IMG/VR virus record: IMGVR_UViG_3300030328_002071
Span: 1 to 40,790 of that record
DNA: 40,790 bases
From: a virus
Reading direction: 5' to 3' (one strand)
A model generated the notes under the pieces. It made no database searches. It was not told where the DNA came from and was given only the letters and a program-made list of their open reading frames with translations. This document shows positions 1 to 40,790 of the stretch, piece by piece (the stretch's first letter is position 1; every line of letters begins with the position of its first letter). The translations under genes were made by a program, and so were the position numbers.

Positions 1-1
1 T

Positions 2-1417
2 ATTGGTTTCTATGGATTTGGATTAATACATATGATTGGCGGACTAAGTAAATCTGCTACTTCTCTATTAAGACAGTTAATAGACGCAGGTACTTTATCT
101 AATTTGCCAGGCGGATTAAAAACAAGAGGTCTCCGAATTAAAGGAGATGATACACCAATTATGCCAGGTGAATTTAGAGATGTTGATGTGCCAGGCGGAA
201 CAATTGGAGAAAACATTTCTTTCTTACCATATAAAGAACCAAGTCAAGTTCTCTATTCATTACTTACAACAATAGTTGACGAAGGAAGAAGATTTGCAAG
301 TCTAGGTGATTTAAAAATTGCTGACATGAATAATGAAGCTCCTGTTGGAACAACACTTGCCTTAATGGAAAGACAAATGAAAGTGATGAGTGCTATCCAA
401 TCAAGACTTCATTCTTCTATGCATAAAGAGTTTAACTTATTAACAGAAATAATAAGAAAGTTTACATCTCCTGAATATCCTTATGCTGAAGACCCTAATA
501 CATTTATTAAAGTAGAAGACTTTGATAAGAGAGTTGATGTTATACCTGTAAGTAATCCAAATGCGGCAACTATGTCTCAAAGGATTATGCAGTATCAAGC
601 GGCTCTTCAATTAGCTACACAAGCACCTGAAATGTATGATATGCCTGAACTACATAGGCAAATGCTAGAAGTTTTAGGTATAGAAAATGTTGATAAGGTT
701 ATACCTCACAAAGATGATATTAAACCTGCTGATCCTGTAATGGAAAATATGAATATTGTTAATAATGAACCTGTAAAAGCATTTGAATATCAAGACCATG
801 AAGCTCATATAGCTGTTCATATGGCGGGAATGCAAGACCCTGAATTAGCTCAGATGGTTGAACAAAGTCCATCAGCACAAACAATTTACATGGCAGCAGA
901 AGCTCATATTAGAGAGCATTTGGCTTTCCAATATAGAGCCGATATTGAAAAAGAAATGGGTACACCATTACCTCCTCTTGGAGAACCTCTTCCGCCAGAT
1001 ATTGAAAAAAGACTTTCAGACCTTGTTGCTCAAGCTGCTGAAAAATTATCATTGCGTAAACAAGCTGAAGCACAACAGCAACAAGCTATGGAACAAATGC
1101 AAGACCCAATTGTTCAACAAAGAAATAGAGAACTTGATATTCAAGAAGCTGATATCATGCGTAAAGCTCAAGCCGATAAAGCTAAAGCATTAGGAAATCA
1201 AGAAAAACTTAAAGCTGATGTATTAAAACAAGTTATGAAACTTCAATCAGATCAAAAAATGGAAGGTGCAGAACTTGGTGTAAGAATAGGAGAAGCGTTA
1301 CTTGAAGCATCAATTAAAGATGGTGATGCTGATTCACAAGATTTTGTTGAAGGCGTTAAACTTGCAATTGAAATACAAAAAGAGTTGCATAATCAGAAAG
1401 TTGGAAGTAAGTTATAA
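2..1417 (+). CDS. Portal protein, C-terminal part (5' truncated by window edge)
   Basis: The reading frame is open from the first bases, so the gene begins upstream; the first internal Met (position 32) is not the start. The visible 472 residues look like the clip/wing and C-terminal part of a podovirus portal, the dodecameric ring through which DNA is packaged and ejected. A region rich in Leu, Gly and Pro (about residues 15-70) is followed by helices with the phrase ALMERQMKVMSAIQSRLHS. The last 120 residues are a Gln/Lys/Glu-rich predicted coiled coil (KQAEAQQQQAMEQM and onward), as expected for a P22-type portal barrel. Its place at the head of the scaffold and capsid genes supports the call. 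I see the position and composition; the family name is inferred. Confidence 0.8.
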   Translation: MGFYGFGLIHMIGGLSKSATSLLRQLIDAGTLSNLPGGLKTRGLRIKGDDTPIMPGEFRDVDVPGGTIGENISFLPYKEPSQVLYSLLTTIVDEGRRFASLGDLKIADMNNEAPVGTTLALMERQMKVMSAIQSRLHSSMHKEFNLLTEIIRKFTSPEYPYAEDPNTFIKVEDFDKRVDVIPVSNPNAATMSQRIMQYQAALQLATQAPEMYDMPELHRQMLEVLGIENVDKVIPHKDDIKPADPVMENMNIVNNEPVKAFEYQDHEAHIAVHMAGMQDPELAQMVEQSPSAQTIYMAAEAHIREHLAFQYRADIEKEMGTPLPPLGEPLPPDIEKRLSDLVAQAAEKLSLRKQAEAQQQQAMEQMQDPIVQQRNRELDIQEADIMRKAQADKAKALGNQEKLKADVLKQVMKLQSDQKMEGAELGVRIGEALLEASIKDGDADSQDFVEGVKLAIEIQKELHNQKVGSKL

Positions 1418-1442
1418 AAAAAACTTAATAAAAGGGATAAAA

Positions 1443-1577
1443 ATGAAAAATTTAACAATATTAATATTACCATTATTTTTAATGGCTTGTGGATCATCTA
1501 GAATAATGCTTAATGCAGATATTCCACAAGACACAGAAGTAACAATCGAAATTTCTACTGACAATACTACTGAATAA
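1443..1577 (+). CDS. Small lipoprotein, 44 aa
   Basis: A 44-residue protein with a lipoprotein signal: MKNLTILILPLFLMAC, in which L-M-A-C fits the lipobox and Cys16 would be lipidated. The mature part is only about 29 residues and Thr/Glu-rich. I chose the ATG at 1443 because AAGGGAT lies just upstream and the signal peptide starts there; upstream in-frame Met codons lie inside the portal gene. It sits 25 bases after the portal gene. Possible roles are a superinfection-blocking lipoprotein or an outer-membrane spanin subunit, but no partner inner-membrane spanin is adjacent. Function is unknown. Confidence 0.7.
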   Translation: MKNLTILILPLFLMACGSSRIMLNADIPQDTEVTIEISTDNTTE

Positions 1578-1595
1578 TTATATTCTGAGGGAGAC

Positions 1596-1790
1596 ATGGC
1601 AGTAACAGAAACACCATTCAGTCTGATAAGAAAAAATTTACAGACGGCAATTGCACAATATGGAGATACTCTTGCACAAGGTGCTTGTAGAGATTTCCAT
1701 GAATATAGAAAAATTACAGGCATCATTGAAGGTTTATCAATTGCTGATCGAGAGGTTGGCGATATAGAATCTCGTTATATGGAGGAATAA
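1596..1790 (+). CDS. Conserved-type small head-region protein, 64 aa
   Basis: A 64-residue mostly helical soluble protein preceded by GAGGGAG. Its stop codon abuts the start of the GroES-like gene. It has no signal peptide or membrane segment. The N-terminal MAVTET resembles the start of the adaptor-like gene at 8228, perhaps by chance. I do not recognise the family. Its position between portal and scaffold suggests a minor head or assembly role. Confidence 0.7.
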   Translation: MAVTETPFSLIRKNLQTAIAQYGDTLAQGACRDFHEYRKITGIIEGLSIADREVGDIESRYMEE

Positions 1791-2216
1791 ATGGGAGTAC
1801 CATCGGAAGTACCAAAAAAATCAACCTTATCTAAAGTAACAGATAAGAGAAAAGAAAAAGAGAAAAAAGAGGAGCAAGAAATTGCTACTCAACTTCCTGA
1901 ACCGCAAGGTTATAGGATTTTAATTGCTTTACCAGAACCTGATGATAAAACAAAAGGTGGCATTTATAAGACAGAAACTGAACTACATACGGAAGAGATT
2001 GCCACAGTAGTAGGTTTTGTGTTAAAAATGGGTGAAGATTGCTATGATGACAAGAAGAAATTCCCATCAGGAGCATGGTGTAAGGAAGGAGACTGGATTG
2101 TTTTCCGTGCTTTTACAGGTACACGCTTAAAAATACATGGAAAAGAATTTAGAATTATTAATGATGACAATGTAGAAGCTGTTGTCAAAGACCCAAGAGG
2201 TATAGAAAGAGTATGA
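1791..2216 (+). CDS. GroES-like co-chaperonin (Cpn10 family)
   Basis: A 141-residue protein. Residues 1-35 are a Lys/Glu-rich extension. From about residue 36 there is a GroES-like beta-barrel: GYRILIALPEPDDKTKGGIY corresponds to the first strands and mobile loop, where the GGI-hydrophobic stretch would contact GroEL. It is followed by a V-G-x-V-L strand, KEGDWIVFRAFTGTRLKIHGKEFRI (the GroES 'GD-V-F' segment, with residues split here as KEGDWIVF and KIHGKEFRI), and a final DDNVEAVV matching the typical C-terminal 'DILAIV' strand. Phage co-chaperonins such as T4 gp31 work with host GroEL to fold the capsid protein. Placement just before the scaffold and capsid genes fits that job. The next gene overlaps it by ATGA. 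Confidence 0.8.
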   Translation: MGVPSEVPKKSTLSKVTDKRKEKEKKEEQEIATQLPEPQGYRILIALPEPDDKTKGGIYKTETELHTEEIATVVGFVLKMGEDCYDDKKKFPSGAWCKEGDWIVFRAFTGTRLKIHGKEFRIINDDNVEAVVKDPRGIERV

Positions 2217-3229
2217 CCGAAACACAACTAGCCGAAGAGAATCAAGAAATGGAATCATTTTCTGAAACTCAATCAACTGAAGAAAAATTTTTAGGAGTCA
2301 AATCTACAGTAGGCACAGAAACAGACTCAAATATTGAAATAGAAGTTATTGATGATCGACCAGAGGAAGATAGAAAACCTTCTAAAAAGGAATCAGATAA
2401 TTCAGGAGAAATTGATGAACTATCTGGTAACGCAAATAAAAGAATACAAAAATTAAAATATGATTACCACGAAGAAAGAAGAGAAAAAGAAAAAGCAATT
2501 CGTCTTAGGGATGAGGCAGTTGACTATGCAAAACAAGCAGTTAATGAAAATCAACGGCTTTCTCGACTTGTCGGAAGTGGTCAACAAGAACTTATTAAAC
2601 AGGCAAAAGATAAAGCTGAGTTTGCAAAACAAGCCGCTACAAGAAAATATAAAGAAGCATATGAAGCGGGTGATGCTGAAGAAATAGCAAAAGCACAACA
2701 AATTCTTACAGAAGCAACATTTGCATCTCAACAAGCTGAAACTTTACCTCAACAGGTGGCTAATCAAGTTTATCAGCAAGAAATTGCTGAACAAAAAAAA
2801 CAACCTGTTCAACAACAACAAAATCCATCAGTTCCAAAACCAGATGAAAAAGCTGTAAAATGGCAAGAAAAAAACAATTGGTTTGGTTCAGATGAAGAAA
2901 TGACTAATTTCGCATATGGCGTTCACGCAAAACTTGTAAAAGAAAATGTTGACCCGACATCAGATGAATACTATGATCGGATCGATAAAAGGATGCAGGA
3001 AGTATTTCCTGATAATTTTGGAATCGAAACTCAAAAACAGGATGTAGCAGAACCTGTTGAGGATCGCAAGTCGCCCATGGCTACAGAAGATGTAGTAGCT
3101 CCTGCGACTAGAAATAATGGAGCAAGACCTAATAAGGTCAAACTAACTGCTACTCAAGTTTCCCTCGCAAGAAAACTTGGTATTACGCCTGAACAATATG
3201 CGGCACAACTTATAAAGGATAAAAGATGA
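2213..3229 (+). CDS. Scaffolding-like protein
   Basis: A 338-residue, highly charged protein. The acidic, Ser/Glu-rich N-terminus (residues 1-75) is followed by a long helical coiled-coil stretch (about 80-200, rich in Glu, Lys, Ala and Gln), a Gln-rich linker (about 185-210) and a C-terminal tail ending in a short basic helix (TPEQYAAQLIKDKR). This composition is typical of internal scaffolding proteins, which bind the capsid protein through a basic C-terminal helix and leave the procapsid. It starts by a 4-base ATGA overlap with the co-chaperonin and ends by another with the next gene, so the three are translationally coupled. The role is inferred from composition and position upstream of the capsid gene. 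Confidence 0.7.
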   Translation: MTETQLAEENQEMESFSETQSTEEKFLGVKSTVGTETDSNIEIEVIDDRPEEDRKPSKKESDNSGEIDELSGNANKRIQKLKYDYHEERREKEKAIRLRDEAVDYAKQAVNENQRLSRLVGSGQQELIKQAKDKAEFAKQAATRKYKEAYEAGDAEEIAKAQQILTEATFASQQAETLPQQVANQVYQQEIAEQKKQPVQQQQNPSVPKPDEKAVKWQEKNNWFGSDEEMTNFAYGVHAKLVKENVDPTSDEYYDRIDKRMQEVFPDNFGIETQKQDVAEPVEDRKSPMATEDVVAPATRNNGARPNKVKLTATQVSLARKLGITPEQYAAQLIKDKR

Positions 3230-3795
3230 ATAAAAAAATCGATAATAACCCTAAAGAAGATCAAACTGTTGGCATAAATAATAAACAGCAAGATCAAATT
3301 GAAGCAGAAGTGCTTGAAGCTGCAAATGAAGAAGGCGTTAGCCGCACACCACGAGAATCTCGTGATGATACTCAAAGAGCAGACACGCAGCGAACTCAAG
3401 CGTGGCAACCACCTTCAGTATTACCTGATCCTAAACCACAAGATGGTTATGTATTTAGATGGATCAGAACTTCACTTGTAGGTCAATCAGACAACCCTAA
3501 TGTATCTTATAGATTTAGGGAAGGATGGGAGGCGTGTAAAGCTGAAGATCATCCAGAACTGAAAATCTTAGTTGATCAAAACTCAAGATGGGCAGATGAC
3601 GGATGTGTTGAAATTGGTGGTTTATTACTATGTAAAGCTCCTGTTGAAATGGTGGAAGCCAGAAGAGAATATTATAATCAATTAGCTCAACAGCAGGTAG
3701 AATCCATAGATAACAATTATTTAAAAGAAAGTGATCCGAGAATGCCAATGCTCGAACCGAACAGGCAATCAAGGGTTACATTTGGTAAACATTAA
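3226..3795 (+). CDS. Head-module protein of unknown function, 189 aa
   Basis: A 189-residue soluble protein. The first 60 residues are acidic, Gln/Asp-rich and probably disordered. The middle (about 70-140) looks folded: DGYVFRWIRTSLVGQSDNP, REGWEACKAEDHPEL, then GCVEIGGLLLCKAPVEMVEAR. The last 30 residues are polar and end in RVTFGKH. The start overlaps the scaffold stop (ATGA). The WEACKAEDHPEL and GGLLLCKAP phrases are the kind seen in conserved virion-assembly proteins of marine podoviruses, but I cannot assign a function. Confidence 0.65.
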   Translation: MNKKIDNNPKEDQTVGINNKQQDQIEAEVLEAANEEGVSRTPRESRDDTQRADTQRTQAWQPPSVLPDPKPQDGYVFRWIRTSLVGQSDNPNVSYRFREGWEACKAEDHPELKILVDQNSRWADDGCVEIGGLLLCKAPVEMVEARREYYNQLAQQQVESIDNNYLKESDPRMPMLEPNRQSRVTFGKH

Positions 3796-3814
3796 TTAAC
3801 TTAAGGAGTAAGTT

Positions 3815-4405
3815 ATGGCTACAACAGCTACACCTATGGGTGCAGAGCCAGTAGGAACTACTTCAGCTAGTGGATCATTTAGTGGAAAAACAAGACATAT
3901 TCCGATTGCATCGGGATATGCTACAAGCATTTTCTATGGTGATTTCGTTAAGCTAGTAGATAATGGAGCAACTACAACTATCGCTAAAGATGTTGGAACT
4001 GCTACATTAACACCTATTGGTATCTTTTTAGGAGTTAGATATACTGACCCTAACACCAATCAACTTACCTTTGCTCAATCTTACAACCAACCAATTGCTG
4101 CTTCTGATATCGAAGCGATCATTTTAGATGATCCTAATGTCGAGTTCAGAATACAAGCAGATGGTGCTGTAACGAAAGACGCATTTGGTAAAAACGCAGG
4201 CGTTGTACAAACAGCAGGAAGTGCAGACATTGGTAGAAGTAAAAATGCACTAGATGCGAGTACAGTCGCTACCACTAACACTCTACCACTTCGTATACTT
4301 GGATTCGTTGAAAGCGGAGAAAGCACAGCAGGAGATGCATATACTGATCTTATTGTGACATTCAACGCAGGAATGCATGCATACGATAAAGCAACAGGCG
4401 TATAG
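3815..4405 (+). CDS. Probable head decoration / capsid-accessory protein
   Basis: A 196-residue protein, Ala/Thr/Gly-rich and predicted mainly beta, directly upstream of the major capsid gene. An AAGGAG at 3803-3808 gives a strong ribosome site. Residues 25-75 (RHIPIASGYATSIFYGDFVK followed by TPIGIFLGVRYTDP) read like a small barrel; the C-terminus carries LPLRILGFVESGES and DLIVTFNAGMHAYDKATGV. A small beta-rich protein encoded immediately before the capsid protein is commonly a decoration or cement protein in tailed phages. The role rests on position and composition. Confidence 0.6.
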   Translation: MATTATPMGAEPVGTTSASGSFSGKTRHIPIASGYATSIFYGDFVKLVDNGATTTIAKDVGTATLTPIGIFLGVRYTDPNTNQLTFAQSYNQPIAASDIEAIILDDPNVEFRIQADGAVTKDAFGKNAGVVQTAGSADIGRSKNALDASTVATTNTLPLRILGFVESGESTAGDAYTDLIVTFNAGMHAYDKATGV

Positions 4406-4417
4406 GAGGAATAAGAT

Positions 4418-5356
4418 ATGGCAATTTCAAGAGCCCAGATGCTTAAAGAACTCTTACCAGGCTTAAATGCTTTGTTTGGTTTAGAGTATGAAGGATACGA
4501 TTCAGAAGACAAGGAAATTTATGAAACTGAGAATTCTGATCGTTCATTTGAAGAGGAAGTAAAACTTTCTGGTTTTGGTCAAGCACCAGTAAAAAATGAA
4601 GGAGCAGCAATGACTTATGATTCTGCTCAAGAATCTTTTACAGCTAGATATAACCACGAAACAATTGCTCTCGGCTTCGCAATTACTGAAGAAGCTATGG
4701 AAGACAATCTATACGATAGTCTATCAAGCAGATACACGAAAGCACTAGCTAGAGCAATGGCTTATACTAAACAAGTAAAAGCTGCTTATCCTCTAAACAA
4801 TGGATTTACTAACGCATATCAATCAGGAGATGGCGTAAATTTATTTACTGCCGTTGGTGATGGTGTTGCAGGAGGTGATGGTCACCCGCTAGTTAATGGC
4901 GGAACAAACAGTAACCGCCCTGTAACAGCTGCAGACCTTAATGAAACATCATTAGAAGCTGCAATAATCGATATTTCTGGTTATACTGATGAGAGAGGAT
5001 TATTAGTAGCAGGTCGTGCAAGAAAACTTATTGTACCATCTAATCTAATGTTCGTTGCTCAAAGGATACTAGCAACCGATTTAAGACCAAATACTGCTGA
5101 TAACGATATTAATGCTATTAAATCATTAGGAGTAGTTCCACAGGGTTACTCAGTTAATCATTATTTAACTGATACAAACGCTTGGTTCTTACTAACTGAT
5201 ATACCTAATGGTATGAAGCATTTCGTTAGAACACCATTAGAAACAGGTATGGATGGCGATTTCGACACAGGTAATGTGAGATATCGTGCTAGAGAAAGAT
5301 ACAGCTTTGGCGTATCAGACCCTCTAGGAATATACGGAAGTCCTGGTTCTTCATAG
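4418..5356 (+). CDS. Major capsid protein
   Basis: A 312-residue protein with AGGAGG (4404-4409) upstream. It has the layout of HK97-fold capsid proteins: an acidic, helical N-terminal arm (about 1-50), an extended-loop region around residues 50-80 (VKLSGFGQAPVKNEGAAMTY), a long helix after GFAITEEAMEDNLYDSLSSR, and a C-terminal core with RKLIVPSNLMFVAQRIL and RARERYSFGVSDPLGIYGSPG. Length, the phrase ALGFAITEEAMEDNLYD and its place after scaffold and decoration genes are typical. A strong terminator follows at once, as often seen for the most abundant phage protein. Whether the N-terminal arm is cleaved cannot be told. Confidence 0.88.
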   Translation: MAISRAQMLKELLPGLNALFGLEYEGYDSEDKEIYETENSDRSFEEEVKLSGFGQAPVKNEGAAMTYDSAQESFTARYNHETIALGFAITEEAMEDNLYDSLSSRYTKALARAMAYTKQVKAAYPLNNGFTNAYQSGDGVNLFTAVGDGVAGGDGHPLVNGGTNSNRPVTAADLNETSLEAAIIDISGYTDERGLLVAGRARKLIVPSNLMFVAQRILATDLRPNTADNDINAIKSLGVVPQGYSVNHYLTDTNAWFLLTDIPNGMKHFVRTPLETGMDGDFDTGNVRYRARERYSFGVSDPLGIYGSPGSS

Positions 5357-5378
5357 GTTTTAAGCGTATAAAACATTT

Positions 5379-5410
5379 AAAGGAGGATGTCTTGCATCCT
5401 CCTTTTTTTT
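5379..5410 (+). terminator. Rho-independent terminator after the capsid gene
   Basis: An 11-bp perfect stem (AAAGGAGGATG / CATCCTCCTTT) with a 5-base loop, followed by a run of T through 5410. It lies 22 bases after the capsid stop and would end, or partly end, transcripts of the head module. Confidence 0.9.
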
Positions 5411-5442
5411 CGTGTATCTTAAATGTAATAAAAACGAATCAC

Positions 5443-5464
5443 TTGACTAACTTCGGTTAGACAA
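5443..5464 (+). promoter_or_regulatory. UUCG-tetraloop hairpin in the leader of the next gene
   Basis: TTG-A-CTAAC, TTCG, GTTAG-A-CAA: a 9-position stem with one A-A mismatch closed by C(UUCG)G, the unusually stable tetraloop. It lies between the capsid terminator and the AAGGAG of the gene at 5486. It could block exonucleases or mark a processed 5' end of mRNA. The TTGACT at 5443-5448 looks like a -35 box, but I see no fitting -10 box. Confidence 0.6.
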
Positions 5465-5485
5465 CCCAACGACAAGGAGATTAAC

Positions 5486-5941
5486 ATGGGTAAAACAACA
5501 TTCTCAGGACCAATTAAAGCTGGTACTATTAACGACACCACAGGAACTACAGTAGGAACTAATGTTACTAATATAGGTTCTGTTGTAATGTCACAATCAA
5601 TTTTAGCAGATATCACAGGTGCAAGTCATCTTAACCAAAGAGTTGCAGTCGTTCCTGCAAACTCACAAATTGTAGATGTTATTTTAAATGTAACAACTGC
5701 AAGTAATGATGGCGGTGCAGCAACAATTTCAGTTGGTACTGCAGCAGACGCAGATGCCTTTTTAGGTACTGTTAATGTAAAAGCTGTTGCGACAACACAC
5801 GGAACTTTAGATACTGAAGCTACAAATGTAGGAACAACTGATTTAGAGGTTCTTGCTGACTTTACAGGAGCTAATGGTAACGGAACAGCAGGTGTTGCTA
5901 CAGTTACTGTTCTTTATGTTCAAAACAATAATCTTTCTTAA
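5486..5941 (+). CDS. Beta-rich virion protein (decoration or head-fibre-like)
   Basis: A 151-residue Thr/Gly/Ala/Val-rich protein of predicted beta structure, with no cysteine and few charged residues. The MGKTTFSGPIKAG start resembles N-termini of structural proteins common in marine phages. The core carries VAVVPANSQIVDVILNV and ISVGTAADADAFLGTVNVK, phrases typical of small jelly-roll-like surface domains. It is the first gene after the capsid terminator and has its own AAGGAG site. Capsid decoration or head fibre is the best guess; a tail role cannot be excluded. Confidence 0.6.
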   Translation: MGKTTFSGPIKAGTINDTTGTTVGTNVTNIGSVVMSQSILADITGASHLNQRVAVVPANSQIVDVILNVTTASNDGGAATISVGTAADADAFLGTVNVKAVATTHGTLDTEATNVGTTDLEVLADFTGANGNGTAGVATVTVLYVQNNNLS

Positions 5942-5942
5942 T

Positions 5943-5958
5943 TATTCCATACGGAATA
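5943..5958. repeat. 16-bp palindrome, copy 1 (TATTCC-N4-GGAATA)
   Basis: TATTCCATACGGAATA, followed by TTTA, in the gap between the genes at 5486 and 5978. It is the exact reverse complement of the copy at 39151 and shares the TTTA tail with the other copies. It overlaps neither stop nor start codon, so coding does not explain it. Confidence 0.85.
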
Positions 5959-5977
5959 TTTAAATAAGGAGACATAA

Positions 5978-6100
5978 ATGTCAGAAGAAAAAGAAACTAA
6001 AACTAAAACAAAAACTAAATCTAAAGTTAAAAAAACAACAGATAAATATGCTAGAGTTGGTTTTGTTCAAGCTGTAAAATCCAATAAAAAGGAGAAGTAA
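5978..6100 (+). CDS. Short Lys/Thr-rich basic protein, 40 aa
   Basis: A 40-residue ORF with a good ribosome site (AAGGAG at 5966-5971, 6 bases before ATG). It reads MSEEKETKTKTKTKSKVKKT followed by TDKYARVGFVQAVKSNKKEK. The stop is followed immediately by the ATG of the gene at 6101, whose AAAAAGGAG lies inside this gene, so the two look coupled. The strong start signal and the folded-looking YARVGFVQAV segment argue that it is real. The basic repeat could bind DNA or the capsid interior; function is unknown. Confidence 0.7.
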   Translation: MSEEKETKTKTKTKSKVKKTTDKYARVGFVQAVKSNKKEK

Positions 6101-6511
6101 ATGGCAGCACAATTAAGAAAACTTCAAGATGGACCATCTAAAGCTATCTGTGTTTTTACTAATCCTGACAATACAGCAGAAACTAATGCAGTTAAAATTG
6201 ATTTAAATAGTGGTGGAACAGGTCTTACACTAGAACCAAATCAATTAGGTAAAGCGTGTAGAAGAGTTGGAATATCAAAAATATGGTATTCTAATGTAGG
6301 TATGGGTGTAAAAATTCTTTGGAAAGCTAATTCTAATGATCTTGCAATTGAATTAAAACAAGATTGGTCAGATGAAATATGTTTTAAAGAATTTACTGCC
6401 TTAACTAATAGCGAAGCAACAGGTGCTAATGGAGATGTATTATTTACTACTGTTGGTGCAGGTTCAGGCGATACTTATACAATTGTAATTGAATTTAAAA
6501 AATATTATTAA
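6101..6511 (+). CDS. Virion-region protein of unknown function, 136 aa
   Basis: A 136-residue soluble protein, probably beta-rich. Residues 45-90 hold PNQLGKACRRVGISKIWYSN followed by VGMGVKILWKANSNDLAIEL; the C-terminus is strand-like and ends in TYTIVIEFKKYY. It has no signal or membrane segment. It lies between a basic 40-aa gene and the AT-hook protein gene in the accessory head module. It is likely a minor structural protein, by position only. Confidence 0.65.
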   Translation: MAAQLRKLQDGPSKAICVFTNPDNTAETNAVKIDLNSGGTGLTLEPNQLGKACRRVGISKIWYSNVGMGVKILWKANSNDLAIELKQDWSDEICFKEFTALTNSEATGANGDVLFTTVGAGSGDTYTIVIEFKKYY

Positions 6512-6524
6512 TAAAGGATAAATT

Positions 6525-7106
6525 ATGCCACAAGGAAAAGGAACTTATGGTTCTAAAAGAGGAAGACCACCTAAAGGAAGATATAAAGAAGGTGGCTTAC
6601 TTGAAAGATTTCGTAGTTTTAGAAGAAAAAGAAATTTAGAAAAAAAAGCTAAAGCAGCTGATAAATCTCGAATAGAAGAAGCTCAAAAAGACCCTGATAC
6701 AATAAAAAAAGGAAAAAAAGCATTTAAAGATGCAGGTAGTGGTCATAGAGGAAAAAACGCTAGAAGAAAAGTTGTTGAAGAAAAAGCCGCAGATATTTAT
6801 AAAGAGCGTACTGATTTAAGAGGTAAACCCAAATTAAAAGAAAAAAAGTTTGATTACCGAAATAAAATGGCAACTAAAATGTCACGCAAAAAAGCTGTAA
6901 AAAATGCTAAAGGAAGAACAGCATCAGAAATAGCTAATGATCCTGCTTTTTTTAGCAATACATCTAAAGGTAAATATTTAAGAGGAATACATAAAGGTTT
7001 ATCTAAAAAACCAATGATGGGCGGAGGTAAAGTTCAGTATAGTGGAGGTGGTTCTATAAAAAGAAAACCTTCTACTAAAGTATCTGCTGGAAACAAGTGG
7101 AATTAA
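6525..7106 (+). CDS. Highly basic protein with AT-hook-like motif
   Basis: A 193-residue protein dominated by Lys, Arg and Gly. Residues 10-20 read SKRGRPPKGR, which contains the GRP core flanked by basic residues of an AT-hook, a minor-groove binder of AT-rich DNA. The middle (about 28-150) is a charged helical region; the end is Gly-rich (MMGGGKVQYSGGGSIKRK). No membrane segment is present. In an AT-rich phage this protein could condense or organise packaged DNA, or bind the host chromosome after ejection. The motif is visible; the role is inferred. Similar GGGK-type basic tails occur in other proteins encoded here. Confidence 0.7.
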   Translation: MPQGKGTYGSKRGRPPKGRYKEGGLLERFRSFRRKRNLEKKAKAADKSRIEEAQKDPDTIKKGKKAFKDAGSGHRGKNARRKVVEEKAADIYKERTDLRGKPKLKEKKFDYRNKMATKMSRKKAVKNAKGRTASEIANDPAFFSNTSKGKYLRGIHKGLSKKPMMGGGKVQYSGGGSIKRKPSTKVSAGNKWN

Positions 7107-7129
7107 GCTAAATTTATAAGGGAGAAATA

Positions 7130-8215
7130 ATGGCTAATCATAAATTAGACGACCACACTCTGGTTCGTGCTTTAAAACAATATTTATTTACAGGAAGTCA
7201 AAAACAAGCTGCACATGAGCTTGGAATGCCTTTAACGACTTTTAGGTCACATATAACAGCAGGTAAAGAAAGGTTTAGTATTCCTGACGATGAATATTGG
7301 AATAGAGATTATATGCATAAATTACCAAGTAATGAAATGTTTCAAATAGATCAGGAAACTTTAGAAGAATCTGAAGATATGACTGAATATGTTGATCATC
7401 TTACAAATAGATTTGTAAAATATCAAAACAGAAGAAAGACATCTAAATGGCATAGTGTTAAAATACAAAAAGATGAACCAATAGCTATAGTATGGATGGG
7501 AGACCCTCATATTGATGATAATGGATGTGATTGGGTTACATTAAGAAGAGATATAGATATTATAAACTCCCATGATAATATAAAAGGAGCAAGTTTGGGA
7601 GATATGAGCAATAATTGGGTGGGAAGATTAGCACGATTATACGCCCATCAGGACACAAGCGAAGAGACTGCATGGAAGCTCGTGGAATGGTTTATTAAAG
7701 AAACTGATTTTTTATTATTAGTAGGCGGCAATCACGATCTCTGGTCGGGAGCAGGTGATCCTATAGAATATATGAAAAGTGAACATACTATATATGACCC
7801 TTGGGAAAGCAGGATATCTCTTGATTTTCCTAATGGCAAATCATGTAGAGTTTATACGGCTCACGATATGCCTGGGCACTCACAATGGAATCCGCTTCAT
7901 GCTCAGATGAAAAAAGCTAAATGGCAAGGTGATGCTGATTTATATATAGCAGGTCATCGACATACATGGGCTTTAGCACAACATGAATTATATAATGGTA
8001 AAATACATTGGTTAGCTCGTGCTCGTGGGTATAAATTTTTTGATACTTATGCTCGTGACAGGGGTATGGATGAACAAAGTTATGGTCAAGCCATTATGCA
8101 AGTAATTGATCCTAACGCTCCTGAACAAAATATGGTACAATGTTTTAAAGATATAGAAGTAGGAAGAGATTTTCTTTTGTTTCTTTTAGATAAATATTCT
8201 GATAAAAAGAAATAA
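7130..8215 (+). CDS. HTH-metallophosphoesterase (calcineurin-like)
   Basis: A 361-residue two-part protein. Residues 10-45 form a helix-turn-helix-like segment (SQKQAAHELGMPLTTFRSHI). A calcineurin-like phosphoesterase domain follows with all main metal-binding motifs: D125-P-H127 (GDPHID), G157-D158 (LGDMSNN), G200-N201-H202-D203, H245 (YTAHD) and G275-H-R-H278. The enzyme should use two metal ions to cleave a phosphoester. The HTH suggests a nucleic-acid substrate or site-specific binding. It sits among virion genes rather than replication genes and is preceded by AAGGGAG. Possible jobs are end-processing of DNA during ejection or packaging, or attack on host nucleic acid; I cannot choose between them. 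Confidence 0.85.
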   Translation: MANHKLDDHTLVRALKQYLFTGSQKQAAHELGMPLTTFRSHITAGKERFSIPDDEYWNRDYMHKLPSNEMFQIDQETLEESEDMTEYVDHLTNRFVKYQNRRKTSKWHSVKIQKDEPIAIVWMGDPHIDDNGCDWVTLRRDIDIINSHDNIKGASLGDMSNNWVGRLARLYAHQDTSEETAWKLVEWFIKETDFLLLVGGNHDLWSGAGDPIEYMKSEHTIYDPWESRISLDFPNGKSCRVYTAHDMPGHSQWNPLHAQMKKAKWQGDADLYIAGHRHTWALAQHELYNGKIHWLARARGYKFFDTYARDRGMDEQSYGQAIMQVIDPNAPEQNMVQCFKDIEVGRDFLLFLLDKYSDKKK

Positions 8216-8227
8216 CAAGGATAAAAT

Positions 8228-8926
8228 ATGGCAGTAACAGAAACAACAGCATTTAATTTAGATATTGGTGAAATCTGTGAAGAAGCATTTGAAAGAGCTG
8301 GTCTTGAATTACGAACAGGTTATGATCTTAGAACAGCAAGAAGATCATTAGATTTGCTTTGTATTGAATGGCAGAACAGAGGTTTAAATTTATGGACAAT
8401 AACAAAAGGAACTAAAGTATTAACACAGGGAACTTCCCAATATACATTAGGTTCAGATGTTGTTGATCTTATAGAGTATACAATAAGAACAGATGATGGT
8501 GATGCAGATAGACAAAATGATATACCAATTACCAGAATCAGTAATTCTACTTATTCAACTCTTCCTAGTAAATTAACTCAAGGAAGACCTATTCAATTAT
8601 GGATTGATAGACAAAGAAATGCACCAATATTAAATTTCTGGCCCGTTCCTGATGGTGCTGATACTTATACATTTGTTTATTATTATTTAAGAAGATTATA
8701 TGATGTAGGAGATACCGCTAGTAATAATGCTGATGTTCCTATAAGATTTTTACCAGCTTTAATAGCAGGTCTAGCTTTTCATATTGCTATGAAAAAACCT
8801 GAACTTGCTGATAGAGTTGTATTATTAAGAGATTATTATATAGAACAATTTGATTTAGCTGCTCAAGAAGATAGAGTAAAAGCATCTTTTCAATTTGTTC
8901 CTTACAGTTATAGTTATGGTGAATAA
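8228..8926 (+). CDS. Head-tail connector, P22 gp4-like
   Basis: A 232-residue protein with the pattern of podovirus connector proteins: an N-terminal helical part (ICEEAFERAGLELRTGYDLR, RRSLDLLCIEWQNRGLNLW), a short beta section beginning with GTSQYTLGSDVVDLIEY, then a helical C-terminus (RFLPALIAGLAFHIAMKKPE, RVVLLRDYYIEQFDLAAQED). The 'W-nrG-nlW ... Y-L-..-vvdli' succession is typical of phage gp4-like/head-completion adaptors that bind below the portal. The stop overlaps the next start (TAATG). Confidence 0.75.
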   Translation: MAVTETTAFNLDIGEICEEAFERAGLELRTGYDLRTARRSLDLLCIEWQNRGLNLWTITKGTKVLTQGTSQYTLGSDVVDLIEYTIRTDDGDADRQNDIPITRISNSTYSTLPSKLTQGRPIQLWIDRQRNAPILNFWPVPDGADTYTFVYYYLRRLYDVGDTASNNADVPIRFLPALIAGLAFHIAMKKPELADRVVLLRDYYIEQFDLAAQEDRVKASFQFVPYSYSYGE

Positions 8927-9261
8927 TGCCTAAATACGCAACAGGAAAACACGCTTTTGGATTTTGTGATCGAACAGGATTTAGATATAAACTAAAAGAT
9001 TTAAAACAAGAATTTGTTGGCGGAAATAGAACAGGTTTCATGGTTGGAAAAGATGTATGGGATAAAGATCAAGGTCAAAATTTTCAAGGAAGATATAAGT
9101 TTATTGATGCACAAGCATTACCATTTGCTAGACCTGATCAAAATTTAGAAGAAAGTAGAAAAATGACAGCTTTTGATCCTGTAGGTAATGGAAATGGTGG
9201 GGGAGGAGGAAATTTAATAATTAACGGAGCAATAGGTTCTGTAACAATAGTAACGAGTTAG
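8926..9261 (+). CDS. Neck-region structural protein, 111 aa
   Basis: A 111-residue protein. Residues 1-75 are conserved-looking: ATGKHAFGFCDRTGFRYKL, then QEFVGGNRTGFMVGKDVWDK. This Cys-containing 'FGFCDRTGFRY' phrase recurs in small neck-gene proteins of marine phages. The C-terminal 30 residues are a Gly/Asn linker (GNGNGGGGGN) and a final strand IGSVTIVTS, which could insert into a partner. It is translationally coupled to the connector gene before it (TAATG) and lies before the adaptor-like gene. The precise role is unknown. Confidence 0.65.
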   Translation: MPKYATGKHAFGFCDRTGFRYKLKDLKQEFVGGNRTGFMVGKDVWDKDQGQNFQGRYKFIDAQALPFARPDQNLEESRKMTAFDPVGNGNGGGGGNLIINGAIGSVTIVTS

Positions 9262-9264
9262 ATT

Positions 9265-9909
9265 ATGTCATTTACTTACACCACATTAACACAAGCAATT
9301 AAAGATTATGCTAATACAAATGAAACTACCTTTAATAACAATATTGATAATTTTATAACAAGTGCAGAAGATAGAATATTAAGAACTTGTCAATTACCAA
9401 ATTTTAGAAAAAATGTAGAAGGTCAAATGTCAGCAGGAACTCAATATCTTGCTACTCCTTCTGATTTTTTAGCACCTTTTTCTTTATCTGTTACAGATTC
9501 AAATAAACAATCTTTTTTATTGTTAAAAGAAGTGGCTTTTTTAAGAGAAGCATATCCTAATGCATCAGTAGAAGGAGAACCAAAATACTATGCTTTGTTT
9601 GATGATGATACTTTTATGTTAGCTCCTACACCTACAAGCGGTTATACAACAGAATTACATTATTTTTATAGCCCTCCATCAATAACTGAAGTTGCAGGAG
9701 GTGAAACATGGTTAGGAACTAATGCTCCTGAATGTTTATTATACGGCAGTATGGTACAAGCAAATTTATTTTTAAAAGGTGAACCTGATATGCAACAGTT
9801 ATATGAAAGTCAATATCAAGAAGCATTGGTAAGACTAAGAAACGAATCAGCAGGAAAAAGTATGCAAGATAGCTATAGATATGGTCAACCAAGACAAGCA
9901 GTAGAATAA
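9265..9909 (+). CDS. Phage adaptor protein (head-to-tail)
   Basis: A 214-residue protein with the signature of podovirus adaptors related to tail tubular protein A or the SU10-type adaptor: an N-terminal helix pair (YTTLTQAIKDYANTNETTFN, NFITSAEDRILRTCQLPNFR), a central beta part where YLATPSDFLAPFSLSV and LLKEVAFLREAYP stand out, then GEPKYYALFDDDTFMLAPTP and a C-terminal helix (ECLLYGSMVQANLFLKGEPD). These proteins form the ring between connector and nozzle. The neighbouring gp4-like gene fits. The exact family should be confirmed by a profile search. Confidence 0.75.
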   Translation: MSFTYTTLTQAIKDYANTNETTFNNNIDNFITSAEDRILRTCQLPNFRKNVEGQMSAGTQYLATPSDFLAPFSLSVTDSNKQSFLLLKEVAFLREAYPNASVEGEPKYYALFDDDTFMLAPTPTSGYTTELHYFYSPPSITEVAGGETWLGTNAPECLLYGSMVQANLFLKGEPDMQQLYESQYQEALVRLRNESAGKSMQDSYRYGQPRQAVE

Positions 9910-9919
9910 AGGAGGCAAA

Positions 9920-10213
9920 ATGTCAATTACAGTAAATACAGAAATGTCATTAGGAAATGTTATTGTTGATACAACAGAAAATTCAGGACACCCAATAGAG
10001 TATTGGGCAGAAAAAGCAACACATAAAATTATAGAATATTCAGATAATGTTGATCCTGTGTTGCAACAACAAGCAAAAGAGTTTAAGAATGTTATATATA
10101 CTGTTGTTCTTGATTATATGAACAAAGCTGTTCAATCTGACAGAACTACATTAGTATATACTTTAGAAAAAGAGGGTCATAAATGTGGCTCTGATATAAT
10201 TAGGAGAATGTAA
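9920..10213 (+). CDS. Unknown protein, 97 aa
   Basis: A 97-residue soluble, mainly helical protein with a good AAAGGAGG site. It contains GHPIEYWAEKATHKIIEYSD followed by helical DPVLQQQAKEFKNVIYTVVL and a basic end (CGSDIIRRM). The stop overlaps the next start (TAATG). It has no recognisable motif. The position between neck and fibre genes suggests a virion assembly factor. Confidence 0.6.
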   Translation: MSITVNTEMSLGNVIVDTTENSGHPIEYWAEKATHKIIEYSDNVDPVLQQQAKEFKNVIYTVVLDYMNKAVQSDRTTLVYTLEKEGHKCGSDIIRRM

Positions 10214-10647
10214 TGGCAATTACTCAAGCAATGTGCACATCTTTTAAAAAAGAACTATTAGAAGCTGGGCATAATTTTAAAACAAGTGGTGCAGGAGGTA
10301 ACGCATTTAATATAGCTTTATATACAAGTTCAGCTAGTTTAGATGCTTCTACAACTGGATATACCACATCTAATGAAGCAAGTGGTACAGGTTATACTGC
10401 TAAAGGTAAACTTCTTACTAATGTAACCCCAACAACAGGTGGTACAACTGCATTTGTTGATTTTGATAATGTTACATGGAGTAGTTCAACAATTACAGCA
10501 AGAGGTGCATTAATTTTTAATGATACTAATTCAGATACTGCTGTTGCAGTTTTAGATTTTGGTTCTGATAAAAGTTCAACAAGTGGAGATTTTACAATTC
10601 AATTTCCTACTCCAGATGCAACTAATGCTATAATTAGGATTGTCTAA
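10213..10647 (+). CDS. Virion protein (tail/fibre region), 144 aa
   Basis: A 144-residue protein with an N-terminal helix (MAITQAMCTSFKKELLEAG) followed by Ser/Thr/Gly-rich beta strands such as FNIALYTSSASLDASTTGY and ARGALIFNDTNSDTAVAVLD. This 'MCTSFK-ELL-AGHNF' start with a beta-sandwich body is widespread among marine phage structural proteins. Start and stop are tightly packed with neighbours (TAATG at the start; the next ATG directly follows the stop). It is probably a tail or fibre-associated protein; the exact place in the virion is unknown. Confidence 0.65.
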   Translation: MAITQAMCTSFKKELLEAGHNFKTSGAGGNAFNIALYTSSASLDASTTGYTTSNEASGTGYTAKGKLLTNVTPTTGGTTAFVDFDNVTWSSSTITARGALIFNDTNSDTAVAVLDFGSDKSSTSGDFTIQFPTPDATNAIIRIV

Positions 10648-11313
10648 ATGCCTCACTTTAGTCTTGAAATAGCAGACAGAGTGAAGGAAACTAGCACGAC
10701 TTCTGGCACAGGAACACTTAGTCTTGCAGGAGCTAAAACTGGATTTCAGGCATTTAGTGTATTGGGTGATGGTGCTCGAACACAATACGGAATAACAAAT
10801 GGAGCTGGTGATTTTGAAGTAGGAATAGGAACATATACAAGTTCTGGTACAACTCTTTCCAGAGATTTTATTTTTGATTCATCTAATTCTGGTAACAAAG
10901 TTAATTTTTCAGCAGCTGAAAAAGATGTTTTTGTTACTCTCCCAGCAGATAGAGCAGGAGTAATTTCTGCCATAGATATATCTTCAGCATCAGGTACTGT
11001 TGCAGGTACGCAAAGTATAATACCAGAAACTACAGGTGGTTTTACATTAGGAGCAGTATTTCTTGGAAATAGTACTACAACAATTTCTGGAACTGTGGTA
11101 GTTTTTGATAATGCATCTTACATGATTGCAGATACGGCTTATACAAATGAAATATCGCCTTACATAGTTGACGGAACAATATCATCAACATCAGTAGCTA
11201 TAGGTGGATTTAATGTAGCAGGAAATGTTACAATAAGTGGAAATGTAGAAGTTATTGACGCAACTAGTCATGCTGTATTAAATTTAGGGAATACTGTAAC
11301 GCTAAACGCATAA
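10648..11313 (+). CDS. Tail fibre-like protein, 221 aa
   Basis: A 221-residue Gly/Ser/Thr-rich, beta-rich protein. The N-terminal half (residues 1-100) begins PHFSLEIADRVKETSTTSGT and includes GDGARTQYGITNGAGDFEVG and SAAEKDVFVTLPADRAGVIS, a layout common in phage fibre-type proteins. The C-terminal half has repeated short strands around VTISGNVEVIDATSHAVLNL. It begins directly after the previous stop and precedes the four-gene fibre array, so it may be the shaft or adaptor to which those fibres attach. Confidence 0.65.
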   Translation: MPHFSLEIADRVKETSTTSGTGTLSLAGAKTGFQAFSVLGDGARTQYGITNGAGDFEVGIGTYTSSGTTLSRDFIFDSSNSGNKVNFSAAEKDVFVTLPADRAGVISAIDISSASGTVAGTQSIIPETTGGFTLGAVFLGNSTTTISGTVVVFDNASYMIADTAYTNEISPYIVDGTISSTSVAIGGFNVAGNVTISGNVEVIDATSHAVLNLGNTVTLNA

Positions 11314-11323
11314 GGAATAAAAT

Positions 11324-12268
11324 ATGTCTACATTAACAGTTGATCAAATACAATATAACGGAGGAACAGCATTTACTCTTCCAACAGGTGCTCCAACAGC
11401 AGGGCAATTTTTAAAAACAGATGGTTCTGGTGCTCTTGGATGGGTTTCAGGATTGTCAAAAACAAAAAGTGCTGACGGAAGTTCAATTACTTACGATAGT
11501 CCACCAACACCAGTTACAAATAAAATTCTTGGAACGGATGGTAATGAAAATTTAGCTTGGGTAACAGGTGGCGGTGACCCAACAACAATAGGAACTCATA
11601 CTGGATGGAGATTAGGTGATAAAGTAGATTTTAATTCTACAATTGCATCTCTAGGTGGTTCTGTAACAGCAAGTCCTGATAAAGCAGGAACTGTTTATTT
11701 AAAAGTTCCAAATTCAGGAACAACAGCTACAACATCTAATATTATTGCATATTATATGAGAGGAATAGGTTTAAATAGAGCAGCAAATTCAGTTAGATAT
11801 CGTGTAGAACCTGTTAATCATAGTAATACTAATTTAATGCAAAATAATACTTATCAATATGTAAAAGGAAACAATTATGCTCAGGCAGGACATACAAGTT
11901 ATCCAACTCAAACATATATAGATGTATCAAATCCTTATACAAATCTTGATAGTGGTTCTTCTTGTAATGACACTACTAATGGTGATTTTAATAGTTTTAA
12001 TAATTGGAATATTAGTTTGAAAAGACAGTTTTTTGAATTGTTTTGGTATAATGCAAAACACAGTCCTGATTATTGGATGAGATTAAATGGTCACTATGAT
12101 ACTAACAGTTATCGTATGTATAATTATGTTTCAGGTGGTGCTGGAGGAAATGGCAATAATAGTTCAGCAACAAGTGATCATGCAGCAGGATTTAAATTGT
12201 ACACGACATCTAGTACTTTTGTTGAAGGCACAGTAGAACTTTATTATGTACTAAAAGACGGAGTTTAA
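11324..12268 (+). CDS. Tail fibre / receptor-binding protein, paralogue 1 of 4
   Basis: A 314-residue protein. The N-terminus (residues 1-45) holds STLTVDQIQYNGGTAFTLP and AGQFLKTDGSGALGW. A second, looser copy of this 30-40-residue unit follows at about 55-85 (NKILGTDGNENLAWVTGG). The middle is unique and rich in Asn, Tyr and Ser. The C-terminus reads GFKLYTTSSTFVEGTVELYY followed by VLKDGV, an ending shared in outline with the next three genes. The repeated N-terminal unit probably trimerises or attaches the fibre, and the unique part probably binds the host. Only 1 base separates it from the next gene. Confidence 0.75.
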   Translation: MSTLTVDQIQYNGGTAFTLPTGAPTAGQFLKTDGSGALGWVSGLSKTKSADGSSITYDSPPTPVTNKILGTDGNENLAWVTGGGDPTTIGTHTGWRLGDKVDFNSTIASLGGSVTASPDKAGTVYLKVPNSGTTATTSNIIAYYMRGIGLNRAANSVRYRVEPVNHSNTNLMQNNTYQYVKGNNYAQAGHTSYPTQTYIDVSNPYTNLDSGSSCNDTTNGDFNSFNNWNISLKRQFFELFWYNAKHSPDYWMRLNGHYDTNSYRMYNYVSGGAGGNGNNSSATSDHAAGFKLYTTSSTFVEGTVELYYVLKDGV

Positions 12269-12269
12269 C

Positions 12270-13253
12270 ATGAGTACATTAATCGTAAATAAATTAAAAA
12301 ATTCTTCTGGAGGAGCTCCAACATTAACTTGGCCCACAGCAGATGGAACAGATGGTCAAGCAATAAAATCTGATGATAATGCTGGAAAATTAAGTTTTGC
12401 AACACCTGCTTTATTAGGCGGAACAACAAAATTAACTTTTCCAGATTCCGCAAGTAGTGGTAATAACCTTCAAACTGATGGTTCTGGTAATGTAAGTGCT
12501 TTATCTTTTACTAACCCAATGAAACAAGGAAGCCATGATGGAATGGTTTTATTAGATAGATATGTTTTATCTGGAACAAGTTCTGATTCAGACGCATCTA
12601 CTATACAAATGTCAGTTCCTAGTGCTTACACAACACAAGAATATAATACAATAACTGGAATGATTCTTAAAGTTAGATATTTAGGAGTAGCTGATTACGC
12701 AAATACTTGGAATCCTCAAATAACTTTACAAAGAAGTTTTGGTAATAGTGGAAACTATATTCAAGGAATGGGCTCATCTCAATATCAATATAGACTGAAA
12801 TATGGACCTGACGGATTTGCTAATCAACAAGCATCAAATACAGTAAATACTTCCTCAGGAAGACATCAAGTAACAAATGATAACTTGGTTGCTGCTGCTA
12901 GTGCATCAACTGCCTATCGAGGAGATTTATTTGTAGCTGGAGCACCAACAAATAATAATGATCCTGTCAAAGCTAATAATAGTTTATGGTCTTGTGATTA
13001 TATGTTGCATTGTGCAACAATTCCAACTGCTTTTGTTAGAAATTGGTATCACTATAATTGGAATCAATCAAATATATCTATTGAATATTATACTCAAACA
13101 TTTCCAATTGATAATTTAAATGGTCATGGTAGTGCTACTTCAACAACTCGCGGAAATCACCCTGGTGGTTTTCAGATACAAAACAATCAATCATCTAATT
13201 TTAATACTGGTTTTATAGAGTTATATGGAATATTTAAAGATGGAGTAGTATAA
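12270..13253 (+). CDS. Tail fibre / receptor-binding protein, paralogue 2 of 4
   Basis: A 327-residue protein built like its neighbour. It begins STLIVNKLKNSSGGAPTLTW, with unit one (TADGTDGQAIKSDDNAGKLSF), here split as TADGTDGQAIKSD and NAGKLSF. Unit two follows at about 55-85 (LTFPDSASSGNNLQTDGSGN). The central part is unique and Asn/Tyr/Ser-rich. The end matches the family: GGFQIQNNQSSNFNTGFIEL, then YGIFKDGVV. It is coupled to the following gene by TAATG. It is likely one of several host-recognition fibres; whether all are on the same virion is unknown. Confidence 0.75.
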   Translation: MSTLIVNKLKNSSGGAPTLTWPTADGTDGQAIKSDDNAGKLSFATPALLGGTTKLTFPDSASSGNNLQTDGSGNVSALSFTNPMKQGSHDGMVLLDRYVLSGTSSDSDASTIQMSVPSAYTTQEYNTITGMILKVRYLGVADYANTWNPQITLQRSFGNSGNYIQGMGSSQYQYRLKYGPDGFANQQASNTVNTSSGRHQVTNDNLVAAASASTAYRGDLFVAGAPTNNNDPVKANNSLWSCDYMLHCATIPTAFVRNWYHYNWNQSNISIEYYTQTFPIDNLNGHGSATSTTRGNHPGGFQIQNNQSSNFNTGFIELYGIFKDGVV

Positions 13254-14203
13254 TGGGTAAAATTGTCGTAAAAAAAATACAATCACAAGCAAATAATGCA
13301 CCTGCTCTTACTCTTCCTTCCGCAGATAGTACAGCTAATTCTGTTTTACAAACAGATGGAAGTGCAAGTTTAAGTTGGACAGATTCAGCTCAAGGTTTAG
13401 GAGCCGCTACCAAATCATATAGTCTTCCAAATACAGATGGAAGTGCTAATCAGGCATTGCAAGTAGGAACATTATCTGGAACTGTTTATCCTACTACTTT
13501 TGTTACACCAGATAGCAACCCTTGGTCCGTACCTGGTGCAAATGAACAAGGAGAAAGATTAGTAGATAAATATTTTTTTGGTCTTAATGATGCTGCTAAC
13601 GCTGCTTCAGTTACTTTAACTGTTCCTTCATCAATAACAACTGATCCAGATGATGTTTTGCTTTTACATTTAGTTTGGCAAGGAACTACACGCAATCAAA
13701 ACAATACATCAGCTATATTAGTAAGCCCAGTAAATCAAGCTGGAAGTAATATACAGGTTAGCAATGGAACTAATCAAGGTTATAAAAATTGGTATTACAC
13801 TACAAATGATTCAGGAACTTATGGAACTGATGCATCTAATCCTCAAAGATTAGGTGCAAATAGAAACAATCCATATTCAGATAGAACTCGTTTTCCTGGC
13901 ACAGGGGGTACAAATAATCAGTATCCTACTGGAAATCAACAAGAATGGTGGTTTTGGAACGCAACTGGTTGCCCTATAATGGATATGGAAGGTTCTTATA
14001 CTGATGAAACAGGTAGTGGTCATAATGTTGGTTTAATGGCAGGAAGATATGCAAATTGGTCTACTAGCCAAGCATTTTTTGATCCAAGTTCAGCAACAGC
14101 GAATCATGCATTAGGATTAAAATGTTCTTTTCATAGCTCTTCTACTATGCGTGATGGTGTTTTATGTTTATATGCTCATTTTAGAAATGGTGTAGTAAGT
14201 TAG
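13253..14203 (+). CDS. Tail fibre / receptor-binding protein, paralogue 3 of 4
   Basis: A 316-residue member of the same family. N-terminal units are ALTLPSADSTANSVLQTDGS with ASLSWTD, and SYSLPNTDGSANQALQVGTL. The middle is unique, with Asn/Gly/Trp-rich segments (QQEWWFWNATGCPIMDMEGS). The family C-terminus is recognisable: HALGLKCSFHSSSTMRDGVL, then CLYAHFRNGVVS. It starts within the previous stop (TAATG) and is followed 8 bases later by paralogue 4. The two unit copies align with those of paralogues 1 and 2, so duplication of a whole gene followed by divergence of the centre is the simplest history. Confidence 0.75.
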   Translation: MGKIVVKKIQSQANNAPALTLPSADSTANSVLQTDGSASLSWTDSAQGLGAATKSYSLPNTDGSANQALQVGTLSGTVYPTTFVTPDSNPWSVPGANEQGERLVDKYFFGLNDAANAASVTLTVPSSITTDPDDVLLLHLVWQGTTRNQNNTSAILVSPVNQAGSNIQVSNGTNQGYKNWYYTTNDSGTYGTDASNPQRLGANRNNPYSDRTRFPGTGGTNNQYPTGNQQEWWFWNATGCPIMDMEGSYTDETGSGHNVGLMAGRYANWSTSQAFFDPSSATANHALGLKCSFHSSSTMRDGVLCLYAHFRNGVVS

Positions 14204-14211
14204 GTGTTTAA

Positions 14212-15354
14212 ATGGTTTCTAAGCTAGTAACAGATTCAATAGAAGCGTCTGCATCAACTTCTGATTTATCTTTACAGTCTGGTGCTTCAGGAAAAGTAAA
14301 ATTTAAAGCAGGAACATCTGGCACACAATTTACATTACCTACTTCTGATGGATCAAGTGGCGATAAACTACAAACAGATGGAAGTGGTAACTTAACATTT
14401 GCACCTGTAGCAGAACAAGTTTTTCAAAATGCTTTAATAAATAATGTAACAGATACTGGAACAACTTATAAAGGATGCAGATTAATTAAGGTTTTAGATT
14501 ATCATAACAATCTTCCTCCAAGTAATTTGCAAGTTATATATGATTCTGGTTCAGTTGCTGGTTCACCTGCTCCAACTGGATTTTCTGTTCCTACATCAAT
14601 GGCTAGTTCTCCTGAAAAAATAACTAGATTTCTTTTAAAATTTAATAACCTTAATTGGGCATACAATTCATCTACAAGTCAAACGCAAGATATAAGATTA
14701 GATATGTTTGTTAAACCAAAAGACGGAGCTCAAGGTTCTCTTATGTCTACTGGTACTAGTTACGAGTCATATGAAAATTATGTTTTTTTAGACTCTAATT
14801 CTAGTTGGACTTATTCTAATCAAAATGTAGCAAGTGGTCAAAATGGTCAGTATAATATGAGTGGAACATACAACAATTATTTAAAGAGAAGTCAGGTTGG
14901 TTATCGTTTTATAAGAAATCAAAATACTTCTATGTTTTATTCAATGGAAGGTGGAAGTCAAGGAAGTAGACCTGTTCAGGGAACAACTTATCCATTTAGA
15001 GAAGCATCAGCAAAAAATAACCTTATGAGAAGTAATTTTAGCGGAGAACTTGAAATATTTAACAGAAAAGATGGTTGGGATTTGTTCGGTGATTTTAGTT
15101 ATCAAAGACCAAATGGTCAGTATAATCAAGGTTATATGTGTCGTGCATTTACAAAACATTTCCCTTATTATGGAAGCACTAGTACATATTATGCAAGTAA
15201 TACTGATCATGCTAGAGGACTAGATTTATACATGATTCCTTATGATTTTAGTTCAGCAAATAATGGAAGTAACGGAAGTAATGGTCAAATTGAAGCTAGT
15301 TCATTTGGATTGTCTGGCGGTAGAATAGAATTATGGGCAGACATTACTGAATAA
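14212..15354 (+). CDS. Tail fibre / receptor-binding protein, paralogue 4 of 4
   Basis: A 380-residue, longest member. It starts VSKLVTDSIEASASTSDLSL, and its clear unit copy is TQFTLPTSDGSSGDKLQTDG followed by SGNLTFAPV (about residues 40-68). The middle contains several Tyr/Asn/Ser-rich stretches. The C-terminus is family-like but carries an insertion: DHARGLDLYMIPYDFSSANN, then a Gly/Asn/Ser linker, then LSGGRIELWADITE. A gap of 53 bases with a possible weak promoter follows. It is probably a host-recognition fibre; the distinct ending may mean another attachment or receptor. Confidence 0.75.
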   Translation: MVSKLVTDSIEASASTSDLSLQSGASGKVKFKAGTSGTQFTLPTSDGSSGDKLQTDGSGNLTFAPVAEQVFQNALINNVTDTGTTYKGCRLIKVLDYHNNLPPSNLQVIYDSGSVAGSPAPTGFSVPTSMASSPEKITRFLLKFNNLNWAYNSSTSQTQDIRLDMFVKPKDGAQGSLMSTGTSYESYENYVFLDSNSSWTYSNQNVASGQNGQYNMSGTYNNYLKRSQVGYRFIRNQNTSMFYSMEGGSQGSRPVQGTTYPFREASAKNNLMRSNFSGELEIFNRKDGWDLFGDFSYQRPNGQYNQGYMCRAFTKHFPYYGSTSTYYASNTDHARGLDLYMIPYDFSSANNGSNGSNGQIEASSFGLSGGRIELWADITE

Positions 15355-15358
15355 AAAG

Positions 15359-15387
15359 TTGATTATATATATTAATTAATGTAAAAA
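15359..15387 (+). promoter_or_regulatory. Possible weak sigma70-type promoter
   Basis: TTGATT, 17 bases, then TAAAAA in the AT-rich gap after the fibre array. The -35 is 5/6 of consensus and the -10 is poor. In such AT-rich DNA this could be chance; the gap size (53 bases, in an otherwise packed module) is the main argument. Confidence 0.25.
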
Positions 15388-15407
15388 ATTAAAAAGGAGT
15401 ATTAAAT

Positions 15408-15788
15408 ATGGCGTACACACAAGATGATTTTGAGGTTTTTTCAGTAAGACCGAAAAAAGCTATTAGAAACGCTGATGGTGAAAGAGTAGTTGAAGACTAT
15501 ACTGATGAAGAATGGGATGATGCTAAAGCTGAATGTCAAAAAATGATTGATGATTATAGCGATAATTTATTTGCTGCAATCAGAGATTATAGAACATTTT
15601 TACTCAATCAATCTGATTGGGCAGTTGTAGCAGATAGTCCTTTAAGTGCTTCTGATTTATCGTCTGTAAAAACTTGGCGACAAGAATTAAGAGATTTACC
15701 GACTGCTGATGCTGATCCAGATAATATTACTGTACCTGATTGCCCTGTTGCATCTTTAGGTATAGTTGTTAATCAACCATCTGTATAA
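15408..15788 (+). CDS. Tail assembly chaperone-like protein
   Basis: A 126-residue acidic protein with an AAAAAGGAG site. Residues 55-110 match the pattern of the phage tail assembly chaperone type found beside fibre genes: IRDYRTFLLNQSDWAVVADS, then VKTWRQELRDLPTAD ending in a Pro-rich stretch. The 'R-x-LL-x-SDW ... W-RQ-LRDLP' succession is the recognisable part. Such proteins help fold or trimerise tail fibres. Its place right after the four fibre genes agrees. The N-terminal 40 residues (DDFEVFSVRPKKAIRNADGE) are family-typical in being acidic and beta-like. Confidence 0.7.
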   Translation: MAYTQDDFEVFSVRPKKAIRNADGERVVEDYTDEEWDDAKAECQKMIDDYSDNLFAAIRDYRTFLLNQSDWAVVADSPLSASDLSSVKTWRQELRDLPTADADPDNITVPDCPVASLGIVVNQPSV

Positions 15789-15791
15789 AAT

Positions 15792-16004
15792 ATGTCAGAA
15801 AATAATCAAATTCGTGTTCCTCAACAACGAGAAATAGAAGCATTACACACATTAAAGTTTGCTCATAACTATGATATAAACTTTACAGTTCAAAGTAATA
15901 AAAAAGATTTTTTAGATGCTTTAATGGAAATAGATTCATCTGAGTTAGGTGATCAAATAAAAGCATTAATAAAATCTGAGGATAGACAATACACAGTAGA
16001 ATAG
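15792..16004 (+). CDS. Unknown small protein, 70 aa
   Basis: A 70-residue soluble, charged, mainly helical protein starting 3 bases after the chaperone-like gene. Residues 10-30 (QREIEALHTLKFAHNYDINF) and 36-65 look like helices. It has no motif I recognise. It may be a fibre-associated chaperone subunit by location. Confidence 0.6.
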   Translation: MSENNQIRVPQQREIEALHTLKFAHNYDINFTVQSNKKDFLDALMEIDSSELGDQIKALIKSEDRQYTVE

Positions 16005-16010
16005 TGTAAA

Positions 16011-16038
16011 TTGTCTATATTAGGAGTAATGTAGACAA
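16011..16038 (+). promoter_or_regulatory. Hairpin holding a ribosome-binding site in its loop
   Basis: TTGTCTA (16011-16017) and TAGACAA (16032-16038) are exact inverted repeats. The 14-base loop contains AGGAG (16022-16026), and the last A of the right arm is the A of the start codon of the next gene. A further TAGACAAT lies at 15983-15990. The structure could present or hide the ribosome site. Confidence 0.55.
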
Positions 16039-16670
16039 TGGCATTTGGCTTTACATCATATTCAGAAGACACTTATGCAAGTTCTGGTGAGTTTACAAAA
16101 AGCGAAACTGTTTCTGTAACAGGTGTTGCAGGTACAGGGCAAATAGGTAATGCTCACGCAGGTCAATTTGTAACAGTATTACCAACAGGCGTACAAGCAC
16201 AAGTACAAGTAGGAAATCTTGGGTTATTTGCGACAGGCGTTTTTGGCACAATTTCTCTTGGGCCTTATTCTATTGCTACTGAAGAAAATGTCACTATTAT
16301 ATTAGAAACTCCTTTAACAGCAACAACTCAACTTGGAAATGAAACTCTTAGCTTAGATTGCGTTTTAACTATGACAGGAGTACAAGCTAATGCTTCTGTT
16401 AATTCTGTTGGATTTAAAATAGATGTTAGCACTAGCGTAACAGGAGTAACGGGAAATACTTCTTTAGGTTCAGGTTCTACAGTACATACAGGAGTTACAT
16501 CCTTCCCATCAGGAGTTTCAGCATCAACAGCAATAGGTACTGTAAGTATATCATTAAGTGCCGATGTTGATGTTACTGGAGTTTTTGCTTCAGTATCTAC
16601 ATCAAATGTGTTAGTTTGGAGTGAAATTGATACAAGTCAAAACCCAAATTGGACTGAGATTGCAGCATAA
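16038..16670 (+). CDS. Repetitive beta-rich virion protein
   Basis: A 210-residue protein almost free of charged residues and made of repeated strands of the form V(T/P)GV-x-A-x-(A/V)-x-x-G-x-(V/L), for example VTGVAGTGQIGN, LPTGVQAQVQVGNLGL, MTGVQANASVNSVG and VTGVTGNTSLGSG. This gives about six units of roughly 25-30 residues. The C-terminus is VWSEIDTSQNPNWTEI, a paired 'W-x-x-I' ending typical of several marine phage structural proteins. It probably forms an elongated fibre or a surface decoration. The ribosome site lies in a hairpin loop (16011-16038). Confidence 0.65.
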   Translation: MAFGFTSYSEDTYASSGEFTKSETVSVTGVAGTGQIGNAHAGQFVTVLPTGVQAQVQVGNLGLFATGVFGTISLGPYSIATEENVTIILETPLTATTQLGNETLSLDCVLTMTGVQANASVNSVGFKIDVSTSVTGVTGNTSLGSGSTVHTGVTSFPSGVSASTAIGTVSISLSADVDVTGVFASVSTSNVLVWSEIDTSQNPNWTEIAA

Positions 16671-16681
16671 AGGATTAAGTA

Positions 16682-17737
16682 ATGGCTACATTTAGTAATT
16701 TAGGATTAAAATTAATAGCTCAAGGTGATGAAGCAGGTACTTGGGGTACAACTACTAATACAAATTTAGATATTGTTGATGAAAGTTTTCAATATAATTC
16801 AAAAAATTTTACATCTGATGCAAATTTAACAATTACAGTTGCAAATGCAACAACAGGTTCATCAGGTTCTCCTAGTGGTCGTGAACAAATTTTAGAATTT
16901 ACTGATACAGGAACTGTTCTTACAGCTTCAAGAAATGTTATTATACAACCATCTACATTAAAAAAAATGTGGTTATTTAAAAACTCAACTGCCCAAAGTC
17001 TTGTATTAAAAATGTCAAATGGAGATTCTGGAATAATAATAGCAGCAGGTAAAGATGCTCTTTTGTATTCTACAGGTGCAGGAGCTATGAAACAATCCGA
17101 ATCAGCTTCACCAGGTGTTACTCAAGTTACAGGAACTGCTAATCAAATAGTAACGAGTGCTACAACAGGAAATGTTGGTTTGACTTTAGATGGCAGTATT
17201 ATGAGAAAAATAGCATCAGGAAATGCTGCAACAGGTACTGTTACTAATAATTTTTATAATGGAACTAATTATAATAAATATAAATTTACAGGTTCTTTGC
17301 AAATGACCATAAATAGTGCAGGAAATTTAACCATTCAACCAATAACAACTGGTAATGCTACAGGTGTAGGAAACTTTTTAGGATCAGGAATGAGAACTGA
17401 TTTAGGCAGCAATAGTTTAACTACCGCACAACTTACAAATGGTGCAACAAGTTCATGGACAGTTCCTTTAAGTGGTGTTGGCTCATCTAATCAACAAGAT
17501 GTTTGGTGGGAGATTAATTTACAAAGAGACCCAACTTATCAATCTGGTAATGGTTATCCTTATTATGGATTTGGTAAAATTTATTCAAGATCAGGTAAAG
17601 ATGCAGATAAGTCTTATGTAGTAGAGGTTTCTATGGGAGCTACAAATAATGGTTCTTGGAATACATTTGGTGGTTTAAGATTTACAACACCTGCTAATGT
17701 TATATCAGGTCATTATTTAATAGAAGCTAGTAATTAA
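16682..17737 (+). CDS. Tail fibre-like protein, 351 aa
   Basis: A 351-residue protein whose N-terminus (ATFSNLGLKLIAQGDEAGTW, then GTTTNTNLDIVDES) is a characteristic start of fibre or tail-tip proteins in marine phages. Residues 15-135 seem to be one beta-rich domain (NSTAQSLVLKMSNGDSG, IIIAAGKDALLYSTGAGAMK). The C-terminal half is Asn/Gly/Thr-rich with Trp/Tyr clusters (NGYPYYGFGKIYSRSGKDAD). It does not carry the TDGSG unit of the four-gene array, so it belongs to another fibre family. It is followed by the membrane protein genes. Confidence 0.7.
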   Translation: MATFSNLGLKLIAQGDEAGTWGTTTNTNLDIVDESFQYNSKNFTSDANLTITVANATTGSSGSPSGREQILEFTDTGTVLTASRNVIIQPSTLKKMWLFKNSTAQSLVLKMSNGDSGIIIAAGKDALLYSTGAGAMKQSESASPGVTQVTGTANQIVTSATTGNVGLTLDGSIMRKIASGNAATGTVTNNFYNGTNYNKYKFTGSLQMTINSAGNLTIQPITTGNATGVGNFLGSGMRTDLGSNSLTTAQLTNGATSSWTVPLSGVGSSNQQDVWWEINLQRDPTYQSGNGYPYYGFGKIYSRSGKDADKSYVVEVSMGATNNGSWNTFGGLRFTTPANVISGHYLIEASN

Positions 17738-17749
17738 TAGGGGTTATAC

Positions 17750-17959
17750 ATGGCTAAAGTAACTGTTGCAGAAGTAGACAAAAAAGTTGCCGTAATTGAA
17801 CAACAGTTAGTTGACCATGTAAAATCGTGTGAACAATTAGCAGAAGAAACATTAGAAAGAGTTAAAAGATTAGAATATTTTATTATAGCTACTCTCTTAT
17901 CAGTAGTGGGGGGAACTGTATTAGTAGTAGCTCAACTTATTACAAGAAGTTTAAATTAG
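17750..17959 (+). CDS. XhlA-like coiled-coil membrane protein
   Basis: A 69-residue protein with an N-terminal coiled coil (about 5-42, EVDKKVAVIEQQLVDHVKSC and onward) and one C-terminal membrane segment (about 43-63, FIIATLLSVVGGTVLVVAQL). This layout matches hemolysin XhlA-like/holin-associated small phage proteins. It is the first of three consecutive membrane protein genes, so a role in lysis is plausible. The start is set by the ATG after GGGGTTATAC. No endolysin is adjacent. Confidence 0.6.
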   Translation: MAKVTVAEVDKKVAVIEQQLVDHVKSCEQLAEETLERVKRLEYFIIATLLSVVGGTVLVVAQLITRSLN

Positions 17960-17967
17960 GAGAAAAT

Positions 17968-18159
17968 ATGTTAAACAAAATATTAGAAGCAATTAAATCA
18001 AATGTATGTACATTAACTGAATGGACAAAAGAACCCCATATAACTTTGGGCGTTTCTTGGTTACTTTTAGCTATAGGGTATTTTTTATCTTCAATTACTT
18101 TATTTATTATAGCTTTAACTTTAGGTGGATACGGAGTCTATCTAATATCTAAGGGGTAA
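17968..18159 (+). CDS. Small two-TM membrane protein, holin-like
   Basis: A 63-residue protein with a polar N-terminal 24 residues (one Cys) and two hydrophobic stretches: about 25-41 (ITLGVSWLLLAIGYFL) and 43-60 (ITLFIIALTLGGYGVYLI). An AGGAG site precedes it, and only 8 bases separate it from the preceding gene. It could be a class II-like holin or an antiholin for the 3TM protein that follows. I see only topology, not a family motif. Confidence 0.6.
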   Translation: MLNKILEAIKSNVCTLTEWTKEPHITLGVSWLLLAIGYFLSSITLFIIALTLGGYGVYLISKG

Positions 18160-18161
18160 TT

Positions 18162-18632
18162 ATGCTATCACTTTTTGGCAGTTTACTCGGCTTTGGAACT
18201 TCTTTTCTCCCCTCAATTCTTTCATTCTTAGAACAAGGACAGAAAAATCGTCACCAATTAAAGTTATTAGATGCACAGGCAAAACACGCTGAAGTTCTTA
18301 GTAAATTAAAAGTAGAAGAACTTGACGCACAAGCTGATGTATCTGAAGCTGAAAACATATATAAACACGCAACTGAATTAGCTAAAGCTAATAAATCATC
18401 TTTTGTGTCTGCCTTACAAGCATCTGTTAGACCTGTAATTACTTATTTCTTTTTTGTAGTATTTGGTCTTATTAAAGGATTAGCTGTTTATGTAGCTATA
18501 CAAGAAGGCGATGATGCTTATCAAGCTATTATAAATAGCTGGGATGAAGAATCAAAAATTTTATTTTCGACCATTATTTCATTCTGGTTTGGGCAAAGGG
18601 GTATGAAAGCTATTAGAAAGGCAATGAAATAA
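18162..18632 (+). CDS. 3TM-type holin
   Basis: A 156-residue protein. A hydrophobic N-terminal segment (about 3-22, LFGSLLGFGTSFLPSILSFL) is followed by a long charged helix (25-80), then two membrane segments: 91-112 (PVITYFFFVVFGLIKGLAVY and onward) and 132-146 (ILFSTIISFWFGQRGMKA). The ASVRP-TM ... ISFWFGQRGMKAI pattern is that of the 3TM holin family known from gene transfer agents and marine phages, which permeabilise the inner membrane at lysis. Two small membrane protein genes precede it and the nozzle gene begins 1 base after its stop. Confidence 0.75.
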   Translation: MLSLFGSLLGFGTSFLPSILSFLEQGQKNRHQLKLLDAQAKHAEVLSKLKVEELDAQADVSEAENIYKHATELAKANKSSFVSALQASVRPVITYFFFVVFGLIKGLAVYVAIQEGDDAYQAIINSWDEESKILFSTIISFWFGQRGMKAIRKAMK

Positions 18633-18633
18633 A

Positions 18634-20829
18634 ATGCCTTATACTGATATCACACCGCCACCAGGTCTTAATAAAATTGGTTCTCGTTATACTGCTAGAA
18701 ATCAATGGTTTAATGGTAATTTAGTTCGTTTTTTTAACGGAATCCCTGAAAAACTTGGAGGATGGACAAATTGGATAACTCTTTCTACAGGAGATTATAG
18801 TAATTCAAGTGTTCGTTCTATATATTTATATAGAGCTAATGATAATACTAGATATACAGGTATAGGAACTACATCAAGATATTCTATAGTAGAAGGTACA
18901 GTACCATCAGATATTACACCTGTAACAACTTTAGTTTTTGGTACAAATCCTGTTGCAAGTACTAATACTAAAAATACTTATACTTTTACAACAACAACAT
19001 CTCATGGATTATCTTCAGGAGATTTAGTAAAAATATCAGGATTAACAGGAACAATAGGCGGACAAGATTTAACTTATTTTAATGCTGTTGCTAGTGATTC
19101 GTTTAGCACACAAACAGTACTTTCCACACCATCAACAACTACTTTTCAATTAACAGGTAATGCAACTGCAAATGCTTCAACTACAGGAGGAGGTGCATCA
19201 GTTACAGGTTTAGCTTATTTAGATGTTGGTTCTAGTAGTTATAGTGCAGGTACAGGATGGGGAGCAGGTGATTGGGGTGGATTAATAGATAATACAGCAT
19301 GGGGTAGTACAGCCGCTATAGATTATAAAAATCAATTGAGATTATGGTCTGAAGATAATTTTGGCGATGATTTAATTATAAATCCTAGAGGTGGACCTAT
19401 TTACTATTGGGATAAATCAGCAGGAACATCTACTAGAGCAGAATTAATATCAACAAAATCTCAAACTATACCGCCAATTACATCTACTGATATAGCTAGT
19501 ACAACATTATCTGCACCTCTTACATCTACTGCAACAACAATAAATGTAGCTTCAACTGATGGTTTTTATTTAGCTAATGGTTATATAATTATAGATAAAG
19601 AAGTTATTTATTATGCAAATACTACAGCAACTTCATTTACAGGTTGTGTAAGAGGAAAAAATAATACCAAAGCAGCTAGCCACAGTAACAGTACTGCGGT
19701 TAAGCAATATGAATCAAACGCACCTTTCTTTTCTTTACAAGTATTAACAAGTGACCAAGATGGTCATTGTATTGCATTTGGTTGTAATCCATATTTACAA
19801 GACGATATTAATCCTATGCATATAAGATGGTCTGATACACAAAATGCAATGGATTGGACACCAAGAGCTACAAATTCCGCAGGTGGTGTTGATTTAAGTA
19901 GTGGGTCAGAAATAGTAGGTGCTTTATCAGGTAGACAAGAAATACTTATATGGACAGATAAAGCTATGTATTCAATGAAATTTATTGGTGGAGAATTTGT
20001 ATTTAGTTTTACAGAAATACAAGATGGTATCACAATGATATCACCAAGAGCAGCTTCAAATGCAGGTGCAAATACATACTTTATGGGAGAAAGAGGATTT
20101 TATAGATATTCAGGTGCTGTTGAACCAATACCATGCCCTGTTCAAAATTATATATTTGATGATTTAGATGTTAGTGAGCAACAAAAAGTATTTAGTGTTT
20201 CAAATCCTAGATATAATGAAGTTTGGTGGTTTTATCCAAGTAATGAAATGAATACCCTATACTCAGGAAGTGGAACAGCTAATTCTGATTTATTACAAGC
20301 AACAGACAGAAAAGACCCAACAAGATGCGTAATTTATAATTATGTAGAAAATACATGGTCTCTTTCTAATATGTGGAGATCAGCAGGTGCAACTGCATAT
20401 GAAGAAGATTATATGTTATTAGGTCAACAATTTAATACAGATAATATTTTTATTGTTAAACAAGATGATGGCGATAGAGCTAATAGTTTATCTGCTGATG
20501 CTGAAGGTGTTAATTTTACTTCATTTATAGAAAGCGGATCATTGCCTATAGAAGATGGAGAAAATTTTGTAGCAATAAAATCTTTAATACATGATATGGA
20601 AATCGGTGGGCAAACTCAATCAGATGTTACAGCAAAATTGTCAGTAAGTAATTATCCAAGCGAATCACCTACAACATCTTCTACCAATAATGTATCAAAT
20701 GAAACTACAAAAGTTGATGTTCGTGCAAGAGGAAGGTCTGCTGTACTAAGATATGAACATGATGAACAAGATGCTTTTTTTAAATTATATGGTATTAGAG
20801 CTAACATACATCCAGATGGTAAACGATAA
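18634..20829 (+). CDS. Tail nozzle / P22 gp10-like stabilisation protein
   Basis: A 731-residue protein, mainly beta. The N-terminus (PPPGLNKIGSRYTARNQWFN, then GNLVRFFNGIPEKLGGW) is the recognisable start of podovirus packaged-DNA stabilisation or tubular tail proteins: a 'R-W-x-G-N-x-V-R-F-x-x-G-x-P-E-K-x-G-G-W' run. Inside are a Ser/Thr-rich insertion (about 90-200) and a propeller-like section with GREILIWTDKAMYSMKF-like strands (SGRQEILIWTDKAMYSMKFI) and ISPRAASNAGANTYFMGERG. The C-terminal part has NYVENTWSLSNMWRSAGATA. Such a protein closes the portal channel and forms the tail conduit. The next gene starts by TAATG overlap. Confidence 0.8.
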   Translation: MPYTDITPPPGLNKIGSRYTARNQWFNGNLVRFFNGIPEKLGGWTNWITLSTGDYSNSSVRSIYLYRANDNTRYTGIGTTSRYSIVEGTVPSDITPVTTLVFGTNPVASTNTKNTYTFTTTTSHGLSSGDLVKISGLTGTIGGQDLTYFNAVASDSFSTQTVLSTPSTTTFQLTGNATANASTTGGGASVTGLAYLDVGSSSYSAGTGWGAGDWGGLIDNTAWGSTAAIDYKNQLRLWSEDNFGDDLIINPRGGPIYYWDKSAGTSTRAELISTKSQTIPPITSTDIASTTLSAPLTSTATTINVASTDGFYLANGYIIIDKEVIYYANTTATSFTGCVRGKNNTKAASHSNSTAVKQYESNAPFFSLQVLTSDQDGHCIAFGCNPYLQDDINPMHIRWSDTQNAMDWTPRATNSAGGVDLSSGSEIVGALSGRQEILIWTDKAMYSMKFIGGEFVFSFTEIQDGITMISPRAASNAGANTYFMGERGFYRYSGAVEPIPCPVQNYIFDDLDVSEQQKVFSVSNPRYNEVWWFYPSNEMNTLYSGSGTANSDLLQATDRKDPTRCVIYNYVENTWSLSNMWRSAGATAYEEDYMLLGQQFNTDNIFIVKQDDGDRANSLSADAEGVNFTSFIESGSLPIEDGENFVAIKSLIHDMEIGGQTQSDVTAKLSVSNYPSESPTTSSTNNVSNETTKVDVRARGRSAVLRYEHDEQDAFFKLYGIRANIHPDGKR

Positions 20830-21029
20830 TGGTAAGACAAACTTTAAGACCTGCTAAACAAGATTATACTCAAGTTGATGAAAATTTATTTCGTGAACAA
20901 ATTACAAATTTTATGAATGAAATTGATAATAGAGTTACTAATATAGAGAACATAAAAACAACAACAAGTGCTAAAAGTGTGAGAAGAATGCAACTTTTAC
21001 TACTTGGTGCACCTAAATGGACAAATTAA
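20829..21029 (+). CDS. Small coiled-coil structural protein, 66 aa
   Basis: A 66-residue protein coupled to the nozzle gene by TAATG. Residues 10-45 form a likely helix or coiled coil (NLFREQITNFMNEIDNRVTN), followed by a Lys/Ser/Arg-rich linker and a hydrophobic end (RRMQLLLLGAPKWTN). It might be a tail-tip or needle-associated peptide. Function is not recognised. Confidence 0.6.
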   Translation: MVRQTLRPAKQDYTQVDENLFREQITNFMNEIDNRVTNIENIKTTTSAKSVRRMQLLLLGAPKWTN

Positions 21030-21392
21030 ATGGCAGATAATTTTAAAGTTTTAGCTCAATTAAATCCTAGTGCGGCAACAGCAACAACTTTATATACTGT
21101 TCCTAGAAGAGAAGGAACAGGTGCAGATACAAAATATCCTGCACAAACAACTATTAGTTCATTAGTAGTATGTAATAGACACGCATCAAGTGCTGATACA
21201 TTCAGAGTTAGAATAAAAGTAAAAAATGCTAGTGACGATAACAAACAATTTATATATTATGATAAAAGTGTTAATGCTAAAGATACACTTGCGGCTGTTA
21301 TAGGAATTACTTTAAGTGAATCTGATGTAATAGAAGTATATGCTACTAATGGCACTTTAAGTTTTAACTTATTTGGAGTAGAAACAACATAA
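21030..21392 (+). CDS. Beta-rich structural protein, 120 aa
   Basis: A 120-residue beta-rich protein beginning directly after the previous stop. It contains ADNFKVLAQLNPSAATATTL followed by YTVPRREGTG, then TTISSLVVCNRHASSADTFR, VRIKVKNASDDNKQFIYYDK and a closing TLSFNLFGVE. The 'TTLYTVP ... SSLVVCN ... FRVRIK' pattern is common in small virion proteins of marine phages, probably a jelly-roll-like fold on the tail. It ends by TAATG overlap with the 950-aa internal protein gene. Confidence 0.65.
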   Translation: MADNFKVLAQLNPSAATATTLYTVPRREGTGADTKYPAQTTISSLVVCNRHASSADTFRVRIKVKNASDDNKQFIYYDKSVNAKDTLAAVIGITLSESDVIEVYATNGTLSFNLFGVETT

Positions 21393-24244
21393 TGAATAAA
21401 AAATTACCTTATAAGGATTTAGCAGATACAGTAGCAAGTCGAGGTCGTTATGGCGATACTACTCTTATTCATGTAAATCCAATTGAAGTTGAAGGATTGG
21501 CAAGTCTTATGCCTTTAACAAGAAATCCAGATACAGGATATCCTGAAGCATTCTTACCATTATTAGCACCTTTCATAGGTACAGCATTAGGATCAGCTTT
21601 GGGAGCAGGAGCGGGTCTTTCAGGTTTAGCTTTAACTGCCGCAGGAGCAGGTGGATCAGCTCTAGCAACAACAGCAGCTACAGGTAGTGTTGAAGAAGGT
21701 TTATTAGCAGGTCTTACAGGATTTGGTTTAGGAAGTGCAATGCAAGGAGCGGGTAATGTACTTGGAACACAAGGTGCTGAAGCAGCAATTGCACAAAATT
21801 TAACTCCAGATGCATTAGCAAATACAGCAAATTTACCAGATTTAGGCAAAAATTTAGTTGGCGGAGATAAACTATTATCAACACAAGCAGAAGCAGCACT
21901 AAATGCATTACCAACAAATACTATACCACAATCAACAGAAGCATTTGTAAATCGATTTGGTGGCGATGCAATTAGTAAGGGCGTTCCAAATACTACAGCA
22001 GATATTGCAAAAGAAGCATATGCATCAGCACCTAGAGATTTAAGTCTATTTGGTCAAGAAGGTGGAACTAAAGCATTTTTAGGTCAAACATTAAAACCAT
22101 CAAATCTAATTCCTACAGCTGCAGGACTAGGTGGAATTGCAGTAGAACAAGATAGAAAAGCATTTGAACAAGCTAATCAGTTTGCAAAAGATGAAAGAGT
22201 AAGAAAAAGAGAACAAGCATTAAGAGATTATCAAGAGCAAATTCCTGGCGTTTCAACTCTACCAACACCAGGTTATGCACCAGGTCTTAATAATAATTAT
22301 GCACAATCTCCTAGTATAGGAAGAGGAAATATATTTGGAGCAGAAGGTGGTAGAGTAAAAAGAATGAGATTTAAAAATGCTGGTGATGTAAATATACCAG
22401 GTCTTACATATAATGAAGATGGTACAATAAATTATAATGGTCAGACTATAAATACAGATGGCTCAATTGTAAATACAGGTGGTTCAACTGTAAATACAGG
22501 TGGTTCAACTGTAACAACAGGACCAACAACAACAGCAGAAACTGCATCAGCACCTAATGCTCCGCCTTCATCAGATTGGTTAATGACTCCTGCTTATGAC
22601 CCTTATAGTGGAACAGGAACTAGAGGAAGAGGGTTAGCACCCACACCTCTTAATTATATGGCAGGATTTATGCCAGAATATCAATATGTTACAAACATAC
22701 AACCGACAGCAACATCATTAGGTGCTCTTGGAGCAGGAGGTTCTTATCAGACTCCTTTCGGCACTATAGAAGTACCTACAACTGAAGGTAATGTAAGCGT
22801 AGCTCAAGAAGACCCATCTGAATATGTTGGAGGAAGTGCATATAATGAATATCTTTTAGGTAATCAAGCAAAAGGTATGCCTTCTTATTTAGATTCATAT
22901 TTACAAAATCAACCTTATTATAGGTATCAAGATCAAGTATTAAATGATATTTGGGGTGGTGGAGGATATGGTACACCAGACTTTATGGGTTATGATCCAT
23001 ATGGTGGTTCACCTATTATGCCTCAACCTGTTAATCCTGTTAATCCTGTTAATCCATTACAATCAGAAGTTGATTCATTAAATTCAAGAATAAATGATTT
23101 ACTTACTCAAATAGAAGGTAAAGATTCAACAATAGCTGAAGAATTAGCTAAAGATCAAGCATCACAATTTGGAGCATCTACTGCTGATCCTAAATCAAAT
23201 TTAATAATACAAGATGGAGATTTAGCAGGAAAATTAAATATTGATAGTGATCTATTTGATTATTTAGATATAAGTCCTGAAGATAAAGCAGGAATACAAG
23301 AATATAATTATATACCAGGTTATGAACATTTTATGAGTGCTTATGAAGGAGATAATTTAACAGAACAAATTAATAGTTATATAAATCAAGAAACAGCAAA
23401 TTTAGGTGGTTTAAATACTGAAGTTAGTGCAGATGATGCATATATACCTCAAAATACATTTGATGAAAATCTTGGTGCTGTAGTAAATGAAATAAAACAA
23501 GAAGATGGTTCATATAAAGAATGGGCGGTTATACCTAATAAAGGTTATGTTGAAGTTGGATCATTTACAATTGATGCAGATGGCAACAAAGTATATGCAG
23601 ATAAAAAATATGCAGATGGCGGAAGAGTTAGATATGCAGAAGGAAGAGATGTAGAAATATCTACATTAGAAGATTATATGCAACCACTACCTTTTAATCC
23701 TGCTGATAGATTTGTAGGTTCTGATACACTTGATCCATCAAAATTTGATGCTTCTTTAGATACTAATATTGATCCAAATATAGAAGTAGACCAAGTAGAA
23801 ACATTAATGCAAAATCCTGTAATACAAGAAAAAATGTCTGAAGGAGATAGAGAACTGCTTAGAAACGCTTCTTATGTGATTTTAGGGCGTTTAGAAGATG
23901 ACGGGTCTGTTATACAGAGATTTGTAGAAATGTTCGGAGAAGAGGCGTATGAGCGTCTAAAGAGTGAATTAATGCCTGAGGGAGAACAAAACATTGGTTT
24001 AATAGAAGGAGAAGGCGGTGGAATGGATGATATGGTTGATGGTCAACTAGGCGACCAACAAAAAGTTGCTTTAAGTCCTGGCGAATATATCCTTCCTGCT
24101 GATGTTGTAAGTGATTTAGGCGATGGAAATAATGAACAGGGAGCGGCAATAATGGATGATTTTATGGAAAGAGTTAGAGTTTCTAAACATGGAACAACAG
24201 AACAACCCGATCCAATTAATTTAGATAGTGTGATGCCAGTATGA
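21392..24244 (+). CDS. Internal virion / ejection protein, 950 aa
   Basis: A large Gly/Ala/Asn-rich protein. Residues 45-110 are a long Gly/Ala hydrophobic section (LLAPFIGTALGSALGAGAGL and onward), which might insert into or cross membranes. Residue 320 region: GGRVKRMRF, with V322-F327 shared exactly with the next-but-one gene. Residues about 350-378 are a threefold NTGGSTV repeat. PVNPVNPVNP lies near residue 548. DGGRVRYAEGRD occurs near 744. The C-terminal domain (about 875-925) has GGGMDDMVDGQLGDQQKVAL, then SPGEYILPADVVSDLGDGN, a phrase frequent in marine podophage internal proteins. It is coupled to both neighbours (TAATG and ATGA). Confidence 0.7.
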   Translation: MNKKLPYKDLADTVASRGRYGDTTLIHVNPIEVEGLASLMPLTRNPDTGYPEAFLPLLAPFIGTALGSALGAGAGLSGLALTAAGAGGSALATTAATGSVEEGLLAGLTGFGLGSAMQGAGNVLGTQGAEAAIAQNLTPDALANTANLPDLGKNLVGGDKLLSTQAEAALNALPTNTIPQSTEAFVNRFGGDAISKGVPNTTADIAKEAYASAPRDLSLFGQEGGTKAFLGQTLKPSNLIPTAAGLGGIAVEQDRKAFEQANQFAKDERVRKREQALRDYQEQIPGVSTLPTPGYAPGLNNNYAQSPSIGRGNIFGAEGGRVKRMRFKNAGDVNIPGLTYNEDGTINYNGQTINTDGSIVNTGGSTVNTGGSTVTTGPTTTAETASAPNAPPSSDWLMTPAYDPYSGTGTRGRGLAPTPLNYMAGFMPEYQYVTNIQPTATSLGALGAGGSYQTPFGTIEVPTTEGNVSVAQEDPSEYVGGSAYNEYLLGNQAKGMPSYLDSYLQNQPYYRYQDQVLNDIWGGGGYGTPDFMGYDPYGGSPIMPQPVNPVNPVNPLQSEVDSLNSRINDLLTQIEGKDSTIAEELAKDQASQFGASTADPKSNLIIQDGDLAGKLNIDSDLFDYLDISPEDKAGIQEYNYIPGYEHFMSAYEGDNLTEQINSYINQETANLGGLNTEVSADDAYIPQNTFDENLGAVVNEIKQEDGSYKEWAVIPNKGYVEVGSFTIDADGNKVYADKKYADGGRVRYAEGRDVEISTLEDYMQPLPFNPADRFVGSDTLDPSKFDASLDTNIDPNIEVDQVETLMQNPVIQEKMSEGDRELLRNASYVILGRLEDDGSVIQRFVEMFGEEAYERLKSELMPEGEQNIGLIEGEGGGMDDMVDGQLGDQQKVALSPGEYILPADVVSDLGDGNNEQGAAIMDDFMERVRVSKHGTTEQPDPINLDSVMPV

Positions 24245-24684
24245 GTAAGATGACAATTAAAAATACTTTAGTTCAACCAAAAGATATACCAACTATTTGG
24301 TCTTTTGCTGAAAAACATTTAAAGAAAAGTGTAAATAGAAGTTATGGAAGAATAAGTTTAAATGATCTTTTTACTGAATGTGTAATGGGTCAAAGTCATT
24401 TATGGATATTCTATAGAGATGATCAGTATCCTGAATTAATAGGATGTGGTATTACACAAATAAATGATTATCCTTCAGGTCTTAGAATGTTAAATATTGA
24501 TCATTTAGCAGGTAAACATCAAGAATTATGGACTAAAGATGGTTTAGAAAAAGTAGAAAATTTTGCAAAAGATTCAGGTTGTGATGGAATAGAAGCATTA
24601 GGAAGACCTGGCTTTTGGAATTGGTTAAAAGATGATGATTGGGATAAAATAGCAGTAGCTTATCAGAAGAAGTTTGTACAATGA
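24241..24684 (+). CDS. GNAT-fold-like internal virion protein (T7 gp13-like position)
   Basis: A 147-residue protein with alternating strands and helices like a GNAT acyltransferase fold: DIPTIWSFAEKHLKKSVNRS (helix 1), LWIFYRDDQYPELIGCGITQ (central strands), LRMLNIDHLAGKHQELWTKD (strand and turn), then a helix and GIEALGRPGFWNWL. I see no clear acetyl-CoA Q/RxxGxG loop, so catalysis is doubtful. The T7 gp13-type proteins resemble this and also lie directly before the core ejection genes. ATGA overlaps on both sides couple it to them. Confidence 0.6.
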   Translation: MSKMTIKNTLVQPKDIPTIWSFAEKHLKKSVNRSYGRISLNDLFTECVMGQSHLWIFYRDDQYPELIGCGITQINDYPSGLRMLNIDHLAGKHQELWTKDGLEKVENFAKDSGCDGIEALGRPGFWNWLKDDDWDKIAVAYQKKFVQ

Positions 24685-25571
24685 TTAAAAGAAATAGCGT
24701 CAAAAGAATGAGATTTGGTAAAGGTGGTAGTGCTGCTCCTACAGAGACTACTGTTACTAATACAAATATACCTGTAGAGGTAATGCCACAATTTAAAGGT
24801 TTGTTAGCTCGTTCAGAATTTGAAAGTAATCAACCTTATCTTCCTTATCCTCAAGCACGATTAGCAGGTTTTTCTCCTGCTGAAAGAATGGCACAAAGAG
24901 GGTTTGGCTCTATGGCTATGTATGGTTCTCCTATGGAAACTAGAATGGCATCACAAGGTTTAGCTAATTTACCTACTTCAATGACATCAAAAATATCAGA
25001 TGCTTATATGTCTCCGTATTTTTCACAAGCATTAGACCCAACTAAAAATGAAGCTATAAGACAATCTTCTTTACAAGCTCGTGGTATTAGAGACCAAGCA
25101 GCTAGTGCAGGTGGTTTAGGTGGTTATAGAGAAGCTATAATGCAATCTAATAGACAAAGAGACTTAAATAGACAACTAACTGATATAGAAAAAGTAGGTA
25201 GACAAGATGCATTTACGGATGCTTCAAGACGATTTGACGCTGATAGACAAGCAAGAATGGCACAAATTCAAGGTCTTGCAGGATTAGGTGCACAAAGACA
25301 AGAAGGTGCAACAGGTAGATTAAGAAATCTACAAAATATTGGTGAACAACAAAGAGCATTACAACAAGCTAGTATGGATATCGGTTATCAAGACTTCTTG
25401 CGTCAACAAGGATACCCGCAACAGCAGCTTGGCTTCTATGAAAATATTCTTAAAGGCACTTATAGCAAACCAGATCAAACTGTTAGCACATTCAATCAAA
25501 GACCTGGCATCTTTGCAGGATTAGCAGGTCTTGGATTACAAGCCGCAGGATTAGGAAGGATGTTTAGCTAA
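24681..25571 (+). CDS. Internal virion / ejection protein, 296 aa
   Basis: A 296-residue protein. The basic N-terminus NSVKRMRFGKGG shares VKRMRF (residues 7-12) with the 950-aa internal protein. The middle is helical and rich in Gln, Arg and Ala (about 120-245; QAASAGGLGGYREAIMQSNR, RLRNLQNIGEQQRALQQASM). The C-terminus is Gly/Ala-rich and hydrophobic (GIFAGLAGLGLQAAGLGRMF). This order (polar Gln-rich helical body, Gly-rich amphipathic end) is common in podovirus ejection proteins of the gp14 type, which enter the host envelope. The stop overlaps the next start (TAATG). Confidence 0.65.
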   Translation: MIKRNSVKRMRFGKGGSAAPTETTVTNTNIPVEVMPQFKGLLARSEFESNQPYLPYPQARLAGFSPAERMAQRGFGSMAMYGSPMETRMASQGLANLPTSMTSKISDAYMSPYFSQALDPTKNEAIRQSSLQARGIRDQAASAGGLGGYREAIMQSNRQRDLNRQLTDIEKVGRQDAFTDASRRFDADRQARMAQIQGLAGLGAQRQEGATGRLRNLQNIGEQQRALQQASMDIGYQDFLRQQGYPQQQLGFYENILKGTYSKPDQTVSTFNQRPGIFAGLAGLGLQAAGLGRMFS

Positions 25572-27046
25572 TGTTAGGTAAAAATATAATAGAGCTACAA
25601 GAAGAATTAACTTATATGCCAATGAATAAACTTGTTGAATTGGTTGGCAATCCTAATTCAGAATATGGTTCATTACCATTAATGGAAATTAAAAATAGAC
25701 AACAATTAGAGGGAAGCACAAAGCAAAGCCCTACAAGTACAGTAGCAGAAGATATTTTATCTACTGCTATGACCCCCGTTGGCAACAACTCTCCACAACC
25801 AGGTTCAACACAAGTTCCTAACGGGGGTATCTCAGATATACCTACACAAATGTTTGCTGAAGGAAGAAAAGTGAGAGTCCAACCACAATATCCAGAAATT
25901 AGAATAGATGAACCAACTCCAGAAGAATTAAGAAGAGCAAGAGAACTTTATCCTGATGCTGATGATGAAACTATATACGATGTTGCTGTTGGTAAAGATC
26001 AATGGGATGTAACAGGATATTCAGAAGGTGGTATTGCTGAACTGTTTAGAAGTAATAAAGTTGATGAAGAAGAACTTTTAAACCTTATTAGAAATTATCC
26101 TGAAGAATACAAAAGATTAAAAGAAGGTGAATTTGATTCAGGTATTGGAAGAGCTTTTCAAGATATGAACTATGTGCCTCGTATATTTGGTATAGAGCCA
26201 ACTGCTGATAAATACAGAAAAAAAATTATTAAAAAAATTGATCCTGTTAGAATGCTTGATAAAGAATATGGAAGAGGAGGAGATTTTTTTGATTCTGGTA
26301 GCTTAGAAGATTTTGAATTCTTTTCAGGTTTATCATCTGATGACTTTGATAAATTACAAAGACAAAAAGAATTATTAAAAAATATAGATAGAGAAAGTTT
26401 GCGTAGTGAAGGAATAGAAGCATTAGAAGCAGGTGATACTTCTTTCCTTGAAGGATTATTAGACCCAACTATGGGTGAAACAGGTTTAGAATCTTTAGGT
26501 GTAGAAAAAGTTGCAGAACAAAAAGCAATAGAAAAACAAGCAGAAATAGATCGTGGAAAAAATCTTTTAGTTGAAGCTGATTCTAAATCAGGAATTGAAG
26601 CATTAAGAGAACAATTAGGTTTACAATCAGCAGAAGATGCACAAAAAAATAAAGAAGCAATATTAATGTTAGGATTAGGTTCTGCAATTGGCGGAGCTAC
26701 AGATTTAAGCGATATTACTACTGGTATACCTTCTGTAGGTAAAGAAATAATGGATATGGATAGTGCTACAGCAAAAGAAAATCTAGCTCTTTATACAGCA
26801 ATGGCAAAAAATAAGGATTCAGAGCTTGATACAACACAAAAATTAACTAGAGTTGCTGATACTCTTGATAAAATGGATGCACAAGGAATAGCAACAGAAG
26901 ATAACCCTGATTACATGGCTTTACTTGCATATCAACAACAATTAATAACACAGTTATCATTAGGTAGTTATTTGGGAGCTTCCCAACCTACTTTAAAACT
27001 TAACCCATCATTCAATATACCTGATGTAAATGCAACTGGAGGTTAG
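25571..27046 (+). CDS. Internal virion protein, 491 aa
   Basis: A 491-residue mainly helical, acidic protein between the gp14-like gene and the giant gene, matching the T7 gp15 slot. The N-terminus (MLGKNIIELQEELTYMPMNK) is helical; a Pro/Ser/Gly-rich linker spans about 50-90; FAEGRKVRVQPQYPEIRIDE includes another EGR-type basic motif. The central part is charged helix (KLQRQKELLKNIDRES), then a Gly/Ala hydrophobic helix (AILMLGLGSAIGGATDLSDI) near 370-390 and a C-terminal helical repeat region. A role in the ejected core is inferred from order and composition only. Confidence 0.6.
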   Translation: MLGKNIIELQEELTYMPMNKLVELVGNPNSEYGSLPLMEIKNRQQLEGSTKQSPTSTVAEDILSTAMTPVGNNSPQPGSTQVPNGGISDIPTQMFAEGRKVRVQPQYPEIRIDEPTPEELRRARELYPDADDETIYDVAVGKDQWDVTGYSEGGIAELFRSNKVDEEELLNLIRNYPEEYKRLKEGEFDSGIGRAFQDMNYVPRIFGIEPTADKYRKKIIKKIDPVRMLDKEYGRGGDFFDSGSLEDFEFFSGLSSDDFDKLQRQKELLKNIDRESLRSEGIEALEAGDTSFLEGLLDPTMGETGLESLGVEKVAEQKAIEKQAEIDRGKNLLVEADSKSGIEALREQLGLQSAEDAQKNKEAILMLGLGSAIGGATDLSDITTGIPSVGKEIMDMDSATAKENLALYTAMAKNKDSELDTTQKLTRVADTLDKMDAQGIATEDNPDYMALLAYQQQLITQLSLGSYLGASQPTLKLNPSFNIPDVNATGG

Positions 27047-27048
27047 CC

Positions 27049-30000
27049 GTGCCTCAGATAAAACCCTTACCAGATGGAAGATTGGTAGAAATACCAGATA
27101 ATTTGACAGAAGGTCAATTACAATGGCTTGATCAAAATCTTTTTAATACACCCACTCAACAAGTTCCTGAAGCTCCTGAAGGGTGGAGTCCTATAGAATC
27201 ATTACAAGAAGTAGTTAAAGGCGTTCCTAGAGGGTTTGCATCAGGTTTCTTGTCATCAGCAGAAGGTATCGTTTCTTTATTTGATAGAGGAAATGATAGC
27301 CCTATAATTGATTCTATTCAAAATATGAAAAGAAGTTTAAGAGAAGACTCTTTCTTAGCTCCTGATGAAGGCATGGAAGATGCTTGGTCTACAAAGATTG
27401 GCGAAGGATTAGGTAGTTTTGCTACATTTGCTACACCAACTGCCTTAGTAAAAGGGTTAGGTCTTGCAGGAAAAGCAGCTAATTTAAGTGCTTTAGGTGC
27501 AGGTCTTGGTCTTGCAGGTACTTCAGGAGTATCTCAACAAGCTGATTTTATTCGTGCATCTAGAGCAAAAGGAATAGATGTTTCAACAAAAAGTGAAGTA
27601 TTAGGTGAACTTGCTGGTTTAGGTATTGGCTTTTCAGAAATGTTACCTATCTTTAATATGTTTAAAAGAATACCTGGGAAGAATCCAAAAATAGCTAAAG
27701 AAGTAAAAGAATTAGAAAAAGCTGCAGAACATAGTTTAATTAAAAATTTAAAAAGATATGGAAGAACAGGTGTTGAAGAAGCTATTCAAGAAACAGCAGC
27801 AGGTATAGGTCAAGAAGCAGTTGCTAAAGGTTTATATGACCCAAATATTCCTATTGGAGGAAGTGCATATGATGATGCTGTTGTTGGCGGTACTGTTGGT
27901 TTCTTAGGTAATATATTATTTGATGCTGTAATTCCTGGCAGACAAAGAAATGGTATGGATTATGCAGATAATGAACAAAAATTAAAAGACCAAGAATCTA
28001 GGCAAAATTTTATAGATACATCACCAGAAAAATTATCTTTCCAAATTGTTCCAAAAGCAGGACAAACAGAAAAAGAACTTACTTTTGATATAGTTGATAA
28101 AAATTCAGGCGTAGTTGTAGGAAATCAAAAAAAGAGAGAAGCCGCAGAAGCAGAATTAAGTAGATTACAGAACAATCAGAATGAAGCTATTTTAGCAAAA
28201 GAAATGAAATCTAATGCAAAAGAACAAGGAAGAGATGGAGACGCAACCTCTCAAACAGCTATCTTACAAGCTAACTCTGATTACTCCAGAAATATTAATA
28301 GAGGTGTAGTTTTATCTACTATATTTGCTAATTCAAAAAGCAATAAATCTAATAAAGATAATTGGGATAAACATATAAATAAAAAGTTTAAAGGTAAAAC
28401 AAAGAAAGACCAACAAAAAAGAGCTTATTATAAAGGTGCTAAACAATATTCTCCTGAACTACTTCTTAATGATAAGGTTATTACAAAAAAACAATATAAT
28501 GAAATCGTTAATGAAAAAGCAGAAGTTATTGCTAAAACTTCTGGAAATAAAACAAGTGCATCAGCTACTGCCATTAATAAAGAACTTAAAAGTAAAAATA
28601 TAGATGAGAAGGTTGGTCTTTCAGCTTCTGGCTCTAAGAATTTACAAAGTTATTTCTTTAATCTGACGGGTAAAAGATTTTGGAAACAAATGAGTCCTGA
28701 ACAAAAGAAATATGTTTTAGCAAGAATACAACAACTTCCCAAGTCTCCTGTTAAAAGAAAAATGGTTGATGTTACTGCAAGACAATATAAAGAAAATCAA
28801 TTCAATAATGTTATTAAAATTCAAGATGAATTGTATAAAAGAAACAACAATAATAAAGGATTTACTAAAAAAGAAATAAGTGCGATGGCAACAGGAAAAA
28901 CCAAGCCATTAACAAAAGAAGCAGAAAATCAATTAATTGATAGATTGATTGATAGTGGAAGAGTTACTAAAGAAAAAGGAAAATATGTTTTCTTTAAAAA
29001 TAGAGGAAAGAAAAATTCTATAGAAAATGAAAATCAATTCCAAAAATCTATGGCTCTTCAATCTCAATCTTATTATGAAACAGCTAATGAATTTAAAACA
29101 AGATTAGGAAAGTTAACTGATAATGATGGAAATAAATTATTAAATAATAAAGAAATAAATCAAATAGTTAGCAATGATAATGCACTTAAAAGAAAAATGC
29201 TTGGTTTAGGAGATGCTGAAATATTAGCACCACAAGCAACTTATGAACTTACTAATCCTGAAACTCAAGCTATAGGGGTAGATGCTGATACAGGTGTAAT
29301 TTCTAAACAAAGAAGAGCATTAAATGTAAGAGAAAGATTATCACAATATGGTCTTTCTGCTCCAGAGGGTATGTCTCCAAACAAAGTAAAAGACATGGAA
29401 AAAGTAGCACAGTTTACTAAAAATGAATTAGAAAAAAGAGGATTACCAGAATTAGCAGTATTATCAGGAACAATATTTTTAGACCCTAATGCTATAAGTG
29501 TTACTGATTTATCAAGGGCAAATGCCGCATATGTGAATGGTGTTCAAAATTTAATACTTAATTATGATAATTTGCTTAAAAAGTTTGATCCAAAAGATAG
29601 AAATAATTTAAGAAATATAAGCGATAGGGTTATTGCCAATAGAATTGGTCAAACAGTTAACCATGAAATATTCCATGCATTTAAAGATATGGGATTATAT
29701 ACACCAGATGAATGGGAAACATTAAAAAGATTTGTAAAAAATACTGTTAGTGCTGATCCTTTCTATAAAAAGAATGGATTAAAAATTAGATCAGAAGGTA
29801 AAGTTATAAAAACAATTGAAAACCCAACATATCTTCAAATTGCAAAAGCTGCTTATAGAGATGCATCTCCAGAGCTTCAATATGAAGAAGCTATGGCAGA
29901 AGCGTTTGGTTTCTTTACTAAAAATCCAAATAAATTTAGTGGAAAACCAAAAAATCTACTTACACAAGCATTAGATTTTGTTCTTGGTATATTTACAGGA

Positions 30001-33000
30001 TGGAATGCTTCTGGATTAAATGCAGGTGCTATTTTTGAATTATCAATGAGCGGTAATTTAGTTACTGATGAAAGATTAAATCAACAATTAGAAGAATTCT
30101 CAAAACAGGAAGTAAGAAATGTTTTAAAAGATGACGATGAAAGCAGAGTTAGAGAACAAAGAGTACCTCTTAATGAATCTGAACAGAAAGTATTAGATGC
30201 TTTACTTCCTATAATGGAAGATGCATCTAGTAATATGGGAGATTCTAGACAAAAATTTATACAAATATTAGAAGATGCAATGAATGATCCCGCAGTTGAA
30301 GTGTCAAGATTATATGTAGAAAGTCAAAGATTAAGAGATATAGCAAATGCATTTGCAGGAACTTTAAGAGTAAAACCAAGAAGTAATTATATAAGAAAAA
30401 GAATAAATGAAGAATCTATAGATAGGCAAAGAGCTAATTTTGATAAAAGACAAGCAGATAAAAGAAATACTAGAAAACCTAGAGTTATAGGAAGACCTCA
30501 ATATCAAGTAAGAGAAGGAGTTGATAGAGATGCTGAATCTACACCAGAAGGAAGAAGTTCATTATCTCCAGAAGAAATAGCAAATAGAGAAAGAGCTCTT
30601 CGTAATTATCAACAAATGAAAGAACAAAGAGCAATTCCTGATACTGGTAGTTTTGATTTATTAGATAATGGAATGCCTTATAGTGAAGCACCTTATGAGT
30701 TTGAAATATCTTTTGCTGGATTAACTTCTGAAGAAATAGATAATCTTACTCTTGATGACTTTAACCAAATAGCAAAAAGAGTCAGAGATATAACAGGTGA
30801 AACAAATTTTAAATTTAGTGAAACATATGAAACTAAAGATAAAAATAAAAATATTATAAAAGAAAAATCATTTAGAACATATGGTGAATTAAAACAAGCA
30901 ATTCAAGAAAGTATTAATTCTGGAGTTAATATGAATTGGTACTTAGATATAGGAAGAGAAGCTGAAAAAATAGTAGGTCAAGAAAATATGCTTGAATTTT
31001 CAGTTTTATGGGCAATTACATCTTCTTCAACAACACCTGAAACAAACTTTAGAAATGCAATACAAATTATGGCATTAGCTCGTGGAATTGATCCTGAAAC
31101 TGGTAAAAAAATTAATAAAAATATAAAAGAAGACAGTAAATCTTTTAGAAAAAATGTACTTAATCGTAGAGGTAAAAAATCTATTGCTAAATCAGGGGTA
31201 AATTTTTCTGATTTTATACCTACTGCTTCAGAAAATACTGTAGATGAAATTATAAAATTTTATGAAGATGGCAGTTGGAAACCAAAAGGTGAAACTGCAA
31301 TTAAAACACCGATGTATGGATTAACAACAATGATGTTAAAAGATGGTGAGTATATGCCATTTATGGTTGCTGATAGATGGATGTACAGAATTTTAGGTAT
31401 TGATGGAGCTATTTCTAAAAGAAAACCAAGTCGTTCTGAAATGACATATGCACAATGGATGATAGCTGAGTTAAGTAATAATGAAATGTTTAATTTTAAT
31501 GATAAACCATATTCATTGAATCCTTCACAAATACAAGCATTATTGTGGTTTAATATTAGAGATAATTCTAAACAACCAAAATTATCAGAAGGTACAGTTG
31601 ATTCAATTATGAAAAAATCAGAAGATTTAGTTAGTGCTATTAATTTTGCAAAAAAAGATAAATCATGGATTGAAGACATTTCTTTTATTAATAAAGATAA
31701 TTATGATTTAAGTGCAAATGAACTCATTGCATTTCAAGGTAGAGGTAATTATGGAACATCTCAAATACCTAGAGTATTAGAAAATAAAAAAAAGTTAGCA
31801 TCAAAACTATTAATTGAAGTAAATCCTGGTGTAGAGCGTGGTTATGGAAAAATTTATAATAAAGATGGTAATTTAGATATTTTAACAATAGATGAAGTAA
31901 TTGATTTAACTGACAGAGTTTACAATGAAATAACAGATAATAATGGTAAAATAATTTTATTAAAAGAATTAGGAATAGCTCATAATGTTACAAGATCATA
32001 TGGTGCTTATGATGGCTTAACAAACCCTAATTTTGTTATTGATTTATTAGGTCAGGATATTAGTTCAGCTAGAGTACAAGCAATAGCTAAAATATTAGGT
32101 GATGCTTTAATGCAAGATGCAGTTGTAACAAGTCAATTAGATTATGATAATGGAGATATTGGTAATGTTATGCTTAGTAAAAAAGGAGATTTTACTGTAG
32201 ATGAAATTATAGCTATTGATGAAGCAATAAATGAAGAAGGAGGAGCTCCAAATTATTACAATCCAAATAATATTGAATCTAATATGCCTACAGGGTTAAC
32301 AGCAAAATATAATGGTAACCAAATATTAATTGTAGATGAACAATATCATAGAGATAATGGAAGATTTAAAGAAGTATCAGATGAAATAAAAATAGAAAGA
32401 CATAAACAATTTGTTGAATTTTTACAAAATAAAATATCACAAATTGACGCATTGTCTGATGTAGAGTATGATTATGTTTCTACAAAAGGAACTTATATAA
32501 GAGGATTAGATAAAGAAAATGGGTATCAAGGAGGAATTGAAGAAGCAGGGATATCGAGTAGCACCGAAGAATCATCCAATTTACAACTTGAAGCCCTCAA
32601 TAAACTTTACATCCCTGCGTGGAAAGCATTTAAAGGATTCCTCGCAGAAAAAAGATTAACAGCAGATAACAATACAGCACCTTATGAGTCCACCGAATAT
32701 ACTGCCTTAGAAAAAGCATTAACGCCTAATGAAGTTAAAATGCAGAAGGTTGTAGATACACTAGAATTTATGAATGACAATCTTGCAGGGGATATGATTC
32801 CTATATTTGATTTAGGAAACAGTTCTCCTTTAGCTCAAGAAGCTGCTTATGATTGGATTACAAGTGAAGATAAAGAAGGAATTGATCCTCTTGGTTTAGA
32901 TACTGATCCTAGAATTAGAGAACAAAGAGGTAAAAAGGGAGAAATAGATTTTGGAGATAAATTATGGAAAGAAAAAGCCGAAAACTTACCAATTGGTCAA

Positions 33001-35712
33001 CAAGTATTACAAGGATTAACAGGATTTCATAAAACATTTAGATTAAATTATTTAGATAGAATGGAAGCTATAGAAAGATCAAGTGTTGGATGGGTTGATA
33101 AATTAAATATGGGTATGTCTGCAGCTTATTCAGCTATTGGAGCCGCAAGATTAGGCGAAAGAATAAAAGGAATGATGCAACAAGCATTAACAGAAGGCGG
33201 TGTCATTTATTATACAACTGGAACAGCTTTAGAAGGTGGAACTAAAGTAGTTCAAAAAACATTTACAGATAGAAATGGAAATACTCAACAAGTACATTTG
33301 TTAAGAGCGTTTACAGAAATCAGCAGTAAAGAAAATCAAAAATTATTTCAAAAGTATGGCGTTGCCAAAAGAATACAGGGTTTAACAAGCGAAGAAAGAA
33401 AAAACAGTATTTTTCTTAAAAGATTAAAAAAAGAAGATTCAAAACTTTATAAAGATATTATGGAAAATCAAGGTGTTGATGCCTTTATTGAAAATATTGA
33501 AAGAACACAACCAAATGTAGCAGATGCATGGGAACAATTTCAACAATGGAATGATGCTGTAATAGAATATGCAAGAGATGCAGGTGTTTTAAATGATAAT
33601 GTGGCAGAAATTTGGCGTGAAAATGCTAATTATTTTCCATTCTATAGAGAATTTGACAATATAGATGAGAGTGTTGTCAGTTTCTTTGGGGAAGATATGA
33701 ATGGTACAGATTATAATAAAGATGGAATAATAGAACCTTTATCTGATTCAGTTCTTACTAGAAAATTAGATGAAAATATTCCTCTTAAAAATTTAGAAGC
33801 ACCTTTTTCTGCAATAACAAGAAATAGTTTAGCTATTATGCAGGTTAGTGCAAAAAATATTACAAGACAAAGATTAGCTAGAGAACAATTGGCTTTATTT
33901 GGAGATGATCCTAATTCAGGCGTAAGAATGCTTTCTCCTGACGAAATAAAAAGAATTAGTCAATCTGAATATGATTCAGTATTTATGTATAAAGTTAATG
34001 GAGAAAAGAAATATTTAGCAGTTGAAGACCCTCACATAATAAAAGCTATAGAAAGTTTTAGTTCAGACCAAACACTTACAGGAGTTTTAAAATGGATTGG
34101 AGTTCCTTCAAATGTATTAAGAGAAATGGTTACAAGAGACCCTGGCTTTATGTTGGTTAACCTTATGCGTGATACTTTATCTGTATATGCAACATCAGGT
34201 GCTAATTTTACACCTATTATTGATAGCATTAAAGGATGGGTAGACCCATTAGAAAACATTAATAAATATGGTTTGGTAAGTGGTTATGATTTATCTAATG
34301 ATAAATATGAAATAACTAAGTTTGTTGATAGAGAATTAACAAAAGCTCAAAGAGATAAAGAAAGTGGCGGAAGAAATTTAAAAGATTTCTTTAGCCCTAC
34401 AGGATTATGGGAAAGACTTGGAAATTGGACAACACGATCAGATGCCTCTACCAGACAAGCTGTTTATAAAAAAGTAAAAGAAGCAACAGGAGATGAGTTT
34501 GAGGCGGCTTATCAGGCATTAGAGGTTATTAACTTTAATAGAAGAGGTGCAAGTCAGGTAGCTAGAGTTGTTACAACAGGTATTCCATTCTTAAATGCTA
34601 GAATGCAAGGTCTTGATGTATTATGGCGTTCTGCAGCTACAAATATTAATGTTTTAAGAGGAAAAGGACAGGGAGTAAGAAGATATGGAGCTTATCAATC
34701 ACTCTACGGAACAGAAAATGATGTAATGGATACAAGAAGAATTGGAAGAAGTTTCTTTATGCGTATAGGCGTATTAAGTGCAATGTCTGCTTTATATTGG
34801 TTATTAGTAAGTGATGATGAAGAATATAAAAATCTAAAAAGAGAAGTAAGAGATGATAATTTTGTTATTCCTATAACAAAAGATTATGCGTTTAAATATC
34901 CTATTGCTTTTGAGGTAGGTGTTCTTACAAAAGTTATTCCAGAAAGAATGATGGATTTAATGTTTGGAGATGCCACAACTATGGAAACAAAACAATCTTT
35001 AATGAGACAAGTAAGTCAAACATTTAAAGTTGACCCAATGGCATGGCAAATATTTGCTCCACTTTATGAAGCTGCTGTTAATAAAAATAAATACACAGGA
35101 AGACCTATTGTTGGTTATTATCAAGAAGGTTTAGACCCTTCAGCTCAATATGAAGATTATACAAATGAATTAGCAAGATGGGTTGGAAATACTATAAATG
35201 TTTCTCCAATGAAAATTGACCATATAATGAAAGGATATCTTGGAACTATAGGTGGTTATGGATTAATGGCGACTGATAAAATGGCTCGTGTAGCTTCTGG
35301 AAGAAATCAATCTCCTTTTGGTATGGATCAAACTCCTGTTTTAAGAAGAGTATTTTTGGATCAAAAAACTTCTAGGGGATTACAACAGAGATACTATGAG
35401 TTAAAAGATGTTGTAGATAGTGTAATTAATACTGAAAGAAATCTAAGAAAAAATAAAAGAGATTTCCAAGCAGCTAAAATATTTAGATATAACAATCAAG
35501 ATATATGGAGCATTAAAAATGAAATGAATGCTATTACTCGATATATGACTAGATTTAGAAAGAAAAGAAATAGAATTTTAACCGATGAAACAATACCTTA
35601 TTCTGAAAGAAAAAGAAGAATATTAGAGTTAGAGGCAGACAGAGATAGAAGACTCATGGTAATACCTCTTTTACAAGAAAGAGCTAATCATTTCAAATGG
35701 ATAGGAGACTAA
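27049..35712 (+). CDS. Giant polyvalent ejection protein with zincin motif, 2887 aa
   Basis: The largest gene, in the T7 gp16 slot. It starts with GTG, supported by GGAGG 6 bases upstream. Residues 5-26 hold PLPDGRLVEIPDNLTEGQLQ. Residues 115-175 are Gly/Ala-rich (GLGLAGKAANLSALGAGLGL). Residues 340-830 are Lys/Asn-rich and helical. A zincin-type site is H872-E-I-F-H876 with a likely third ligand E951 in EEAMAEAFG. Around 1290-1330 lies NWYLDIGREAEKIVG, then LWAITSSSTTPETNFRNAIQ, a conserved-looking domain. Another follows near 1650 (RSYGAYDGLTNPNFVIDLLG). The last 900 residues are helical and resemble C-terminal domains of large phage polyvalent proteins, with a hydrophobic segment near 2570-2590 (LSAMSALYWLLVS). 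It is probably ejected into the host. Confidence 0.75.
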   Translation: MPQIKPLPDGRLVEIPDNLTEGQLQWLDQNLFNTPTQQVPEAPEGWSPIESLQEVVKGVPRGFASGFLSSAEGIVSLFDRGNDSPIIDSIQNMKRSLREDSFLAPDEGMEDAWSTKIGEGLGSFATFATPTALVKGLGLAGKAANLSALGAGLGLAGTSGVSQQADFIRASRAKGIDVSTKSEVLGELAGLGIGFSEMLPIFNMFKRIPGKNPKIAKEVKELEKAAEHSLIKNLKRYGRTGVEEAIQETAAGIGQEAVAKGLYDPNIPIGGSAYDDAVVGGTVGFLGNILFDAVIPGRQRNGMDYADNEQKLKDQESRQNFIDTSPEKLSFQIVPKAGQTEKELTFDIVDKNSGVVVGNQKKREAAEAELSRLQNNQNEAILAKEMKSNAKEQGRDGDATSQTAILQANSDYSRNINRGVVLSTIFANSKSNKSNKDNWDKHINKKFKGKTKKDQQKRAYYKGAKQYSPELLLNDKVITKKQYNEIVNEKAEVIAKTSGNKTSASATAINKELKSKNIDEKVGLSASGSKNLQSYFFNLTGKRFWKQMSPEQKKYVLARIQQLPKSPVKRKMVDVTARQYKENQFNNVIKIQDELYKRNNNNKGFTKKEISAMATGKTKPLTKEAENQLIDRLIDSGRVTKEKGKYVFFKNRGKKNSIENENQFQKSMALQSQSYYETANEFKTRLGKLTDNDGNKLLNNKEINQIVSNDNALKRKMLGLGDAEILAPQATYELTNPETQAIGVDADTGVISKQRRALNVRERLSQYGLSAPEGMSPNKVKDMEKVAQFTKNELEKRGLPELAVLSGTIFLDPNAISVTDLSRANAAYVNGVQNLILNYDNLLKKFDPKDRNNLRNISDRVIANRIGQTVNHEIFHAFKDMGLYTPDEWETLKRFVKNTVSADPFYKKNGLKIRSEGKVIKTIENPTYLQIAKAAYRDASPELQYEEAMAEAFGFFTKNPNKFSGKPKNLLTQALDFVLGIFTGWNASGLNAGAIFELSMSGNLVTDERLNQQLEEFSKQEVRNVLKDDDESRVREQRVPLNESEQKVLDALLPIMEDASSNMGDSRQKFIQILEDAMNDPAVEVSRLYVESQRLRDIANAFAGTLRVKPRSNYIRKRINEESIDRQRANFDKRQADKRNTRKPRVIGRPQYQVREGVDRDAESTPEGRSSLSPEEIANRERALRNYQQMKEQRAIPDTGSFDLLDNGMPYSEAPYEFEISFAGLTSEEIDNLTLDDFNQIAKRVRDITGETNFKFSETYETKDKNKNIIKEKSFRTYGELKQAIQESINSGVNMNWYLDIGREAEKIVGQENMLEFSVLWAITSSSTTPETNFRNAIQIMALARGIDPETGKKINKNIKEDSKSFRKNVLNRRGKKSIAKSGVNFSDFIPTASENTVDEIIKFYEDGSWKPKGETAIKTPMYGLTTMMLKDGEYMPFMVADRWMYRILGIDGAISKRKPSRSEMTYAQWMIAELSNNEMFNFNDKPYSLNPSQIQALLWFNIRDNSKQPKLSEGTVDSIMKKSEDLVSAINFAKKDKSWIEDISFINKDNYDLSANELIAFQGRGNYGTSQIPRVLENKKKLASKLLIEVNPGVERGYGKIYNKDGNLDILTIDEVIDLTDRVYNEITDNNGKIILLKELGIAHNVTRSYGAYDGLTNPNFVIDLLGQDISSARVQAIAKILGDALMQDAVVTSQLDYDNGDIGNVMLSKKGDFTVDEIIAIDEAINEEGGAPNYYNPNNIESNMPTGLTAKYNGNQILIVDEQYHRDNGRFKEVSDEIKIERHKQFVEFLQNKISQIDALSDVEYDYVSTKGTYIRGLDKENGYQGGIEEAGISSSTEESSNLQLEALNKLYIPAWKAFKGFLAEKRLTADNNTAPYESTEYTALEKALTPNEVKMQKVVDTLEFMNDNLAGDMIPIFDLGNSSPLAQEAAYDWITSEDKEGIDPLGLDTDPRIREQRGKKGEIDFGDKLWKEKAENLPIGQQVLQGLTGFHKTFRLNYLDRMEAIERSSVGWVDKLNMGMSAAYSAIGAARLGERIKGMMQQALTEGGVIYYTTGTALEGGTKVVQKTFTDRNGNTQQVHLLRAFTEISSKENQKLFQKYGVAKRIQGLTSEERKNSIFLKRLKKEDSKLYKDIMENQGVDAFIENIERTQPNVADAWEQFQQWNDAVIEYARDAGVLNDNVAEIWRENANYFPFYREFDNIDESVVSFFGEDMNGTDYNKDGIIEPLSDSVLTRKLDENIPLKNLEAPFSAITRNSLAIMQVSAKNITRQRLAREQLALFGDDPNSGVRMLSPDEIKRISQSEYDSVFMYKVNGEKKYLAVEDPHIIKAIESFSSDQTLTGVLKWIGVPSNVLREMVTRDPGFMLVNLMRDTLSVYATSGANFTPIIDSIKGWVDPLENINKYGLVSGYDLSNDKYEITKFVDRELTKAQRDKESGGRNLKDFFSPTGLWERLGNWTTRSDASTRQAVYKKVKEATGDEFEAAYQALEVINFNRRGASQVARVVTTGIPFLNARMQGLDVLWRSAATNINVLRGKGQGVRRYGAYQSLYGTENDVMDTRRIGRSFFMRIGVLSAMSALYWLLVSDDEEYKNLKREVRDDNFVIPITKDYAFKYPIAFEVGVLTKVIPERMMDLMFGDATTMETKQSLMRQVSQTFKVDPMAWQIFAPLYEAAVNKNKYTGRPIVGYYQEGLDPSAQYEDYTNELARWVGNTINVSPMKIDHIMKGYLGTIGGYGLMATDKMARVASGRNQSPFGMDQTPVLRRVFLDQKTSRGLQQRYYELKDVVDSVINTERNLRKNKRDFQAAKIFRYNNQDIWSIKNEMNAITRYMTRFRKKRNRILTDETIPYSERKRRILELEADRDRRLMVIPLLQERANHFKWIGD

Positions 35713-35713
35713 T

Positions 35714-35953
35714 ATGACTGAAGAAGTTAAAGTAGTAGAGGTAGAAAAAAAGTCTTGGTATAATAATGCCGAAGGTTTTGATAAATGGAGAGTGTTCCCA
35801 CGAATATTAATAACATTATATGGTGTTATGTTCTATAAAACCTGTGATTGGTTTATGACTTTGCCTGACCCTACTAACTCACAATCAGCTTTTGTATCTA
35901 TTGTTGTAGGAGCAGGAGCCGCTTGGTTTGGCTTGTATATTGGCAAAAAGTAA
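35714..35953 (+). CDS. Small two-TM membrane protein, holin-like
   Basis: A 79-residue protein starting 1 base after the giant gene. An acidic/basic N-terminal tail (EEVKVVEVEKKSWY) is followed by KWRVFPRILITLYGVMFYKT (TM1, about 29-49), the loop LPDPTNSQSAF and TM2 (58-76, SIVVGAGAAWFGLYIG). The 'FPR-TM-DWFM-LPDPTN-Q-AFVS-VGAGAA' pattern is frequent in marine phages near the end of the structural module. A lysis or membrane-docking role is possible. It is distinct from the three membrane proteins at 17750-18632. Confidence 0.65.
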   Translation: MTEEVKVVEVEKKSWYNNAEGFDKWRVFPRILITLYGVMFYKTCDWFMTLPDPTNSQSAFVSIVVGAGAAWFGLYIGKK

Positions 35954-35959
35954 ATCTCA

Positions 35960-35987
35960 TTGACTAATTCATAAAAGGCATTAAATA
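35960..35987 (+). promoter_or_regulatory. Candidate sigma70 promoter before the exported cassette
   Basis: TTGACT, 16 bases, TAAATA in the 54-base gap before the secreted-protein genes. The -35 is 5/6 of consensus and the -10 is 4/6. An AAGGGAG ribosome site follows. It would let the three-gene cassette be made independently of the structural genes. Confidence 0.4.
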
Positions 35988-36020
35988 TAAAAATAAGGGA
36001 GATGTAAATGGAATATAAAA

Positions 36021-36977
36021 ATGATCACATCAAACTTAAAACGAGATATAATAGCTATATTTTGTGCTGTTGCATTAGTATCTAGTATTACTTTTGCTGA
36101 AGATTCAAACATAACAAATACGACTACCACAACTTCTACAGTAACTTCAAACAATACCAATACCAATAATAATACCAATGTGAATCAAAGCACTAGCAAC
36201 AATACCAATACCAATTGGAACACCAACAACACCACAATTTCTCAGACCAACAATTCGACATCGAACAATACAAATGTGAATACATCAACGGTGACGAGCA
36301 CGATTAATCAGACGCAAAATGTTAACAACACCTCACTAATAACTAACAACTCTACATCAGAAAATACCAACTTTAATACCACTAATTCAACAAGTTCTAA
36401 CACAAATACTAACAACAATAACAATGTTAGTTCATCAAGTTCTGATGTTACAACTAATAACCAAAATGTGAACACTAACAACAACACTTCACAAAATGTG
36501 AATACCAATACTTCTACAAGCCAAAGTTCACAAAGAGTGACACAAACAGTTAAAAGCCCTCCACCTTCAGCGATCGCTCCCTCGATAATGTCCTATTCCC
36601 AAGACCTCTGCACTACAGGAGCTTCTGCTTCAGTTCAGACACAAATCTTTGGTGTATCAGCAGGTAAATCTGTACGAGACGAAAACTGTGAACGCTTGAA
36701 AAATTCAAAAGCACTTTATGACATGGGTATGAAGGTAGCTGCTGTTGCTTTACTTTGTGAAAATCCTGGCGTCTGGCGTTCGATGATGCAAGCCGGCACA
36801 CCCTGTCCGTATAAAGGTAAGATAGGTGAAGAGGCAAAAATTGCATGGGAAGAAAATCCAGAAGACAGACCTGATTGGAATGAAATAAAATCAGATTATA
36901 AATCACATGATTTTAGAGCTTATAAGAAAGAAGATTTCTGTAAAAAATATTCAAAGCATAAGATATGTACAAAATAA
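36021..36977 (+). CDS. Secreted Asn/Thr/Ser-rich protein with Cys-rich C-terminal domain
   Basis: A 318-residue protein with a signal peptide (about 1-26, DIIAIFCAVALVSSITFA). Residues 27-182 are almost entirely Asn, Thr and Ser, with little else (NNTNTNNNTNVNQSTSNNTN). Residues about 190-318 form a distinct domain starting SYSQDLCTTGASASVQTQIF with six cysteines (in LCTTG, ENCER, LLCEN, TPCPY, DFCKK, KICTK), consistent with disulfides in the periplasm or outside. The Asn/Thr stretch could form a beta-stack like repeat-rich adhesins. A better-spaced start at 36008 leads into another frame (see findings). The next gene overlaps its end by 13 bases. Function is not recognised. Confidence 0.65.
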   Translation: MITSNLKRDIIAIFCAVALVSSITFAEDSNITNTTTTTSTVTSNNTNTNNNTNVNQSTSNNTNTNWNTNNTTISQTNNSTSNNTNVNTSTVTSTINQTQNVNNTSLITNNSTSENTNFNTTNSTSSNTNTNNNNNVSSSSSDVTTNNQNVNTNNNTSQNVNTNTSTSQSSQRVTQTVKSPPPSAIAPSIMSYSQDLCTTGASASVQTQIFGVSAGKSVRDENCERLKNSKALYDMGMKVAAVALLCENPGVWRSMMQAGTPCPYKGKIGEEAKIAWEENPEDRPDWNEIKSDYKSHDFRAYKKEDFCKKYSKHKICTK

Positions 36978-38908
36978 TTATAAGTATTCTGTATGGAATA
37001 TTTACTTTATTACCTGCGGAGGCAAGTGATCCTACATTTACTATAGGTAGTGATCCTATTATTGATATAACTGGAACTGGTCAAGGATTGAGTCTCGGAG
37101 ACGATTCAATGTCTGGGATGAAAAATATCGGTTTTGATTTTACCTTCTATGATCAGACTTTTTCTCAAGTAAATATATCTATGAACGGATTCTTTACCTT
37201 TCAGTCAAATTTTTCAGTACCAAGAGTAAGAAATTACAGATCGGAAACGCTACCAGCTACTTCATTTAATTATTCTGTATTCCCTGCATGGAGTGATTTT
37301 ATTAGAAGATCATCTGGTAATCAATCACCTTATATACAAACATTTGGACAAACAGCAGACACAGATCAATACTTTGTTATTATGTGGGATAATGTTTCTG
37401 AGTATAGTAATGGGTTAAAAAGCACTTTCCAAGCCATATTATATGAAACGACTAATGAAATTGCTTTTAGATATGATGAGCTTCGCATACAAACACACGA
37501 TTTGACTATCGGAATTCAAGGTAATAACGAGGCATTAACTTATATGCGGTACGAAGACACCAATAGCACAACTTTTATTGAGACAGATGATTTTAGTGTA
37601 AGTACAGCTATTGATGAGTCTTTTAGCAATCTTTCTTCTGAATGTTTAGTTGATTCTAATTTCTCTGCTTTATGTGATGTGTATGATTTAAGCAACAATT
37701 TTGAGGATGATGACTTTCTTTATGGTGTAGATGAGGATATAATATTTGGTTATGACGATGATGAAACGCTATACGGATATAGTTTTGAAGAGGATGAGTA
37801 CATCGACACCTCTGCAATTTTTGTTACAATTGATGGGGATTGGATTCATGATGATAATGATTACGATATTCTTTCTTACGATATTGATTATGAATTTGAT
37901 CAAAGGACAGATATAGAAAGCGATGCATTATTTATACATATTGATAGCGAGTACGATGTTGAGTTCCTTGATCCATTGTCTAATGTGGAGGAAGGATTTT
38001 TAGAAATTATAGAATTTGAACCCCTTACCACACACTCCCTTGAAGAAATACATGATTTAGAAGAAAGAATAGAAGAAGAATTTCTTGTCTTTATGGAAGA
38101 AGAGATATCTGAGGAAGAATTTGTTGAAGTTGTAGAAGAATTTTTTGATGAAGAAGAGGCAATTGAGGAAGAGGAAGAGGAGTTAGATGAGTCTATTGAT
38201 GAAATAAGTCCTGAGGAAGTAAATGAAGAAGGGGGAGAAAGAAAAGAAAGAAGGTCTAGGAATGTTAGAATCAATCTAAATCAGACTAATTCACTTATAA
38301 ATAGTATTACTTCTAGTGCTATCTCAAGCGGTACATCTAATAATAACACAAATAATACCTCTGTAAGCCAAATAAACACCTCTACAGCGTCAAATAGCAC
38401 AGTTAATAGTCCAAGTATCTCAGACCAAATCACATCATCACAAGCTCAAACTAACACAGTATTAGAATCAATAAATCTTATACCTATGCCGAGTCTTGAT
38501 AACACACCTTCTGTAGTGATGGTTGAGGTTCAAGTAACTAATATGCAGTCAGAAATCCAAAGCATGACATCAACTGTTGTAACATCAAGCGAGGCAGATG
38601 CAATTGCTGATGATATTATTGCTAACAATATAAGGTCACAACAAGAACAATCAGAGCAAAGACAGGAAGAAACAGGGCAATATGATGTAGATGGACAATC
38701 AACTTTATTAGCTTATATGGGTTTTGTGCCTAACTTTGACAGTTATACAAGCAAAACAATCCCACAAGCCCAAGAATGGTATCAACCAAGAATCATATAC
38801 ACAGATGTCCTAGACGATAATTTAGATGTATATTATAATTTAGTCGGAAGTAATTTAGATACTTTAAACAATTTAATTAACACACAACCAACAGGATTTT
38901 TTAGATGA
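36965..38908 (+). CDS. Secreted acidic protein with NIDO-like N-terminal domain
   Basis: A 647-residue protein with a signal peptide (1-20, IISILYGIFTLLPAEA). Residues 22-215 look like a NIDO/PEP-type beta-sandwich: GFDFTFYDQTFSQVNISMNG, FNYSVFPAWSDFIRR, FVIMWDNVSEYSNGLKSTFQ, AILYETTNEIAFRY. Residues about 225-425 are extremely acidic (many DDD, EEE and DYD runs), ending in a basic RKERRSR patch. Residues 430-510 are Asn/Ser/Thr-rich, like the upstream protein. The C-terminal region (about 578-647) holds STLLAYMGFVPNFDSYTSKT, then IPQAQEWYQPRIIY, seen in pelagiphage-type proteins. It is translated from within the previous gene, so the two are probably partners. An acidic domain might bind calcium or mask charge. 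Confidence 0.65.
   Translation: MYKIIISILYGIFTLLPAEASDPTFTIGSDPIIDITGTGQGLSLGDDSMSGMKNIGFDFTFYDQTFSQVNISMNGFFTFQSNFSVPRVRNYRSETLPATSFNYSVFPAWSDFIRRSSGNQSPYIQTFGQTADTDQYFVIMWDNVSEYSNGLKSTFQAILYETTNEIAFRYDELRIQTHDLTIGIQGNNEALTYMRYEDTNSTTFIETDDFSVSTAIDESFSNLSSECLVDSNFSALCDVYDLSNNFEDDDFLYGVDEDIIFGYDDDETLYGYSFEEDEYIDTSAIFVTIDGDWIHDDNDYDILSYDIDYEFDQRTDIESDALFIHIDSEYDVEFLDPLSNVEEGFLEIIEFEPLTTHSLEEIHDLEERIEEEFLVFMEEEISEEEFVEVVEEFFDEEEAIEEEEEELDESIDEISPEEVNEEGGERKERRSRNVRINLNQTNSLINSITSSAISSGTSNNNTNNTSVSQINTSTASNSTVNSPSISDQITSSQAQTNTVLESINLIPMPSLDNTPSVVMVEVQVTNMQSEIQSMTSTVVTSSEADAIADDIIANNIRSQQEQSEQRQEETGQYDVDGQSTLLAYMGFVPNFDSYTSKTIPQAQEWYQPRIIYTDVLDDNLDVYYNLVGSNLDTLNNLINTQPTGFFR
36985..37000. repeat. 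16-bp palindrome, coding copy (one mismatch)
   Basis: TATTCTGTATGGAATA, again followed by TTTA, lies inside the signal-peptide coding region of the acidic secreted protein (encoding ILYGI). It differs from copy 39151 by one base. Because the stretch is coding, chance resemblance is possible. Confidence 0.5.
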
Positions 38909-39144
38909 TAAATGATTTAATAAAAAAAGGACAACAATGGGTACTTATTGTAGGGCTTATCGGTAGCATTGGAGGAGGATTCTACTCCTACGGACAACTT
39001 ATGCTTAGAATTGATAACATCGAAGCAAAAACTAAAAAGAGTATAAACCTTGCACCTATCAATGAAAAGATAGTCTTATTAGAGGAAAAGGTTAATCAAC
39101 TAGAAGAGAAAGCTAAAAATAGCAGTAATCCATTAGCTCAGTAA
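38905..39144 (+). CDS. Membrane-anchored coiled-coil protein, 79 aa
   Basis: A 79-residue protein with one membrane segment (about 11-30, WVLIVGLIGSIGGGFYSYG), followed by a charged coiled coil (34-72, LMLRIDNIEAKTKKSINLAP, then NEKIVLLEEKVNQLEEKAKN). The start overlaps the acidic-protein stop (ATGA), so translation is coupled. The topology suits an inner-membrane spanin-like or anchor protein for the two secreted proteins. It could instead be a holin-linked subunit. The last gene of the rightward set ends here. Confidence 0.65.
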   Translation: MINDLIKKGQQWVLIVGLIGSIGGGFYSYGQLMLRIDNIEAKTKKSINLAPINEKIVLLEEKVNQLEEKAKNSSNPLAQ

Positions 39145-39150
39145 CCTAAG

Positions 39151-39166
39151 TATTCCGTATGGAATA
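39151..39166. repeat. 16-bp palindrome, copy 2 (TATTCCGTATGGAATA)
   Basis: TATTCCGTATGGAATA followed by TTTA, 6 bases after the stop of the coiled-coil protein gene. It is the exact reverse complement of the copy at 5943. Left and right arms are perfect 6-base inverted repeats. Confidence 0.85.
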
Positions 39167-39186
39167 TTTATTTTACATTATTAGTG

Positions 39187-39220
39187 CCTGGGCTAACTGG
39201 ATTTGCACCAGGTCGTTTTT
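39187..39220 (+). terminator. Candidate terminator/structured RNA after the rightward genes
   Basis: CCTGG (39187-39191) and CCAGG (39208-39212) can pair across a 16-base loop, followed by TCG and a T-run (216-220) and a further T-run at 39223-39228. GTGC (39184) and GCAC (39205) could pair alternatively, giving an H-type pseudoknot order (a, b, a', b'). The stem is short, so this is a weak terminator call. Confidence 0.35.
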
Positions 39221-39596
39221 CTGTTTTTATAAGAATGGCAGAATTTAGCCGTATATATTTGATATAAAAGACAGTATTAATGCTTGAAATAAAAACCCTA
39301 ACATTAAAAATTTTATATAATTTATATTCATATTTCTTCTCCTTCGTTTAATTCCATCTCGTTACACCTTTTTCTTCTTGTGCCACAAGATATGGAACAA
39401 TCAATGCTCATAAAGCTACGCAAATCAACTTCAAGCGAAAGCTGATATGAACTAACTATTAAAAGACTTATTAGATTTACTAATAAGTTTTTAATGTTCT
39501 TTCTTCTTATAGAGAACATTCCCTCACGCTCTTCTCCTTAAAAAAAACAAAAGAGCTATTAGTAAAAGTTAGGTATTAATTTTTATAATGAGAAGA
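39221..39596. other. AT-rich intergenic stretch with little structure
   Basis: Between the candidate terminator and the array promoter. It holds only the doubtful leftward ORF at 39328-39519. No repeats of the 34-bp type, no tRNA-like fold and no rightward ORF with a good start were seen. Confidence 0.5.
39328..39519 (-). CDS. Doubtful small basic/Cys-containing ORF, 63 aa
   Basis: A 63-residue leftward ORF. A basic start and hydrophobic stretch (about 8-27, NIKNLLVNLISLLIVSSYQL) could be a membrane anchor; the tail has three Cys and a charged end (DCSISCGTRRKRCNEME, then LNEGEEI). On its strand an AAGGAG lies 14 bases before the ATG, which is far, and GAGGGA touches the ATG. It lies downstream of the leftward terminator (39622-39651), so it would need its own promoter; a TATAAA occurs near 39585 on that strand. 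The composition looks protein-like, but I am not sure. Confidence 0.35.
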   Translation of the reverse strand: MFSIRRKNIKNLLVNLISLLIVSSYQLSLEVDLRSFMSIDCSISCGTRRKRCNEMELNEGEEI

Positions 39597-39624
39597 TTGA
39601 CATTACATTTTTTTTCCGTATAAG
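39597..39624 (+). promoter_or_regulatory. Strong sigma70 promoter pointing into the repeat array
   Basis: TTGACA (39597-39602, perfect), 16 bases, TATAAG (39619-39624, 5/6). Predicted transcription start is near 39631. The -10 overlaps TTCCGTAT, half of the 16-bp palindrome. No ORF with a good ribosome site follows to the right; the transcript would begin with a hairpin and run into the 34-bp repeat array. Confidence 0.6.
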
Positions 39625-39651
39625 AAAAAGCCCTCTTGGGGATGAGGGCTT
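39622..39651 (-). terminator. Leftward rho-independent terminator / 5' hairpin of array RNA
   Basis: AAGCCCTC (39628-39635) and GAGGGCTT (39644-39651) form an 8-bp stem with an 8-base loop. On the minus strand the stem is followed by TTT-C-TT, so it should stop leftward transcripts from the genes at 40181-40790. On the plus strand it has no T-run and would form the first hairpin of an RNA started at about 39631. Confidence 0.75.
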
Positions 39652-39664
39652 CACTTATATTTTG

Positions 39665-40208
39665 TGATGTTCGCTGTTGGTGGTTCATTTCGTATATGGT
39701 GCTGTTCATACATATTGATTCACTCGAGCGATATGATGTTCATCCACATTGGTTCAGTAATTATATTAACTAAATAGGGTGTGGAAGTAAATATTCCATA
39801 TAGAATATTTATCGCTCTGCATTTATTAGCCATGATGTTCGTTGATATTGATTCATTTATTTTTATTGATGTTCATTTGTCCTGATTCACTCTATTCATT
39901 TGATGTTGACCAATTATGATTCATTCTCATTGGATGATGTTCGGCTATTGTATGATTCACTCCTTAAATGTGATGTTTTATTCCAATGGTTCATTTATTT
40001 TTATTGATGTTCTTAATTTTTGATTCATTCATTATATGTGTTGTTCTTCAAGCATGATTCATTCATTCTAATTGATGTTCTTTCGTGTTGATTCATTTAT
40101 TTCTTCTGATGTTTTATCCCAATGATTCACTTCGATTACTTGATGTTCGTTGTATTTGGTTCACTCTTGGATGTTGTTGTTCATTCTATTTGGTTATCTT
40201 CCAAGAAC
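39665..40208. repeat. 34-bp-period two-box repeat array, 14 units
   Basis: Units start at 39665, 39700, 39734, 39833, 39867, 39901, 39935, 39971, 40005, 40039, 40073, 40107, 40141 and 40175. Each is box A TGATGTTC, 8 variable bases, box B TGATTCAYT, then about 9 variable bases. Step sizes are 34 except 35 after unit 1, 36 after unit 7 and a 65-bp interruption (39768-39832) after unit 3 that holds a palindrome. Boxes vary little (TGTTGTTC, TGCTGTTC, TGGTTCA), while spacers share almost nothing. A period of 34 is not a multiple of 3 and stops abound, so it is not coding. It lies between converging gene sets; the last unit overlaps the end of the 59-aa gene. Confidence 0.95.
39792..39807. repeat. 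16-bp palindrome, copy 3 inside the array (two changes)
   Basis: TATTCCATATAGAATA followed by TTTA, in the 65-bp interruption between units 3 and 4 of the array. It keeps the 4-base spacing and tail of the other copies. Confidence 0.7.
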
Positions 40209-40360
40209 TGAACACACTCTTGAATCTTTTCCTCCGTTTCCCTTTGTTCTTTTATATTCCCTGTTATGATTATAAAGGCAATTACAACGAGACCAACAAA
40301 GTACATTAATAATTTTTCATGCCATTTAAAAATTGGCTCTTTCTTTTTATCCTGTGACAT
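40181..40360 (-). CDS. Small one-TM membrane protein, 59 aa
   Basis: A 59-residue leftward ORF. A charged N-terminus (SQDKKKEPIFKWHEK) precedes one membrane segment (about 18-35, LMYFVGLVVIAFIIITG), then a charged helix (KEQRETEEKIQECVQFLEDN). On its strand AGAGG lies about 6 bases before the ATG, inside the upstream gene, and the two genes overlap by 14 bases, so they look coupled. Its stop falls in the last unit of the repeat array. The short length hides it from most size cut-offs. It is an early-region membrane protein of unknown role. Confidence 0.65.
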   Translation of the reverse strand: MSQDKKKEPIFKWHEKLLMYFVGLVVIAFIIITGNIKEQRETEEKIQECVQFLEDNQIE

Positions 40361-40523
40361 CTCTATCCTCTACATCTAACCTTGCGTAGTAGTCTAAATC
40401 TGTATCTTTATGCACAGTTATCATTAGGTTTTGTTTTGTTTCATCAGATTTTTCAATCCGAATCATGACATTTGGTCTGAAGTCAACCCAAAGAACTTCT
40501 CCAATATTTCTCATCATTGCCAT
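40347..40523 (-). CDS. Small soluble protein, 58 aa
   Basis: A 58-residue leftward ORF beginning MAMMRNIGEVLWVDFRPNVM, then IRIEKSDETKQNLMITVHKD and ending DYYARLDVEDRDVTG. The alternation suggests a small beta-rich fold. The ATG follows directly after the stop of the upstream gene (TAAATG), with GAGGATG of that gene as a ribosome site. I do not recognise it. Tight packing with both neighbours is the main evidence that it is real. Confidence 0.65.
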   Translation of the reverse strand: MAMMRNIGEVLWVDFRPNVMIRIEKSDETKQNLMITVHKDTDLDYYARLDVEDRDVTG

Positions 40524-40790
40524 TTATTCATCCTCTTCTTTTTCTTTACTACTATCATAAGGTACTATCATGCGATATTCGTATAATCCATTCTTGATAT
40601 ATCGCTTTTCTATTGTGTACCCTCCAAATCTTTCTTTGCGTAAGTTTCTTAATTGTGCTGAGACGGATGCCTCAGGGTCGTTAGTAGTGTGTGATATGAC
40701 CCTGAGGGCTTTCCATTCCCCATCTTTTACACAATTAAATACTCTAAGTATCTGCCCTTTTAACCTTTTCTCATCTCGACTTTTTTTATA
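40524..40790 (-). CDS. Winged-helix-like DNA-binding protein (N-terminus beyond window)
   Basis: The visible 88 residues run open to the right edge. They hold LKGQILRVFNCVKDGEWKAL (first helix and turn), RVISHTTNDPEASVSAQLRN followed by LRKERFGGYTIEKRYIKNGL (recognition helix and wing with Gly), then YEYRMIVP and an acidic tail (SSKEKEEDE). The 'EAS-SA-LR-LRK-RFGG-T-..-R-..-GL-EYR' pattern is typical of small winged-helix proteins in marine phages that act as regulators. The gene contains a 10-bp inverted repeat. It is the first visible gene of the leftward set, so it may be an early regulator that could act on the boxes or palindromes nearby. Confidence 0.7.
   Translation of the reverse strand, partial: YKKSRDEKRLKGQILRVFNCVKDGEWKALRVISHTTNDPEASVSAQLRNLRKERFGGYTIEKRYIKNGLYEYRMIVPYDSSKEKEEDE
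40670..40707. repeat. 10-bp perfect inverted repeat inside the winged-helix gene
   Basis: CCTCAGGGTC (40670-40679) and GACCCTGAGG (40698-40707) with an 18-base centre. The arms are GC-rich in an AT-rich context. It could fold in the mRNA or be a binding site. Confidence 0.6.

What the first reader, a model, noticed from the sequence alone, without database searches (positions are those of the whole stretch)
39665..40208. 34-bp-period two-box array with free spacers
Seen: 14 units, each with TGATGTTC, 8 free bases, TGATTCAYT and about 9 free bases, kept in register over 540 bp. Conserved boxes with unrelated spacers at constant spacing mean selection on boxes and distance, not recent duplication. 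This fits a multimeric protein binding site (origin iterons, partition or packaging site) or a long noncoding RNA that presents two alternating motifs, for example as a protein or RNA sponge. I know of no named element with this layout.
Basis: partly seen in the sequence, partly recalled or inferred. Interest (0 to 1): 0.88.

Follow-up and report, generated by a model that had tools for sequence, protein, structure and literature searches.

The report
Phage TIGR guide-RNA array with TasA
The repeat array is a string of 14 short guide RNAs belonging to a TIGR-Tas system, a recently described CRISPR-like RNA-guided DNA-targeting system, and comparing related phages shows that its guides are gained and lost as whole units.

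Summary
The 34-bp, two-box array is real and already has a name: it is a dual-repeat TIGR (Tandem Interspaced Guide RNA) array. Read on the minus strand, each unit is edge repeat RARUGAAYCA, 8-nt spacer A, loop repeat GAACAUCA, 8-nt spacer B. [quoted passage not shown]

The Tas gene lies just past the window (40864-41706, minus, of the 62.5-kb phage record). It encodes a 280-aa solo Nop-domain protein (TasA type). A family profile matches TasR (9MTY, E 7e-21) and TasH (1e-13), and its model aligns to them at Z 17-19. The same phage has a second array (5 units, from 49188). Of 80 viral loci with Tas relatives, 76 show array-like periodicity. Most have 36-bp units; this one is a rarer 34-bp, short-loop form, also seen in L374.

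One part adds to an open question: in related phages whole guides are gained and lost, with breakpoints in the edge repeats and mostly inside the array, while flanking DNA stays alike. No targets were found. What TasA does at its target is unknown.

The parts
39650..40200 (-). TIGR array 1, 14 units; transcript order edge RARUGAAYCA, spacer A (8 nt), loop GAACAUCA, spacer B (8 nt)
   Evidence: Units parsed and listed in transcript sense; far beyond chance
40191..40200 (-). 5'-truncated (degenerate) edge repeat AAGATAACCA that opens the array; lies inside the 3' end of the 59-aa ORF
   Evidence: 5'-truncated first edge repeat is the published signature
39650..39656 (-). 3'-truncated edge repeat AAGTGAA that closes the array and overlaps the terminator stem
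   Evidence: same signature at the 3' end of all six arrays
39627..39652 (-). Intrinsic (rho-independent) terminator of the leftward transcript
   Evidence: 9 pairs, 5 of them G-C, tail TTCTTATACG
39768..39832 (.). Interruption of the array by a stretch with a palindrome that recurs elsewhere in the phage
   Evidence: 99-bp step between units; relative G005 has regular units here
40181..40360 (-). Last small gene of the leftward operon (59 aa, membrane-like), 5' of the array in the transcript
   Evidence: relatives of this ORF precede the array in G001, G003 and G005

Best explanation
It is the guide array of a TIGR-TasA system carried by a tailed phage. The array is transcribed leftward with tasA and a few small genes and ends at the terminator at 39652-39627 (inferred from the layout). 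Two TasA protomers bind one edge and one loop repeat through their shared RA...YCA ends (published for TasR with UG...CCA; inferred here). A host RNase cuts in the edge repeats and releases tigRNAs, here predicted to be 34 nt, each with two 8-nt spacers. Spacer A pairs with one strand and spacer B with the other strand of a 16-bp DNA site (published rule). TasA has no nuclease domain, so it most likely binds and bends the target and blocks transcription or replication of a competing element. That last step is the least certain (about 0.35); the confidence given is for the identification.
For: Array anatomy: alternating 10-nt and 8-nt repeats, 8-nt spacers, 5-14 units in six arrays, truncated edge repeats at the ends, terminator, against the published definition. 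Tas protein encoded in the same operon: profile E 7.3e-21 to TasR 9MTY and 1e-13 to TasH, IS621 only 3.1e-4; model pLDDT 85, Z 17.4-19.0 to TasH/TasR over residues 22-276 against 12.4-12.8 for IS110 recombinases. Same kind of array beside related Tas genes in the published Salicola phage CGphi29 and in Microcystis phage Mvi-JY20, and array-like periodicity in 76 of 80 viral loci, the 67 edge-repeat chains all on the tas strand. Minus-strand RNA: composition and weak avoidance of structure. The inherited unit is exactly one guide.
Against: No expression, processing or binding was measured. Unit length is 34 nt rather than the 36 nt found experimentally for other systems. No target found. Array 2 has no tas gene beside it.
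Confidence: 0.95

Rival explanations
1. A DNA site for a multimeric protein: origin iterons, partition or packaging site.
For: Strict 34-bp spacing and nearly invariant boxes; the phage has a primase-helicase.
Against: Both arrays lie between a gene end and its terminator, all oriented alike; strand-specific composition; the small terminase subunit gene is far away (record about 57 kb); spacers are inherited with the boxes; association with Tas genes.
Confidence: 0.02
2. A protein or RNA sponge in which the boxes are the binding sites and the spacers are filler.
For: RNA strand unstructured, repeated motifs, 3' position in the transcript.
Against: Spacer pairs are conserved as units across genomes; truncated terminal edge repeats and the cognate Tas protein are unexplained by it.
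Confidence: 0.02
3. Bridge-RNA-like noncoding RNA of an IS110-type transposon.
For: The protein is filed as an IS110-type transposase and shares the fold of the IS110 RNA-binding part.
Against: The 280 aa lack a DEDD/RuvC domain; sequence and fold are closer to Tas than to IS110; the array consists of many units and is unstructured.
Confidence: 0.005
4. A string of overlapping small peptides starting at the ATG/GTG in each edge repeat.
For: 12 of 41 such starts are open for at least 22 codons.
Against: Shuffled spacers give 9.3 +/- 2.2 (p 0.15).
Confidence: 0.005

Closest known systems
SpTIGR-TasH of Salicola phage CGphi29 (Faure et al. 2025, PMC12045711)
   Same: Dual-repeat array next to a homologous protein, 8-nt spacers (16 nt in all), edge repeat AAGCGAGCCA resembling RAGUGAAYCA here, truncated edge repeat before the terminator
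   Different: 36-nt units with a 10-nt loop repeat; its Tas protein carries an HNH nuclease domain, which is absent here
TIGR-TasA systems, e.g. FpTIGR of Flavonifractor plautii (PMC12045711)
   Same: Solo Nop-domain protein with a dual-repeat array
   Different: FpTIGR has 18 nt of spacer and 36-nt tigRNAs; repeat sequences of that locus were not compared here
TaTIGR-TasR (structure 9MTY)
   Same: Nop domain with coiled coil, alternating repeats with shared ends, split guide
   Different: RuvC nuclease domain; repeats begin UG and end CCA; 9-nt spacers
IS110-family recombinases with bridge RNA (IS621, ISCro4)
   Same: Related RNA-binding fold (Z 12.4-12.8)
   Different: Nuclease domain and a single structured bridge RNA; more distant in sequence
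CRISPR arrays
   Same: Tandem repeats with variable guide spacers and turnover of units
   Different: Two alternating short repeats, split guide, no adaptation genes reported for TIGR; turnover seen here is inside the array rather than at one leader end

Membership tests
TIGR-Tas (dual-repeat array) | Two distinct alternating 8-12-nt repeats with spacers of about 9 nt | tested here: met
   Edge 10 nt, loop 8 nt, both spacers 8 nt. Published: 9 nt with exceptions, and 16 nt in all for SpTIGR
TIGR-Tas (dual-repeat array) | Units most often 5 to 15 per array | tested here: met
   14 and 5 in this phage; 7-11 in relatives
TIGR-Tas (dual-repeat array) | 5'-truncated edge repeat at the start; [quoted passage not shown]
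   3' end met in all six arrays; 5' end truncated or degenerate in five of six, G002 begins with a full edge repeat
TIGR-Tas (dual-repeat array) | Edge and loop repeats share their ends (box D, box C), covarying | tested here: met
   RA...YCA in both repeats; relatives GA...CCA or GA...CA in both
TIGR-Tas (dual-repeat array) | Nearby gene for a Nop-domain Tas protein | tested here: met
   Record 40864-41706 (-): profile E 7.3e-21 to TasR, Z 17.4-19.0 to TasH/TasR. Not met next to array 2
TIGR-Tas (dual-repeat array) | Processing into about 36-nt tigRNAs bound by Tas | not testable with these tools
   Needs small-RNA sequencing; 34 nt predicted here
TIGR-Tas (dual-repeat array) | Tandem-spacer DNA targeting | tested here: inconclusive
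   No targets above mispaired controls; the host is unknown
TasA subtype | Solo Nop domain without a nuclease domain | tested here: met
   280 aa; the Tas fold aligns over residues 22-276, leaving no room for a nuclease domain
IS110 transposon | N-terminal DEDD/RuvC nuclease domain | tested here: not met
   IS621 aligns from its residue 125 onward to residue 23 of this protein; the N-terminal part is missing

The most novel reading that the evidence does not exclude
TIGR arrays in phages renew themselves by gain, loss or replacement of whole guides inside the array, with breakpoints in the edge repeats and mostly conserved order of the retained guides. That would be a guide-renewal route unlike CRISPR leader-end adaptation, either homologous exchange between co-infecting phages or an unknown mechanism.
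Probability: 0.5. Interest if true: 0.7.

Novelty: new member of a known kind. Interest (0 to 1): 0.5.

Why it matters
It turns a puzzling repeat into a named RNA-guided system and gives a phage with two TIGR arrays. How TIGR arrays arise and change, and what they target, are stated open questions (PMC12045711). This phage, its relatives and the further viral arrays give comparative material: guides change as whole units inside the array while flanks stay alike. The few guides kept in several arrays are natural first candidates when looking for real targets.

Tried and rejected
DNA iterons, origin or packaging site (strand, location, composition). RNA sponge (spacer inheritance). Stable RNA structure or a known Rfam family: no Rfam hit, folds no better than shuffles on either strand. 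Overlapping small peptides: p 0.15. The same boxes in bacterial genomes by DNA pattern: none. Arrays in the four nearest terminase relatives DSL-LC04, 023Pt_psg01, HTVC027P and HTVC023P: no homologous array seen in the regions read. Self-targeting: modules do not match elsewhere in the phage better than shuffles. Targets by the published pairing rule: mean best identity 0.868 for true pairs against 0.866 +/- 0.004 for mispaired controls in ten phage genomes or fragments; in viral contigs 110 stretches for a conserved guide against at least 120 for a mispaired control, i.e. chance level. TAACTGA repeats of Beggiatoaceae (PMC4679880) are direct heptamer repeats mostly upstream of start codons and do not fit. 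A NusA-binding-motif idea from memory was dropped. DnaA boxes: only one near-match in array 1. The first structure job with three sequences was poor (pLDDT 45).

Full report
What is there. The window is the first 40,790 bases of a 62,522-base virus record, and a pattern search of that record found a second array of five units from 49188. Five further records encode relatives of the same phage. Four of them hold one array each. The fifth is a fragment that begins inside the neighbouring gene.

Strand and context. On the minus strand both arrays of this phage follow the end of a leftward gene and run into an intrinsic terminator. The spacers of all six arrays, read on that strand, have AT skew +0.20 and GC skew +0.11, like the sense strand of the leftward genes (+0.19, +0.17); the noncoding stretch to the left does not. 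With the boxes held fixed, the natural spacers fold less than shuffled spacers on the minus strand in all six arrays (z 0.7 to 2.2), and hardly so on the plus strand. Arrays share units, so these six values are not independent. This pointed to an unstructured RNA read leftward.

Inherited unit. In comparisons of the six arrays, 15 of 19 unit pairs with the same S1 spacer also share the spacer on the far side of box A, but only 2 of 19 share the one on the far side of box B. So spacer-box A-spacer is inherited as one piece, and box B is the boundary. These pairs overlap in ancestry, so the numbers describe a pattern and are not a formal test.

Identification. The operon that ends in array 1 contains a gene at 40864-41706 (-), just right of the window. 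It is filed as a transposase (PHROG 4285; weak Transposase_20). Against solved structures its best matches are 9MTY and TasH. 9MTY is the TasR structure of the paper that defines TIGR-Tas systems. A profile of 23 relatives gives E 7.3e-21 to TasR, 1e-13 to TasH and only 3.1e-4 to IS621. A model with pLDDT 85 aligns with TasH and TasR over residues 22-276 at Z 17.4-19.0 and with IS110 recombinases at Z 12.4-12.8. There is no room for a nuclease domain, so the protein is of the TasA type.

Reading the array as TIGR. The paper describes alternating 8-12-nt repeats (edge, loop) with spacers A and B of about 9 nt, most often 5-15 units, a 5'-truncated edge repeat at the start and a 3'-truncated one before a rho-independent terminator. 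In transcript sense this array is edge RARUGAAYCA, spacer A of 8 nt, loop GAACAUCA, spacer B of 8 nt. It starts with AAGATAACCA and ends with AAGTGAA fused to the terminator stem. Box B is thus the edge repeat, where published processing occurs, and the inherited piece found above is exactly one guide. Edge and loop repeats share their ends (RA...YCA), as expected for binding by a symmetric dimer. The published SpTIGR array of Salicola phage CGphi29 and an array in Microcystis phage Mvi-JY20, both next to homologues of this protein, show the same design.

Breadth. 230 viral stretches encode relatives of the Tas protein; the best 80 loci were kept. Of these, 76 show array-like periodicity, 71 at 36 bp and three at 34 bp; 67 give chains of at least four edge repeats, all on the tas strand. 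The 34-bp form with loop GAACATCA also occurs with edge GAGCGAGCCA in L374, whose Tas protein is 56% identical to this one. In bacterial and archaeal genomes only two distant relatives were found by this route.

Turnover. G001 and G003 are 95% identical over 330 bp of noncoding flank, yet share only four of their eight and nine guides, in the same order, with different guides between them. In 57 distinct viral arrays, a shared spacer has the same partner across the loop in 184 of 256 cases and the same neighbour across the edge in 70 of 171. Of 21 array pairs that share two or more guides, 18 are collinear and 18 have unshared guides in the interior. Repeated sampling of the same lineages weighs on these counts. 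Whether exchange between phages or another process causes this is not shown.

Targets and function. With the published rule (spacer A on one strand, spacer B on the other, gap 0-2; the order of the two half-sites is my inference from the described overhangs), no target stands out in this phage, its relatives or viral contigs. The host is unknown. The best guess is guide-directed binding and bending of competitor DNA without cleavage, one of the roles the authors suggest for TasA; regulation of phage or host genes remains possible. The nearest named phages by large terminase subunit are Phage DSL-LC04, 023Pt_psg01 and the pelagiphages HTVC027P and HTVC023P, at 53-59%.

Verdict. A new member of a known kind: a TIGR-TasA system with short-loop 34-nt units and two arrays in one phage. 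The comparative turnover pattern is the part that adds to an open question.

Noticed in passing
record 49188-49350 (L007:9189-9351), outside the window: Second TIGR array of 5 units with its own terminator and no tas gene beside it; its 5'-most guide (TGGACTGC / CGACATAT) recurs, with one variable base, in three related phages.
   Followed up: yes
window 39150-39180, 39790-39815 and 36996; record about 42049, 48100, 50122, 51967, 55791: Dispersed palindromic element around AGTATTCYRTATRGAATATTTATTTT, mostly between genes; one copy interrupts array 1 where relative G005 has regular units.
   Followed up: no
window 39591-39624: AGAAGATTGACATTACATTTTTTTT is conserved with at most one change in all five genomes just outside the array terminator; on the plus strand it looks like a promoter (TTGACA, 16 bp, TATAAG) pointing into the array, i.e. 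possibly antisense.
   Followed up: partly
L060:2383-2769 (relative G005): A staphylococcal-nuclease homologue (PF00565, E 1.8e-13) lies between tasA and the array; it could be an accessory nuclease of a nuclease-less TasA.
   Followed up: no
L062:1307-1980 (relative G003): The tas gene of this record is split into two reading frames, either a sequencing error or a broken gene beside an intact-looking array.
   Followed up: no
PHROG 4285; Pfam Transposase_20 (PF02371): PHROG 4285, called 'transposase, integration and excision', appears to be a Tas (RNA-guided) family, so many phage 'IS110 transposases' may be misannotated.
   Followed up: partly
window 39328-39519 (-): Small conserved ORF (about 46-63 aa, CGTRRK motif) with a conserved noncoding leader, left of the array terminator in several relatives.
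   Followed up: no
window 27049-35712 (+): A single 2,887-aa reading frame in the late region; similarly long frames occur in relatives.
   Followed up: no
record 40791-40800: Ten N bases directly after the window end, so the 106-aa ORF that spans them (L007:525-845) is uncertain.
   Followed up: no
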